Virus record (IMG/VR): IMGVR_UViG_3300013133_000009
Span: 1-48,659 of that record
Length of the DNA stretch: 48,659 bases
Reading direction: 5' to 3' (one strand)
Source: a virus
Part shown: piece by piece, positions 1-48,659 of the stretch
Layout: every line of letters starts with the position of its first letter
Numbering within the stretch: the first letter of the stretch is position 1
The notes under the pieces: generated by a model
What the model saw: the letters and a program-made list of their open reading frames with translations, nothing else
The model's database searches: none
What the model was told of the DNA's origin: nothing
Translations under genes and position numbers: made by a program

Positions 1-32
1 AGTAATTTCAAGAATTCAATTAGATATTAAGA

Positions 33-120
33 TCTAAATTAACGCTTAACTCTAAATTAACGCTTAACTCTAAATTAACGCTTAACTCTAAATTAACGCT
101 TAACTCTAAATTAACGCTTA
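33..120. repeat. Tandem 18-bp repeat, five copies
   Basis: Five head-to-tail copies of the unit TCTAAATTAACGCTTAAC start at 33, 51, 69, 87 and 105; the last copy lacks its final two bases. The copies are identical by eye. Each contains a short inverted repeat, TTAA-CGC-TTAA. There are no spacers, so this is not a CRISPR array. Its position just before the terminase gene would suit a packaging (pac) or small-terminase binding site; an iteron-type replication origin or an operator array is equally possible. The function is inferred from position only. Confidence 0.95.
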
Positions 121-128
121 GGCTGAAT

Positions 129-152
129 GGTTCCCCCACAAGTAAGGGGACC
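129..152 (+). terminator. Hairpin upstream of terminase, possible weak terminator
   Basis: GGTTCCCC at 129-136 pairs with GGGGACC at 146-152, with one bulged T, around a loop of about nine bases. It is followed after a few bases by a short T run (157-162) rather than a solid U-tract. It could end the transcript of an upstream gene outside the window, or form part of a packaging signal with the adjacent 18-bp repeats. The hairpin itself is clear; its role is not. Confidence 0.45.
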
Positions 153-163
153 GCTAATTTTTA

Positions 164-172
164 TGATAAAAT
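164..172 (+). promoter_or_regulatory. Possible extended -10 promoter for terminase
   Basis: TGA-TAAAAT matches the extended -10 pattern seen repeatedly in this window, with one mismatch in the hexamer (TAAAAT against TATAAT). No -35 hexamer stands 16-18 bp upstream. A start near 179 would leave a leader of about 27 nt before the terminase ATG. This is the weakest member of the series. Confidence 0.35.
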
Positions 173-205
173 AATAAAAAAGTAAGAAAAAATAAGTGAA
201 ACTTA

Positions 206-2788
206 ATGTCTAGAACATATATTAAACGTATTCCTGGAAGAAAGAGTGCAAAGTTTAGCTTTGAGTCTCAAGAGGAGTTTATTATAAAATTCAATAAGTT
301 AATGGTAGCTGTTAATAAAGATCCTGTTAACAACTTCTTTAAACACCCTTGGTTTTTAAATTTTCAAGCTAGTCCTGCTCAAACTGTAGCTTTAAAGACT
401 ATTTTTAAGAAACCGCTAGACCCATTTACAAAATTCGAGGTATACCAAGAAGATATAAATGAATTAGATCAATTTGATTTAAGTGTAGCAGAACTTACAG
501 AAATAGAACTTTACGAACTAATGACTGGAAGAGTGTATGATTTAGAAAAGGTTAATAATCCTGATCATTATGTAAACATGATTGATTTAATTATTGGCCG
601 TAGGGGTGGTAAGTGTCAAGCAATAAACACCACAGTATTATTGGCAAACGGAAGCCTACGTAAGATACAAACCCTTGTGGATTCTACTTTTTTAGTTCCA
701 TCTTATAATAACACGACTGAAAAAATAGAAACAAAATTAGCTAGTTGCATAAATAATGGTTTACAGCCAGTTATACGAATAAACACTAAATCGGGACTTT
801 CATTAGATAGAACTAAAAATCATCAATTATTAACTAATGAAGGGTGGTTATCACAAAATGATGGGTTGAAGTCGGGGTTGTTTATTAAGGTTCCTAAAGA
901 ACTTCCATTTTATAATTCAGAAGATTTATTAAATAGAAGTAATTTAGAAAAATTAGCTACGGAGACTAAACCCCAAATCCCAGAAGAGTTGTTTACTGGA
1001 TCTAAGGCTGAGATCACTTTTTATTTGAATCTCGTATTCCATAAACACGCAACTAGTAATAAACAACTTAAATCTTTCGATAAAGATTTCTTATTAAAAA
1101 TCAAGCATTTACTTCAACGATTGGGTAAAATAAGTCATATTGGAAAAGCTATAACTGGAGAATATACTCTTACAGCTTATACTTTAGCTGTTGATTATTG
1201 GTGGGATGAAATATTATCTATAGAGGATCTCGGAGAACTTCCCACATATGGATTATCGGTAGAAGATAATCAAACATATATTACAGATGTAATCGAACAT
1301 AATACTACGGTCGCTGGAGGGCTTGCTACATTCTTCTCTGCGGCTACTAATTGGAATCCCTACCTCTACACTACACCCCACGCAACTGTTATCCTCCTAA
1401 GCCACAAAAAAGAGGGTGCCATTGAAATTTTGGACATGATTAAGGGGTTTGTGAATAAGTCTCCAATCCTTAAACATTGTATAGATCCTGAGGGGAAACA
1501 GACGGATGAGCAACTAAGTTTGTCTTTCCCCTATATTAGCGCAGAAACCGGTTATGTGGAACCATCTAAAGTTGTGGTTAAAGCTGGAGTAGCATCTTCT
1601 AAAACAACTCGAGGTACAGCTGCTTGTGCAGTACTTTGTGATGAGATTTCATATTGGCAGTTGGAAGAAGCCTTGAAGGAAACCGATGTAAAGATTTTGA
1701 ATGCTGTTCGGCAAAACATGAAGCAGTTTGGCAAAAAAGCTATTTTGGTTAAGTTAAGTAGCCCTGGGATAAAACAAGGTGTTTTATACAACGAACACCA
1801 GAGGTGGTTGATAAACGACCTTCCTAGTAATTATCAAATTTTTAAGGCCCCTAGTTGGGTGTGGAATACTATTTTATCCCCAGAAGAGTACATTATCGAG
1901 TGGCAGTATGACGCTGATAATTTTGATGCAGAACTTCGAGCTAACTTCGTAGATGCGATTTCTGACTTCTTTAACGTTGAGATGTTGGAACTTTGTGTAG
2001 CTAAAAATATTACTTTTTTAACTCCTGAAGTTGAGGAGGGGGAAGTTATTTATAAGGCTGCAATTGACGCAGCTTTTAAAAATGACACTTTTACTTTTTC
2101 GATTGTTGGACATACAGAAGCCCAAATAAGACAATACGTTATAAAGGGGTGGGAGGGGGAAAAAGGTCCAGATGGTAAGAAAATCTCTGTAAAAGTGGCA
2201 GATATAGCTGAGTATTGTAAAAACATTTGTCAACAATACGGTATTGAAGAGATCTCTGCCGACCAATTTGCATTCCAACCCCTAAAAGAATTGTTTGAAC
2301 AACAAGGTTTAACTTTAGTAGAAAGACCCTTTTCCCAAACATACAAGAAGAAAATATATTTTAATTTAAAGAGATTAGTTAATTCCGGGCAAATCCAGCT
2401 CTTAGATCATCCTAAGATGCTAAAAGAACTAAAACAGCTTATTGTAGAGCAAACGTCCAACGGTAATATAAAAATAGGGCACCCAAATGGTGGCAGTGAT
2501 GATTACGCAGACTCCTTAGCTATAGCAGCATATGAAGCCGTAGAATCTTGTGGTGTAGGCACTTTTAATTTTGATGCTACCCTACCCACTAGAGATTTTG
2601 GGATTGATGTGGATAAAAATGGTACTCCTTTTACTGCTCCTAGCCCAGAAATGCTAGCTGATTCACTGGGTCTCAGTTTTACATGTAATGGGTCCAGTTT
2701 TGTTAAACATCCTATAACAGGGAAACTAATCCCCATCGATGAACTTAAAGATAAACCAGGAGATGATGGGTTTGTCTTTAGTTTCTAA
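206..2788 (+). CDS. terL: Terminase large subunit with in-frame intein
   Basis: ATP-driven DNA-packaging motor and nuclease that fills the prohead through the portal. The 860-residue precursor has its Walker A loop GRRGGK (131-136) interrupted by a 230-residue intein (137-366). After splicing the loop reads GRRGGK-TT and the protein is about 630 residues, normal for a large terminase. The Walker B motif is AVLCDE, with D479 and E480. RNase H-like nuclease candidates are D621 (AAIDAAF), D686 (ISADQF) and the cluster D765, D766, D769 (GGSDDYADS). It is the first gene of the head module and precedes the portal. A small terminase subunit is not in the window and may lie upstream. The family assignment is firm; splicing is predicted from intact intein motifs. 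Confidence 0.95.
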   Translation: MSRTYIKRIPGRKSAKFSFESQEEFIIKFNKLMVAVNKDPVNNFFKHPWFLNFQASPAQTVALKTIFKKPLDPFTKFEVYQEDINELDQFDLSVAELTEIELYELMTGRVYDLEKVNNPDHYVNMIDLIIGRRGGKCQAINTTVLLANGSLRKIQTLVDSTFLVPSYNNTTEKIETKLASCINNGLQPVIRINTKSGLSLDRTKNHQLLTNEGWLSQNDGLKSGLFIKVPKELPFYNSEDLLNRSNLEKLATETKPQIPEELFTGSKAEITFYLNLVFHKHATSNKQLKSFDKDFLLKIKHLLQRLGKISHIGKAITGEYTLTAYTLAVDYWWDEILSIEDLGELPTYGLSVEDNQTYITDVIEHNTTVAGGLATFFSAATNWNPYLYTTPHATVILLSHKKEGAIEILDMIKGFVNKSPILKHCIDPEGKQTDEQLSLSFPYISAETGYVEPSKVVVKAGVASSKTTRGTAACAVLCDEISYWQLEEALKETDVKILNAVRQNMKQFGKKAILVKLSSPGIKQGVLYNEHQRWLINDLPSNYQIFKAPSWVWNTILSPEEYIIEWQYDADNFDAELRANFVDAISDFFNVEMLELCVAKNITFLTPEVEEGEVIYKAAIDAAFKNDTFTFSIVGHTEAQIRQYVIKGWEGEKGPDGKKISVKVADIAEYCKNICQQYGIEEISADQFAFQPLKELFEQQGLTLVERPFSQTYKKKIYFNLKRLVNSGQIQLLDHPKMLKELKQLIVEQTSNGNIKIGHPNGGSDDYADSLAIAAYEAVESCGVGTFNFDATLPTRDFGIDVDKNGTPFTAPSPEMLADSLGLSFTCNGSSFVKHPITGKLIPIDELKDKPGDDGFVFSF
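614..1303 (+). mobile_element. Intein in terminase Walker A loop (230 aa, endonuclease decayed)
   Basis: Protein-splicing element inserted between Lys136 and Thr367 of the terminase. Block A begins with Cys137 (CQAINTTVLLANGS). Block B carries the T-x-x-H motif, T203-K-N-H206 (TKNHQLLTNEGW). Blocks F and G read DNQTYITDVIEHN, with penultimate His365, terminal Asn366 and Thr367 as the +1 nucleophile. All residues expected for class 1 splicing are present. The middle (about 230-345) resembles a LAGLIDADG homing endonuclease half, but the place where an acidic catalytic residue is expected reads FYLNLVFHKHA (from Y273), without Asp or Glu. It looks splicing-competent and no longer able to home. 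Confidence 0.93.
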
Positions 2789-2800
2789 AAATGTTATAAT
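2772..2800 (+). promoter_or_regulatory. Promoter upstream of portal gene (TTGTCT-17-TATAAT, extended -10)
   Basis: TTGTCT (2772-2777), a 17-bp spacer ending in TGT, then TATAAT (2795-2800). The -10 lies just after the terminase stop codon. The expected start is near 2807, giving a leader of about 45 nt before the portal TTG start. Confidence 0.7.
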
Positions 2801-2852
2801 TAAGATAGATATACCCACATAAATATAAAAGTATTAACAGGAAGTCTTTGTT

Positions 2853-4838
2853 TTGGCAGAAGAAAAAACTCCCTCACTTTTCCAAAAGTTTAGAGTCGCC
2901 ACGGATTCGTGGTTAGAAGCAGTCATTCAGAAAAATAATTTATTAGCTAAATCTAATAAATCTAATAAAGATGACGAAGAAGATGTTTTATTTTATCGTT
3001 TATCGTTAGATAAAGATAATAATGAATATGAGGGATCACATGGATATTATGAGAAAAAGAGGGCATTGAGTTTTGATCATCAAACCCACATGATGAGGAA
3101 GGATTCTGTAGTAGCTAGTATTGTATTGACTCGTCAAAACCAAATAGCTGGATTTAGTAGTTTTGTTAAAAATAAGTTTGATCGAGGAGCACAAATCCGA
3201 CTCAAAAACGAACCCCTAGTTCTTGATTATGTTTCAAAAATGCTGCGAGAGGGGATGTCAGACGAAGAGATTATAGCTCACTTACAAGAAAGTTTATATG
3301 ATAAAGAAGATAATTATATATCTCTTCCCAAACGTTTAGACAAAACTTTAAAAGAGTTTAACCTTAAAAAATCTTCTAAGTTTACACTAGATAAGACTCC
3401 TACTACTACTACACGAAATAACACCCCCGAAGCTGAGGGTGATATAACTACCCAAGAAGAATATTACGAAGAAGAAAAGCTTAAAGAACATTGGATGATT
3501 AAGAGGAAAGCTAGGCTTTTAGTAAAAACAGCTACTTCCAGTAGAAAACATTATTTAGAGGCTTTCATCACCAATTGTGGGGTTACGGAAGGTAGACCCT
3601 TTGAAACTAAAAGGTGGACGTTTAGCAGTATTAATCGAGCATTAATGCTAGATTCTTTAGTTCATGATCAGATGTGCATCGAGATTATTCGTAACGAAGC
3701 TGGAGACCCACATCATTTTGTTCCAGTAGATGCAGCTACCATTAGATTTTCTTCTGATGAGTTAAAAAAGTATAAAGATCAACCATTTGAAACTAAAGTT
3801 GATATTTTTGATTCAAATAACCCCGTTAAAACGGAAGCAATCTATAGAAAAGATTTTGAATTAGATGAATCAAAGTTAGAGAAAAATGAATATAAATACG
3901 TACAAATAATTAATAATGTTATTGAAAGAGCTTTTTTAGATAGTGAGTTAAAATTAGGCATTAGAAACCCAACTACAGATATTTATAGTAATGGGTATGG
4001 AGTCTCTGAATTAGAGCTACTTGTGTCTTTAGTGTCTAGTCATTTAAACACAGAGAATTACAACATTTCTTATTTTAGCCAAGGGTTTTCAGCCAAAGGT
4101 ATTCTACATATTAAAAATGCTATGGGATACCGTAAATTGGAAACCTTTAGGCAACAATGGAGAACTATGATTAGTGGTTCTAGAAACTCTTTTCAAACCC
4201 CAATTTTAGCTGGGGCAGAGGAGGTTAATTGGATACCGTTGACCCAAAACCACAGTGATATAGAGTTTAGAGGGTGGCTACAATATCTCATTAAAATGAT
4301 TTGTGCCATTTATCAAATAGATCCCCAAGAAATTGGGTTGGGTATGAAAGATGAGGGTGGATCTGGTGGGATATCTGGAGATAACACAGCGGAAAAAATT
4401 AGTCTTAGTAAAGACAAAGGCTTATATCCACTTTTAACATTTTTAGCTAATTTTTACAATACTAACATTATTGATGAAATAGACCAAGATTTTGAATTAA
4501 CCTTTGTGGGTCTTAGAGACGAAACCATTAAAGATGCTTTAGAGAGACAAAAAAGAGAATCAGAATTTAAGAAAACTGTTAATGAGATTCGAGAAGAAGA
4601 TGATCTTGATCCCCTACCAGGAATGAATGAGTTTATTCTATCAGCCGTATTTTTCCAATGGTATCAACAGTTTTCTAGTTCAGCTAGAGATCAAAGAGAG
4701 GATAGGCAACAAGCACTTTTAGCACAAAATTTATTGACTTATGAGCAAGAAGGTGATAATCTTGAAGCTAAGCCATTAGAAGAAAAAGTAGTGAAAGCGT
4801 TAAAAGTAGAGTTTTATCAACTCCCTAAAGAAGATTAA
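2853..4838 (+). CDS. Portal protein
   Basis: Dodecameric ring at the capsid vertex through which DNA enters and leaves, and the docking site for terminase and tail. At 661 residues it is long for the family. The central portion (about 381-412), starting GYGVSELELLVSLVSSHL and continuing into NISYFSQGF, is typical of phage portal proteins, followed by an ordered region with QISPILAG-like packing (QTPILAG). An acidic, low-complexity stretch (about 193-215) is probably a surface insertion. It starts with TTG; AGGAAG at 2839-2844 lies 8 nt before it and there is no in-frame ATG nearby. The position directly after terminase supports the call. Confidence 0.85.
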   Translation: MAEEKTPSLFQKFRVATDSWLEAVIQKNNLLAKSNKSNKDDEEDVLFYRLSLDKDNNEYEGSHGYYEKKRALSFDHQTHMMRKDSVVASIVLTRQNQIAGFSSFVKNKFDRGAQIRLKNEPLVLDYVSKMLREGMSDEEIIAHLQESLYDKEDNYISLPKRLDKTLKEFNLKKSSKFTLDKTPTTTTRNNTPEAEGDITTQEEYYEEEKLKEHWMIKRKARLLVKTATSSRKHYLEAFITNCGVTEGRPFETKRWTFSSINRALMLDSLVHDQMCIEIIRNEAGDPHHFVPVDAATIRFSSDELKKYKDQPFETKVDIFDSNNPVKTEAIYRKDFELDESKLEKNEYKYVQIINNVIERAFLDSELKLGIRNPTTDIYSNGYGVSELELLVSLVSSHLNTENYNISYFSQGFSAKGILHIKNAMGYRKLETFRQQWRTMISGSRNSFQTPILAGAEEVNWIPLTQNHSDIEFRGWLQYLIKMICAIYQIDPQEIGLGMKDEGGSGGISGDNTAEKISLSKDKGLYPLLTFLANFYNTNIIDEIDQDFELTFVGLRDETIKDALERQKRESEFKKTVNEIREEDDLDPLPGMNEFILSAVFFQWYQQFSSSARDQREDRQQALLAQNLLTYEQEGDNLEAKPLEEKVVKALKVEFYQLPKED

Positions 4839-4876
4839 GTTTTTGTTTTATAACACATAAACTCGGGGATTTATAC

Positions 4877-5074
4877 ATGAATGAACAAGATTTGCAAATT
4901 TTAAAAAATTTAAAACAGCCAATTTATACGTCTAGAAGCAAAACTCCATTTCAATTAGAAGAAGTTGGAGAAAGTTTTTCTAAACTTTCTTATATCCACA
5001 GATTAGGACATAGAGAAGTAATCCCCTACGGGTTTTCTAATAAAGCTCTATTGTCAAAACCTAAGCAGAGATAG
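4877..5074 (+). CDS. Small protein of unknown function
   Basis: A 65-residue polypeptide, not recognised. It begins MNEQDLQILKNLKQPIYTSR and is rich in charged and polar residues, with no signal peptide, membrane segment or metal motif. GGGG at 4864-4867 may help ribosome binding, although spacing is long. It sits between portal and minor head genes, in the same transcript, so a virion or assembly role is possible. The ORF is credible because of tight packing with its neighbours (6-nt gap to the next gene). Confidence 0.6.
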   Translation: MNEQDLQILKNLKQPIYTSRSKTPFQLEEVGESFSKLSYIHRLGHREVIPYGFSNKALLSKPKQR

Positions 5075-5080
5075 GGTTTA

Positions 5081-5299
5081 ATGGCTAACATTAAGATTTT
5101 TTTAGAAGACGGAGAAACAGAATTATCTGCTTTATTAAACCTTCAAAAAGCACTGGCTATGCACGACGAAGGATTAGTTCATGATCATGATCGTTATTCT
5201 GATGTAGCAATGGAATCTACTAAAAATTATTTAGAAGCGTTATACGAAGAGTTTTTTGAGGACCTTTTACAAGATATTTTAGATATTTTAAGAAATTAG
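5081..5299 (+). CDS. Small acidic protein of unknown function
   Basis: A 72-residue acidic protein, not recognised. The C-terminal half (EALYEEFFEDLLQDILDILR) is predicted to be an amphipathic helix. A central His/Asp-rich segment (HDEGLVHDHDRY) could bind metal, but this is only a composition hint. It is separated from the next gene by three bases, so translation is probably coupled. A head-assembly role is inferred from position only. Confidence 0.6.
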   Translation: MANIKIFLEDGETELSALLNLQKALAMHDEGLVHDHDRYSDVAMESTKNYLEALYEEFFEDLLQDILDILRN

Positions 5300-5302
5300 G
5301 TT

Positions 5303-6196
5303 ATGATAATTTCAAAAGATACTTTAGAGAGGATTAAACAGCTAATAGAGTTAAAATATACTGGGTTGTTATTAAAACTTTTAAACCCAGAAGTTTTATC
5401 TTCCCAACAAAAAAAAGATTTATTAGATAGTAATGTAAGTTTGTCTAATTACTATGACATAATAAGATATTTATATACTTATAATTTTAATTATGATATT
5501 GATGATCCCACTAAACCCAACTCTTTCAAAGAAATTATAGTTGACGCTATTTCAAATAGAACCCCTAATGGGGATGTTCACACTTCCGCTATTAGTTATT
5601 TAGAACAAAGCTTAAATACAGCTATAGAAAAATTAAAGCAAGTAGTTATAAATAATATTAGTTCTATCTTTCTTGAAGCTAATGAAGAATATAGGCGGGG
5701 GATTCTGCAAGATTTAGATCGCTCAGAAACCTTAGAATCTGTTTTTAAAGAAAAGTTTATAAACCAAATTACTAAGAAGCTTAGAGAAACTTCTAAGGAG
5801 GTTAATAGGGATTGGCAAAGAGTGGTAGTCACAGAATTAACTAATTTAATAGGTATAGCTCATACCGATAAAATTATAATGGATAACGCAGACACTGATT
5901 TGGATACTGTTTTTGTTTATCGTAAACCCATGAGTGATGCTTGTAGGTGGTGTAAAGAGTTTTATTTAACATCATCGGATACCCCAAAGCTCTATCCAAT
6001 AACTGAATTAATAGGGAATGGTAGTAATTATGGAAAGAAAAATTCAGAATGGCTCCCTGTAGTTGGAGCTACCCACCCTTGGAGTAGGACATCTCCCCCC
6101 ATACAACTCAAACCAGGGTTTAAAGTTAATCTAGACGGAACCCAATCTTTTATGGGATTAAAAGATTGGCTCGACTACGTTAAAAATAATCTTTGA
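5303..6196 (+). CDS. Putative minor head protein (SPP1 gp7 / Mu F-like)
   Basis: 297 residues. Its position after the portal is where many phages encode a minor head or injection protein of the SPP1 gp7/Mu gpF type. The C-terminal third carries DACRWCKEFYL (Cys214 and Cys217), then a loop and GATHPWSRTSPP, resembling the CxxC...HP pattern of that family, although the usual final HPxCRC cysteines are absent. The N-terminal two thirds are helical, with many Leu, Ile and charged residues. Its stop codon overlaps the -35 element of the next promoter. An alternative is an unrelated portal-associated protein. Confidence 0.5.
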   Translation: MIISKDTLERIKQLIELKYTGLLLKLLNPEVLSSQQKKDLLDSNVSLSNYYDIIRYLYTYNFNYDIDDPTKPNSFKEIIVDAISNRTPNGDVHTSAISYLEQSLNTAIEKLKQVVINNISSIFLEANEEYRRGILQDLDRSETLESVFKEKFINQITKKLRETSKEVNRDWQRVVVTELTNLIGIAHTDKIIMDNADTDLDTVFVYRKPMSDACRWCKEFYLTSSDTPKLYPITELIGNGSNYGKKNSEWLPVVGATHPWSRTSPPIQLKPGFKVNLDGTQSFMGLKDWLDYVKNNL

Positions 6197-6221
6197 CAAA
6201 CTACCCCCACCGTGGTATTCT
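6193..6221 (+). promoter_or_regulatory. Strong sigma-70-type promoter (TTGACA-17-TATTCT)
   Basis: Perfect TTGACA (6193-6198), a 17-bp spacer ending in TGG, then TATTCT (6216-6221), so both -35 and extended -10 elements are present. It would start near 6228, just ahead of AGGAGA (6231-6236) and the ATG at 6244. It drives the helper-gene cluster. Confidence 0.75.
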
Positions 6222-6243
6222 GGTCCTAACAGGAGATAGGATT

Positions 6244-6462
6244 ATGATTTCAAAATTTGTTATTGGTAAAAGTTATAAATATATATCTGATATTCCAAAC
6301 ATTTATCCACATAGTTATTTTTATGTTATAGGTATTTCTAACACATCTGAAGAGAGTCTTAAACTAGCTGTATATTGGTTAAACTCTGAAAAACGATACG
6401 TAGGAACTGGACACGTTGACCTATCTAAAGTAGATAGGGATAAGTGGAGTGAGGTAAAGTAA
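6244..6462 (+). CDS. Small protein of unknown function
   Basis: 72 residues, beginning MISKFVIGKSYKYIS, not recognised. The composition suggests a small beta-rich soluble protein (FYVIGISN, LKLAVYWLN). The ATG at 6244 is chosen because AGGAGATAGG lies just upstream; the open frame continues upstream to a TTG at 6193, but that TTG is the -35 box of the promoter. Its stop codon overlaps the next ATG (TAATG), indicating coupled translation. It is the first gene of the helper cluster. Confidence 0.65.
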   Translation: MISKFVIGKSYKYISDIPNIYPHSYFYVIGISNTSEESLKLAVYWLNSEKRYVGTGHVDLSKVDRDKWSEVK

Positions 6463-6866
6463 TGTTAGAGGGTGAAGAATTAAAAGAGTGCGCTATAACT
6501 CCTACAAGTTTAACTATTATTCAAGCGCAACAAAAAATCTTATCTGACAAAGTAGAATTAATTGAAACTTATCAACATGTAATAGATAATCTTGATCGTG
6601 TTTTTACTACAAAGAAACGGTCAGAGTTTAAAAACCCCATTAAATCTCAAGTAATAGAGTTTATTCAAAGGAAAATTGATGAAGTATCTTTAGATGATCA
6701 AATTTCTTTAGATGATTCAAATCTTAAATTCACAGAAGAAGATATTCTTATTTTAAAAGCTTTGATAGTCAGAGCAAAAGAAAAAGAAAAACCCACAACT
6801 ATTGGGGTTAATAATGGCAACCATAAGGTTATTGGTGCAGATCAAAAAGATTTAAGCGTAAGGTAG
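6462..6866 (+). CDS. Protein of unknown function, helical
   Basis: 134 residues, not recognised. The N-terminal half (about 15-60) is predicted to be helical, with heptad-like leucines and isoleucines (LTIIQAQQKILSDKVELIE). It is followed by a charged helix (about 65-80) and a Lys-rich tail. No metal site or membrane segment. The start ATG overlaps the preceding stop. It lies just before the Gre-like and GroES-like genes. Confidence 0.6.
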   Translation: MLEGEELKECAITPTSLTIIQAQQKILSDKVELIETYQHVIDNLDRVFTTKKRSEFKNPIKSQVIEFIQRKIDEVSLDDQISLDDSNLKFTEEDILILKALIVRAKEKEKPTTIGVNNGNHKVIGADQKDLSVR

Positions 6867-6873
6867 GTTTTAT

Positions 6874-7293
6874 ATGAAAAAAATAACTTATAAAGAGTTG
6901 AGATCTTTAGTTCAAGCTCTTTCTCAAAACGCTATTCAGCTTCAAAATCGCTTATCGGCACTAGAAGCCGTATTAGTTGAAACTAAATTAATAGAAGTCC
7001 CTCACTTAATTCATAAAATAGCAAATTGTGAAGATGTTTTTGAGGGGTTTCAACCAGTAGAGCAAGTGGAAGTTGGAGATAGGGTTAGATTAATATGTGA
7101 GTTTCCATCCACAAACACCCATAGACGATTTAAACTAGACAACGTAGCAATAGATTCTAATTCCCCCCTAGCAGTGTTAGAAACACTCCTCTTACAAGGA
7201 AAAGTGGGTTCTAAGATGCAGTTTGAAGAAAGTGGAGAATTACGTAATGTTACTATTGAAACAATTTCAAGGAGGGTGATAAATGTCCAATAA
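6874..7293 (+). CDS. Putative Gre/Rnk-like transcription factor
   Basis: 139 residues. The C-terminal part (about 64-132) resembles the FKBP-like domain of GreA, GreB and Rnk, which bind RNA polymerase near the secondary channel: VEVGDRVRLIC, then IDSNSPLAVLETLLLQGKVG, then MQFEESGELRNVTIETI. In Gre factors the matching signature is a Ser-Pro-Leu followed by a leucine run, Gly-Lys and Val-Gly, and here the order and spacing fit. The N-terminal 45 residues are helical and shorter than the Gre coiled coil, so transcript-cleavage activity is doubtful; an Rnk-like or competing polymerase ligand is possible. The call rests on motif memory, not a search. It overlaps the GroES-like gene by 11 nt. 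Confidence 0.5.
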   Translation: MKKITYKELRSLVQALSQNAIQLQNRLSALEAVLVETKLIEVPHLIHKIANCEDVFEGFQPVEQVEVGDRVRLICEFPSTNTHRRFKLDNVAIDSNSPLAVLETLLLQGKVGSKMQFEESGELRNVTIETISRRVINVQ

Positions 7294-7546
7294 CATAGAA
7301 ATGGTAGAGGATTTTGTAGCGGTAGTTAGGGGAAGAAAATCCGAGCAACTAAATGGAATGTTTGCTTCAGTCGAACCAAGTGCAAATCAAGGCATAGTTT
7401 TATATAAAGGTCCTCAAGCAAATATAGTACACATAGGACAAAAAGTTTATTTTGGAAAAAATATAGAGACTATGAAAATCCTTAATGATGAAGTAGCTGT
7501 TATGAGAATGGCTAATATAGTAGCGGTAGTAAATGCCGAAAACTGA
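7283..7546 (+). CDS. GroES-like co-chaperonin
   Basis: 87 residues, close to the size of GroES and T4 gp31. The second half follows the GroES core: GIVLYKGPQAN, then HIGQKVYFGKN, then NDEVAVMRMANIVAVV, matching the family order G-x-V-x-x-x-GP, V-G-D-x-V-x-F, and a final ILAVV strand. A polar segment with a hydrophobic Gly-Met-Phe (about 24-29) could be the mobile loop that touches GroEL. The role would be folding of capsid or tail proteins with the host GroEL. A strong ribosome site, AGGAGGGTG, lies 5 to 8 nt before the ATG, inside the upstream gene. Confidence 0.72.
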   Translation: MSNNIEMVEDFVAVVRGRKSEQLNGMFASVEPSANQGIVLYKGPQANIVHIGQKVYFGKNIETMKILNDEVAVMRMANIVAVVNAEN

Positions 7547-7721
7547 GATGTGCGTTAGGTGCGGTATGAAAGGCCATACCTCAGACTCCACTAAGTGTAA
7601 AATGGTAGTTTCTAATAATCAGAAGATTACTGGACAAGTGAAAATTACTGTATCCGATCCAGACTTTCCAATCATAAAGAATAAAAAAGGATTAAATTTC
7701 TTATTTGGGAAGATAAAATGA
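7533..7721 (+). CDS. Small zinc-knuckle-like protein
   Basis: 62 residues. The N-terminus has C-x2-C-x4-H-x6-C (CVRCGMKGHTSDSTKC, residues 7-22), like the CCHC zinc knuckles that bind single-stranded nucleic acid. The rest is short and basic toward the C-terminus (IKNKKGLNFLFGKIK). It overlaps the GroES-like gene by 14 nt and the following nuclease gene by 4 nt, so it is part of one operon. Nucleic-acid binding is inferred; the function is unknown. Confidence 0.6.
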   Translation: MPKTEMCVRCGMKGHTSDSTKCKMVVSNNQKITGQVKITVSDPDFPIIKNKKGLNFLFGKIK

Positions 7722-8524
7722 GTAGGTTTAATTTAAAAAAAAGACCAAGTTTAATCCCTATTTTTAATAAAGTTTTAGAAGAAAAAGCTAAACCACAATA
7801 TAAATCATCAGACGAACCCAAACTTAAACCTAGTGATTTTGGGAATCCTTGTTTTAGATATCTGTTCTACAGTTATCTTAGAACGGAAAAAGATTTTTAT
7901 CCCTCTTCAAAAGAACAGAAAACATTTGATGTAGGAACCGCATTACATGAAATGATGCAGTCTTGGTTACAAAGTTCTGACTCATTTATCCCTTATTTAG
8001 ATCCACAAACAAACAAAATCCCCATTAGCCCTATGACGGGGTTGCCAGACCCAGAATTTAAAATAGTTTTTCCTCCCCTAGAAGTAAAAGTTGGTAAAAT
8101 AGATGGGGTAGTTATTATTGATAATCAGCTTTGGTTGGTAGAATTAAAATCTATAAAAGATGAATTATTTATAGCATTAAACGAACCTAAGGACGCTCAT
8201 CAGATTCAAGCAAACATTTATGTTATGGGGTTTGAGGATAATCGTAAGAAGGGTTTATATAATCACATTCCCCAATTAAGTGGATTAGGACCAGTCCAAG
8301 GAGTTATCTATAATTATTTTAATAAGAATACTGGGGATATAAAGGATTATGTAGTTCTGGTTTCAGAAACAGCCATTAAAACTATTTTTGATAAATATAA
8401 AAAATTTAAGAAATATGTGGAAAACAAAGAATTACCACCCAAAACAAAGTACTATTGTAATTCTTGTGCCTTTCGCGTAAAATGTAAAAATGAAATCAAT
8501 CCACTAAGGTGTAAAAATGAGTAA
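7718..8524 (+). CDS. PD-(D/E)XK nuclease, Cas4/RecB-like with four-cysteine cluster
   Basis: 268 residues. Motif His77 in GTALHEMM, Asp129 in VGKIDG, Glu142-x-Lys144 in WLVELKS and a following Q162-x-Q164 make the PD-(D/E)XK core of RecB/Cas4-type exonucleases. Cys45 (NPCFRYLF) plus Cys247, Cys250 and Cys256 (YCNSCAFRVKC) form the pattern that holds a 4Fe-4S cluster in Cas4 and AddB. No Cas1 or Cas2 is nearby, so a DNA-processing role in replication, recombination or packaging is more likely than spacer acquisition. It overlaps the ClpP-like gene by 8 nt. Confidence 0.8.
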   Translation: MSRFNLKKRPSLIPIFNKVLEEKAKPQYKSSDEPKLKPSDFGNPCFRYLFYSYLRTEKDFYPSSKEQKTFDVGTALHEMMQSWLQSSDSFIPYLDPQTNKIPISPMTGLPDPEFKIVFPPLEVKVGKIDGVVIIDNQLWLVELKSIKDELFIALNEPKDAHQIQANIYVMGFEDNRKKGLYNHIPQLSGLGPVQGVIYNYFNKNTGDIKDYVVLVSETAIKTIFDKYKKFKKYVENKELPPKTKYYCNSCAFRVKCKNEINPLRCKNE

Positions 8525-9239
8525 ACGAGGAAAGTTAACTTGTGGAATAATATTTTTTATTGGGTGCTTTTTTCTTTACGAGAGTTTATCGGAGAATCAA
8601 CAAGAAGTCGTATCTTACACCCCCTATAAAACTTTAGTTTTAGAAAAAGAAAACACCTTAATTTTAAATGGGGAGATTACGCGATCTTTAGTGGCAGAGT
8701 TACAATATAAACTCCATAAAATGTCTTATAAACTTCCCTTAGACAAACCCATTATCTTAGTTATTAACACTCCTGGGGGTTCTGTATTAGCTGGCCACAG
8801 ACTCATAGTTGCTATGGGTGCAGTTCCCCAACCAGTACACACCTTAGTTCTCAATGCTAATTCTATGGGATTCTATATTGCTCAGGCTGGAAAGATTAGA
8901 TATACTGCTCCCGATTCTCAATATATGGCCCACAGAGCCTCCCTTCAAGGACTTTCAGGGGAATTAAACGGTTCTTTAAACTCTCGTCTTTTACAAATAG
9001 AAAACATAGAAAAGTTTTTGCAGTTTGTTACAGCTCTGAGATTAAAAATGGATTTAAGCACCTTCCAAGAAAAAATAAAAGATGAATACCGCTTCTCTGG
9101 GTTTGAATCAAAAGACCACAATGCGGCTGATGAGATAGTCCTCCCCCTTTGTGGAGTTAGTTTGTTAGATAGGGTGGTAGTGGTTATAAATCCCACTACA
9201 CAAGCTATGTTTTACTCTTGTCCACTGTTTTCATTATGA
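8517..9239 (+). CDS. Membrane-anchored ClpP/SppA-like serine protease
   Basis: 240 residues. An N-terminal positive stretch is followed by one hydrophobic segment (about 8-21, CGIIFFIGCFFLYE), read as a signal or membrane anchor. The ClpP/crotonase fold motifs follow in order: INTPGGSV (83-90), nucleophile Ser116 in NANSMGFYIAQAG, and His139 in MAHRAS. Asp189 is a candidate third residue. This is not the capsid maturation protease, which is a separate gene at 9625. The substrate is unknown; the envelope location suggests a role in host takeover or entry exclusion, which is speculation. The stop overlaps the next ATG (ATGA). Confidence 0.72.
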   Translation: MSKRGKLTCGIIFFIGCFFLYESLSENQQEVVSYTPYKTLVLEKENTLILNGEITRSLVAELQYKLHKMSYKLPLDKPIILVINTPGGSVLAGHRLIVAMGAVPQPVHTLVLNANSMGFYIAQAGKIRYTAPDSQYMAHRASLQGLSGELNGSLNSRLLQIENIEKFLQFVTALRLKMDLSTFQEKIKDEYRFSGFESKDHNAADEIVLPLCGVSLLDRVVVVINPTTQAMFYSCPLFSL

Positions 9240-9583
9240 AAAAAAGAGATTATAAGAATACTATAGGGGATATTCCTCTTCCACAAAATCCTCGCCCAGG
9301 ATCTATACCACGTTTAGATAATTATGGGCTTCTTGTAGAACCCCCAAAAGACCCTTGGTGGATTAATTCTAAAAAGAATTGTTATTGTTTTTGGAGTTAT
9401 GTTAATGATAAGTCTAATAGGATGGGGGAGATGGAGGCTTTGAACATAAAACAAATATCTGTATTATTAGGGATTACTCCAGTTCAAGCCAAAGCAGAAT
9501 ACCACGCTGCAATACAAGATCTTAATACTCATTTAAAAATAAAAGATTTGGAAGATGCTTTATCTCAAGTGTTTTTAAAATAA
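9236..9583 (+). CDS. Protein of unknown function
   Basis: 115 residues when started at the ATG that overlaps the preceding stop (ATGA, 9236-9239); an upstream in-frame TTG at 9218 would lie inside the protease gene and is less likely. It begins MKKRDYKNTIGDIPLPQNPR. The C-terminal half (ALNIKQISVLLGITPVQAKA) may be a helix-turn-helix-like bundle, suggesting an adaptor or DNA-binding role, but no family is recognised. It is the last gene before the capsid operon. Confidence 0.6.
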   Translation: MKKRDYKNTIGDIPLPQNPRPGSIPRLDNYGLLVEPPKDPWWINSKKNCYCFWSYVNDKSNRMGEMEALNIKQISVLLGITPVQAKAEYHAAIQDLNTHLKIKDLEDALSQVFLK

Positions 9584-9586
9584 GTG

Positions 9587-9595
9587 TGATATAAT
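9587..9595 (+). promoter_or_regulatory. Extended -10 promoter (TGA-TATAAT), no -35, prohead protease operon
   Basis: TG-A-TATAAT with the hexamer at 9590-9595. The bases 16-18 bp upstream (CAAGTGTT region) do not resemble TTGACA. The expected start near 9602 leaves about 23 nt before the protease ATG at 9625. Confidence 0.65.
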
Positions 9596-9624
9596 AATTT
9601 AAACTGTATAGGTTTTAAGTAGTT

Positions 9625-10473
9625 ATGTCAGAAGACGCTTTTAATTTTGTAATTCCAGCTAAGTTAAATAGTGAAGTTCCTGGTTCTTATAAGATTTGGG
9701 GGCTAGCTTCTACTTCTTCTTGGGATCAACAAGGAGAAAAAGTGTTACAAGAAGGTATAGATTTAACCCCCATTAAGGAAGGAAGGGGGTATTTTAATTT
9801 TGAACATTCTTCTGCCCCCGAAAACAGATTGGGTCGAGTAGAGGGTTACAAACAGGGGCAAGAACATTTATACGTACATGGAGAGTTGTTTAAAGGAAAT
9901 CCCCGAGCCGATGCGATCTATGCTATTATGAAGGCTCTTGAAGATCGCGGAGAATCCGCTGTTGGGTTGTCTATTGAAGGTAACGTTATAGAAAGAGACC
10001 CTTTAGATAAAAAAATTATAAAGCGTTGTATTATAAACAATATATCTTTAACCATGAAGCCAGCTAATAATGAAACTTATGCCTCTTTAATGAAAAGTTT
10101 GGGGGCTGCAACTTTAGAGTTTAATTGCACAAAGCCAGAAAGAGGGGTAGAGAGTAATGTTTCTACCGAAATTCCAATCTTTACTACATCTCAAGTCTTT
10201 GATATTATCCAAAAAGCATTAGCTGTATCTCAAAATTATGGAACTACAGCTCCCGTAAATCTTTCTGGGGGTTCCGCTCTTGCTCAATCTACCTTATCTT
10301 CTAAAAAAGATAAAGAAGTAGAAAAGGTAGATTTTAAAGGAAAACCAATCAAAGAGTGTATTTCTCATATTCTAGCAAACTTGAAAGCTTTATATCCAAA
10401 CGAAACAAACGAAACTTTATTAGAAGCTTTAAAGCGTAGGATTGTCAAAAAACAAAAACCCGGTATGTTATAA
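9625..10473 (+). CDS. Prohead (capsid maturation) protease
   Basis: 282 residues. Serine protease of the HK97-type prohead family, which cleaves scaffold and capsid termini during maturation. Candidate catalytic residues are His61 in GYFNFEHSS and Ser116 in SAVGLSIEG; INNISLTMKPANNE (138-150) resembles the conserved segment before the domain end. Residues 195-223 (starting IIQKALAVSQNYG) nearly repeat the major capsid protein N-terminus (its residues 25-54), an unusual tail after the protease domain. The position before scaffold and capsid genes supports the role. The final codons overlap the next promoter. Confidence 0.82.
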   Translation: MSEDAFNFVIPAKLNSEVPGSYKIWGLASTSSWDQQGEKVLQEGIDLTPIKEGRGYFNFEHSSAPENRLGRVEGYKQGQEHLYVHGELFKGNPRADAIYAIMKALEDRGESAVGLSIEGNVIERDPLDKKIIKRCIINNISLTMKPANNETYASLMKSLGAATLEFNCTKPERGVESNVSTEIPIFTTSQVFDIIQKALAVSQNYGTTAPVNLSGGSALAQSTLSSKKDKEVEKVDFKGKPIKECISHILANLKALYPNETNETLLEALKRRIVKKQKPGML

Positions 10474-10474
10474 T
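10466..10474 (+). promoter_or_regulatory. Extended -10 promoter (TGT-TATAAT), no -35, capsid genes
   Basis: TG-T-TATAAT with the hexamer at 10469-10474; it overlaps the stop codon of the prohead protease. A TTGTCA lies at 10442-10447 but its 21-bp spacing is too long for a normal -35. The expected start near 10481 leaves about 34 nt before the ATG at 10515. Confidence 0.65.
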
Positions 10475-10514
10475 CATTTAACACTAAAAGTTATTTATTT
10501 GGAGAACCCTAAAT

Positions 10515-10730
10515 ATGGCAGATGTAGGCCGACCAGAACGTCCCAACACTCAAGTTTACACAGACACTGTTCCCGATGGTAGTTCATTGCAAGCTGTGTT
10601 GGTAAAACAAGATGAAATTATTGCTACATTGAAAGCTTTGACAGCTAAATTAGATGTGGATTCTGGGGTTGCAGATACTAATTATGCCGCTCTTCTGACA
10701 AACGCTCTTAAAGTCGTTAAACTTATTTAA
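10515..10730 (+). CDS. Small protein in capsid operon, possible decoration or assembly protein
   Basis: 71 residues, not recognised. The N-terminus is Pro/Asn/Thr-rich (RPERPNTQVYTDTVPDG), followed by a helix (QAVLVKQDEIIATLKALTAKL, residues about 26-46) and a short Ala-rich tail. A good ribosome site, GGAG, lies at 10501-10504. It sits between protease and scaffold, so a head role is likely. The start of the next protein's related motif (DRAERPKQ) hints at shared interaction surfaces, but this is weak. Confidence 0.6.
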   Translation: MADVGRPERPNTQVYTDTVPDGSSLQAVLVKQDEIIATLKALTAKLDVDSGVADTNYAALLTNALKVVKLI

Positions 10731-10742
10731 GGGATTATTTAA

Positions 10743-11537
10743 ATGGTAGATAACGTAAACACTCCCAGTCAAGAAGATATTTTAAATAAAGCTATTGATC
10801 AATTAGTAGAAGAGTTATTTACTACTAATGATGCTATTCAAAAAATGGACGTAGGCACTTCTCATACTTTGGCTGATGAAGCTTTGGCTAAGGTTCCTAA
10901 TAGCCCAAAGGATACTGACCGAGCAGAGCGCCCTAAACAACTAACTCAAATCCCAGAAGGGCAAGGTGAACAAATGTCGGAAGGAACTTACGATAAAGAT
11001 ATTACAAGTAATCTTGATGAAGAATTGCAACCAGAAGAAGCTAAAACCCAATCTAATGCTTCAGCCCCTACTACTTCTATGAACAAGTCTATTTCTGAAG
11101 AAGAATACAACGAATATCAAAGCCTTAAGGCAGAAAGAATAAAACTAAACCAAGAGCAAGAACTTGAAAAATCTCAGAAATTAATGGAACAAGTAGTTGC
11201 TCGGGCAGTAGAAGCTACAGCTGCTAAGTTTCAAGCTGAAAACTCTGATCTTAAAAAATCCGTGGAAGAGATGAAACAAGCTTTTGCTAATATGGCATCT
11301 AAACCCCAAGCGAGAAAGTCTATTGAGTCTGTAGTTGCTATAGAAAAGTCTCAAAAGAAAATGGAACCCACAGCATATTCTCGTCAAGAAGTGCTTCAAG
11401 CAGTAGAAGATTTGGTACTTAGCAAGTCTCACCCTCAATTTAAAATTGAGCATATTGCAGAAATGGAACAATTTGGAAATTTATCAGATCCAAGCCTTAG
11501 AAAAGATGTAGAAAACTATTTAAACAGAAAAAGTTAA
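10743..11537 (+). CDS. Putative capsid scaffolding protein
   Basis: 264 residues, highly charged, with long predicted coiled coil (about 115-195; EYNEYQSLKAERIKLNQEQE then KSVEEMKQAFANMA) and disordered Pro/Ser/Thr-rich parts. No enzymatic motif. This composition, together with a position between prohead protease and major capsid protein, is typical of tailed-phage scaffolds, which guide shell assembly and are then cleaved or expelled. The C-terminal 50 residues may form a small helical capsid-binding domain. There is no sequence-level family match from memory. Confidence 0.65.
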   Translation: MVDNVNTPSQEDILNKAIDQLVEELFTTNDAIQKMDVGTSHTLADEALAKVPNSPKDTDRAERPKQLTQIPEGQGEQMSEGTYDKDITSNLDEELQPEEAKTQSNASAPTTSMNKSISEEEYNEYQSLKAERIKLNQEQELEKSQKLMEQVVARAVEATAAKFQAENSDLKKSVEEMKQAFANMASKPQARKSIESVVAIEKSQKKMEPTAYSRQEVLQAVEDLVLSKSHPQFKIEHIAEMEQFGNLSDPSLRKDVENYLNRKS

Positions 11538-11596
11538 ATTAGTACACAACTAAACAAATTTACAGATAACGACAATAATTTTAAAAGGTAAGAATA

Positions 11597-13000
11597 ATGA
11601 ATGAAGCACAATTCGCTAATAATTATGACGTAACTGGGTTTGGAGCCCACACTAGTCAAGAAGTAGCAGAACTTCAAAAAGCTCTATCTATTTCTCAAAA
11701 CTATGGTTCAACAGCACCAAATTCTTTGACTGGAGGTTCAGCACTAGCTGTAGAATCTCTGGATCGCACCCTGAAGTTGGTTACAAACTCAGTAGAACAC
11801 CTCCGTTTGTGGAAAGATATCGGGAAAGAAAAAGTAGATCAAGAAGTGTTTGAATATAATGTTCAAAACTCTTATGGTCAAGAAGTATCTCCATTCTTTC
11901 AAATGGGTGGAAATCCAACTAGTACAGATGCTAAATATAATCGAGAATTTGGTATGTGTAAGTATCTTGGTACTCAAGCCCAAGTACACCACAATCTTAC
12001 CTTGATTGCTGCGGCTCATGGTCCAGTTGTTGCACGAGAAACTAAAAACAAAACCATCGAACTTCTTTCTCGTAATGAAAGATTCATGTTTTCTGCTGAT
12101 TCCACAGTTAACTCTTTAGAGTATGATGGTATTGAGCAACAAATGTTAGTAAAAGGTTCTGATGCCCAATATCTCTCTACAGCAATGGCTGGTTTTGACA
12201 CAGTGGATACTGGTTCAGTTTTCATTGATGCTAGAGGTGGATCACTGGATGATGACTTGTTGGAACAAGCTGGTTTGCGTTCTTTGAATGGATTTGGCAT
12301 GGCTGATTGTATGTTTCTTGGAACCGATACCCATAGCCGGTTCAGCCGACAATTCTATGCAAAACAACTACTTGCTCCAGGTACATCTATTAACTCTGGT
12401 CAAATGGTTCCTCAGCATAATGGCGCTCTTAGCTTTAAGTTTAAGCCCAGCTTGTTTAACCGTCCACGTCAAGCTCCTTTGACTACTACTGTTAGTGCAA
12501 GTGCCGCCCCAACTCTTGCTAACCTTGCTACCCCAGCCGATGCTGCTAGCGAATTTGCGTCTGCTGATGCCGGAACTTATAGTTATAGAATTAGTGCAGT
12601 ATACGCTGATGGCGAAACTACAGCTGCTACAGAAATTAATGGAGCTGTTGCATCTGGTGACAAAGTAACTATTGAAATTACTTACACTGGTGCTCCACTG
12701 TACTTCAATGTGTTTCGTGCTCCAGTAGGAACAACCACTGGTCATTTGTTTACCAAGCGGATTGCCCCAGCTGGTTCTGGTGTAGCTCATAATGTTGACT
12801 TCAACGCTAAGCTTCCAGGCACTGCTACGGCTTTCTTGCTTCAAAACGATGGAGAGGTAGTAGTTTGGAAACAATTGGGCTCAATGGTTAAATACGATTT
12901 GGCGACAATTGATACATCATATCGATGGAACCAATTGATTTATGGAGCTCCTCTAATTACAGCACCTAAAAAGAATGTAATTATAGAAAACTTAGGCTAA
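11597..13000 (+). CDS. Major capsid protein
   Basis: 467 residues, HK97-fold shell protein by context and pattern: an N-terminal arm (QNYGSTAPNSLTGGSALA, about 35-51) followed by ESLDRTLKLVTNSVEHLRLW and the conserved FGMCKYLGTQAQVHHNLTLI. Residues about 300-420 read like an inserted Ig/fibronectin-like domain (GTYSYRISAVYADGETTAATE), which could project from the capsomer surface; the chain then returns to a capsid-like end. The usual size is 300-350, so the insertion accounts for the excess. Codon choice is less AT-extreme than in neighbours, as expected for a highly expressed gene. A strong terminator follows. Confidence 0.85.
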   Translation: MNEAQFANNYDVTGFGAHTSQEVAELQKALSISQNYGSTAPNSLTGGSALAVESLDRTLKLVTNSVEHLRLWKDIGKEKVDQEVFEYNVQNSYGQEVSPFFQMGGNPTSTDAKYNREFGMCKYLGTQAQVHHNLTLIAAAHGPVVARETKNKTIELLSRNERFMFSADSTVNSLEYDGIEQQMLVKGSDAQYLSTAMAGFDTVDTGSVFIDARGGSLDDDLLEQAGLRSLNGFGMADCMFLGTDTHSRFSRQFYAKQLLAPGTSINSGQMVPQHNGALSFKFKPSLFNRPRQAPLTTTVSASAAPTLANLATPADAASEFASADAGTYSYRISAVYADGETTAATEINGAVASGDKVTIEITYTGAPLYFNVFRAPVGTTTGHLFTKRIAPAGSGVAHNVDFNAKLPGTATAFLLQNDGEVVVWKQLGSMVKYDLATIDTSYRWNQLIYGAPLITAPKKNVIIENLG

Positions 13001-13029
13001 TATGTAGTTCAACTCCAATTCTGACTAAA

Positions 13030-13056
13030 GGGAGACTTATTAAGTCTCCCTTTTTT
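13030..13056 (+). terminator. Intrinsic terminator after major capsid gene
   Basis: GGGAGACTTA (13030-13039) pairs with TAAGTCTCCC (13041-13050), forming an essentially perfect stem with a tight loop, followed by six Ts (13051-13056). This is a classic rho-independent terminator, placed 30 nt after the capsid stop codon. Confidence 0.92.
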
Positions 13057-13063
13057 ATTTTAG

Positions 13064-13072
13064 TGATATACT
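13064..13072 (+). promoter_or_regulatory. Extended -10 promoter (TGA-TATACT), no -35
   Basis: TG-A-TATACT with the hexamer at 13067-13072, directly after the terminator U-tract. The -35 position falls inside the terminator stem (GTCTCC) and is not TTGACA-like. The expected start near 13079 precedes a GGAGAG ribosome site and the ATG at 13095. Confidence 0.6.
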
Positions 13073-13094
13073 ATAAAGAGTGCTGGAGAGATTT

Positions 13095-13589
13095 ATGACT
13101 TCAAACATTTTACCTTTCAGGATAGTAAAAAAATCTGGCTCTTCTCACAGAAGGTTTAACCCTAATGTTAAATTGTGTATAGAAATAGCTTCTAATGGTC
13201 TTAGATTACAAACCTTTGATTATTTTGAAGAATTTCCCATACTTAATGAATTATATTTAACTAAAACTAAAACGAGAGCTTTAAAAGTAATTCAAGATAT
13301 TATTTATGGCTTGGGGTTGGAGGAGTTTTTTGTAGCATCCATTAGAAAAAAACCACTGAAAAAAAAAGTCATTAATAATGTGAGCTACATGGAAGTAGAG
13401 TTGTTGTGTGGGGGTTATATGTTATATACATATGATTCTGAAGGAACTCTTAAACATAGAGCAGAGCTGTGTTTAAAGGGGGTTAAAAAACAAGAAAAGG
13501 AATTATTAGAAAAGCTACTAAAAAGTTTGGGTTTACACAACTTTATAATCATTAAAACACCTAAACCCACGTTAAATATGTTAAAATAA
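13095..13589 (+). CDS. Protein of unknown function
   Basis: 164 residues from the ATG at 13095, chosen because GGAGAG (13085-13090) lies just upstream; an in-frame GTG at 13080 would sit at the predicted transcription start. It is basic and mixed alpha/beta, with no recognised motif. The C-terminus is Lys-rich (VKKQEKELLEKLLKSLGLHN). It is the first gene after the capsid terminator and is expressed from its own promoter, so it need not be structural. Confidence 0.6.
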   Translation: MTSNILPFRIVKKSGSSHRRFNPNVKLCIEIASNGLRLQTFDYFEEFPILNELYLTKTKTRALKVIQDIIYGLGLEEFFVASIRKKPLKKKVINNVSYMEVELLCGGYMLYTYDSEGTLKHRAELCLKGVKKQEKELLEKLLKSLGLHNFIIIKTPKPTLNMLK

Positions 13590-13612
13590 CAAAGGAGTTA
13601 AAAGGATAAAAG

Positions 13613-13813
13613 ATGATTAAAGCTAATTGCAGGTGTGGAAAAACTCAAAAAACCTTCTCTAAATTAACAGCTTTAGATTGGTTTATTAATGAGGATTGTT
13701 GTTTTGCTGCCGGGTACAATGCGTTAGGTGAGGTGGTGGTCAAAAATCCTATAGTAGAATCAAAAATTCCTACTACTTTAAAGCTTCCTAAGAAGAAACA
13801 AAGGCTTAAATAA
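13613..13813 (+). CDS. Small Cys-containing protein of unknown function
   Basis: 66 residues. The pattern C-x-C near the N-terminus (ANCRCGKTQKTF) and a Cys-Cys pair (NEDCCFAAGY) 20 residues later could hold one zinc ion, in a small ribbon. The C-terminus is basic (LKLPKKKQRLK). A ribosome site AAAGGA lies upstream. The stop codon overlaps the next ATG. The function is unknown. Confidence 0.55.
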   Translation: MIKANCRCGKTQKTFSKLTALDWFINEDCCFAAGYNALGEVVVKNPIVESKIPTTLKLPKKKQRLK

Positions 13814-14151
13814 TGACATATGTGATAAAAAAAGAGTCTGCTGGATCGGCAAAAATCCCTCAGTTAAAGTTTAATGATGTTGCTAAGGCTGATAAAGTTA
13901 TTACAACACTAGCCATGCCCATCCAAGTTATCCCAAACGCTTTTGCTTCTGCAATAAGAGTTGGGACTGGTAACTTACTTAGGGTTGCTGGAGTTGCATC
14001 AAACTATATTTGGTTTGGAACAGACTCTCTAGCTGTTCCCACTTCAACAGATGCGGCCATCTCCATGCCAGCCGAGTTTTTTTATGTGATTGCAACTAAT
14101 GATTTTGTACGGACTTCTAGTGCAGTAAGAATTGAGGTTGTGGAGGATTAA
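13813..14151 (+). CDS. Putative virion decoration protein
   Basis: 112 residues with alternating hydrophobic and polar stretches (AIRVGTGNLLRVAGVASNYIWFG), suggesting a small beta-barrel or sandwich. It has no enzyme motif or membrane segment. The size and position after the capsid gene are compatible with a capsid cement or decoration protein, but it is not recognised. It starts at an ATG that overlaps the previous stop (TAATG). Confidence 0.55.
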   Translation: MTYVIKKESAGSAKIPQLKFNDVAKADKVITTLAMPIQVIPNAFASAIRVGTGNLLRVAGVASNYIWFGTDSLAVPTSTDAAISMPAEFFYVIATNDFVRTSSAVRIEVVED

Positions 14152-14153
14152 AT

Positions 14154-14783
14154 TTGTTTAGAAACAAATTTTGGGCAGAAGTTGGCCCCATCCCACTAAC
14201 GCTTGATGGAACGGTTTTTGGAGAAATAAACCTTAGTGCTGAAGATGCGGCTAAGCTGCGAGAAGGACAAATTATTTTCATTCAATCATCTTTGGCAGCA
14301 ATGGTTGAGGTGCGAATAGAGGAGTTCGCTTCCGATACAAAACTTATAGTTTCAGAAAAAAACAATAGAGAAAAATTAGCGGATCTTCAAGCTTATCTGG
14401 TAGCTGATGCTGCCTATATTACCGCTCCCTTCCAGACACGAAAACAATACAATTATAAAGAACATGGGAGCCATGTCTTTGAAACAGAACCAGTTGTAGC
14501 ATATAGAACCACTTTAGTAGATTTTTCTGGAAAGTATTACGGTACTACCAGCAACCCAGTAGTTACGATTGATAAGTCAACGGGTTTAAAAAAACGATTA
14601 GATGATGTAGGTGGAGGGGTACTTTATTTAGGAGAAGCTCTTCCAGGAACTTCCAATGCAGCTCCAGCTTGGAAAATCCAAAAAATAGAGTGTGTTGGGC
14701 TTGACGTAAATGTTATTTGGGCTAACTCTTCTATAGAGTTTGTTCATGTGTGGGATGATAGATTAACCTATTCTTATAATTAA
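14154..14783 (+). CDS. Putative virion structural protein
   Basis: 209 residues, starting with TTG at 14154; GGAGG (14142-14146) lies 7 nt upstream and no ATG is suitably placed. It is rich in beta-prone residues, with a Gly-rich part near the C-terminus (DDVGGGVLYLGEALPGTS) and an aromatic end (HVWDDRLTYSYN). No family is recognised. It is cotranscribed with the preceding small protein; a capsid accessory role is inferred from location. Confidence 0.55.
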   Translation: MFRNKFWAEVGPIPLTLDGTVFGEINLSAEDAAKLREGQIIFIQSSLAAMVEVRIEEFASDTKLIVSEKNNREKLADLQAYLVADAAYITAPFQTRKQYNYKEHGSHVFETEPVVAYRTTLVDFSGKYYGTTSNPVVTIDKSTGLKKRLDDVGGGVLYLGEALPGTSNAAPAWKIQKIECVGLDVNVIWANSSIEFVHVWDDRLTYSYN

Positions 14784-14788
14784 AACTA

Positions 14789-14817
14789 TTGACATAATTT
14801 CTGGTTTGGTGTAGTAT
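14789..14817 (+). promoter_or_regulatory. Sigma-70-type promoter (TTGACA-17-TAGTAT)
   Basis: Perfect TTGACA (14789-14794), a 17-bp spacer and TAGTAT (14812-14817). A TATAAC overlaps at 14815-14820 with a 20-bp spacer. There is no properly spaced TGN here, so this is a -35-dependent promoter. It is followed by a leader of about 40 nt before the ATG at 14864. Confidence 0.7.
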
Positions 14818-14863
14818 AACAATTTGGGCCAAAAATACATGGTTTTTATAAGCAGGATACTAA

Positions 14864-15196
14864 ATGGCCTCGTCCACCAAACAATTAATTACATCAACAC
14901 AAAAAATAGTATTAAACAGCACAACTGAAGTAATTGACTCTTTTCCTTTTACTAGTTGGACTGGAGTTGTAGAATACACTTTAATTTTTGAAACAACTAT
15001 AGGAGCCCGTTTAAAAACATTAAAGTTGGTAGCAGAAAAAAAGGGGGTGGGAGTAGAGGACCAAATTTATAACAGAGCCGGATCTGTGATAACATTACAA
15101 GTAACAGCACAAGTAACTGGGCTAAACTTTGAATTAGCAATAACAAATAATGATATAGTTCCCATTAAAGTCACATTAATTAGAATAAAACAATAA
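14864..15196 (+). CDS. Putative small virion protein, beta-rich
   Basis: 110 residues, not recognised. Almost entirely beta-prone (EYTLIFETTIGARLKTLKLV, VTLQVTAQVTGLNFELAI), suggesting a single beta-sandwich domain. It contains no cysteine, signal peptide or membrane segment. It has its own sigma-70 promoter upstream and precedes larger fibre-like genes. A decoration or fibre-base role is a guess from fold propensity and position. Confidence 0.55.
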   Translation: MASSTKQLITSTQKIVLNSTTEVIDSFPFTSWTGVVEYTLIFETTIGARLKTLKLVAEKKGVGVEDQIYNRAGSVITLQVTAQVTGLNFELAITNNDIVPIKVTLIRIKQ

Positions 15197-15217
15197 AATT
15201 TAAGTAGAGGAAATATT

Positions 15218-16411
15218 ATGAGTAGAGTTAGGCAGGGGGTTGAATTAGGTTTTAATCTTTTTGAAGAAAATGGGGATTCTCCCGTAGCGGCCATCCTCAT
15301 TACCAACACAGCTCCGATTGGAACGGGTGATCAAGGAGATGCCCCAATTGGCTCCCTTTTGGTCCGTTATGATAACGGTACACTGTACCAAAAAACCGCA
15401 AATGCTGGAGCTCCTGCTGATTGGGCATTAAATGGAACCGCGAGCGCAGTTATTGGTAAGTGGCGTAATGAAACCGTTTCCGTTGTTACCAACGATACCC
15501 AAGGAGTGGGGGTTAGAGATGTAGTTGCTAGCCCCTTTTCAGATGATTCTGGAGCAGTATTAGTACCAGCCGATTTTATTATTGGTGAGCATATCATTTC
15601 TGATGCAGATGGTACTCCCGCCCTTTTAAGAATTTCTGCAAAAAGTGGAGTTGGGGATAAAGATATCACGTTTGTAGCAGCTACTACAGCTTTGGTCGCA
15701 GAAGATACCTTTATTTGTAAATTTTATTTGCCAGATCCTGATGGAGGGGAAAATAGAGCCCTTGTAAATTATAATGGAACCGTTGTTGTTAAAATATCTG
15801 ATATAGATTGGCAGTTTTTGACTGGTATTAATCTTTCTTCTGGATACACTCCGGGTACGGGTAATCCAATAGCTGGAGATACTGGCGAAGCCGCTATTCA
15901 AAAAATAGACGGAAACGTGGACCAACTAACGGCTGCTGTAGGTATTGCCCAAGGTGCAGCAAATATGGGCACTTACACGGGTGTCACTATATCAGATAAC
16001 CAAACCGCAAAGCAGAATATTCAACAACTAGAAACTGCCCTCGAAGCTTTGCAAACGAAGGTTGGACCAGCTAATATTGCTCAAAGTACTCCTACTGTAG
16101 TAGACTCTGTTTTGGTTGATGTTTGTCAACGAGTCTCTTGGGAAGTAGTCGCCCACGACCAAGGAGATCCAACTGCAGTACAAACTTTTGTAATTTCAGC
16201 ATTTCATAATGGACATGCTGGAGCTGATGCTACTTCCGTTCGTGATGATATTACGAACAAGAAAAAATTAGGAGCTAACTTTAATTTTTCTGCTAGTGTT
16301 ACTCTTACTGGATCTGCTGGAACACAAGCTATTAACTTGGTGTTAAATACTACAGATGCTAATGGTATTCGATATTCTATCAGACGCTTAAATTATGTAA
16401 ATGCACTTTAA
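15218..16411 (+). CDS. Putative head-fibre or appendage protein
   Basis: 397 residues. The N-terminal part carries the short particle-protein motif in which a Gly-Ser-Leu strand is followed by DNGTLYQKTANAGAPADW (about 51-68), as in fibre proteins that attach to virions. The middle includes a helical stretch (IQKIDGNVDQLTAAVGIAQG then QNIQQLETALEALQTK, about 228-285) that could be a trimeric coiled coil. The C-terminal 110 residues are beta-rich. This anchor, stalk and knob arrangement suggests a fibre. The position far from the tail genes favours the head. AGAGGAAA precedes the ATG. Confidence 0.5.
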   Translation: MSRVRQGVELGFNLFEENGDSPVAAILITNTAPIGTGDQGDAPIGSLLVRYDNGTLYQKTANAGAPADWALNGTASAVIGKWRNETVSVVTNDTQGVGVRDVVASPFSDDSGAVLVPADFIIGEHIISDADGTPALLRISAKSGVGDKDITFVAATTALVAEDTFICKFYLPDPDGGENRALVNYNGTVVVKISDIDWQFLTGINLSSGYTPGTGNPIAGDTGEAAIQKIDGNVDQLTAAVGIAQGAANMGTYTGVTISDNQTAKQNIQQLETALEALQTKVGPANIAQSTPTVVDSVLVDVCQRVSWEVVAHDQGDPTAVQTFVISAFHNGHAGADATSVRDDITNKKKLGANFNFSASVTLTGSAGTQAINLVLNTTDANGIRYSIRRLNYVNAL

Positions 16412-16418
16412 GTAACTA

Positions 16419-17630
16419 ATGACAATAAATAGTAACGACGCCTTTGGAATAGAGGAATTTGGGATAATAAGTACTGATTTTGATGGAAAAACAGTACTTT
16501 ATATTACTGGGGGAACTGGGTCGCCTGTAGGTCAGGCGGCCCCTATTAGTACTATTTATATTGATGAAACTGGTAGAGTTTGGCGTAAGTTTGGGACTAA
16601 CGTCAATGATTGGAGGACTAGTAAGTCAACTAGAACTATAACTCAAACTGCTCACGGTTTTACTCTTCCCACAGCTGGAGTTCATCCACTAACCTATAAT
16701 CCAGCAACTTCAAGATATCAGTTAGCAAGAGCCAATCTTTTAAGTACGACCGCAAGCATTATGGCTATAGGATACCCAGATGCTAACACTATTTTAGTTC
16801 AAAGTGAAGGATTAGTTTTTAAACCTGGACACGGCCTCTTAGTCGGTAGATGGTATGTTCTCAGTAATACTACCAGCGGAGCATTAAGTCTTAGAGAGAA
16901 TTTCATAGGAAGTAACATACAATATTTAGTATTTGTAGTAGATTCAGAGACCCTCGCATTACAAATGAACCCACTATTTGTGGGATTCATTCCACAAAAT
17001 ATAGCTATTGTTAATAATTGGACTCAAGGAGCAAATCCAGCCCTATCAACAGGAACTGATAGATTACTGATAGCGGGGGTGGTTTGGGAAGAAAAGACTA
17101 CTCCTACTGCGGTTAGTTCAATAGTGGTGGGAGGACAAACTGGAACCCCATTAGTGTCTCAAACCATTATTTCTGGGCAACAAGTTGGCATTACGTATTA
17201 TTATTTTAAAGAATCTACAATCAGTTCAATGGTGGGTAATACTCTTACAATTAACTGGACCTCGGGGGCCCCAGATACTTTTAGAACATCTACTGTATTG
17301 TTACAATATGTGGAGCAAATTACTCCAATAATAGATATAAATTCTGACTCTGGGACGGGAGCAACAGATGTATTAGACGCCGACGTAAATACACTAGCGG
17401 GAGGTTACGTGTTTTTAGTTTCAGGGGGCGGTAAAAACAACATGGGATTTACTAATAATGGTTCTAGTTGGACTAGAAAATTAGACCTAACTGAATTATC
17501 CGGAGCTGACGGAGTTGTGGATGATAAATTAATTACTACGCCAGCAACTCCCGAAAACGTTAATATGTCTATTTCTTCGTCTAATAGACATGTTCTGGTA
17601 GCTGCTTCAATAAGAAGGCGGGAGGTATGA
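16419..17630 (+). CDS. Putative virion appendage protein
   Basis: 403 residues, not assigned to a family. Residues about 48-70 resemble the same particle-anchoring pattern as the preceding gene (TIYIDETGRVWRKFGTNVND), followed by repeated beta-rich segments. TAHGFTLPTAGVHPLTYN (about 78-95) is reminiscent of small domains seen in phage fibre and spike proteins. No coiled coil. The stop overlaps the next ATG (ATGA). A second head-fibre component or receptor-binding accessory is plausible. Confidence 0.5.
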   Translation: MTINSNDAFGIEEFGIISTDFDGKTVLYITGGTGSPVGQAAPISTIYIDETGRVWRKFGTNVNDWRTSKSTRTITQTAHGFTLPTAGVHPLTYNPATSRYQLARANLLSTTASIMAIGYPDANTILVQSEGLVFKPGHGLLVGRWYVLSNTTSGALSLRENFIGSNIQYLVFVVDSETLALQMNPLFVGFIPQNIAIVNNWTQGANPALSTGTDRLLIAGVVWEEKTTPTAVSSIVVGGQTGTPLVSQTIISGQQVGITYYYFKESTISSMVGNTLTINWTSGAPDTFRTSTVLLQYVEQITPIIDINSDSGTGATDVLDADVNTLAGGYVFLVSGGGKNNMGFTNNGSSWTRKLDLTELSGADGVVDDKLITTPATPENVNMSISSSNRHVLVAASIRRREV

Positions 17631-18109
17631 GTTTAAATCATCTTCAGGCTACACCAACTGCAATTTGGGTGTTTGCTCAAAAAATAAATCAAGATATTAC
17701 AACTAATATCAATAACCTAAGCCACACAGAAGTGCCCATAGATGGGGACATGATAACTAATTATCCGAGTTTTGTTTTTAATAATAATGGTATTCAATTA
17801 GCGGGTCCAGAAGCTTATATAAAAATAACCTCAAACATACACATAGTCTCTACAAACAATAATGTGAATCTTACAATCAGGCTTCATAGTAGTGTTAATG
17901 GATTATTTGGCCCAATAGCAGCTCATGGACATATTGCGGGGGGAAGTGGGAACGGAGAATCAAGTTATGCCATCCCAGGTTTTTGGAAATTTATGGCCCC
18001 TAATGAAATTATTACGGTTGTTTCTTTAAGAGAAGCTAAGCAAGGAAGTGTGGTATTGGCTGTACCAGGAACTAGTTATTTATTATTAGAGGGTTTACGG
18101 TATGTCTAG
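17627..18109 (+). CDS. Putative virion-associated protein
   Basis: 160 residues, not recognised. It is beta-rich with a Gly-Ser-rich loop (AAHGHIAGGSGNGESSYAIPG, about 99-119), followed by a hydrophobic strand pair ending LLLEGLRYV. It overlaps both neighbours by a few bases. It probably builds or anchors the appendage encoded by the neighbouring genes; this is contextual inference. Confidence 0.5.
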   Translation: MSLNHLQATPTAIWVFAQKINQDITTNINNLSHTEVPIDGDMITNYPSFVFNNNGIQLAGPEAYIKITSNIHIVSTNNNVNLTIRLHSSVNGLFGPIAAHGHIAGGSGNGESSYAIPGFWKFMAPNEIITVVSLREAKQGSVVLAVPGTSYLLLEGLRYV

Positions 18110-18740
18110 ATATGAAGTAAGTCTAGATGTTAAAGTGGCTATTGAAGGCTTAACTCAAAAACATCATTTTTATGAAGATTTGGGTCATTATTACATAGAT
18201 GAAAGTAAACGCTGGCTTTCTATTAATTACTATGATTCCGTAACAGACTCATATCCCACAAAGACTTTAGATCAAATTTGTCAGGACTTATACTCTACTG
18301 ACTTTTCAGCCCAAAGTACGATCGTGGCTGAAAAGCCCGTTATTCTTAGAACTCAAACTTATATTGGATCACATAATATAGTTTTGAGAGAATTTGGATA
18401 TAATTTTATTGCTACTGCAAACACAAATACTGCCGGAGATATGGTTTTACCTGTAAAATACTTAAGGGGTGCTGGGTTTGAAACAGAGGATCACGTCTTT
18501 GGAGATTCAATTACAGTACAGATAGTTGATAAAGATAATGTTTTAGGTTATGGGGCGGGATTGGTAGTAAATACTTTTGGGCAAACCATCCAAATTCCTA
18601 GAACTGGATTTTTTACGGTATTGAGTGAAGCTATTTCAAGCGCTATACCGACCGGACTTTATTTTAGAGTAATTTATCACTCTGTGGGCACAACATCCGT
18701 CAAGATGAGGGTTAATTGTCGCGGCTATAATGACGTTTGA
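18102..18740 (+). CDS. Putative virion appendage protein
   Basis: 212 residues, not recognised. The first 75 residues are mixed, with aromatic clusters (HYYIDESKRWLSINYYD). The C-terminal 130 are beta-rich, with a loop VLGYGAGLVVNTFGQTIQ and a YFRVIYHSVGTTSVKMRVN strand pair, the composition of a beta-sandwich tip domain. It overlaps the previous gene by 8 nt. Likely part of the same appendage as its neighbours. Confidence 0.5.
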   Translation: MSRYEVSLDVKVAIEGLTQKHHFYEDLGHYYIDESKRWLSINYYDSVTDSYPTKTLDQICQDLYSTDFSAQSTIVAEKPVILRTQTYIGSHNIVLREFGYNFIATANTNTAGDMVLPVKYLRGAGFETEDHVFGDSITVQIVDKDNVLGYGAGLVVNTFGQTIQIPRTGFFTVLSEAISSAIPTGLYFRVIYHSVGTTSVKMRVNCRGYNDV

Positions 18741-18758
18741 TGCGGAAATTAAAAGAAC

Positions 18759-19097
18759 ATGAGTTCCGAACACATACTAGTAGATCTCGGAGACCCACTA
18801 CCCTTAGAGCTTCTGCTTACCGACGGTAATGTTGGAAAGTTTCCCCAAGCCATTGTTAGAGATGTATCTACTGGTGCCACCGTAGTAGGATCTCCCTTCA
18901 GCTTAACCCACCTCGGGGAGGGTCTTTATAGAAATGTGGCGTTTACCCCCACTTCGGTAGGAAAGTTTAGGGCAGTTTTTATAATTTATAACGAGTCTGG
19001 GCATACTACAGAAAGCATTGAATATCCTAGAAGTACAGATAATTTTTTAGTAATAGATAAAGTTTTAACTATAAAAACCTTTTTAGCTTTAAAATAA
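18759..19097 (+). CDS. Ig-like beta-sandwich virion protein
   Basis: 112 residues. The order FPQAIVRDVSTG, then FSLTHLGEGLYRNVAFTPTS, then VGKFRAVFIIYNESGHTTES resembles small Ig-like domains found in many phage structural proteins, where a Gly-Leu-Tyr turn and a Thr-Thr-Glu-Ser strand recur. Such domains often coat capsids or fibres and may bind host-surface sugars. It is encoded as a free-standing unit here. The family recognition is by recollection, without a search. Confidence 0.5.
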   Translation: MSSEHILVDLGDPLPLELLLTDGNVGKFPQAIVRDVSTGATVVGSPFSLTHLGEGLYRNVAFTPTSVGKFRAVFIIYNESGHTTESIEYPRSTDNFLVIDKVLTIKTFLALK

Positions 19098-19098
19098 A

Positions 19099-19107
19099 TG
19101 TTATAAT
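19099..19107 (+). promoter_or_regulatory. Extended -10 promoter (TGT-TATAAT), no -35
   Basis: TG-T-TATAAT with the hexamer at 19102-19107, beginning two bases after the preceding stop codon. The -35 position reads CTTTTT. The expected start near 19114 leaves about 33 nt of leader before the ATG at 19147. Confidence 0.65.
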
Positions 19108-19146
19108 AAGATAGGGTTTATTTTTAATTTTTATAGAATTTTAAAT

Positions 19147-19575
19147 ATGGCAACTAATCAAGAATTTTCTGATATTCTGCTTAAGCTTTCTGACTTAAAA
19201 TCTGATTTTAAATCTGAGCTTTTTGAGTTAAAATCTGATTTTAAATCAGAGCTTTCTGAGTTAAAATCTAACTTAAAGCTAGTTATGAAGGATGTTGAGT
19301 GGATCAAAGAAGAAGATCGACAACAAAATCTTCTTTTAGAAGAGCATATCAAAGGTGTGCAAGTTAACGAAAAACGCTTAAATCTTGAGATTGCTAACAG
19401 AGAGGAAGAAGCAAAAGAAATTCACGAAACGTTAACGGAGTTGAACGAAAGAGTAAAACAAGTAGAGTTTGTTCCTAACTTTATGATTAATCTACGTAAA
19501 ATAATTCTTTGGATTACTCCAATTTTATCTATTTTGGGATTAGGAACAGCATTTTATTTGAATTGGGGACCCTAA
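19147..19575 (+). CDS. Coiled-coil protein with C-terminal membrane segment (holin-accessory-like)
   Basis: 142 residues. The N-terminus contains three near-identical 11-residue repeats (LSDLKSDFKSE, LFELKSDFKSE, LSELKSNLKLV; nt 19186-19278), then a coiled coil to about residue 110. Residues about 118-139 (IILWITPILSILGLGTAFYL) form one membrane span. A coiled coil followed by a C-terminal span is the layout of XhlA-type proteins, which assist holins in some phages. The position among virion genes is odd for lysis, so a membrane-linked virion or injection protein is also possible. Confidence 0.6.
   Translation: MATNQEFSDILLKLSDLKSDFKSELFELKSDFKSELSELKSNLKLVMKDVEWIKEEDRQQNLLLEEHIKGVQVNEKRLNLEIANREEEAKEIHETLTELNERVKQVEFVPNFMINLRKIILWITPILSILGLGTAFYLNWGP
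19186..19278 (+). repeat. In-frame 33-bp repeat, three copies
   Basis: Three consecutive 33-bp units encode the 11-residue heptad-like repeat at the N-terminus of the coiled-coil membrane protein. Copies start at 19186, 19219 and 19252; the third is diverged and shortened at its end. The pattern suggests recent internal duplication that could expand or shrink the coiled coil. Confidence 0.85.
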
Positions 19576-19956
19576 ATGATTACTGCCAAAATATTAAATA
19601 GTGCAGCAACCCTTAATAATTTCATAGAGATAGGAACTTTGGGTTTTGCTCCAGAATCGGAGACTACACTGGTAATCAGACTTTGGGACCAACAGTTAAA
19701 CCTACGTAGAGTTCCTCCAGCAACGGCCATTATTACTGGGTTTTTTAATAACCAAGATTTATCTGTTTTACCAAAAGTTTTTACCCCCCTAACCGACGAT
19801 AGAAGTATATTATCAATTACTTTTACGGAAGTGGAAACTTTAGACTTAGTGGGAGGAAGTTTTAAAATTCAAGAAGATTCTTTAGGTAATGGTTCTGTCA
19901 TATTGTTAGGATATGTCAATGCGGGACTAACTAGAAACATCCTAAATGGGTGTTAA
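19576..19956 (+). CDS. Putative virion protein of unknown function
   Basis: 126 residues, beta-rich. The series TTLVIRLWDQQLNLRRVPP, then DDRSILSITFTEVETLDLVGG, then IQEDSLGNGSVILLGYVNAG resembles a small structural domain I recall in other large phages, in which a LxFxLxD strand, an RxxPP turn and a DDRS strand recur. The start ATG follows the previous stop directly. It lies just before the head-tail connector, so a neck or decoration role is possible. Confidence 0.5.
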   Translation: MITAKILNSAATLNNFIEIGTLGFAPESETTLVIRLWDQQLNLRRVPPATAIITGFFNNQDLSVLPKVFTPLTDDRSILSITFTEVETLDLVGGSFKIQEDSLGNGSVILLGYVNAGLTRNILNGC

Positions 19957-19980
19957 GCTTATTTAAAGTAAGGATAGAAT

Positions 19981-20814
19981 ATGCCAGTATTTGGATCTAA
20001 CAATGGTGTCTTTAGTACAAACCTAAATCGCACTCGTGTCTCCGACATCATTACGGTTCAAGAATTAAAACAGTCTTATTTGTTTGGAGTTCCTATTGTC
20101 GATGGTAGGAACATAGAGTTATCTGATGAAGTTTTTCAGCTTTACATAGATAATGCAATATCTGATTTAGAGCATAAACTCGATATTTTTATTACTCCGA
20201 CTCAAATAGAGGAGGATAGAGATTATTCTTTTAATCAATATGCGGATTGGGGCAGTTTTTATTTAGACAATATTCCAGTGTTACAAATAGATTCTATAGA
20301 AGTCATAGCGTACAAAGATGAGTTAGGAGCTCCTCAAATTGTACAAACTATACCTAATTCTTGGATTCGGTTAAGCCCCCACGATGGGGTAGTGAGACTA
20401 AGCCCAAATACGAGATCCGCTAGTCATTTACAAATAAATAGTGTAAATGGATTCTTTCCTCAAATATTCAAGTTGAAACACGTCCCCCATTTGTGGAAAC
20501 TTAAATACGTTGCTGGATTTGCCCACGGTAAAGTTCCAGTATTGGTAAACCAAGCTATCGGACTACTTGCTGCGATTCAAGCTTTGATTGTAGCGGGTAA
20601 TTTAGTATTGGGGGCTGGTATTGCTTCTCAAGCTTTATCTTTAGATGGGCTCAGTCAATCAATTACCACTACTGCATCTGCTGAAAATTCTTCATACTCA
20701 GCTACTATTAAAGAGTATCAAAACCTTCTATTTGGAAGTCGTATGAACGATGATACAGCTATCATAAATAAGCTAGCAGCTTATTATAATAGGAGGGGGG
20801 TGTCAGTAATTTAA
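19981..20814 (+). CDS. Head-tail connector (adaptor) protein
   Basis: 277 residues. The N-terminal half is helical (SDEVFQLYIDNAISDLEHKL, about 51-70), followed by a beta part (WGSFYLDNIPVLQIDSIEVI, about 90-109, then SWIRLSPHDGVVRLSP). It ends with more helices (AIGLLAAIQALIVAGNLVLG). This is the layout of phage adaptors of the gp6/gp15 type, which bind under the portal. AAGGAT precedes the ATG. The stop overlaps the next ATG (TAATG). It marks the start of the neck module. Confidence 0.6.
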   Translation: MPVFGSNNGVFSTNLNRTRVSDIITVQELKQSYLFGVPIVDGRNIELSDEVFQLYIDNAISDLEHKLDIFITPTQIEEDRDYSFNQYADWGSFYLDNIPVLQIDSIEVIAYKDELGAPQIVQTIPNSWIRLSPHDGVVRLSPNTRSASHLQINSVNGFFPQIFKLKHVPHLWKLKYVAGFAHGKVPVLVNQAIGLLAAIQALIVAGNLVLGAGIASQALSLDGLSQSITTTASAENSSYSATIKEYQNLLFGSRMNDDTAIINKLAAYYNRRGVSVI

Positions 20815-21560
20815 TGAAAACAAGTGACCAATTATTAGATATTTCTCATGAAGGAACCCTTATTGGGTATACTCAGAAAGGAAATCCAATATATCTGGAT
20901 TATTATCACGGGGGGCATTCTGATTTTTCTAAGTCAGAAAGAAATGATGCTCTGAAGTTACACAATAAAATTTTAGACAAAATATATGCTAAACTTCAAG
21001 AAGCTAAAATAAACAATAACTCCATTCCAAAGAAAATAACAGAGTTTATAGATTATCACAAAACACAACAAGAGTTGTGGTCTGGAGGAGTATTTAATAA
21101 ATCAGAAGTCTCATTAGAGCAGGGGTTAGAAACAGCTACTATCGAAACTGGGCTACATGCTCAGGACATGAATGTTGCTATTCAGCATCCATTATATGCA
21201 GAAATTTTAGAGATCATGAAAACCCACATGTTGGGGGACGCTCCTTGTTGCATAAATCTGACCCCAACTTTAATTTTGGAGTTGGTTAAGGCAGAAGAGG
21301 GTTTGTATTCAGGCATGGTAAAGGGTGTGCATTCAGTTGAGGGGGGATTTGAACACCTGTTTAATTTTAAATCCATCCCTCTAGCTTCTCTTTTTAGTAC
21401 CCTTTTAGCCAAAGAGTATATTACTCTCCCAACAAAAGAAGAAAGTGTGGTTGAAACCCTTCTAGAATCAACAGCAATAGAAGATCCCATCACAACTAAA
21501 CTTAAAACTTTATTAGACTTGCTTTCTAACTCTTATAAAGATTTACATATTCACCTATGA
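20814..21560 (+). CDS. Protein of unknown function in neck module
   Basis: 248 residues. The N-terminus reads GTLIGYTQKGNPIYLDYYHG, then HSDFSKSERNDALKLH; I recall similar GxTxxGxPIY...H...DA..LH segments in other phage genes of unknown role. The rest is helical, with a Leu-rich end. No enzyme motif is sure. It is translationally coupled to the adaptor gene, so a neck or internal head role is likely. Confidence in the gene is higher than in any function. Confidence 0.55.
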   Translation: MKTSDQLLDISHEGTLIGYTQKGNPIYLDYYHGGHSDFSKSERNDALKLHNKILDKIYAKLQEAKINNNSIPKKITEFIDYHKTQQELWSGGVFNKSEVSLEQGLETATIETGLHAQDMNVAIQHPLYAEILEIMKTHMLGDAPCCINLTPTLILELVKAEEGLYSGMVKGVHSVEGGFEHLFNFKSIPLASLFSTLLAKEYITLPTKEESVVETLLESTAIEDPITTKLKTLLDLLSNSYKDLHIHL

Positions 21561-21566
21561 TATAAT
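21558..21566 (+). promoter_or_regulatory. Extended -10 promoter (TGA-TATAAT), no -35
   Basis: TG-A-TATAAT with the hexamer at 21561-21566, overlapping the preceding TGA stop. The -35 position reads AAGATT. The expected start near 21573 leaves about 15 nt of leader, containing AAAAGG, before the ATG at 21588. Confidence 0.65.
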
Positions 21567-21587
21567 AGTAATAAAAAAGGTTTAAGC

Positions 21588-22211
21588 ATGAGTATTTATA
21601 ATGAAGTTTTAACACTAGTAAAATCTTTGGGTAAAGAGGGGATTTTGAAAGCCATGCCTCATTTATCTGCTTCTAACAAACGAGTGTTGGCGTCAGTGTT
21701 AAATGAGTTACAACTTAAAAAGTCTTTGGATGTAACAGCTTACAACCCAAATACAGAAGAAGTTCCAGTAGTCAGTTTAGAAGTAGAGACCTACAACCCC
21801 ACAGCTAAAGAAGAAGGTGCTGAGGAAGACTTGCTAGTAAATGGTTCGGAGGCACATGGCAGTCAGGGAGATAAAACTCCACCCGAATTAGTTGCTAACG
21901 TAGCTAAATCTGTAAGTTGGTTTGGAAAAAATTTATTTTCAACTAACGGTAAATTTCATATAAACTCTGAATCTTTCTTGTTTGCTGAAAAAGCAGAACC
22001 TATTGAAAAATCAGATTCAGACTTGAGTAACCTAGAATCTTTGATTATCAAAGGGGAAGATCGTAGTTGGGTTGACGTACAAAAAGAAAAAGCTCTACAA
22101 AAACTACAAGAAGTAGAATTACGCAAAGCAACCCCGAGCTATTCTGAAGAGGACTTACTCCAAGCATTAAAAATATCCAAAGAAGATGCTGCTCAGCTTA
22201 TTAAGGATTAA
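21588..22211 (+). CDS. Protein of unknown function, charged
   Basis: 207 residues, not recognised. The N-terminal 45 residues are helical (LTLVKSLGKEGILKAMPHLS, then NKRVLASVLNELQLKKSLD). The centre is acidic and probably disordered (EVETYNPTAKEEGAEEDL). The C-terminus is helical (SEEDLLQALKISKEDAAQLI). It is a likely assembly or internal protein of the neck module, by position only. Confidence 0.55.
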   Translation: MSIYNEVLTLVKSLGKEGILKAMPHLSASNKRVLASVLNELQLKKSLDVTAYNPNTEEVPVVSLEVETYNPTAKEEGAEEDLLVNGSEAHGSQGDKTPPELVANVAKSVSWFGKNLFSTNGKFHINSESFLFAEKAEPIEKSDSDLSNLESLIIKGEDRSWVDVQKEKALQKLQEVELRKATPSYSEEDLLQALKISKEDAAQLIKD

Positions 22212-22214
22212 CCC

Positions 22215-23021
22215 TTGTCTAATATTGGGGAACCTTCTAACAATACTAAAAATTTATATGGTTGGCAGGTAAAAAAACCCGTAATTCTTCCCAAAAAATC
22301 CACATCTGCTCAAAGAAATAGAGTTGATATGGAAATAAGTAAATTAGAAAATCTTTTAGCAGAACATGCAGTGAGAGTACGGGTTTTCCGTACATCTTTT
22401 TGTCCAAACATCAAATCCATAGATGGTGCTGAACATAATTTGGGTTGTACAATTTGTAATGGATCAGGACTTATTGATAGGCATCCCATATGTACTCATA
22501 GCTTCCTTCAAACCCAAACCCTTCAACCCCACAACTTTCCTGAAGGTTGGGTTTTAGATAATGCCGTAGCAGCGACTTTTCCTATTGGAATAGAGCTTTT
22601 TTATTTTACACTTGTGGAATTAATGGATTATACAGAGATTTTTACTCAAAATGTACAGAGACAAACAGCTACTCCTGATGTTTTAAAATATTCTGCCTGT
22701 AGAGTAAATTTTATTATGGGTTCTAATGGTGTAGAGTATTATCAAGAGAGAGATTTTAATATAGATAACAACGGGTCTATTGTTTGGGTTACGGGAAGGG
22801 GTCCAACTACCGGATCTATTTATACGATTCATTATGAAGCAGCAGTACAATTTAGAGCTATTCGTGCTCTTCACTCTAATAGGTTTGTACCAGTAGACGA
22901 TGGTGCCGGGATAAAGCAAGTTAAGGGTCCAGAACAGTGGATTCTACAAAAAGAGTTTCTTGTGAGACGAAACGACTTTACTGGCACCGAATTACCACCC
23001 AATAAGATTAATCCAATCTAG
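22215..23021 (+). CDS. Putative neck protein with zinc-binding motif
   Basis: 268 residues, TTG start at 22215 with AAGGAT (22203-22208) upstream. A Cys cluster lies at about 73-95: FCPNIKSIDGAEHNLGCTIC followed by NGSG, resembling a short zinc ribbon. The rest is beta-rich, with an alternating pattern through YQERDFNIDNNGSIVWVTG and the end WILQKEFLVRRNDF. Such single zinc-ribbon neck proteins occur in contractile-tailed phages between adaptor and tail terminator. The exact neck position is inferred. Confidence 0.5.
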   Translation: MSNIGEPSNNTKNLYGWQVKKPVILPKKSTSAQRNRVDMEISKLENLLAEHAVRVRVFRTSFCPNIKSIDGAEHNLGCTICNGSGLIDRHPICTHSFLQTQTLQPHNFPEGWVLDNAVAATFPIGIELFYFTLVELMDYTEIFTQNVQRQTATPDVLKYSACRVNFIMGSNGVEYYQERDFNIDNNGSIVWVTGRGPTTGSIYTIHYEAAVQFRAIRALHSNRFVPVDDGAGIKQVKGPEQWILQKEFLVRRNDFTGTELPPNKINPI

Positions 23022-23050
23022 TTGATTCTTTAAACTAATTTTGATATTAT
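23022..23050 (+). promoter_or_regulatory. Promoter of sigma-factor gene (TTGATT-17-TATTAT, extended -10)
   Basis: TTGATT (23022-23027), a 17-bp spacer ending in TGA, then TATTAT (23045-23050). A second hexamer, TATAAT, at 23056-23061 lacks TGN and a good -35. Transcription would begin near 23057-23068. The ribosome site AGAGG (23073-23077) precedes the ATG at 23085. A -35-containing promoter would let host sigma start this gene. Confidence 0.6.
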
Positions 23051-23084
23051 TACATTATAATATTCCTTAATTAGAGGTTCTATA

Positions 23085-24425
23085 ATGTATCAATCCACTA
23101 ATACCTTTCCTCGGAGTCATAAGCTTAACGATAAACTCCTTACTAAAGAAGAGGAAGTAGACCTTTTTTTTAATATGGAAGTATATGAAAATGAAATGTT
23201 ATCCTTATATTATAAAAATGAAGCTTTACAAAAGGAGCTTAGTTCGTTCTTAGAAAGTTGTGAAGAGGGTACTTATAGTGAGTGGGTTCGTCCTTGTAAA
23301 GAAGAAACACTCTCTCCAGAAGAATTGAATGAAAAAGTTTTTGATACTTTGAACTCTTATTTGGTTAGCAAAGATTCACTTGAAGAAGTTAGTAAAAATC
23401 TTTTAGATTTAAATTTAAATCCTAAATTTTTTATAGATGTGAATAAGTATCTTTTTAAACGATATAAAGAGGTTATGACTTTAACTGAAAAGATTAAAGA
23501 AGTATTTGTAGAGTTAAATGTTGTTGAAGAATATGAATATTTTTATTTTTTACATAAACATACAAATAACAAAGATTTGCCCCCAGCTATTATTAATCTA
23601 TTAACGCAACAAAATACAAACCTTGAAGATTTATATAATTCTCCCTACTCCAATCCACATTTCTTAAATACTTTTAAAACAGCTATAGAAAAGTTAAAAA
23701 TCTTTTCAATGAAAGTTGAAGCCATAAAACAGAAATTAATTTATAAAAATTTACGATTAGTATTCTCTAGGGCAATTCGTTTTAAAAATAGGGGGTTAGA
23801 TTTAGATGATTTGAGACAAGAGGGAAGTCTTGGACTCATGAAGGCTATAGATAAGTTTAATTATAAGTTGGGTTGGAAATTCTCTACCTACTCTACTTAT
23901 TGGATAGATTTAGCTATTTCCAGAGCTATCTACAACAAATCTGACATAATTAGAATCCCTGTTTACATGAGAGAAGTATTAAATAAGATTACTAGATATA
24001 CTAGAGAGTTTGTATTAGAAAACGATAGAGAGCCTACCGATTCAGAATTAGCAAATCTTATCAAAGTTCCCATAAGTAAGATAAAAAAAGCTAGACAAAT
24101 CAATACAGAAATTATATTTTTATCAGCCCTAGATACTACTATTTTTGAAGAAGATCGCATTGGGGAAGAAGTGTTTGATCCAGCCCAAAAAGACATTTAC
24201 GCTGAGGTTTTAAAACTTACACTTTTACAAAAAGTTAAAGAAGAATTATCTAAACTATCCCCGCATAGTGAAAAATTAATTAGGCTTAGGTTTGGGATAG
24301 GGGAATCTGAGACCCAAAATATTGGAGTTCTCAGCCAATTATATAATGTAGATGAGGAAGATCTTTCAATTATTCAGGAAAAAATAGTAGAAGATTTTCA
24401 AAATCCTTCTACAAAACTTAAATGA
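23085..24425 (+). CDS. Sigma-70-family RNA polymerase sigma factor
   Basis: 446 residues with full primary-type architecture. Region 1.2 (about 18-40) begins LLTKEEEVDLFF. An extended non-conserved segment is followed by region 2 (about 214-288), with DLDDLRQEGSLGLMKAIDKF and GWKFSTYSTYWIDLAISRAI. Region 3 (about 290-345) includes IPVYMREVLNKI, the part that reads an extended -10. Region 4 (about 384-440) starts ELSKLSPHSEKLIRLRFGIG. Its recognition helix reads VDEEDLSIIQEKI instead of the usual V-T-R-E-R-I-R-Q-I-E, so the basic -35 contacts are gone. It would redirect host core polymerase, probably to late genes. Placement inside the neck genes is unusual. Confidence 0.88.
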   Translation: MYQSTNTFPRSHKLNDKLLTKEEEVDLFFNMEVYENEMLSLYYKNEALQKELSSFLESCEEGTYSEWVRPCKEETLSPEELNEKVFDTLNSYLVSKDSLEEVSKNLLDLNLNPKFFIDVNKYLFKRYKEVMTLTEKIKEVFVELNVVEEYEYFYFLHKHTNNKDLPPAIINLLTQQNTNLEDLYNSPYSNPHFLNTFKTAIEKLKIFSMKVEAIKQKLIYKNLRLVFSRAIRFKNRGLDLDDLRQEGSLGLMKAIDKFNYKLGWKFSTYSTYWIDLAISRAIYNKSDIIRIPVYMREVLNKITRYTREFVLENDREPTDSELANLIKVPISKIKKARQINTEIIFLSALDTTIFEEDRIGEEVFDPAQKDIYAEVLKLTLLQKVKEELSKLSPHSEKLIRLRFGIGESETQNIGVLSQLYNVDEEDLSIIQEKIVEDFQNPSTKLK

Positions 24426-24431
24426 TATAAT
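24423..24431 (+). promoter_or_regulatory. Extended -10 promoter (TGA-TATAAT), no -35
   Basis: TG-A-TATAAT with the hexamer at 24426-24431, overlapping the sigma-factor stop. The -35 position reads ATCCTT. The next ATG (24436) lies five bases after the hexamer, so a transcript from here would have essentially no leader. Confidence 0.6.
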
Positions 24432-24435
24432 TATA

Positions 24436-24654
24436 ATGTATATCAGTCCCTTAGAGAAAGATGTATTACGAGAAGTTTTTTTACTAAGCGGGGGTTGTAA
24501 TAAAGAAGTTTGTATTAGTCAACTTACTGAATTTAGCTTACTTTTAGTTTCGGGGTTGGTTAAACAAAAGTTATTATTACTTATCCCCCCCAATCACATA
24601 ACACTAACTCCTGTAGCTTTAAATTGGGTTGAAAAGAGAATTGGCAGAATTTAA
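24436..24654 (+). CDS. Small protein, possibly winged-helix-like; possible leaderless gene
   Basis: 72 residues. Two helices (PLEKDVLREVFLLSG, then CISQLTEFSLLLVSGLVKQK) and a short beta hairpin (LLLLIPPNHITLTPVAL) would fit a small winged helix, but no family is recognised. No ribosome site precedes the ATG; the -10 hexamer ends only four bases before it. It lies between sigma factor and a tail-completion gene and overlaps the latter by about 26 nt. A regulatory partner of the sigma factor is an attractive but unsupported idea. Confidence 0.5.
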   Translation: MYISPLEKDVLREVFLLSGGCNKEVCISQLTEFSLLLVSGLVKQKLLLLIPPNHITLTPVALNWVEKRIGRI

Positions 24655-25399
24655 TATAAATTTTATGGCACAGGGGTTGGGGAAAAACATAGAAACCCTT
24701 GCTTATGAGGTGGAACAAGACTTACAGGCGGCTATTGAAGGTATAGCTAATGCTGCATACTCTAAGATTGTCATGGGTGCTCAAGAAAAATTAAATTCTA
24801 CTAGAGTTGACTATCTAAATGCGTTGTCGTTTGATAAGATTGGAGAGTTGGATTATATTATTAGTTTAAAGGATGATGGGATAGTAAATGCTTTAGAGGT
24901 TGGGGCTCCAGGATATAATTTAACAGATAAATTATTAAAATCCCAAGCGAGAGTATCAGCAGGGCCTAGAGTAGGCCAACCGTGGGTGCAACAAGGCAAG
25001 AACGGGAAGTATGCACACGTTCCTAACCAACATCGACCATATGCTAAAAACTCTAAATCATCTTCCCTAAAACTAGTTCTGGAGAAAGTCACTGTTTTTA
25101 ATGCCCAAGGATTGCGTCAAAGTATTCTTAAAACTTTTAAAGATGCTTCTGGAAAAATTATAGAGGGTAAGGCTGCGGTTGCTAAAGGCCCAGTCTCAAA
25201 TTTATTTAACTTGACTAAATATCAATATATTCATGGGTCTGAAACGAATCAAAGGGTTAGTTCCCTGTATTACACTTTTAGGACTACTTCTGAAAATGGT
25301 ACAGCTTGGTGGCACCCAGGGTTTAAAGGTTTACATTTATTTGCTGAAGCCGAAAAATGGGTGGAAGCAGAAATTCAACGAGTATTAGCGAGTTTATAA
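24629..25399 (+). CDS. Putative neck/tail-completion protein (HK97 gp10-like)
   Basis: 256 residues from a TTG at 24629; an in-frame TTG at 24641 and an ATG at 24665 are alternatives, none with a clear ribosome site, so coupling to the overlapping upstream gene is likely. The N-terminus is helical. A central basic loop (NQHRPYAKNSKSSSLKL) and the end GTAWWHPGFKGLHLFAEAEK, followed by a final helix, resemble the gp10-type tail-completion family, whose C-terminus often reads W-x-HPG-...-A. It lies immediately before a second tail-completion gene and the sheath. Confidence 0.5.
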   Translation: MKRELAEFNINFMAQGLGKNIETLAYEVEQDLQAAIEGIANAAYSKIVMGAQEKLNSTRVDYLNALSFDKIGELDYIISLKDDGIVNALEVGAPGYNLTDKLLKSQARVSAGPRVGQPWVQQGKNGKYAHVPNQHRPYAKNSKSSSLKLVLEKVTVFNAQGLRQSILKTFKDASGKIIEGKAAVAKGPVSNLFNLTKYQYIHGSETNQRVSSLYYTFRTTSENGTAWWHPGFKGLHLFAEAEKWVEAEIQRVLASL

Positions 25400-26352
25400 T
25401 GGCTTTCATTTTTCCAGAATTAGTAATCGAATCCGTACTTAGAGAGGGTTTTGATAGTCTTCAAGCTACCCCTACTCTTATAGATGATGTTTTTGGAACC
25501 TTCACAGAGCCGTATTTAGTGTCTAAGTATGGAGTCCCAGAATTAAATCGGATTAAAAATGAGATTCTTAACGATGTATCCTTTGTACACTCATTTCCCA
25601 CAGCAGAAACTAAAACTCCATGTGTATCCATACAACTTCTGAGTGACGATGAAGATGTGAGATTAGCATCTTTAGATGATTACCACGGGATAGTAGAAGA
25701 GGCTATCACTGATCCAATCACTTTAGCGGGGCTTATCATAGTAAATAACTTTACGCCAACTTCTTATGACGCCACTACTGGGACGGTCTATGTTTCAGAT
25801 TCTGTGAATCTATCTACTATTCACGCCAACCACGTTTTTGAAGATGTGAACCAAGACGAGTTTATAATCACTGGAGGGATCATAAATACTCTAGGGGCCA
25901 AACAATTTCAAATAGACGCAGGATCAACCCCTAATATTGTGGGTTTTTGTGATATAAAATCTGGAATCAATTTTACGAGAAATGAAATCAGGGGTTTAGT
26001 TAGTAATGTTAAAGTGTTGTTGGGGGTTCATACAAAAGAACCCCTTTTTACGAAGTTTCTTTATACTTTAGTTAAATACTTTATCCTTTCTAGAAAAAAA
26101 GATTTATTAAATAGGTGTTTTTTTGGTACTACCTTCCAAGGATCTGATTTTGCTAGAAATATGGATTACCAAGCGGATTTACTCTACACCAGATTTTTAA
26201 CTATTAGTGGAAAAGTGGAAGACAATTGGTTAGCTGATTCTATCCAAATTACTGATAATGTTGAGTCTGTAGTTTTGATTGATAGGGATGTAGCTGACGC
26301 TGCAACTCTTGGAATAGAAGATTTTACAATACAACCAGATGATAATGCTTAA
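25399..26352 (+). CDS. Putative tail terminator/neck protein
   Basis: 317 residues from the ATG that overlaps the previous stop (TAATG); an upstream in-frame GTG at 25357 would lie inside the preceding gene. It begins MAFIFPELVIESVLREGF. Size and position directly upstream of the sheath gene suit a protein that caps or completes the contractile tail. The sequence is mixed alpha/beta with a hydrophobic middle (LFTKFLYTLVKYFIL). There is no firm family match; a baseplate or neck protein is the alternative. Confidence 0.5.
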   Translation: MAFIFPELVIESVLREGFDSLQATPTLIDDVFGTFTEPYLVSKYGVPELNRIKNEILNDVSFVHSFPTAETKTPCVSIQLLSDDEDVRLASLDDYHGIVEEAITDPITLAGLIIVNNFTPTSYDATTGTVYVSDSVNLSTIHANHVFEDVNQDEFIITGGIINTLGAKQFQIDAGSTPNIVGFCDIKSGINFTRNEIRGLVSNVKVLLGVHTKEPLFTKFLYTLVKYFILSRKKDLLNRCFFGTTFQGSDFARNMDYQADLLYTRFLTISGKVEDNWLADSIQITDNVESVVLIDRDVADAATLGIEDFTIQPDDNA

Positions 26353-26355
26353 ATA

Positions 26356-26364
26356 TGTTATAAT
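26356..26364 (+). promoter_or_regulatory. Extended -10 promoter (TGT-TATAAT), no -35
   Basis: TG-T-TATAAT with the hexamer at 26359-26364. The -35 position reads CAGATG. The expected start, seven bases after the hexamer, is 26371, which is the A of the next ATG. Confidence 0.65.
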
Positions 26365-26370
26365 TGAAAT

Positions 26371-26571
26371 ATGAGTAAAAAGAGTAAAATTAAGTTTAAA
26401 AGAGAACCAGTAGAAGCAAACAAAACTTTTTTGATTTGGTTTCATAAAGCTGTTTTAGAAAAGAAAATCCGCAGAGATCAACAACAAGAGGTGGAAATTT
26501 TCTTTAAATCACAAGGATTGTCAGGAACAGAAACACTTGAATGTTATGATTCTTGTCTTCAAAAATACTAA
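26371..26571 (+). CDS. Small basic protein, probable leaderless gene
   Basis: 66 residues, very basic at its N-terminus (MSKKSKIKFKREPVEANK), then helical. Not recognised. The predicted transcription start coincides with the ATG and there is no ribosome site, so it is a candidate leaderless mRNA. It lies just upstream of the sheath gene, which has its own GAGAG ribosome site 22 nt after this stop codon. The function is unknown. Confidence 0.55.
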   Translation: MSKKSKIKFKREPVEANKTFLIWFHKAVLEKKIRRDQQQEVEIFFKSQGLSGTETLECYDSCLQKY

Positions 26572-26592
26572 TAATTGAGAGTTAATTAAAAA

Positions 26593-28455
26593 ATGGCAAT
26601 TAAAAAATCTTTCGGTGGAGCTAGCATTCTAAAGCCTGGGGTTTATTCTCTGACTAAGGTGGACAATACCGCTGGATCATCATTAGAAAGTAATGATACC
26701 TTATTTTTAGTGGGAGAATCTACTAAAGGGGCTCCGGGGGATGTAGAGGGAATTACTGTGTTTAGAGCAGCTCAATTAAGCTCTCTCATTGCTAAGTATG
26801 GGTCAGGCCCGATTGTTGATTGTGCTTTAGCAGCTACTAGACCATCTAAAACACCAGGAGTTAATGGTGCTGGGCGTTTTATGATATGGAAAACCAATTC
26901 TAGTACTCAAGCTTCTAGAACACTTTTAGAAGCCACTGCTACTAACCCGCTTTTTGTAGTTAAAGATAGAGCTTGGGGTGTAGAGGGTAATAATCTTTCT
27001 ATTACCATTGCAAATGGAACTACTAGCTTACAAAAACTTATTACTATTAACAAGTTGAATGATACTGTAGAAAGCCTGGGAGAAAACGCAGCTCAGCAAG
27101 TTACTACCATAGATTATACAGGTAATGCAACTACGGCAGCTTTAGTAATTTCTGGAGTATCTGAAGCGGCTAAAACCCTAACTACTACTTTAGCTGGGGA
27201 TCAAACAGACGGTTCTGTTAATCTAAGCATTTCTCTCAGCTCTTATAATATAAAAGAATTAGTAGATTTTATCAATGCTCAAGTAGGATACTTAGCTACC
27301 TTAGTAACTACTACTTTAGCAGCTAAAAAAGCAGTAGAGTTAGACTCTATCGCATCTACCAGCATTCTCTCCCCCCTAACGTTATATAGGCTTCAATACG
27401 AAATTTTAGAGATAATCAATTCTGATTCTAATAGAGTAGAAGCTACTTTAGCTACTACCCCAGTTATTGGATTACCAGTTAACGTTACAAATGTGTTTTT
27501 AACTGGAGGTGCTTTAGGTGCTTCTGTAAACTCTGATTTCTCTAATGGCTTTAGTGCTTCTTTGGCCGAAGATTGGAATGTAGTAATTCCTTGTATTTCT
27601 CAAAATGCGACCTCAGATATTACTTTGGGAGTAACTGACGCAGGATCTACTTATACTATTGCTAGTGTCCTTGCAGCTGCATCTTCTCATTTGGCTGTGA
27701 GAGGCTCTATTAAGAATCGAAAAGAGGCTCAGGGCATGGGGGGCTTCAGATCTACTACTAAATCAGCTGCTTATAACCAAGCTGGAACTATGGGAGATTT
27801 TCAATTCCAATTGGCAATTCAAGACGTCCAAATCATAGATGCTCTAGGTAATTCTGTTTGGAAACAGCCGCACGTCAAAGCTGCGCTAGATGCTGGGATT
27901 AGATTAGGAACCCCAGTAGGGGAGCCACTGACCCATAAATTCCTGAATGTATTAAATGTGGGCCATGCAGTTAATCCAGTAACTGGAGTACCATTGGGAG
28001 ATTTCAACCCCAATTTAGATGTGGAAGAAGCCATTGAAGCTGGTATCCTTTTTGTAGAAAAAGTTGGGGGTGGTTGGAGAGTTGTTGTTGACAACACTAC
28101 TTATGCCATTGACTCATCTTTCGTTTATAACCGTGGTTCAGTAGTAGAAGCTGCACAATTTGTTGCAAAAACTATTAGAAAGGAAGTTGAAGCTAATTTT
28201 GTTGGAAAGAAAGTCTCTAATGGGCAAGCTTCTTCTATTAAAACTTTTGTAAGAAGCATTCTTATAAGTTTAAACGCTCCTGAAGTGAACATTATTACTG
28301 CTAGTGATGATGCTCCACAAGGTTTCAGAGAAGATACTTTTGTAGTAACTCAAAGTGGAAACACCACTAATATACAAATTCACATTAAACCAGTACAGGG
28401 TCAAGACTTCGTATTTATCGATATAACTGCTGGTGATATTAGTCAGGCTGCTTAA
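26593..28455 (+). CDS. Tail sheath protein
   Basis: 620 residues. Contractile-tail sheath subunit whose rearrangement drives the tube into the host. The N-terminus has the family layout: LKPGVYSLTKVDNTAGSSLE, then NDTLFLVGESTKGAPGDVEG and FRAAQLSSLIAKYGSGP. The C-terminal domain contains EAAQFVAKTIRKEVEANFVG, then NTTNIQIHIKPVQGQDFVFI. It is followed at once by a small gene and the tube gene. The stop overlaps the next ATG (TAATG). The size is within the range of larger sheath proteins. Confidence 0.9.
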   Translation: MAIKKSFGGASILKPGVYSLTKVDNTAGSSLESNDTLFLVGESTKGAPGDVEGITVFRAAQLSSLIAKYGSGPIVDCALAATRPSKTPGVNGAGRFMIWKTNSSTQASRTLLEATATNPLFVVKDRAWGVEGNNLSITIANGTTSLQKLITINKLNDTVESLGENAAQQVTTIDYTGNATTAALVISGVSEAAKTLTTTLAGDQTDGSVNLSISLSSYNIKELVDFINAQVGYLATLVTTTLAAKKAVELDSIASTSILSPLTLYRLQYEILEIINSDSNRVEATLATTPVIGLPVNVTNVFLTGGALGASVNSDFSNGFSASLAEDWNVVIPCISQNATSDITLGVTDAGSTYTIASVLAAASSHLAVRGSIKNRKEAQGMGGFRSTTKSAAYNQAGTMGDFQFQLAIQDVQIIDALGNSVWKQPHVKAALDAGIRLGTPVGEPLTHKFLNVLNVGHAVNPVTGVPLGDFNPNLDVEEAIEAGILFVEKVGGGWRVVVDNTTYAIDSSFVYNRGSVVEAAQFVAKTIRKEVEANFVGKKVSNGQASSIKTFVRSILISLNAPEVNIITASDDAPQGFREDTFVVTQSGNTTNIQIHIKPVQGQDFVFIDITAGDISQAA

Positions 28456-28955
28456 TGAAAAACGTAGAGTGGGGGGAAACCCCCCAACCTAAGAGTAAGT
28501 TTCAAAGATTGTCTATCACAGAACAAGTAAATGCTAGGCAAGAAGCTATAGATTTAGCTAAGGCCAAAGCTACTTTGTTTCAACAATTATTACCACACTT
28601 AGCAACAGAACTATTTAATAAGATTCAACAAGGGCAACCAATACAAGTCTTAAAAAGTTTTGCGTATGTTACGGAAGGGATAGAAGCTGATGATGATGAT
28701 GGTTTTTATAAAGTTAATAAAAATACTCCCGAGTTTAAAAATATAACTAAAACAATCCAAGCCGGTAATCAGTTAAAGTTCATAGAGTTAGAAAAACACA
28801 TGAATAAATTGTGGTTTTCTGATTCTGAAGGAAAATTAGTAGATATTACTATTGGGGACTCTGTAGGTTATAACAACCTTTTAACCCAAACCGATATTTA
28901 TCCTAGTGTGATAAAATCTTTAAAAGACACTTTAGAAGAAGATATTAATCAATGA
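28455..28955 (+). CDS. Protein of unknown function between sheath and tube
   Basis: 166 residues, not recognised. The N-terminal third is helical (VNARQEAIDLAKAKATLFQQ). An acidic middle (EGIEADDDDGFYK) is followed by another helix. No metal site or membrane segment. It overlaps the sheath stop by one base and the tube start by four (ATGA), so the three are made together; an accessory tail or tail-assembly role is inferred. Confidence 0.55.
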   Translation: MKNVEWGETPQPKSKFQRLSITEQVNARQEAIDLAKAKATLFQQLLPHLATELFNKIQQGQPIQVLKSFAYVTEGIEADDDDGFYKVNKNTPEFKNITKTIQAGNQLKFIELEKHMNKLWFSDSEGKLVDITIGDSVGYNNLLTQTDIYPSVIKSLKDTLEEDINQ

Positions 28956-29359
28956 CTAAAACGTTAGCCGGTGCCAAAGCATCCTTAAAATTAAATGGAA
29001 CAAAAGTAGCGTTTGTGGGTGGAGTCAACATTGACCACCAAAATCAACTTACTCGAATTGACGTTCTAGACCAACTCACTTCTGCTGAACTTGCAGAAAC
29101 TGGGCATGTTGCAAGCTTTTCTGTTACTTTATTCAAGATAGACGAAAATACAGCTAATATTCTTGGGTTAGATCCTAGAAACATAGATGATATTCTAACC
29201 CAGCCAGATTTAGTGATGGAGATCTATAATCGTATAGATGATACCGTAGCGTATGAAATGACTGGAGTCAAGTTTGCTGGAGGCTCAGGCTCACTTGACG
29301 CACGAGGAGTTTGGTCAGGAACGTGGAATTTTGAAGGAATTAGGGGTTTTGGGATATAA
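28952..29359 (+). CDS. Tail tube protein
   Basis: 135 residues, the normal size for an inner tail-tube subunit. It begins AGAKASLKLNGTKVAFVGGV and continues with beta strands (GHVASFSVTLFKIDE). The end, GSLDARGVWSGTWNFEGIRG, is typical of tubes in contractile-tailed phages of the XkdM type. Its position directly after the sheath gene and before a strong terminator, giving the sheath and tube a shared transcript, supports the call. Start at an ATG overlapping the preceding stop. Confidence 0.82.
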   Translation: MTKTLAGAKASLKLNGTKVAFVGGVNIDHQNQLTRIDVLDQLTSAELAETGHVASFSVTLFKIDENTANILGLDPRNIDDILTQPDLVMEIYNRIDDTVAYEMTGVKFAGGSGSLDARGVWSGTWNFEGIRGFGI

Positions 29360-29404
29360 AATACTAATAATAATAAATCCTTAAAAGAAGAACAACAATA
29401 AATT

Positions 29405-29433
29405 AAAATCCCACCATTTGGTGGGATTTTTTT
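29405..29433 (+). terminator. Intrinsic terminator after tail tube gene
   Basis: ATCCCACC (29408-29415) pairs with GGTGGGAT (29420-29427) around a four-base loop, followed by seven Ts (to 29433). Flanking As upstream can extend the stem. A strong rho-independent terminator 48 nt after the tube stop. Confidence 0.93.
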
Positions 29434-29435
29434 AT

Positions 29436-29464
29436 TTGCAAAAAATAGAAGGGTTTGGTATACT
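29436..29464 (+). promoter_or_regulatory. Promoter (TTGCAA-17-TATACT, extended -10), tail operon
   Basis: TTGCAA (29436-29441), a 17-bp spacer ending in TGG, then TATACT (29459-29464). It lies directly after the terminator and drives the tape-measure and baseplate genes together with the second site at 29487. Confidence 0.65.
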
Positions 29465-29486
29465 TAAATGTGATAGACCGTAACAA

Positions 29487-29495
29487 TGATATAAT
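29487..29495 (+). promoter_or_regulatory. Second extended -10 promoter (TGA-TATAAT), no -35, tail operon
   Basis: TG-A-TATAAT with the hexamer at 29490-29495, 31 bp downstream of the first -10. The -35 position reads AATGTG. The expected start near 29502 precedes an AAGGA ribosome site and the ATG at 29519. Confidence 0.65.
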
Positions 29496-29518
29496 TTAAG
29501 TAATTAAGGAACAGTTGC

Positions 29519-29938
29519 ATGTCGTTTGAAGAAAAGTTTAAAAAATATATACCCCCAACCACGAATTTTTTTAGTGTAGATATACGAGGGGATACGACTA
29601 AATATCACTATACTGGAGATTTTACCAGTAAAATTCCTACTATGAAAGATAAGTCTTTGATTGGAAGACATAAGGGAGTGTTAAACTCGACTTTAGAGTT
29701 GGAAGCAGAGGTCCTAATTTTACACCACGTTTTAAGTTACTTGAAGTTTACTATTGTGGAGTCACCAACTTGGTGGAAAGAGTCCGATAGTGGTTATGAC
29801 CTTTATGATTTTAACGTTATTCAAAAAATATATGATGAAGTTTTAGCTTTTGAACAAGAATGGCAAAAAAAGATTTGGGGAGACCCAGAAGTACTCCAAT
29901 TGACAGACAAGGATATAGAGACGACTGGAAATACATAG
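29519..29938 (+). CDS. Putative tail assembly chaperone
   Basis: 139 residues, between the tube and tape-measure genes, where tailed phages encode tail assembly chaperones that coat the tape measure. The sequence is mixed, with a C-terminal helical stretch (NVIQKIYDEVLAFEQEWQKK). An in-frame A-AAA-AAG heptamer at 29866-29872 is a classic -1 slippery site, but the shifted frame ends after 27 codons at 29955 and does not fuse to the next gene. The next gene begins 2 nt after this stop. The call is based on position; there is no family motif. Confidence 0.55.
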   Translation: MSFEEKFKKYIPPTTNFFSVDIRGDTTKYHYTGDFTSKIPTMKDKSLIGRHKGVLNSTLELEAEVLILHHVLSYLKFTIVESPTWWKESDSGYDLYDFNVIQKIYDEVLAFEQEWQKKIWGDPEVLQLTDKDIETTGNT

Positions 29939-29939
29939 T

Positions 29940-30323
29940 ATGTTCAATAATTTAAAGAAAATAGCATACTTACTAGCAAAGGGGCCTCCCAAAGAGATTC
30001 CGTTGGAATTTAAAGATCTTTTACTCCAAGCTAAAACATACCTAGCGTTTACTTTAGGTTATTTATTGAAAGACCCCATTTGGGATCAGTACACAGAAGA
30101 AGAGTTAATAATTGAATTTTTTGCTCTGCAATTTTTCCACTCTAAAGAGTTTTCCGATGAATTTATTAATTCAGTAAACACGAAAACTGGAGAAGTACAA
30201 AATAATTTAGAAATTATAGATGATTTTTCTGACTGGGCTGATGCTCAAATTGAAAAAAATAAAAAAGAATTAGAGGGGGATGATTTTGAGTATATCCCAC
30301 CTCATTTGAAGGATAAGTCTTAA
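29940..30323 (+). CDS. Putative second tail assembly chaperone
   Basis: 127 residues, helical, with a hydrophobic N-terminal half (PLEFKDLLLQAKTYLAFTLG) and an acidic C-terminus (ELEGDDFEYIPPHLKDKS). It sits immediately upstream of the tape-measure gene and overlaps its ATG with its stop (TAATG). Tail chaperones often come as two overlapping or frameshifted products; here they are two separate ORFs. The role is inferred from position. Confidence 0.5.
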   Translation: MFNNLKKIAYLLAKGPPKEIPLEFKDLLLQAKTYLAFTLGYLLKDPIWDQYTEEELIIEFFALQFFHSKEFSDEFINSVNTKTGEVQNNLEIIDDFSDWADAQIEKNKKELEGDDFEYIPPHLKDKS

Positions 30324-32458
30324 TGAGTCAAGTAATAAAAATTAGTGGGGATACTTCTGGGGTTAGGAAATCTTTACTAGATTTGTCTAAAACAATAAAA
30401 AGAGACTTTAAAAACACTAAATTGGATATGTTCAGCCCCGAAGCCCGAAAATTTTTAAAACACGAGGCTGTTGCAGGAGCTAAAAAGCTTCAAGTCAAGA
30501 TAGATAGTGCCAACGCAGCCATTAAGAGGTATACAAAAGAGTTAGGGAAGGTTATTAAGGATTCTGAAAAGGAACTAATTTTAAAAGAAAAAATCTTTCG
30601 AGTTAGTCAAAAAATAGTCGCTTTAGAAAAAAATAGAAATTCACTTCAAGATTTGGCGGGAGGAGGAGGGAGGGGGGGTAGGGCTGGAGGTTTCCTGAAA
30701 AAAGGAGCTATGGCCGTAGCTTTAGCGGGGGGTGCCTACGCGGTAGATAAGGCTAGAGTTTCATATAACGCATTTAAAGAGGGGGCTCCTAATGAAAGTT
30801 TATTACGAGGTAGGGGAGCCTTTGATATAGCCCCCAGGGATACTCAACGATTAACCAATGCTGGTCTAAATTCAATGGATTTAACTAGGCAAAGGTTTGA
30901 GTCTATGGATGTTTTTGGATCTAAGGGATCAACCCAAGAAGACATTATCCAACGAGCTGAGTTTGAGAGGGGTAGGGGTCTTACCGGAGGAACCCTACTA
31001 AACGCTGGAGCCAACTTACGAGGAGTATTGGGTGGACAAGGAGCGGATAAGGCTGTTATGACTCTACAAGCCGCCTTGATCGCTAGTGGCATTAAAGACG
31101 AACTTGGGCCTTATTTAGAGATTAGTTCTTCAATGTTAACTGATCTTAATGAACGAGGCTTTACGTTTGACGCATCAGTTATGTCTATGTTTAACACCTT
31201 AGTTGCGACTAATAAAAACATGGAACGTAGTGGTAGGTTAATTTCTGGAGCAGACCAGGGAATAAGGGGATCGACAGGAGAAGCCAACGCATTTTTTCAA
31301 ACCGCTTTCAATAAAGCTAATATTGGAGGCGGTAGTGTGGGAGGTATTCAAGCCGCTATTCGTAGTGGGGGATTGTTTGGTATTGATTTAAATAAGACTG
31401 GTTTTGGAAATACTACCAGTGCTAAAGTTATGAAAAGTTTGGGGATTGGGTCTGGATCGACTGAGGGAGCTGTGTCTAAATCTGTAACTAGCATGTTAGA
31501 TGATATGTTCGGCTCAGATGCCGAAATTAATGACATGTTACAAGACCCAAATAAAAAATCTGCTGGACAAGAAAAAAGAATGTCTAGATTGCGATTTGTA
31601 ATGAGTAATTTTGGACTTAAAAGTGAGGGGGAAGCTCTTGAAGTTGACGAATTACTTAAGCAAGCTAGTACAGCTTCCCCCGACAAACGAAAAGAGATAG
31701 AGAAGAAAATACAGAAGATCCAAGAAGGTGAAACGGATTTAGGTAATTTAAAAATGATTAATAAAACTCTATCTGGACAGCATGAGGTTTTGGCGGCTAT
31801 AGAAAAAACCTTAGAAAAACAATTAGGAGATAAAATAGCCCCAGCAATGCTTGAGGCTAGATCCGCCATTTTACAAATAGATAAAAACTTTTTAAAACTT
31901 TTGAATTTTATGGGAGTTGAAGGGGAGGAAAGTAAGGCGAGTTTTATTTCTGGAAAAGAGGCGTTAACCGAGGATCAGATGAATACTATGGTTGGAGATG
32001 ATCCAGAAGCTAAGGCCGAATTGAGTGCTAAGTTGGCAGAAGCACAAAAAGCAGATATGGCCGAATTTTCAGACCTTAAAACAAAATTTGGGGGTTTGTC
32101 TCAACGCGATCTTCAATGGTCGCACCCAGAAGAAGCACAACGACTAGCACAGTTAAAGGTAGCAATATCAAAGAGAGCACAAACCGAAAGAAACACTGGG
32201 TTGGGAGGGGATGGTCTATCCCCAACAGCTAAAATGGTTAACTACTCTTTAGCAGAGGAGGCGGAAAATAAGAAAAATACATCTTTTGGCCAAAGCGTTT
32301 ATAACTCATTATCAGGAACTACTAATACCCAAGCAGGCCAAACTGATAAACTGTTGACTCGACTCGTTAAAGAACTAGAAAAACTTAATATGGGTACAAC
32401 ATCTGTTGTTAAAAACACTGGAAGACTTAACACCCTTCCTAGTGGTAGGGCCCAATAA
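30323..32458 (+). CDS. Tape measure protein
   Basis: 711 residues, sets tail length and enters the host membrane during injection. The N-terminal 110 residues are coiled coil (FRVSQKIVALEKNRNSLQDL). A Gly-Arg-rich linker and a hydrophobic stretch follow (FLKKGAMAVALAGGAYAVDK, about 124-143), then long helical and Gly-Ser-rich segments, ending with another coiled coil. This composition and the place between chaperones and hub fit a tape measure. The length would correspond to a tail tube of roughly 100 nm at 1.5 A per residue, a rule of thumb. No lysozyme or peptidase domain is seen. Confidence 0.78.
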   Translation: MSQVIKISGDTSGVRKSLLDLSKTIKRDFKNTKLDMFSPEARKFLKHEAVAGAKKLQVKIDSANAAIKRYTKELGKVIKDSEKELILKEKIFRVSQKIVALEKNRNSLQDLAGGGGRGGRAGGFLKKGAMAVALAGGAYAVDKARVSYNAFKEGAPNESLLRGRGAFDIAPRDTQRLTNAGLNSMDLTRQRFESMDVFGSKGSTQEDIIQRAEFERGRGLTGGTLLNAGANLRGVLGGQGADKAVMTLQAALIASGIKDELGPYLEISSSMLTDLNERGFTFDASVMSMFNTLVATNKNMERSGRLISGADQGIRGSTGEANAFFQTAFNKANIGGGSVGGIQAAIRSGGLFGIDLNKTGFGNTTSAKVMKSLGIGSGSTEGAVSKSVTSMLDDMFGSDAEINDMLQDPNKKSAGQEKRMSRLRFVMSNFGLKSEGEALEVDELLKQASTASPDKRKEIEKKIQKIQEGETDLGNLKMINKTLSGQHEVLAAIEKTLEKQLGDKIAPAMLEARSAILQIDKNFLKLLNFMGVEGEESKASFISGKEALTEDQMNTMVGDDPEAKAELSAKLAEAQKADMAEFSDLKTKFGGLSQRDLQWSHPEEAQRLAQLKVAISKRAQTERNTGLGGDGLSPTAKMVNYSLAEEAENKKNTSFGQSVYNSLSGTTNTQAGQTDKLLTRLVKELEKLNMGTTSVVKNTGRLNTLPSGRAQ

Positions 32459-32460
32459 AA

Positions 32461-34023
32461 ATGGCAAACGATATAAGGAACGTTTCAGCCCAATGCCAAG
32501 TAATCCACTTCCCTTGGGCTATTCAAAACTTTACCAACACTACCTCAGACGCAGACTTAGCTAGGGCTGATTTGGTAGACATTAGTTTGTCTATTGTGCA
32601 AGCCACTTTTTCTAAACAACTGGGAGATCCCGCAGGAGAGTTTAGCATATCCCTAGCGAATGACCAAGACTGGGTAGCCAACATCCTCCCAGGAACGTGG
32701 TTGTTAATATATTTATCTAATGATGGAGACCTCTTTATCCCCAAAAAAGAGTATTCAGCCATTACCCCTAGATTATTAGCTAATCAAAAAAACAGGTTAC
32801 GATGTATAGGATACGTGGAAAGGGTGGCTAAAAGAGGTTCTGTAAACTCGGATGGAGCTGTTCAAATTAGTTATTCTGTTACGGGTAAGGATTTTGGGTG
32901 CATTTACTCCCAAACTAATATTTGGCATAATACTATCTTATTTGAAAAAGCTTTATTAGATGCTGCTACTAATCAATTAAATGTTTCTACTACTCGAAAA
33001 GTTCATAATTTAGTTGAAACTCTGCACCGCCTCATGTTTTCTCCAGCCGACATCATTAAAACTAAAGCTGGAACTAATAAATCCCTTACTGTGGCATCCC
33101 TACAATGGATCTTACCCGCCCCCATGCTAACAGCATTAGGGTTAACATTTAGACGGGGTGTGCCGTTTTATGGAAATATAAATAATCTTTTTTCTTTTGA
33201 GCCTACATCTTGTAATTACCCCATAGAAAATCCAATGTCTGCTCTAAATGGGGTTGCCTGGGATCAATTAAAAACTTATTCTATAGAAGTGTTACACGAA
33301 CTATTTGTAGAAACTGATGATTTTGGACATCCTAAAATTATTTTCAGACCAATTCCTTGGAGGTTGAGAAATAACGCTAAAACAGATAGAGTTTTTATTA
33401 ATTCTACCAAGGGGTTGTTTAAGAATCTTCCTAGAGTAGTTTTAGATTTGGTTAATTTAATAGAATTTGATTTTGGGGCTGATAATCATTCTCGTTATAA
33501 TGTATTTTATTTAGTCCCAAATTCTACTAAACAAACTGCAGAGTCTGGGGTTCAAGCACTTCTAGATCAAGATCAAGTATCCGGCTTTCCCAGAATGAAG
33601 CAAGCATCTATAAAAAGACATGGGTTAAGATTATTCTTTCAAGAAGTCAATGCTTTGATTCACGTTGGAGTGGAAAAGGTTGACAAGGGTTTAGTGCAAG
33701 CATATAATGAAGTAATTTTAGATTATTGGGACAATGCTGAATATTATGAATCCGGCTCAGCAACTATTATAGGAGATAACCGAATTAAACTAGGGAAGGT
33801 GTTAGAACTTCCAGAAGAATCTCCCAGTAATGGAAGTAAATTATTTTATATTGAGGGTTATGAGGATACGTTTATCGTTAACCCAAATGCTGCAAATAGT
33901 TGGACTCAAGAACTTTCTTTAACTAGAGGGATTGAAAAATCAGTCTTAGATACGAAATTCTTGAATGAACCCAAAGAACCAAATAACTATGTTGGAGATT
34001 TTACTAGAACATGGCTAAACTAA
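32461..34023 (+). CDS. Baseplate hub protein (gp27/gpD-like)
   Basis: 520 residues, the trimeric hub between tube and spike. The N-terminus reads VDISLSIVQATFSKQLGDPA, then EFSISLANDQDWVANILPGT, the pattern of hub and late-control D proteins, in which strands lead into a PGTWLLIYL segment. The middle includes helical inserts. The C-terminus is beta-rich (LGKVLELPEESPSNGSKLFY). It lies directly before the spike gene, overlapping its start by 13 nt, which is the usual hub-spike arrangement. AAAA precedes the ATG without a clear ribosome site. Confidence 0.65.
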   Translation: MANDIRNVSAQCQVIHFPWAIQNFTNTTSDADLARADLVDISLSIVQATFSKQLGDPAGEFSISLANDQDWVANILPGTWLLIYLSNDGDLFIPKKEYSAITPRLLANQKNRLRCIGYVERVAKRGSVNSDGAVQISYSVTGKDFGCIYSQTNIWHNTILFEKALLDAATNQLNVSTTRKVHNLVETLHRLMFSPADIIKTKAGTNKSLTVASLQWILPAPMLTALGLTFRRGVPFYGNINNLFSFEPTSCNYPIENPMSALNGVAWDQLKTYSIEVLHELFVETDDFGHPKIIFRPIPWRLRNNAKTDRVFINSTKGLFKNLPRVVLDLVNLIEFDFGADNHSRYNVFYLVPNSTKQTAESGVQALLDQDQVSGFPRMKQASIKRHGLRLFFQEVNALIHVGVEKVDKGLVQAYNEVILDYWDNAEYYESGSATIIGDNRIKLGKVLELPEESPSNGSKLFYIEGYEDTFIVNPNAANSWTQELSLTRGIEKSVLDTKFLNEPKEPNNYVGDFTRTWLN

Positions 34024-35069
34024 GATCTGACGGTTCTCGACAATCTGCTAACGCTCCCGATTCAAGATTTTTATTAAAAAATAAGACCCAAAGGGATTTT
34101 GGAATTTATCGCTGTATGATTACGAAAGTTCACTATGTTGGAGACTCAGAAAATTTCACGTTTCAAAACCAACAAGTTACATACTCTGCTATTATACAAG
34201 GTGGGGATAAAGAGGGTCAAGAGATTGAAAATATTAAGAGTACAGATAGGTTTGGGGGTCAATATAATTATTCTGAAAGAATTTGGAGGCCGATTAATTA
34301 TAAATCTTCTGGATTATCAAATAAATCTTTTTCAGAAAATGAAGGAGATATAGTTTATGTTTCATATATTCAAGGAGATACAACTAACCCAATAATCATT
34401 GCTGGGGGAGTACAACTCCTAGATTTAGACTCTACGGGGGCTACTAGATCAATAGGGCCCATACTTAAAGAAGAGTATAATGGAGTTCTAAAACACGTTA
34501 ATAAAGATGGGGAGTTTTCTTTAATTAGAAAGGGGGGAGTTTTTCAAAGCGCAGAGGGATATTTCCTACCCCAAGACAAAGCACCCGGAACCGCCAAAGA
34601 TGTTTTTGAAGCTAAAATGTTATGGACAGAAAACTCTATGTGGTGGGGAGACCCCCAAACTTATTTAGAGTTTTTAAAAACAGAAAAAAAATCCACGTTA
34701 AGTGTTGGAAACGGAGAAATAGTTCAAACGTGGGATGCAGGAAACAACCTTCTTACTATAGTTTTTAAGTCTGGACTAACTATAACTGCAAATGGAGCAG
34801 AGGATAAGGCTCAAATCTCTTTAGCAAGTGGGGATGTGTTAGAAATTGATGGAGCTACCAATAAGATTACTTTATCTAGTGGTTTCATAGACTTAGGTCA
34901 ATTAGTTACTGACTTCAGTTTATTAGCGTTTCAATTAATATCGGCTCATAATAATCATACACACCAAGTCATTATACCTGGGGGTAGTTCTGCTGGTACT
35001 TACGCATCTTTAGTACCACCCCCACTTCCAATTACTGTGGCTTCCACAACGGTACAAGTACAGCCCTGA
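34011..35069 (+). CDS. Baseplate spike protein (gp5/gpV-like) with HxH tip
   Basis: 352 residues, the membrane-piercing spike beneath the hub. Residues about 27-140 resemble the OB-fold collar (FGIYRCMITKVHYVGDSENF, then NEGDIVYVSYIQGDTTNPII). The C-terminal half has short repeated strands of a beta-helix (GLTITANGAEDKAQISLASG, then GATNKITLSSGFIDLG). Near the end, H313-x2-H316-x-H318 (HNNHTHQV) matches the metal-binding tip of P2 gpV-type spikes. It has no lysozyme domain, unlike T4 gp5. It overlaps the hub gene. Confidence 0.78.
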   Translation: MAKLRSDGSRQSANAPDSRFLLKNKTQRDFGIYRCMITKVHYVGDSENFTFQNQQVTYSAIIQGGDKEGQEIENIKSTDRFGGQYNYSERIWRPINYKSSGLSNKSFSENEGDIVYVSYIQGDTTNPIIIAGGVQLLDLDSTGATRSIGPILKEEYNGVLKHVNKDGEFSLIRKGGVFQSAEGYFLPQDKAPGTAKDVFEAKMLWTENSMWWGDPQTYLEFLKTEKKSTLSVGNGEIVQTWDAGNNLLTIVFKSGLTITANGAEDKAQISLASGDVLEIDGATNKITLSSGFIDLGQLVTDFSLLAFQLISAHNNHTHQVIIPGGSSAGTYASLVPPPLPITVASTTVQVQP

Positions 35070-35078
35070 GGAATTAAA

Positions 35079-35504
35079 ATGAAATGCGTAAAAGAAGAGT
35101 ATGACGTAGATGCTTTTACAGTAAAGTTTGGGAAGGATGGAGTGCAGCTTAATCCTAATATTTTTAAAATAAATGGGGTAGAAGACACTCCAGAACTTAG
35201 ACTTAAATTGTTAGAAACCCACGTTTCTATTTTTAAGCTGTTTGAAAAATATAAAGAATCTAGTAGAACAACCTTTGAAGATCTTAACACAGAATTGACC
35301 ATTTTGAATTTTGAACTACAAAAGCTTTGGGGCTTTCCACTTAATTTTAATTTTCACACTTATTGGCTTCAAGTTCCTGGATGCGTGTGTCCTAAATTAG
35401 ATAATAAAGATTTATTTGGAACTCCATATAGAAATTACTCTTCAGGTTGTCCTATCCATCGTGAGACTTTTTTAAATGCCAGCCCCAACCCTAACACAAA
35501 ATGA
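35079..35504 (+). CDS. Small Cys/His-containing protein, possible zinc-binding
   Basis: 141 residues. The C-terminal third has VPGCVCPKLDN, then YSSGCPIHRE, giving Cys-x-Cys and Cys-x2-His that could bind zinc. I recall similar WxxPxCxCPxxDN...CPxH endings in small tail genes of other phages. The N-terminal part is helical (ELRLKLLETHVSIFKLFEKY). GAGGAA precedes the ATG. It overlaps the next gene by 29 nt. The role is unknown; the position suggests a baseplate or tail-assembly function. Confidence 0.6.
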   Translation: MKCVKEEYDVDAFTVKFGKDGVQLNPNIFKINGVEDTPELRLKLLETHVSIFKLFEKYKESSRTTFEDLNTELTILNFELQKLWGFPLNFNFHTYWLQVPGCVCPKLDNKDLFGTPYRNYSSGCPIHRETFLNASPNPNTK

Positions 35505-36690
35505 AATAGATCAAATCACTATAGAACTTGCTAGACAAACTAATTTAGTTGCATCTCTAACTCAAGCGGTTCCAAATAATACAGCTAGGGTAGCGGAGCT
35601 TGCAATAGTTGACGGTGGTTATAAAAAGTTTTTCGATTACTATAATACTAACATTATTGGCAAATATGATGCAGAACGAAAAGCCTTGGATGGGCAATTT
35701 ATAAACTCACCTATTGCTGAGGCTGACATTATTGGACCCGCAACCCTTAACACTACAATAAGAACTACTCCAACTGCTCCCTCAACTACCATGATTAGGG
35801 TTTCCCAATTTGATGGAACACCCCTAGTTTACACAGCATCAAATGAAACACAAGGTATTACAGATCAAATAGCTATGGAAGTAGCTTTGGTATCAGGCTT
35901 TGGATCTGGAGCAGGTTTAAGCGGTACTACTAGAACGGCTTCCATTTTTAATTCGGCTTCTACTAGTATAAACATTACAGACTCAGCATTTAATTTTAAT
36001 CCTAGTATAAATGATGTGTTTGTAATTTATTCCGGGGGTGATGCTGGGATTATTAGAATAAATAGTATAGTAGATGGGGGAGAAATAATATCACCCTATA
36101 CACAGGTTTGGGGGGTTACTGTTTTAGTAAACCCTTCGGGAACCATTGCGAGTAATGCTAGTCTAACAACTTTTGGAGGATTTAATAATACTGAAAGGAC
36201 TAGCAAAGTAGCCAGTAACTCCAACTTACAACCCATTATGATGTCTCTAATTGCGTCTTTAGAGACGGCTATCAATTTACGAATATCTCAGTTAGCAGTC
36301 CAAACTATAGCCCTAAACACCAATGAAGATCCAGATGCTGCTAGCCAGATTTCTTCTACGCTAGTAAACGTATCCACATCCTCTAGCAATCTTACAGATT
36401 ACTTAGTTACTACTCTTATTTCTGATTCTGGGCTTACAACTCTCTCTACAGAGAGGGGGGTTAGAAGTCCTCAAATCAGCGCAAGGGTGTCTCAGATAGT
36501 AAATAACTATACTAATCAAACAGAAAATTATTACGATAAGAGGTATTCTTATGCTAACAATAGGGGTAATACTGCTTCTGGGAGCCTTAGACTTCAAAAA
36601 GTAGCTGAACAAGCAGAGGCAGCAATTACGTCGTACAAATCTACCGCAGAAGATTCTGTTACATCTCTAACCAACATTTTAAACGTTTAA
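35476..36690 (+). CDS. Putative baseplate or tail structural protein
   Basis: 404 residues, not recognised. The N-terminal helix (QNEIDQITIELARQTNLVAS) is followed by a beta-rich middle, about 100-250. Two long helical segments come next (LQPIMMSLIASLETAINLRI, and the C-terminal GSLRLQKVAEQAEAAITSYK). This helix, barrel and helix layout and the position among baseplate genes suggest a hub-associated or wedge protein. It overlaps the preceding gene. The next gene has its own promoter, so this ends a sub-operon. Confidence 0.55.
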   Translation: MPAPTLTQNEIDQITIELARQTNLVASLTQAVPNNTARVAELAIVDGGYKKFFDYYNTNIIGKYDAERKALDGQFINSPIAEADIIGPATLNTTIRTTPTAPSTTMIRVSQFDGTPLVYTASNETQGITDQIAMEVALVSGFGSGAGLSGTTRTASIFNSASTSINITDSAFNFNPSINDVFVIYSGGDAGIIRINSIVDGGEIISPYTQVWGVTVLVNPSGTIASNASLTTFGGFNNTERTSKVASNSNLQPIMMSLIASLETAINLRISQLAVQTIALNTNEDPDAASQISSTLVNVSTSSSNLTDYLVTTLISDSGLTTLSTERGVRSPQISARVSQIVNNYTNQTENYYDKRYSYANNRGNTASGSLRLQKVAEQAEAAITSYKSTAEDSVTSLTNILNV

Positions 36691-36693
36691 CCT

Positions 36694-36723
36694 TTGTCAT
36701 AACCCTAAAATATGTGTTATAAT
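36694..36723 (+). promoter_or_regulatory. Promoter (TTGTCA-18-TATAAT, extended -10), baseplate wedge genes
   Basis: TTGTCA (36694-36699), an 18-bp spacer ending in TGT, then TATAAT (36718-36723). A second TATAAT at 36728-36733 lacks TGN. The expected start near 36730 leaves a leader with AGGA (36747-36750) before the TTG start at 36758. Confidence 0.7.
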
Positions 36724-36757
36724 TAACTATAATACTGTTTATTTCTAGGAACTTGTC

Positions 36758-38860
36758 TTGACTTTTAATTTGTCTGGCTTAATAAATAATGTCCAGGGTT
36801 CATTAAGTAATTTTTTCGGGGATGAGGCTAAAAAGACTAGTGAATCAAGCTTTTACCCACCCCTTCCTACTGTACAAACAACCATAAATCCAGCTAATTG
36901 GGCAACCCTTCCCTTTCCATACTCTTTTGCAGTATACAATGGAGTTACAAAATCTTTTGACGGTACTCCCTTTGGAGAGTTTCAACTTCCTCTGGCTCCT
37001 CAAAGGCTTAATCAAAGTGAAAAGTTTGCAATTAACATTACCCAAACTCAAGGAGGGACAGTTGTTGAGCATTCAGGGGCTAAGTATAAAACTTTATCTA
37101 TTTCAGGGACAACCGGATTAGCCCCCTTTAGAGGAGCTGGTGGAGTTAAAAAATCCACAGGTGAAGCTATCTTTCAACCCGATCAACTAAAATTTCAATC
37201 TGGGTATAAAGTTTTTCACTTGCTGCGGAACTATTTTAATACATACTACCAATATAAAATGGAGCATTCCAATGACCCAGAAGTTAGAGAGTATAGATTA
37301 GTTTTCAAGAACTATAAGGACGGCCAGTTTTTAATTGTAGAGCTTTCTGCCCCATTTAAGCTTCAAAGAGATGCCCAGCAACGATTCCTCTATAATTATG
37401 AAATTGAATGTGAAGTTTTAAAACAAATTGATTATGCCGAAGATACTAATGAGTTAAGCACCTTAGAACTCTTAGAAAGTAGATTAAACAGCGCTTTAGA
37501 GAAAATTGATACAGCTAGGGGAGTGTTTCTTAGGGCTCAAGATATTTTGCGTCAAGTAGAGTCTACGTATGATTCTGCTATTTTGGAACCATTAAGAAAA
37601 GTCTCCTTAGCTACCAAAGCTTTTTTGGGAGTAGTAACTACTGCTGCCGACATGGGTAATCGTATTATAAAGAAAACTATTAACGAAGTCAATGCCATAG
37701 CTATTTTGACTGGGTTAAAAGATGAACAAGATGAGTATCGTAGAAGTGGTGGGGGATCTTCTATAATTGGGAAAGCAAAACTTCCCGATGATATTCTAAC
37801 TGCGGTAAGAGTATCTGGGGCTAGTGTTATTACCGACCTTAATGAGGTACTCTTTGAAGTGTCTTCTACCACCCTTCCAGAGTCTGCACAGGATGCCTTA
37901 GCTCAAGACCAACTCGATGCCAGAAACCTCCCTAGACAGTTTTACGAAGAAACTATAACTGATCTAAGAAGGATTAAAGAAGATGTGGAAGATTCTTTTA
38001 ATTTAGGGTCGTCCTCATATGATGAATTGTTTGGTAGAACGTCTACCATAGTTGCGACTGATGATTTAATTTCTAATGATGAAATTGATATCCTTAATGC
38101 TTTTAATGATTCTATATCAGGAATAAGACTTATTATAAGCACCATGAACCTATTTAAGTCATCTTACAATGATCGCCTTCAGAACTTTGTAGATAAGTTT
38201 GATGATGAATTAGCCGTTAGATTTCAACCGGCAATGAGACAATTAATTCTCTCTGCTGGAACAACCTTAGAAGATATAGCAGCTACGTACTTAGGGGATT
38301 ATAATAGGTGGATAGAGCTAGTAGAGTTGAATAATCTAAAGCCCCCATATATAACCCAAGATATTACTTCTACTCTAGAAGCTGTTTTAAGACCCGGAGA
38401 TATAATTTTAATTCCCCAACCCCTAATTAATGGGTTTTCTGAAGTACCCGACAGTTCAAAAAACCCCTTAACTACAAACCTAACACTATTGGAAAAATCT
38501 TTAGGGGTAGATTTAAAACTTAATAAAGATTTTGATTTATCCTTAGGTAATAATGGAGATTTACAAACCATTGTAGGAATAGATAATCTTTTACAAGCAA
38601 TTCAATTAAAATTCAGGTATAATAGAGGGGAGGTTAGAAGTTCTTCCCGAATAGGGGTAGGCTTAAACATAGGATCAAAAACTAAAGATGTGTTTGAATT
38701 AAAAGATTCTATAATTCAAACTGCTTTGCAAGACCCCAGAATAGCAAAAATAACAGATTTGGCTATATTTAAAGAGGGGCCTGCAACTACAATTGGTTTC
38801 AATTTAAATGTTAAAAACATAGACTTACCAATTCCCCAAGAGATAAAATTGAATGGCTAA
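36758..38860 (+). CDS. Fused baseplate protein: LysM-like domain and gp25-like wedge domain
   Basis: 700 residues, TTG start with AGGA 7 nt upstream. The N-terminal 220 residues are beta-rich (FGEFQLPLAPQRLNQSEKFA). A helical spacer follows. About 498-555 resembles LysM (SAGTTLEDIAATYLGDYNRW, then LRPGDIILIPQ). The last 120 residues match the gp25/gpW-like wedge (KDFDLSLGNNGDLQTIVGID, then NLLQAIQLKFRYNRGEVRSS). In many phages these parts are separate proteins. The LysM part may contact peptidoglycan or serve as a baseplate joint. It overlaps the next gene by 8 nt. Confidence 0.75.
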   Translation: MTFNLSGLINNVQGSLSNFFGDEAKKTSESSFYPPLPTVQTTINPANWATLPFPYSFAVYNGVTKSFDGTPFGEFQLPLAPQRLNQSEKFAINITQTQGGTVVEHSGAKYKTLSISGTTGLAPFRGAGGVKKSTGEAIFQPDQLKFQSGYKVFHLLRNYFNTYYQYKMEHSNDPEVREYRLVFKNYKDGQFLIVELSAPFKLQRDAQQRFLYNYEIECEVLKQIDYAEDTNELSTLELLESRLNSALEKIDTARGVFLRAQDILRQVESTYDSAILEPLRKVSLATKAFLGVVTTAADMGNRIIKKTINEVNAIAILTGLKDEQDEYRRSGGGSSIIGKAKLPDDILTAVRVSGASVITDLNEVLFEVSSTTLPESAQDALAQDQLDARNLPRQFYEETITDLRRIKEDVEDSFNLGSSSYDELFGRTSTIVATDDLISNDEIDILNAFNDSISGIRLIISTMNLFKSSYNDRLQNFVDKFDDELAVRFQPAMRQLILSAGTTLEDIAATYLGDYNRWIELVELNNLKPPYITQDITSTLEAVLRPGDIILIPQPLINGFSEVPDSSKNPLTTNLTLLEKSLGVDLKLNKDFDLSLGNNGDLQTIVGIDNLLQAIQLKFRYNRGEVRSSSRIGVGLNIGSKTKDVFELKDSIIQTALQDPRIAKITDLAIFKEGPATTIGFNLNVKNIDLPIPQEIKLNG

Positions 38861-41800
38861 GCCGATTTTTAAATCAGAAAGACAAATCCAAGCTGATATT
38901 CTTGCAGTTCTTATAGCGGAATTAGGTCTTAATGACGTAAATGCTGGAAGTGTAGTTGATGTTCTTACTCAAGCTATAGCTCAAGAGGATTTTAATCAAC
39001 ACGTTCAAGTTGCTTCTCTTTCAAGACTTTTAAATTTAGATGAAACTTTTGGAGAGGATTTAGACGCAAAAGCTTTTGAGTATGACTTAACTCGAGGGGC
39101 TGCTCAAAAAGCTACTGGGCAAATAGTCATTCTAAAAAATGAAGCGTTTACTAAAGTAGCTACAACTATTTATTCTGGGCTACCAGCCCCCCTAGTTGGG
39201 GATAATACTTTAAATGTAGACGATGCTTCACACGTATTAATGGGGACCTCAGGAACCCTTATTATTGGTCGAGGAACTGCCAATGTAGAGGAAGTTACAT
39301 ATTCTGTAGCTCCAGTTAATAACACTAATTATTATACTTTTACTTTAGATTCTCTTTTAACCAACGATCATTCTACTGATGAATCTGTTATATTAAAACA
39401 AGATACGAACGAAGTTATTTTAGCTGGAACTTCTGTACGAGTTCCATCGTCCAGTAATAGTTCTGAAGTTATTTTTTCTATCACTGAAGATGTAACCCTT
39501 TTAGCTGGGGAAGAAGAATTAGTAGCTGTTAACGTTATTGCTGTGGAGGCTGGAACTGGAGGTAATATTCCACTTAAAGCTATCAAGGGTTCCCAAGCAT
39601 TTATCACAGCTCCGTTTGCTGGGGCTAGGGCTGAAAACCGCACTAAATTCACTTCTGGAAGAAATAGACAATCTGACGATGAGCTCAGAGATGCAATTAA
39701 AAGCCATATTCAATCTTTATCTAAAGGTGTTCTTGCAGCCATCATTAATGCTGTAACTGGGTTAGTAGATCCAGAATCAGCTAAGAGAGTGGTATCCACT
39801 GAAGTAGTAAGCCCAATTAATAACGAACCCGTAAGAATCTATATTGATGATGGGACTGGGTTTGAACCATCTTTCCAAGGAATTGGGTTTGAAGAGGTTT
39901 TAAAAAATTCTACTGGGGGGGATTTACGACTCCAGTTAGATCTTTTCCCCTTAGTTAAGGCTCAGCTTTTAAGTGGAGCTTCTGAAAACTATGATATGTC
40001 TACTCCAGGACTAACTTTAATCTATACTGTTGAAAATAAATCAGAGACTATAACTTTTGATATTTCTGACTTTGAATTTCCAGAAAATGCTACTGCAGAA
40101 GAAATCGTGGCGGCCATTAATGATAAAGCTTCTATTATAGAAGCTAGAACTGCAAATTCTGGTTCAGCGGTAGTAATACAAGCATTAACAGATACAAACG
40201 AGTCTCTACAAGTCACTGGAGGCACTGCAAACGCCAAACTTTTATTTCCTACTACTAAAGTGGAAACACTCTATCTTTATAAGAATGATAAAAAATTATC
40301 TAAAGATGGGGTTACTGCTTTATTAGAAGCCCAAAATTCAAGTCCGTACAACTTGATTGCTATTGGAGCATTCCCCCACACACTAACCATTATAGTAGAT
40401 GGTAAATCAGCTAACGTTCAAACAGTAACGTTTCAATCAGGAGATTTTACAGATACTTCTGCATGTACTGTAGCGGAAATTGTAAAGGTCATTAATGATC
40501 AATTGGCGGGGGCTACTGCTCAAGCTAATTCTACAAACTCTAAAGTTCAATTACTTTCTAATACTTTGTTGAGTTCAAACTCCAAACTACAAATTACTGG
40601 AGGCTCAGCAAATAATGTCACTAATGGTTTAAATTTTTCTACAACTCAAGTAGTTGGAATTAATAAAGATTATATAATTAATAAACAATTGGGAACTATA
40701 GAATTAACTAGTAATACTCTAAATAACGATTCTATTACTGCTGGTAATATTTATAGTAGGGCTCATTTACGAGCTAGTTTAGGGGAACTATATGCCCCAA
40801 GTGTTGGTCAAACTTTAGTAATTTCTGTGGATGGTGGGACTAACCAAACCATCACTTTCGATGCTTCTTTTGCTGCTGGTAAAAGTGCTGAAGATACAGC
40901 GGATTTTATTAATCTAACACTAGAGGGTGGAACTGCTTATGCTAGAGAAGTTGGAACCACCAATTACTTAGAAATATCTACTAATACGTATACAACTACA
41001 AATGCTTCTTTGGAAATAAAGAATACATCTACAGCTAATCCAGCTTTTGGGTTTACTTTAAATGACGAAGAAACAAATGAAATCCCTCACAAAGCTTTTA
41101 CAGTGAGTCAAAACGCCGAACCATACACTTTTGTTCAAAATGATTCTTTAATCACTATCGTAGATGGAGATGTTAATGCGGGCATATTCTCTACGGTGCT
41201 ATCTTATAATGGAGTTGTATCAGGAGCTACTTCAACTACTGTTTTTGCTAACTCTAGCTGGAACACTATTTTCACAGAAAATGATGAATTAATTGATTAT
41301 TTTCTAGCATTTACTAGCGGCCCTAACACAGTTTCTGGTTCAGTAGCTACGGTTTCACATCAAGGTGGTAATACTTGGAGATATGTTTTTTCAGCACTTC
41401 CAGTAAACCTAGCCAACATAGCTATTAATGATTTAGTATCTTTTACTAACTTAACTGACGTTGGAAATAATGGATTTTTTATTATCACTGCAATTTCTAC
41501 GTCTGGAACTGGATATGTAGAAGTAACTAATGTAAATGGAGTAGCTGCTATACTTCAAACTGGCACCGCCCTTTTGAGTCAACGAAAGCAAATTACAGAC
41601 TACGTTGCTACCACCGGAACTCTAACTGTGGGTTCTGCCTTTACTAATATTCCAGCAATCACAAATACTTTTATCATACTCCCAAGCACTATTAATAATT
41701 TGTTGAAATACTTAAACAATAAACGTATTACATCTCTTTCCACCAAAGCTACTATTGAAGGAGTGGAACAAAATACTAAGTTACAAATTTCTTCTAAAAA

Positions 41801-42278
41801 AGAGGGGTCTGATGGTAAAATTCAGGTTTCGGGTGGTACAGCAAACTCTAAACTAATGTTTCCCACTGCAGAAGTTGTTGGTTTACAAGCTTATAACCAA
41901 TATACGGGTCTTATTGAATTAGTAAATAAAACTATTTATGGGGACGATACAGATTTAGTTGCTTTCCCTGGTGTGGGGGCAGCGGGAGTTCAATTTGAAC
42001 CCCTAGCCTCTCTTGTTAAAGAAGTAGCAGTAGCTTTAAATGTTACACTAGCGGAAGGAGTTTCCTTGTCTAATTTGGAGAATGCCATCAAGTCTCAAGT
42101 AATAAATTATGTTAATAATTTGGGAATAGGGAAAGATGTAGTTCTAGAAGAAATTAGAAGCGCAGTTATTGGCTTAAATGGAGTTATTGATGTTGAAATT
42201 ACCAACCTTTCAATTAACGTGCCCATCTCTTTTGGAGAGCGAGCCAGAACCAGATCAAACTTAATCGTGGTAGGGTAA
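38853..42278 (+). CDS. Baseplate wedge protein (gpJ/gp6-like) with repeated inserted domains
   Basis: 1141 residues, far above the 300-400 typical of gpJ. The N-terminus (KSERQIQADILAVLIAELGL, then QVASLSRLLNLDETFGEDLD) and the C-terminus (LGIGKDVVLEEIRSAVIGLN, then DVEITNLSINVPISFGERAR) match the J-like wedge ends. Between them are about four related beta modules with signatures LQVTGGTANAKLLFPT, LQITGGSANN, a diverged copy near residues 650-740, and IQVSGGTANSKLMFPT (nt about 40020-41870). Each combines a strand pair, a helix such as CTVAEIVKVINDQLAG and a Gly-Gly-Thr/Ser-Ala turn. They probably decorate the baseplate. The start ATG overlaps the previous stop region. Confidence 0.75.
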   Translation: MAKPIFKSERQIQADILAVLIAELGLNDVNAGSVVDVLTQAIAQEDFNQHVQVASLSRLLNLDETFGEDLDAKAFEYDLTRGAAQKATGQIVILKNEAFTKVATTIYSGLPAPLVGDNTLNVDDASHVLMGTSGTLIIGRGTANVEEVTYSVAPVNNTNYYTFTLDSLLTNDHSTDESVILKQDTNEVILAGTSVRVPSSSNSSEVIFSITEDVTLLAGEEELVAVNVIAVEAGTGGNIPLKAIKGSQAFITAPFAGARAENRTKFTSGRNRQSDDELRDAIKSHIQSLSKGVLAAIINAVTGLVDPESAKRVVSTEVVSPINNEPVRIYIDDGTGFEPSFQGIGFEEVLKNSTGGDLRLQLDLFPLVKAQLLSGASENYDMSTPGLTLIYTVENKSETITFDISDFEFPENATAEEIVAAINDKASIIEARTANSGSAVVIQALTDTNESLQVTGGTANAKLLFPTTKVETLYLYKNDKKLSKDGVTALLEAQNSSPYNLIAIGAFPHTLTIIVDGKSANVQTVTFQSGDFTDTSACTVAEIVKVINDQLAGATAQANSTNSKVQLLSNTLLSSNSKLQITGGSANNVTNGLNFSTTQVVGINKDYIINKQLGTIELTSNTLNNDSITAGNIYSRAHLRASLGELYAPSVGQTLVISVDGGTNQTITFDASFAAGKSAEDTADFINLTLEGGTAYAREVGTTNYLEISTNTYTTTNASLEIKNTSTANPAFGFTLNDEETNEIPHKAFTVSQNAEPYTFVQNDSLITIVDGDVNAGIFSTVLSYNGVVSGATSTTVFANSSWNTIFTENDELIDYFLAFTSGPNTVSGSVATVSHQGGNTWRYVFSALPVNLANIAINDLVSFTNLTDVGNNGFFIITAISTSGTGYVEVTNVNGVAAILQTGTALLSQRKQITDYVATTGTLTVGSAFTNIPAITNTFIILPSTINNLLKYLNNKRITSLSTKATIEGVEQNTKLQISSKKEGSDGKIQVSGGTANSKLMFPTAEVVGLQAYNQYTGLIELVNKTIYGDDTDLVAFPGVGAAGVQFEPLASLVKEVAVALNVTLAEGVSLSNLENAIKSQVINYVNNLGIGKDVVLEEIRSAVIGLNGVIDVEITNLSINVPISFGERARTRSNLIVVG

Positions 42279-42279
42279 C

Positions 42280-43608
42280 GTGGATAAACTATCTAGGCTA
42301 AAACAAACTTTACCAGACGTATTTAATACTGAAGTAAATCCAACACTAAAGGCTTTATTGACAGCTATTGCAAGTTCTGATACTTACATAGAAACCTTGA
42401 TTCAAAATACCAAAGCTCAATTTTTTGTGAAAACGGCAGAAGATCAATATTTAGATGTTTTGGCTAATAACTTGGGAATTGTGAGGCCCCCAGCACTAAA
42501 TTTGCTAAATGAAGATTTTAGTAAATTAATCCCCAATTTATCATTTAAATCTAAGCAGCGCAGAAGAGCTTTTTATGATACTGCTGATGTTTTTTGGGGT
42601 CCTTTGTTTTCTAGAACCAATATTCAAACTACTAACTTTGAGCCATTTAATGTTCAAATAGGAGATACTTTTAAAATATCGGTTGATGGGAGAAGTACTC
42701 AAACCACAAAGGTTTTGGCAACCGATGTGGCTATCCCTGGGGCCGCCACTGCTTTAGAGGTTTCAACTTTTTTAAGTAAAATACCTAACATAACTCCCAC
42801 TATTTTAGAAGATCCAAATTCTGGGGATTTATTCATAAACATTAGAACCAATACTCCGGGACCACGAGGGAGTTTAGAAGTTTTGTCTACTTCCACGATT
42901 TTGGGAACAGGAAAATTAGAATTTCCCACTAAAAAGACTAGGTTGAGAGAACAGGGTCAACGAGTATCTATATATGAGGTTAGATCTAAGGAATTGATTA
43001 TAGAAATTCCCGCAATAGTTCCTACTTTGAGAAAGACTTTAAGAGGCTCCCACCACCTTCACATAGATTCTACTTTAGAGCCCCCGCAACCACCCTCTGG
43101 AGGGGTTTGGAGGGGATCTTTCTTATTTGATCCTAACGGAACTAAAAATAATTATAGTGTTACTGGTCAAAAGGTTATTTTACAACAACCAATAAACGCT
43201 GGAACGGTAGTAACCTCAATTACTGTAGACAACACCACTCCAATTATAAAGAAACAAGGGTTTTTAATAGCAGAGTTTGGAATGGAAAATGAAGAACAAC
43301 CAATTCCGTATAGAGCTATTCCTAATACTAATACTATTTTAATAGATCCTAGTTATATTTTTATGAAAAGCCATGCAATAGGAACTATCTTAAATTATAT
43401 AATTCCTAACAAACCCATAAAACCCCAAATTAATGGTAACGATTTTGCTATATATTTAACCAGTCCATCGGATGCTAGGTTAGCGGTTCAAGCAATATTA
43501 GAAACACTAAAGGCGGAGGGTATTAAAATTGTATTCATAATACTAGCCCCTAAATACACATATTTGCTAGATAATCCATATTTAGAAACAGATAACGCCC
43601 CTACTTAA
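42280..43608 (+). CDS. Baseplate protein (gpI-like position) with one inserted module
   Basis: 442 residues, GTG start two bases after the previous stop. The N-terminus is helical (RLKQTLPDVFNTEVNPTLKA, then FFVKTAEDQYLDVLANNLGI), as in proteins that link wedge to fibres. Residues about 125-220 contain the same type of module as the preceding gene (DTFKISVDGRSTQTTKVLAT, then ATALEVSTFLSKIPN), which suggests module exchange between the two. The rest is beta-rich. The function as fibre adaptor or wedge is inferred from order. Confidence 0.6.
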   Translation: MDKLSRLKQTLPDVFNTEVNPTLKALLTAIASSDTYIETLIQNTKAQFFVKTAEDQYLDVLANNLGIVRPPALNLLNEDFSKLIPNLSFKSKQRRRAFYDTADVFWGPLFSRTNIQTTNFEPFNVQIGDTFKISVDGRSTQTTKVLATDVAIPGAATALEVSTFLSKIPNITPTILEDPNSGDLFINIRTNTPGPRGSLEVLSTSTILGTGKLEFPTKKTRLREQGQRVSIYEVRSKELIIEIPAIVPTLRKTLRGSHHLHIDSTLEPPQPPSGGVWRGSFLFDPNGTKNNYSVTGQKVILQQPINAGTVVTSITVDNTTPIIKKQGFLIAEFGMENEEQPIPYRAIPNTNTILIDPSYIFMKSHAIGTILNYIIPNKPIKPQINGNDFAIYLTSPSDARLAVQAILETLKAEGIKIVFIILAPKYTYLLDNPYLETDNAPT

Positions 43609-43628
43609 GGGTACAACGAGGAGAGTAG

Positions 43629-46364
43629 ATGAGTATTCTATCTAGAAACAATTTTGTTGGAGCACAACGGGTCGATTTAGAAGACTTGGAAGCTATGTTG
43701 GGGGCTCTCAGAACTGACTCCAAACTATGGACAAAAGAGTTTTTATCAAATTCTAACTATATAATTAAGGGTTTTGCTGTTTCTGGGTTAGGATTAACTT
43801 CAGCCACCATAGAAATGGATAATGCTACACTCTTGTTTGCTAATAATGCTACTGACTTTAGTTATTTCATAGCTGAAAACTCCCCCACAGACCTAACTAT
43901 ATCAGCTTCTGCACTAATAGACTCTGCTCGCAATTTTGTGGAGTTGGAATTATATAATGTAACTTCTACACCCCTTACTAAAGCTTTCTGGGATGATGAA
44001 GCTAATGGTGGTCAGGGTCAAGAGTTTAATCAACAAGTAAATACAGTGGTTGATTTAAGGGTTAGACCCGTAGTAAATCAATCTGGTTTTACTGGGTTTG
44101 CGGATAGAGTTCCACTGGCAATTATTGATGTTTCTGGAGCTGGATTAATCACTGGAATTTTTGATCAACGCCCTTTATTTTTTCGTCTTGGGACTCCAGT
44201 AGATCCTAGCTCTACTTATTCCTGGGCATCCCAAACAGAACCCTCTTATACTTTGGGTTTGACTGGAGTGAGTGGCTCTTTTTTGTTGGGAGAAGTTGTC
44301 ACTATTGATGGTTCTATTACAGCTACAGTTTCTATAGCGGGTACATCTACAATTAGTATTAGGCTTCCAAGCTCTTTGTCTTTTGGGGCTGGAGACTCCA
44401 TCACGAGTGCTTCTGGGTCAGGCACTATATCAACTGTGTTAGAGAGTTTTGTAGGTGCCGACAAATCTATTAACAATTTTAAAAATATGTTAAGTGCTTT
44501 AATGACCGAGATTAAAGCAATTAAAGGTAGTGCTTTTTGGTATACCGCCGTAGGACCAACAGTTTCGGGTTTAGGGTCTTTAATTAACTCTCAATTAGTG
44601 GGGGTAACATCTGGAGCCCGATATTCCTGGTCAGGTACAGAGTTATCCATAACTGATAATAGTGGAACTCCCGCGAATGCTGACGTTTTAGCTAAATTAA
44701 GAGTGTTTGGTTCTGGATTAGAGTTAAATCTAACTAGACAAGATAGTACGGGGGGTTCTACTACTATTCCCATTTCTGATGGTCAAGTAATGTATATTGA
44801 ATTACCTACTGGAGTAAACCGAACCTATTCTAATACTGGATCTGGAAGTACAAACTATAAAGTAGTAGCTCAAAATTCTTTTGTGGTCTCAGATAATAAC
44901 TATTGGATTGGGTTCCGAGAAGGCGGTTTATTATACGTTAGAGGATATGGACAACTTGCTACTGGAGAAGAGGCTGAAATTTCTGACCCTATTACAACTC
45001 AGATTTTAACCTTTATGGGGGCAGTAAATGAGGCTGATTTTGATCCCAATTATACGTCCACTAATATAGTTACTCAAGGTAGCTCTTTAGTTAATGGTAT
45101 ATCCCAACTCGATGACTCGTTAGGATTATTGTCTAGTTCAAGTAATCAAGATAGAAACTTGAAACTGATTGATGGTGGAACGTGGAACCTAGATCAAACT
45201 TATACCTTAAGTTGGAACGATGCGGCTTTTATCCAAATTCCAGGTTTACAGATTACAGTAAACGAGATTCTAGCAAGTAGTGTTTCACTTCCTACCGACG
45301 GTGATGTGGCTTATATTACAGTTAAACGTACTACTGGAGCATCCACTAGAGTGGTGTCAGTTTCTCCTATTAATAGTTTGGTGGCAACAGCTGATACGTT
45401 TATCATAGCTAGAAGAATTGATACAGAAGTTTTTATAGATGACTCTTTTTCACTTAGAGTTGGTGAACACCTTGAAATTGACGGAGCATTTAAAGAGGTA
45501 ACTAGGAGAACTAATCACTTACGAGTTTATGCACACGAAACACTAGATGATCAAGTTAGAATAAATTCAAGTACAATTTCCCAAGGCCAAGGCTATCCAT
45601 ATTTCACCACTTGGGGAAGACACATTAATGGTCGGTTCATGAGTTTTACCGGAGCCGTAGTTGATTTTAATTCTGGAGTTATAACTACAGAAGATGGATC
45701 TACAGCTTTAGGTAATAATTTTACCCCTTTTTCTATTACTGGAGGAAATTATTATTGGTATGCTCTCTCTTTAGTAGGATCTACCATTAACTCACTAAAT
45801 GAACAAGTATGTGTTGTACACGTAGATAAAGCAACAGCGGATAATCCTATTGATGTTGCAGCACCTAGAGCTATGATTACTGGAGCTATTCCCATTGCTC
45901 ATATTCAGGTTTTGCATACGGGGGGTGATGCAGAAGTTGTTAGAATTGAAAATTGCCAAAATAACTTGGACGGTAATACGCTATACCACGACACTGCGGG
46001 GATTAAGAGAGGAAATTACTCTAGTCCAGGAAACTTTATAGAAGAGCAGTATATACACTCCATTTCACTTTTGGCATCTCAAACCAATACAGTTATATCA
46101 GACTTTACAGTAGCTCACGCTACTTACCACGGCTTGGAAATTACTTTCCAAGTCACGGAAGCCACAAGTGGGGATGTATCAATCGGAACTTTAAGAGTCT
46201 CTACTGATGGAACTAATGTGGGGGTTAATACGGTTTCTGCCGATACTAGTCCTACGGGAGTTACTTTTGGTGCTGCAATTAGTGGAGCTAACTTACAAGT
46301 TACTTATAGTTCGGGTACAAATGCTGCAACTATGAGAGCTGATGTAAAAAGATTTAAAGCATAA
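43629..46364 (+). CDS. Tail fibre protein
   Basis: 911 residues, GAGGAG ribosome site 8 nt before the ATG. The N-terminal 190 residues look like a baseplate-attachment domain (RVDLEDLEAMLGALRTDSKL). They are followed by repeated beta-rich segments with Ser/Thr/Gly-rich loops and a distal domain (VIAHATYHG-like region, TVAHATYHGLEITFQVTEAT). There is no collagen repeat or enzyme motif. Its size, composition and place after the wedge genes fit the long tail fibre that recognises the host. The C-terminal domain of about 100 residues may be the tip or a connection to the next gene's product. Confidence 0.72.
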   Translation: MSILSRNNFVGAQRVDLEDLEAMLGALRTDSKLWTKEFLSNSNYIIKGFAVSGLGLTSATIEMDNATLLFANNATDFSYFIAENSPTDLTISASALIDSARNFVELELYNVTSTPLTKAFWDDEANGGQGQEFNQQVNTVVDLRVRPVVNQSGFTGFADRVPLAIIDVSGAGLITGIFDQRPLFFRLGTPVDPSSTYSWASQTEPSYTLGLTGVSGSFLLGEVVTIDGSITATVSIAGTSTISIRLPSSLSFGAGDSITSASGSGTISTVLESFVGADKSINNFKNMLSALMTEIKAIKGSAFWYTAVGPTVSGLGSLINSQLVGVTSGARYSWSGTELSITDNSGTPANADVLAKLRVFGSGLELNLTRQDSTGGSTTIPISDGQVMYIELPTGVNRTYSNTGSGSTNYKVVAQNSFVVSDNNYWIGFREGGLLYVRGYGQLATGEEAEISDPITTQILTFMGAVNEADFDPNYTSTNIVTQGSSLVNGISQLDDSLGLLSSSSNQDRNLKLIDGGTWNLDQTYTLSWNDAAFIQIPGLQITVNEILASSVSLPTDGDVAYITVKRTTGASTRVVSVSPINSLVATADTFIIARRIDTEVFIDDSFSLRVGEHLEIDGAFKEVTRRTNHLRVYAHETLDDQVRINSSTISQGQGYPYFTTWGRHINGRFMSFTGAVVDFNSGVITTEDGSTALGNNFTPFSITGGNYYWYALSLVGSTINSLNEQVCVVHVDKATADNPIDVAAPRAMITGAIPIAHIQVLHTGGDAEVVRIENCQNNLDGNTLYHDTAGIKRGNYSSPGNFIEEQYIHSISLLASQTNTVISDFTVAHATYHGLEITFQVTEATSGDVSIGTLRVSTDGTNVGVNTVSADTSPTGVTFGAAISGANLQVTYSSGTNAATMRADVKRFKA

Positions 46365-46377
46365 GAGAGAGTAAAAC

Positions 46378-47181
46378 ATGGCTAAAAAGTTTTATCGGGT
46401 AGGTGATGGAATAAGGTTTTTCCCCCAAACTAGTGCTCCAAGTGATCCAGAAAATGGAGATATGTATTATGATGATACTTTAACGATATTTAGGTTCCGA
46501 GAAAATGGAGCTTGGGTAGCTCTGGGGGGTGGAAACAGGGGTCTAGTTAGTGTCCAAATTTTTACTGCTTCTGGTACTTGGAACAAACCCCTTGGAATAC
46601 GTCATGTTGTAGTTGAATTAGCTGGAGGGGGGGGTGGTTCTGGTGGGACTGCAGCGACGGGGCCTGGTCAATCTTCTGCTTCTGATGGAGGGGGTGGAGG
46701 AGGTTACAGTAAAAAATTTATTGATGTATCGGCAATATCTTCCGTAACAGTAACTATAGGGGCTGGTGGTACAGCTGGGACTGCTGGTGTTAATAATGGA
46801 GGAGCTGGAGGAACTACATCCTTTGGGGCCCACTGTTCAGCAACTGGAGGAGCTGGAGGAGCTGGAGGAGCCGTTCAAGCAACTGATGGGTTTAATGGCG
46901 CTGGATCTAATGGTGGGACTGGAACAGGAGGAGATCTAAACCTAGACGGGGGTGCGGGGCAAGCCGGATTTTTTAGTACTAGCGCAAATGATTGTTTGGG
47001 GGGAATAGGGGGAGGAAATAAATTAGCCCCACCAAATAGACATGGAGGTATCAACTCATCTGGAATCGCAGGTAAACTTTATGGTGGAGGAGCTTCTGGA
47101 GCATCAAATAATGCAAATAATGGTTCAAGAGCTGGCTCTGCTGGAGAAGATGGAATAGTAATAGTGTGGGAGTACGCATAA
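46378..47181 (+). CDS. Glycine-rich tail-tip protein (putative adhesin)
   Basis: 267 residues. The N-terminus has a short virion-anchor motif (SDPENGDMYYDDTLTIFRFR, then ENGAWVALGGG). Residues about 82-250 are extremely Gly-rich, in runs separated by hydrophobic strands (SSVTVTIGAGGTAGTAGVNN). This resembles the polyglycine sandwich of distal adhesins such as T4-like gp38 and related tips, where the Gly runs form a rigid core and the loops bind receptors. It is immediately downstream of the tail fibre. Length variation in Gly runs would be expected to change host range. Confidence 0.65.
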   Translation: MAKKFYRVGDGIRFFPQTSAPSDPENGDMYYDDTLTIFRFRENGAWVALGGGNRGLVSVQIFTASGTWNKPLGIRHVVVELAGGGGGSGGTAATGPGQSSASDGGGGGGYSKKFIDVSAISSVTVTIGAGGTAGTAGVNNGGAGGTTSFGAHCSATGGAGGAGGAVQATDGFNGAGSNGGTGTGGDLNLDGGAGQAGFFSTSANDCLGGIGGGNKLAPPNRHGGINSSGIAGKLYGGGASGASNNANNGSRAGSAGEDGIVIVWEYA

Positions 47182-47666
47182 TGCCGTGGTATAGATTAGA
47201 AAATAACAAAATAGTAGAAATTTTTCAAACACAACCAGTCTTTCATCCAGATTTAATGGCCAATATTATTAGCACCCCTAGTGTGGGTGTTGTAGGCCAA
47301 TTATGGACCGGAAGTAACTTTGCTACCCCAAATGAGCCCTCTAAGTTGGTTGGGGGCCCCAGAGAACCCACTTTAGCTGAGCTTCAAGCAAATGTGCCAA
47401 CAGCATTAGCTTATTTAGAAGCCCAATTAGATTTGTGGATAAACGAAACAGCTAAAACAAATAGTTTAGTAAAGTTTAAAAATATTGATTCTATATCTAA
47501 GTATTTAAATTCTACGGGAGATTTTGGAGTTGTTGCTAGAGCTTTAAGTGCTTGGACAGAGACGGTTTATCTCGAAGCTATCAATCTTAGAGAACAAGTT
47601 CTGAGTGGAGCTATTCCTTTGAGAACGTGGCCAGAATTAAAAAATTCATTAACTCACTTTGAATAA
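47181..47666 (+). CDS. Putative tail fibre assembly or tip-associated protein
   Basis: 161 residues from the ATG that overlaps the previous stop (TAATG); a GTG at 47166 lies inside the adhesin gene and is less likely. It begins MPWYRLENNKIVEIFQTQPV. The C-terminal half is helical (ALAYLEAQLDLWINETAKTN, then DFGVVARALSAWTETVYLEA). Small genes of this type after fibre genes commonly encode fibre assembly chaperones, but no family match is claimed. Confidence 0.55.
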   Translation: MPWYRLENNKIVEIFQTQPVFHPDLMANIISTPSVGVVGQLWTGSNFATPNEPSKLVGGPREPTLAELQANVPTALAYLEAQLDLWINETAKTNSLVKFKNIDSISKYLNSTGDFGVVARALSAWTETVYLEAINLREQVLSGAIPLRTWPELKNSLTHFE

Positions 47667-47678
47667 GAGTTTAATTTT

Positions 47679-47918
47679 ATGGAAATCGTGGTATATATTT
47701 TATTAGGACTACCAATCTTTTGGACTTTAGCTATAGGTATTTTAACTCAATTCTATTGGATTAAGACTCCAGTAAAACCTAGTGATGATACCAATAGAAT
47801 TAATAATCTTATTAGTTGGTGGATCGGTTTAACTAGACCAGAAATCATAGCTAAACACTATAAGTTTTTTAGACAAGATGTATTACAAAATATTGAAGAT
47901 GTTGAGTCTAAGAAGTAG
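47679..47918 (+). CDS. Small membrane protein of unknown function
   Basis: 79 residues. One N-terminal membrane span (VVYILLGLPIFWTLAIGILT, residues about 4-23) is followed by a hydrophilic, charged tail (RQDVLQNIEDVESKK). It is the last gene before a terminator, after the fibre genes. A lysis accessory (holin- or spanin-like) is possible, but no endolysin is in the window, and a superinfection-exclusion protein is an equal alternative. The start ATG has a weak ribosome site. Confidence 0.6.
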   Translation: MEIVVYILLGLPIFWTLAIGILTQFYWIKTPVKPSDDTNRINNLISWWIGLTRPEIIAKHYKFFRQDVLQNIEDVESKK

Positions 47919-47937
47919 ATAATTACAGCTTTTATTT

Positions 47938-47963
47938 AAAAGCCCCACATTAGGGGCTTTTTT
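47938..47963 (+). terminator. Intrinsic terminator closing the tail operon
   Basis: AAAAGCCCC (47938-47946) pairs with GGGGCTTTT (47953-47961) around a six-base loop, followed by further Ts to 47963. It is a strong rho-independent terminator 19 nt after the last structural-region stop codon. Confidence 0.92.
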
Positions 47964-47972
47964 ATTTATATC

Positions 47973-48001
47973 TTGACTCCTTCATGTTCCTCATATAAAA
48001 T
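47973..48001 (+). promoter_or_regulatory. Sigma-70-type promoter (TTGACT-17-TAAAAT)
   Basis: TTGACT (47973-47978), a 17-bp spacer and TAAAAT (47996-48001). There is no TGN, so this is -35-dependent. The start near 48008 precedes AAAGGAGA (48016-48023) and the ATG at 48030. It probably opens the next, possibly early or replication, module. Confidence 0.65.
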
Positions 48002-48029
48002 ACTTATTCTTAATCAAAGGAGATTCACA

Positions 48030-48263
48030 ATGTCTAATGAACCCATAACCGTAGATGATATATCTTTTTTATATTGGATTTTACTTAAAGGGTTAGGGGG
48101 CGGTATAACTATCACAGAAAAAACCCTTAAAAAATATAAAGATTCAGATGTTGGATCTATAGCTTTGTTTTTTTCAACAGACAACAACGATGTTACTCTC
48201 AAAGCATTGACTCCCACAGAAACTTTAAAACTATCTGTTCCACCTACGAGCTCAATCCATTGA
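48030..48263 (+). CDS. Small protein of unknown function
   Basis: 77 residues from the ATG with the strong ribosome site AAAGGAGA six bases upstream; the open frame extends upstream through the promoter and that part is discarded. It begins MSNEPITVDDISFLYWILLK. It has mixed character with a short Gly-rich turn (LLKGLGGGITITEKTLKKYK). No family is recognised. Its TGA stop overlaps the following TTG start (TTGA). Confidence 0.6.
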   Translation: MSNEPITVDDISFLYWILLKGLGGGITITEKTLKKYKDSDVGSIALFFSTDNNDVTLKALTPTETLKLSVPPTSSIH

Positions 48264-48659
48264 TCTCCAGACTAAGAAAGCTGGGCTCTACGGACCAACA
48301 ACTCAACCTTACGTTGGTTGTTGATAATTCTTTTGTAAAGGTTGTTGGAGCTAATAAAGAAGCAGAGGAATTAATTGAGTCCAAGCTTACTTATAAGAAT
48401 GATTTTAGTTTTGATAAGTCTAGGATTTTCTACAGCTTAAAAAAAGAAACTAGGAAACAAAAAAGATTTTTATTATACAAACAACTTAAAGAAATAGAGG
48501 AAAAGGAAGTAGTTTGTTGGTATAAACACAAATCTTTTCCGTCGGGGCATTTAAACCTTATAATAGAGCTTTTAACTACTCATAAAATTCCCCATGTTGT
48601 ACAAGATCAACGTATAAAGCCTAAAAGTTATCTCAATTTAACATGGGCGAATACACCAA
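48260..48659 (+). CDS. N-terminal part of probable DNA helicase (partial)
   Basis: An open frame starts at TTG 48260, overlapping the previous stop (TTGA), and runs off the window after about 133 codons. The start is MISRLRKLGSTDQQLNLTLV. The segment ELIESKLTYKNDFSFDKSRI, a Lys-rich helix, then SFPSGHLNLIIELLTTHKIP resembles the N-terminal accessory domain of phage superfamily 2 helicases (UvsW and DEAD/DEAH relatives), where a F-P-x-G-x-L helix is followed by a R-x-KP segment (DQRIKPKSY). ATPase motifs would lie beyond the edge, so the call is tentative. Confidence 0.5.
   Translation, partial: MISRLRKLGSTDQQLNLTLVVDNSFVKVVGANKEAEELIESKLTYKNDFSFDKSRIFYSLKKETRKQKRFLLYKQLKEIEEKEVVCWYKHKSFPSGHLNLIIELLTTHKIPHVVQDQRIKPKSYLNLTWANTP

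Follow-up and report, generated by a model that had tools for sequence, protein, structure and literature searches.

Which promoters can be recognised by a sigma factor whose -35-reading helix has become acidic? The question is raised by a gene for a sigma-70-type factor (23085..24425, + strand) in 48.7 kb of DNA from an uncultivated virus, a fragment the whole of which was analysed and is referred to below as the window. Nearly all genes of the window are on the + strand; among them are those for terminase, portal, protease, major capsid protein, tail sheath and tail fibre. With SPO1-like phages its capsid and sheath proteins share about 23-30% identity. Two tandem repeats were also noted: a perfect array of 4.9 copies of the 18-base unit TCTAAATTAACGCTTAAC at 33-120, just upstream of the terminase gene, and a repeat with a 33-base period (2.6 copies at 92%) at 19184-19269, inside the 19147 gene. 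No Rfam RNA was found in the window.

The open reading frame is exact (446 aa, ATG start, frame intact according to the ORF list), and the assignment is based on Pfam, the PHROG 351 profile (match 2.8e-42), alignments to RpoD and an AlphaFold model. The first-pass annotation, made from the letters alone, held that regions 1.2, 2, 3 and 4 are all present, as in a primary sigma factor. Regions 2 (aa 219-282, 23739..23930, +; PF04542, 1.4e-12) and 3 (aa 297-347, 23973..24125, +; PF04539, 5.7e-8) were found by Pfam, whereas regions 1.2 and 4 were not found in the Pfam scan of the window sigma at E<=1 and are supported by alignment and AlphaFold. For region 1.2 (aa 18-44, 23136..23216, +), the first half of which has diverged, the support consists of the LLTKEEEV motif, a predicted helix at residues 21-44 with a pLDDT of about 90, and Pfam region-1.2 matches that occur in relatives only. 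Region 4 (aa 371-446, 24195..24422, +) is covered by a phmmer alignment, and the alignments to RpoD extend to residue 442-444 of 446, i.e. through this region; it is too diverged for Pfam, yet its predicted fold is that of sigma-4, with helices at 371-388, 393-403, 413-419 and 424-438. Unlike a primary sigma, the protein has no region 1.1 and begins, by alignment, at about region 1.2. In the AlphaFold model (mean pLDDT 78.8) regions 1.2, 2, 3 and 4 as well as the non-conserved region contain helices. The structures that it matches best in the PDB are chains of E. coli sigma-70; these matches run over its full length at low TM scores (about 0.35-0.44), which we attribute to a different placement of the domains. 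Identity to enterobacterial RpoD over regions 2-4 is about 36%. That such a protein is rare for a phage, as had been stated, was an overstatement: tblastn with the sigma gave matches in 171 of 50,697 phage records (bacterial DNA among them), and PHROG 351 is a profile of phage sigmas that both the window sigma and its relatives match. Single-sequence searches of IMG/VR found little in the way of close sigma or sheath relatives.

What sets the window sigma apart is the recognition helix of region 4, VDEEDLSIIQEKIVEDFQ. Over the positions aligned to E. coli 583-599 (24351..24401, +) the sequence is DEEDLSIIQEKIVEDFQ, with the changes T583D, R584E, R586D, R588S, Q589I, R596E and R599Q (E. coli numbering), while E585 and K593 are retained. 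In E. coli, R584, E585 and R588 have been tied to positions -31 and -33 by genetics and structure (PMC2613000); in the window the -35 contacts of a primary sigma (R584, R588 and Q589) are E, S and I, and are thus lost. The net charge over 583-599 is -6; for the 22 sigmas used for comparison, nine from phage relatives and 13 from bacteria, it lies between +2 and +5, and among the sigmas compared the acidic helix is present in the window sequence alone. A frameshift artefact at the helix could be excluded: the 'NPS' of the window is in register with the 'HPS' of RpoD, and the other two frames have no sigma-like helix. Region 2.4 reads YWIDLAIS and differs from RpoD/SigA by W433Y, R436D and Q437L, with D275 at the R436 position, and further by T440S in E. 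coli numbering; W433 and Q437 are otherwise nearly constant among the aligned sigmas, and mutation of R436 in E. coli can impair binding of the promoter duplex (PMC2613000). In region 3.0 the equivalent of E458 is kept as E297, and the H455 equivalent just upstream is Y. Both the acidic -35 helix and the altered region 2.4, noticed at first from the letters, were thus borne out at aligned positions. We found no description of a sigma with an acidic region 4 in the open-access literature.

The intergenic DNA of the window indicates what kind of promoter such a sigma might serve. Its top shared 9-base pattern is an extended -10 element, TGNTATAAT, which occurs nine times in the sense and never in the antisense orientation. 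The exact copies in the window (n=9) are all on the + strand and all at gene boundaries. Specifically, TGTTATAAT stands before the portal gene (2792..2800), before a small ORF, the 10743 gene and the major capsid protein gene (10466..10474), before the 19147 gene (19099..19107), before a small ORF and the tail sheath gene (26356..26364) and before the 36758 gene (36715..36723), and TGATATAAT precedes the head protease gene (9587..9595), the 21588 gene (21558..21566, no other exact site upstream lying closer to the sigma gene) and the 29519 gene (29487..29495); a further TGATATAAT starts at the stop codon of the sigma gene itself (24423..24431). The part of the window that is not gene interior amounts to 7.4%, and randomly placed sites would all nine land there with a probability of about 7e-11; TATAAT carries TG in 9/15 cases outside gene interiors vs 0/39 inside genes (Fisher p 9e-7). 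T4-type TATAAATA late boxes were considered as well and are not enriched, with 4 on the + and 9 on the - strand, 4.1 expected per strand and a shuffle maximum of 10. A TTGACA-17-TAGTAT arrangement in an intergenic gap (14784-14817) differs from the -35-less sites and may be a promoter of the host sigma; such matches are overall at chance level.

No -35 element beyond chance was detected at the nine sites, either by scoring for TTGACA or TTTACA or by a motif-blind test. Plain hexamer scoring was insensitive on unfiltered T4 sites, and the motif-blind test therefore carries the weight for the absence of a -35; on T4 as positive control this test recovered TTGCTT at -32, and 0/60 shuffles were as good. 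It gave no upstream element, whether -35 box or activator motif, in the window or in the related genomes G014, G005 and G017. Across 58 gene-start sites from nine sigma-bearing genomes (the phage contig from a metagenome-assembled genome, MAG, described below was added later and is left out) the columns at -36 to -30 hold <=0.08 bits each, a value to be read with the bias that picking exact TGNTATAAT sites introduces toward promoters needing no -35. The same sites have T at -6 in 47/58 and A near +1 in 37/58, and this conservation is, as judged from the alignment of sites, as would be expected of real promoters.

The lack of an upstream motif bears on one way of explaining the helix, namely that region 4 has been repurposed so that its acidic face binds a basic partner of phage or host (an activator or the polymerase itself), the sigma being activator-dependent in the manner of T4 gp55 with gp33. 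Such a role would suit a surface whose charge is inverted while the fold is kept, and T4 offers a functional analogy: the late promoters of gp55 and gp33 have a -10 element only, as those of the window sigma would, gp33 binds the flap in mimicry of sigma-4 and leaves DNA unread, its fusion to gp55 gives a pseudo-sigma that depends on an activator (PMC2988020), and E64 and E65, two acidic residues of gp33, face the zinc-binding domain (PMC7892883). In T4, however, the task is divided between two proteins, whereas in the window regions 3 and 4 belong to one polypeptide. We consider this repurposing distinctly unlikely, as the acidic face is present in one sequence only, there is no candidate partner and the sites lack an activator motif.

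Relatives of the window phage allow the helix and the promoters to be compared within one lineage. Alignment of the capsid protein identified 28 contigs at 57-65% identity and one near-identical contig. The same kind of sigma is present in four capsid-relative contigs; alignment of the sigma added four further records, one of them also with a related capsid gene, and a tenth sigma comes from a phage contig that binning had assigned to an Omnitrophota MAG. These relatives are fragmentary records in which genes were called by simple ORF calling. The MAG contig (L199 / G023:C4, JAJVIE010000002.1) was considered as a pointer to Omnitrophota as host and rejected: it is a 100-kb related phage contig of 34% GC in a genome of 64% GC, so the binning is probably wrong. 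One of the related contigs (G004) has a predicted tmRNA gene at L010:15793-16201. In the sigma tree the ten phage sigmas form one side of a branch against the bacterial sigmas (support 95/92). The window sigma has the longest branch in this tree, and its exact place in the clade is therefore uncertain; it also fails the Pfam region-4 cut-off that was passed by 7/7 relatives scanned and, in this and in its acidic -35 helix, differs from those other PHROG 351 members.

A long branch, W433Y and Q437L at nearly constant positions and the missing Pfam match for region 4 could be the marks of a sigma gene that is degenerating and whose product no longer works as a sigma. We regard this as highly improbable, given a frame that is intact over 446 codons, regions 2 and 3 that Pfam still recognises, matching promoter-type sites that are still there and a conserved place in the genome. 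Specifically, a virion structural gene matching phrog_1004 lies just upstream of the sigma gene in the window (22215..23021, +), and the sigma gene adjoins a phrog_1004 gene in four phages (window, G014, G006 and the MAG phage), which argues for long residence at that place.

Within the clade the recognition helix varies from canonical in G019 (TRERIRQIE) and near-canonical in G020, G021 and G014, through eroded in G004, G005 and G006 (TKMGVRLVQ-like), to acidic in the window. The extended -10 motif is present in most relatives' genomes, among them G014, G005, G019-G021 and the MAG phage. Since G014, G019, G020 and G021 combine a canonical or near-canonical helix with -35-less sites, an acidic helix is not needed for such sites and the loss of the helix did not create them. 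The prediction of poor -35 recognition made from the lost arginines is supported by the nine -35-less sites of the window and by the motif in most relatives, but helix loss as the cause is not supported. We infer instead that loss of the -35 box is lineage-wide and that helix loss followed or was tolerated after it; on these comparisons the acidic helix would be the extreme of relaxed or redirected selection and not the cause of -35 box loss.

Neither does the glutamate of region 3 account for the use of TG. A glutamate retained for extended -10 contacts had been pointed out, and it is indeed kept (E297); across the clade, however, E458 has a glutamate counterpart in the window, G019 and G021 and an aspartate (D) in G014, G020 and G022; the remaining members have F, W or G there and still carry TG in their sites. 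The retained glutamate is consequently a poor predictor of extended -10 use, and E458 was rejected as the determinant of TG reading. The R436 position is acidic in 10/10 clade sigmas (D in nine, E in one) and R in 13/13 bacterial sigmas. By the alignments this is the most constant departure of the clade, and in the F/W/G members it may be this acidic residue that reads TG.

Whether the phage sigma is what reads these sites has to be weighed against the host. The host primary sigma might read the nine sites as ordinary extended -10 promoters, TGn -10 elements being read by E. coli-type sigma-70 (PMC2613000), with the phage sigma serving promoters outside the fragment and region 4 changing for unrelated reasons. 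In line with this, G017 (121 kb) has some motif sites with no sigma detected in the fragment. G016 (101 kb) likewise has some sites and no detected sigma, and in G022 the sigma is present and the motif weak, so the association between sigma and motif is suggestive and incomplete. Against reading by the host, no other shared intergenic motif was found in the window that might be the target of the phage sigma, and G010 (IMGVR_UViG_3300045051_000172), a 119-kb capsid relative, has neither the sigma nor any TGNTATAAT site. Moreover, Kayvirus promoters of like shape appear only late and were ascribed to a phage sigma (PMC7698491). Taken together we find reading by the host sigma possible, if rather unlikely.

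The Kayvirus comparison can be extended. The mapped late promoters of Kayvirus vB_SauM-515A1 (Herelleviridae) are TGTTATATTA and have no -35 boxes, and their assignment to a phage sigma is that of the authors (PMC7698491); those of Listeria phage CKA15 are TGYTATAWTA, likewise without a -35, and the CKA15 sigma is most abundant mid-infection (PMC12282133). Like the predicted sites of the window, they combine an extended -10 at virion genes with the lack of a -35 and are T-rich just downstream of the -10, and the capsid and sheath proteins of these phages are distantly related to those of the window. The -10 core, in contrast, is TATAAT in the window and not the TATATT of the Kayvirus/CKA15 type. 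Of the organism names in the sigma tblastn, the ten that occur most often do not include Staphylococcus, and by that test the Kayvirus sigmas are not close relatives.

The reading that we favour, with moderate confidence, is that the gene encodes a phage sigma of the sigma-70 family for promoters consisting of an extended -10 only, in which region 4 docks on the polymerase without reading DNA. Late transcription, in a contractile-tailed phage whose virion genes are SPO1-like, is probably its role. Contacts of the protein with the host core polymerase would be made by regions 2-3 together with region 4, whose fold is one that docks on the flap, and for promoter recognition it would need nothing but the extended -10 box, TGNTATAAT, after which a T is frequent. 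Region 4 would keep its fold, and its DNA face, acidic and without -35 contacts, would leave the upstream DNA unread and probably repel it. The functional analogue of such a region 4 is gp33 of T4. A stronger form of this proposal, which we think unlikely, is that in a one-piece sigma region 4 has given up reading the -35 and become an acidic module that docks on the flap and repels DNA. Such a protein would be a natural counterpart, in a single chain, of T4 gp55 plus gp33, and late transcription would depend entirely on the extended -10 box or on an activator from the phage.

For phage K, the structure and function of late promoters have been described as not understood (PMC11598898), and the present clade provides a comparison for the -35-less late promoters that RNA-seq has mapped in Kayviruses and CKA15. 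It forms a natural series in which one -35-less promoter type occurs with canonical, eroded and acidic -35 helices, and which lets the role of region 4 without a -35 box be tested, be it docking alone, basal repression or contact with an activator.
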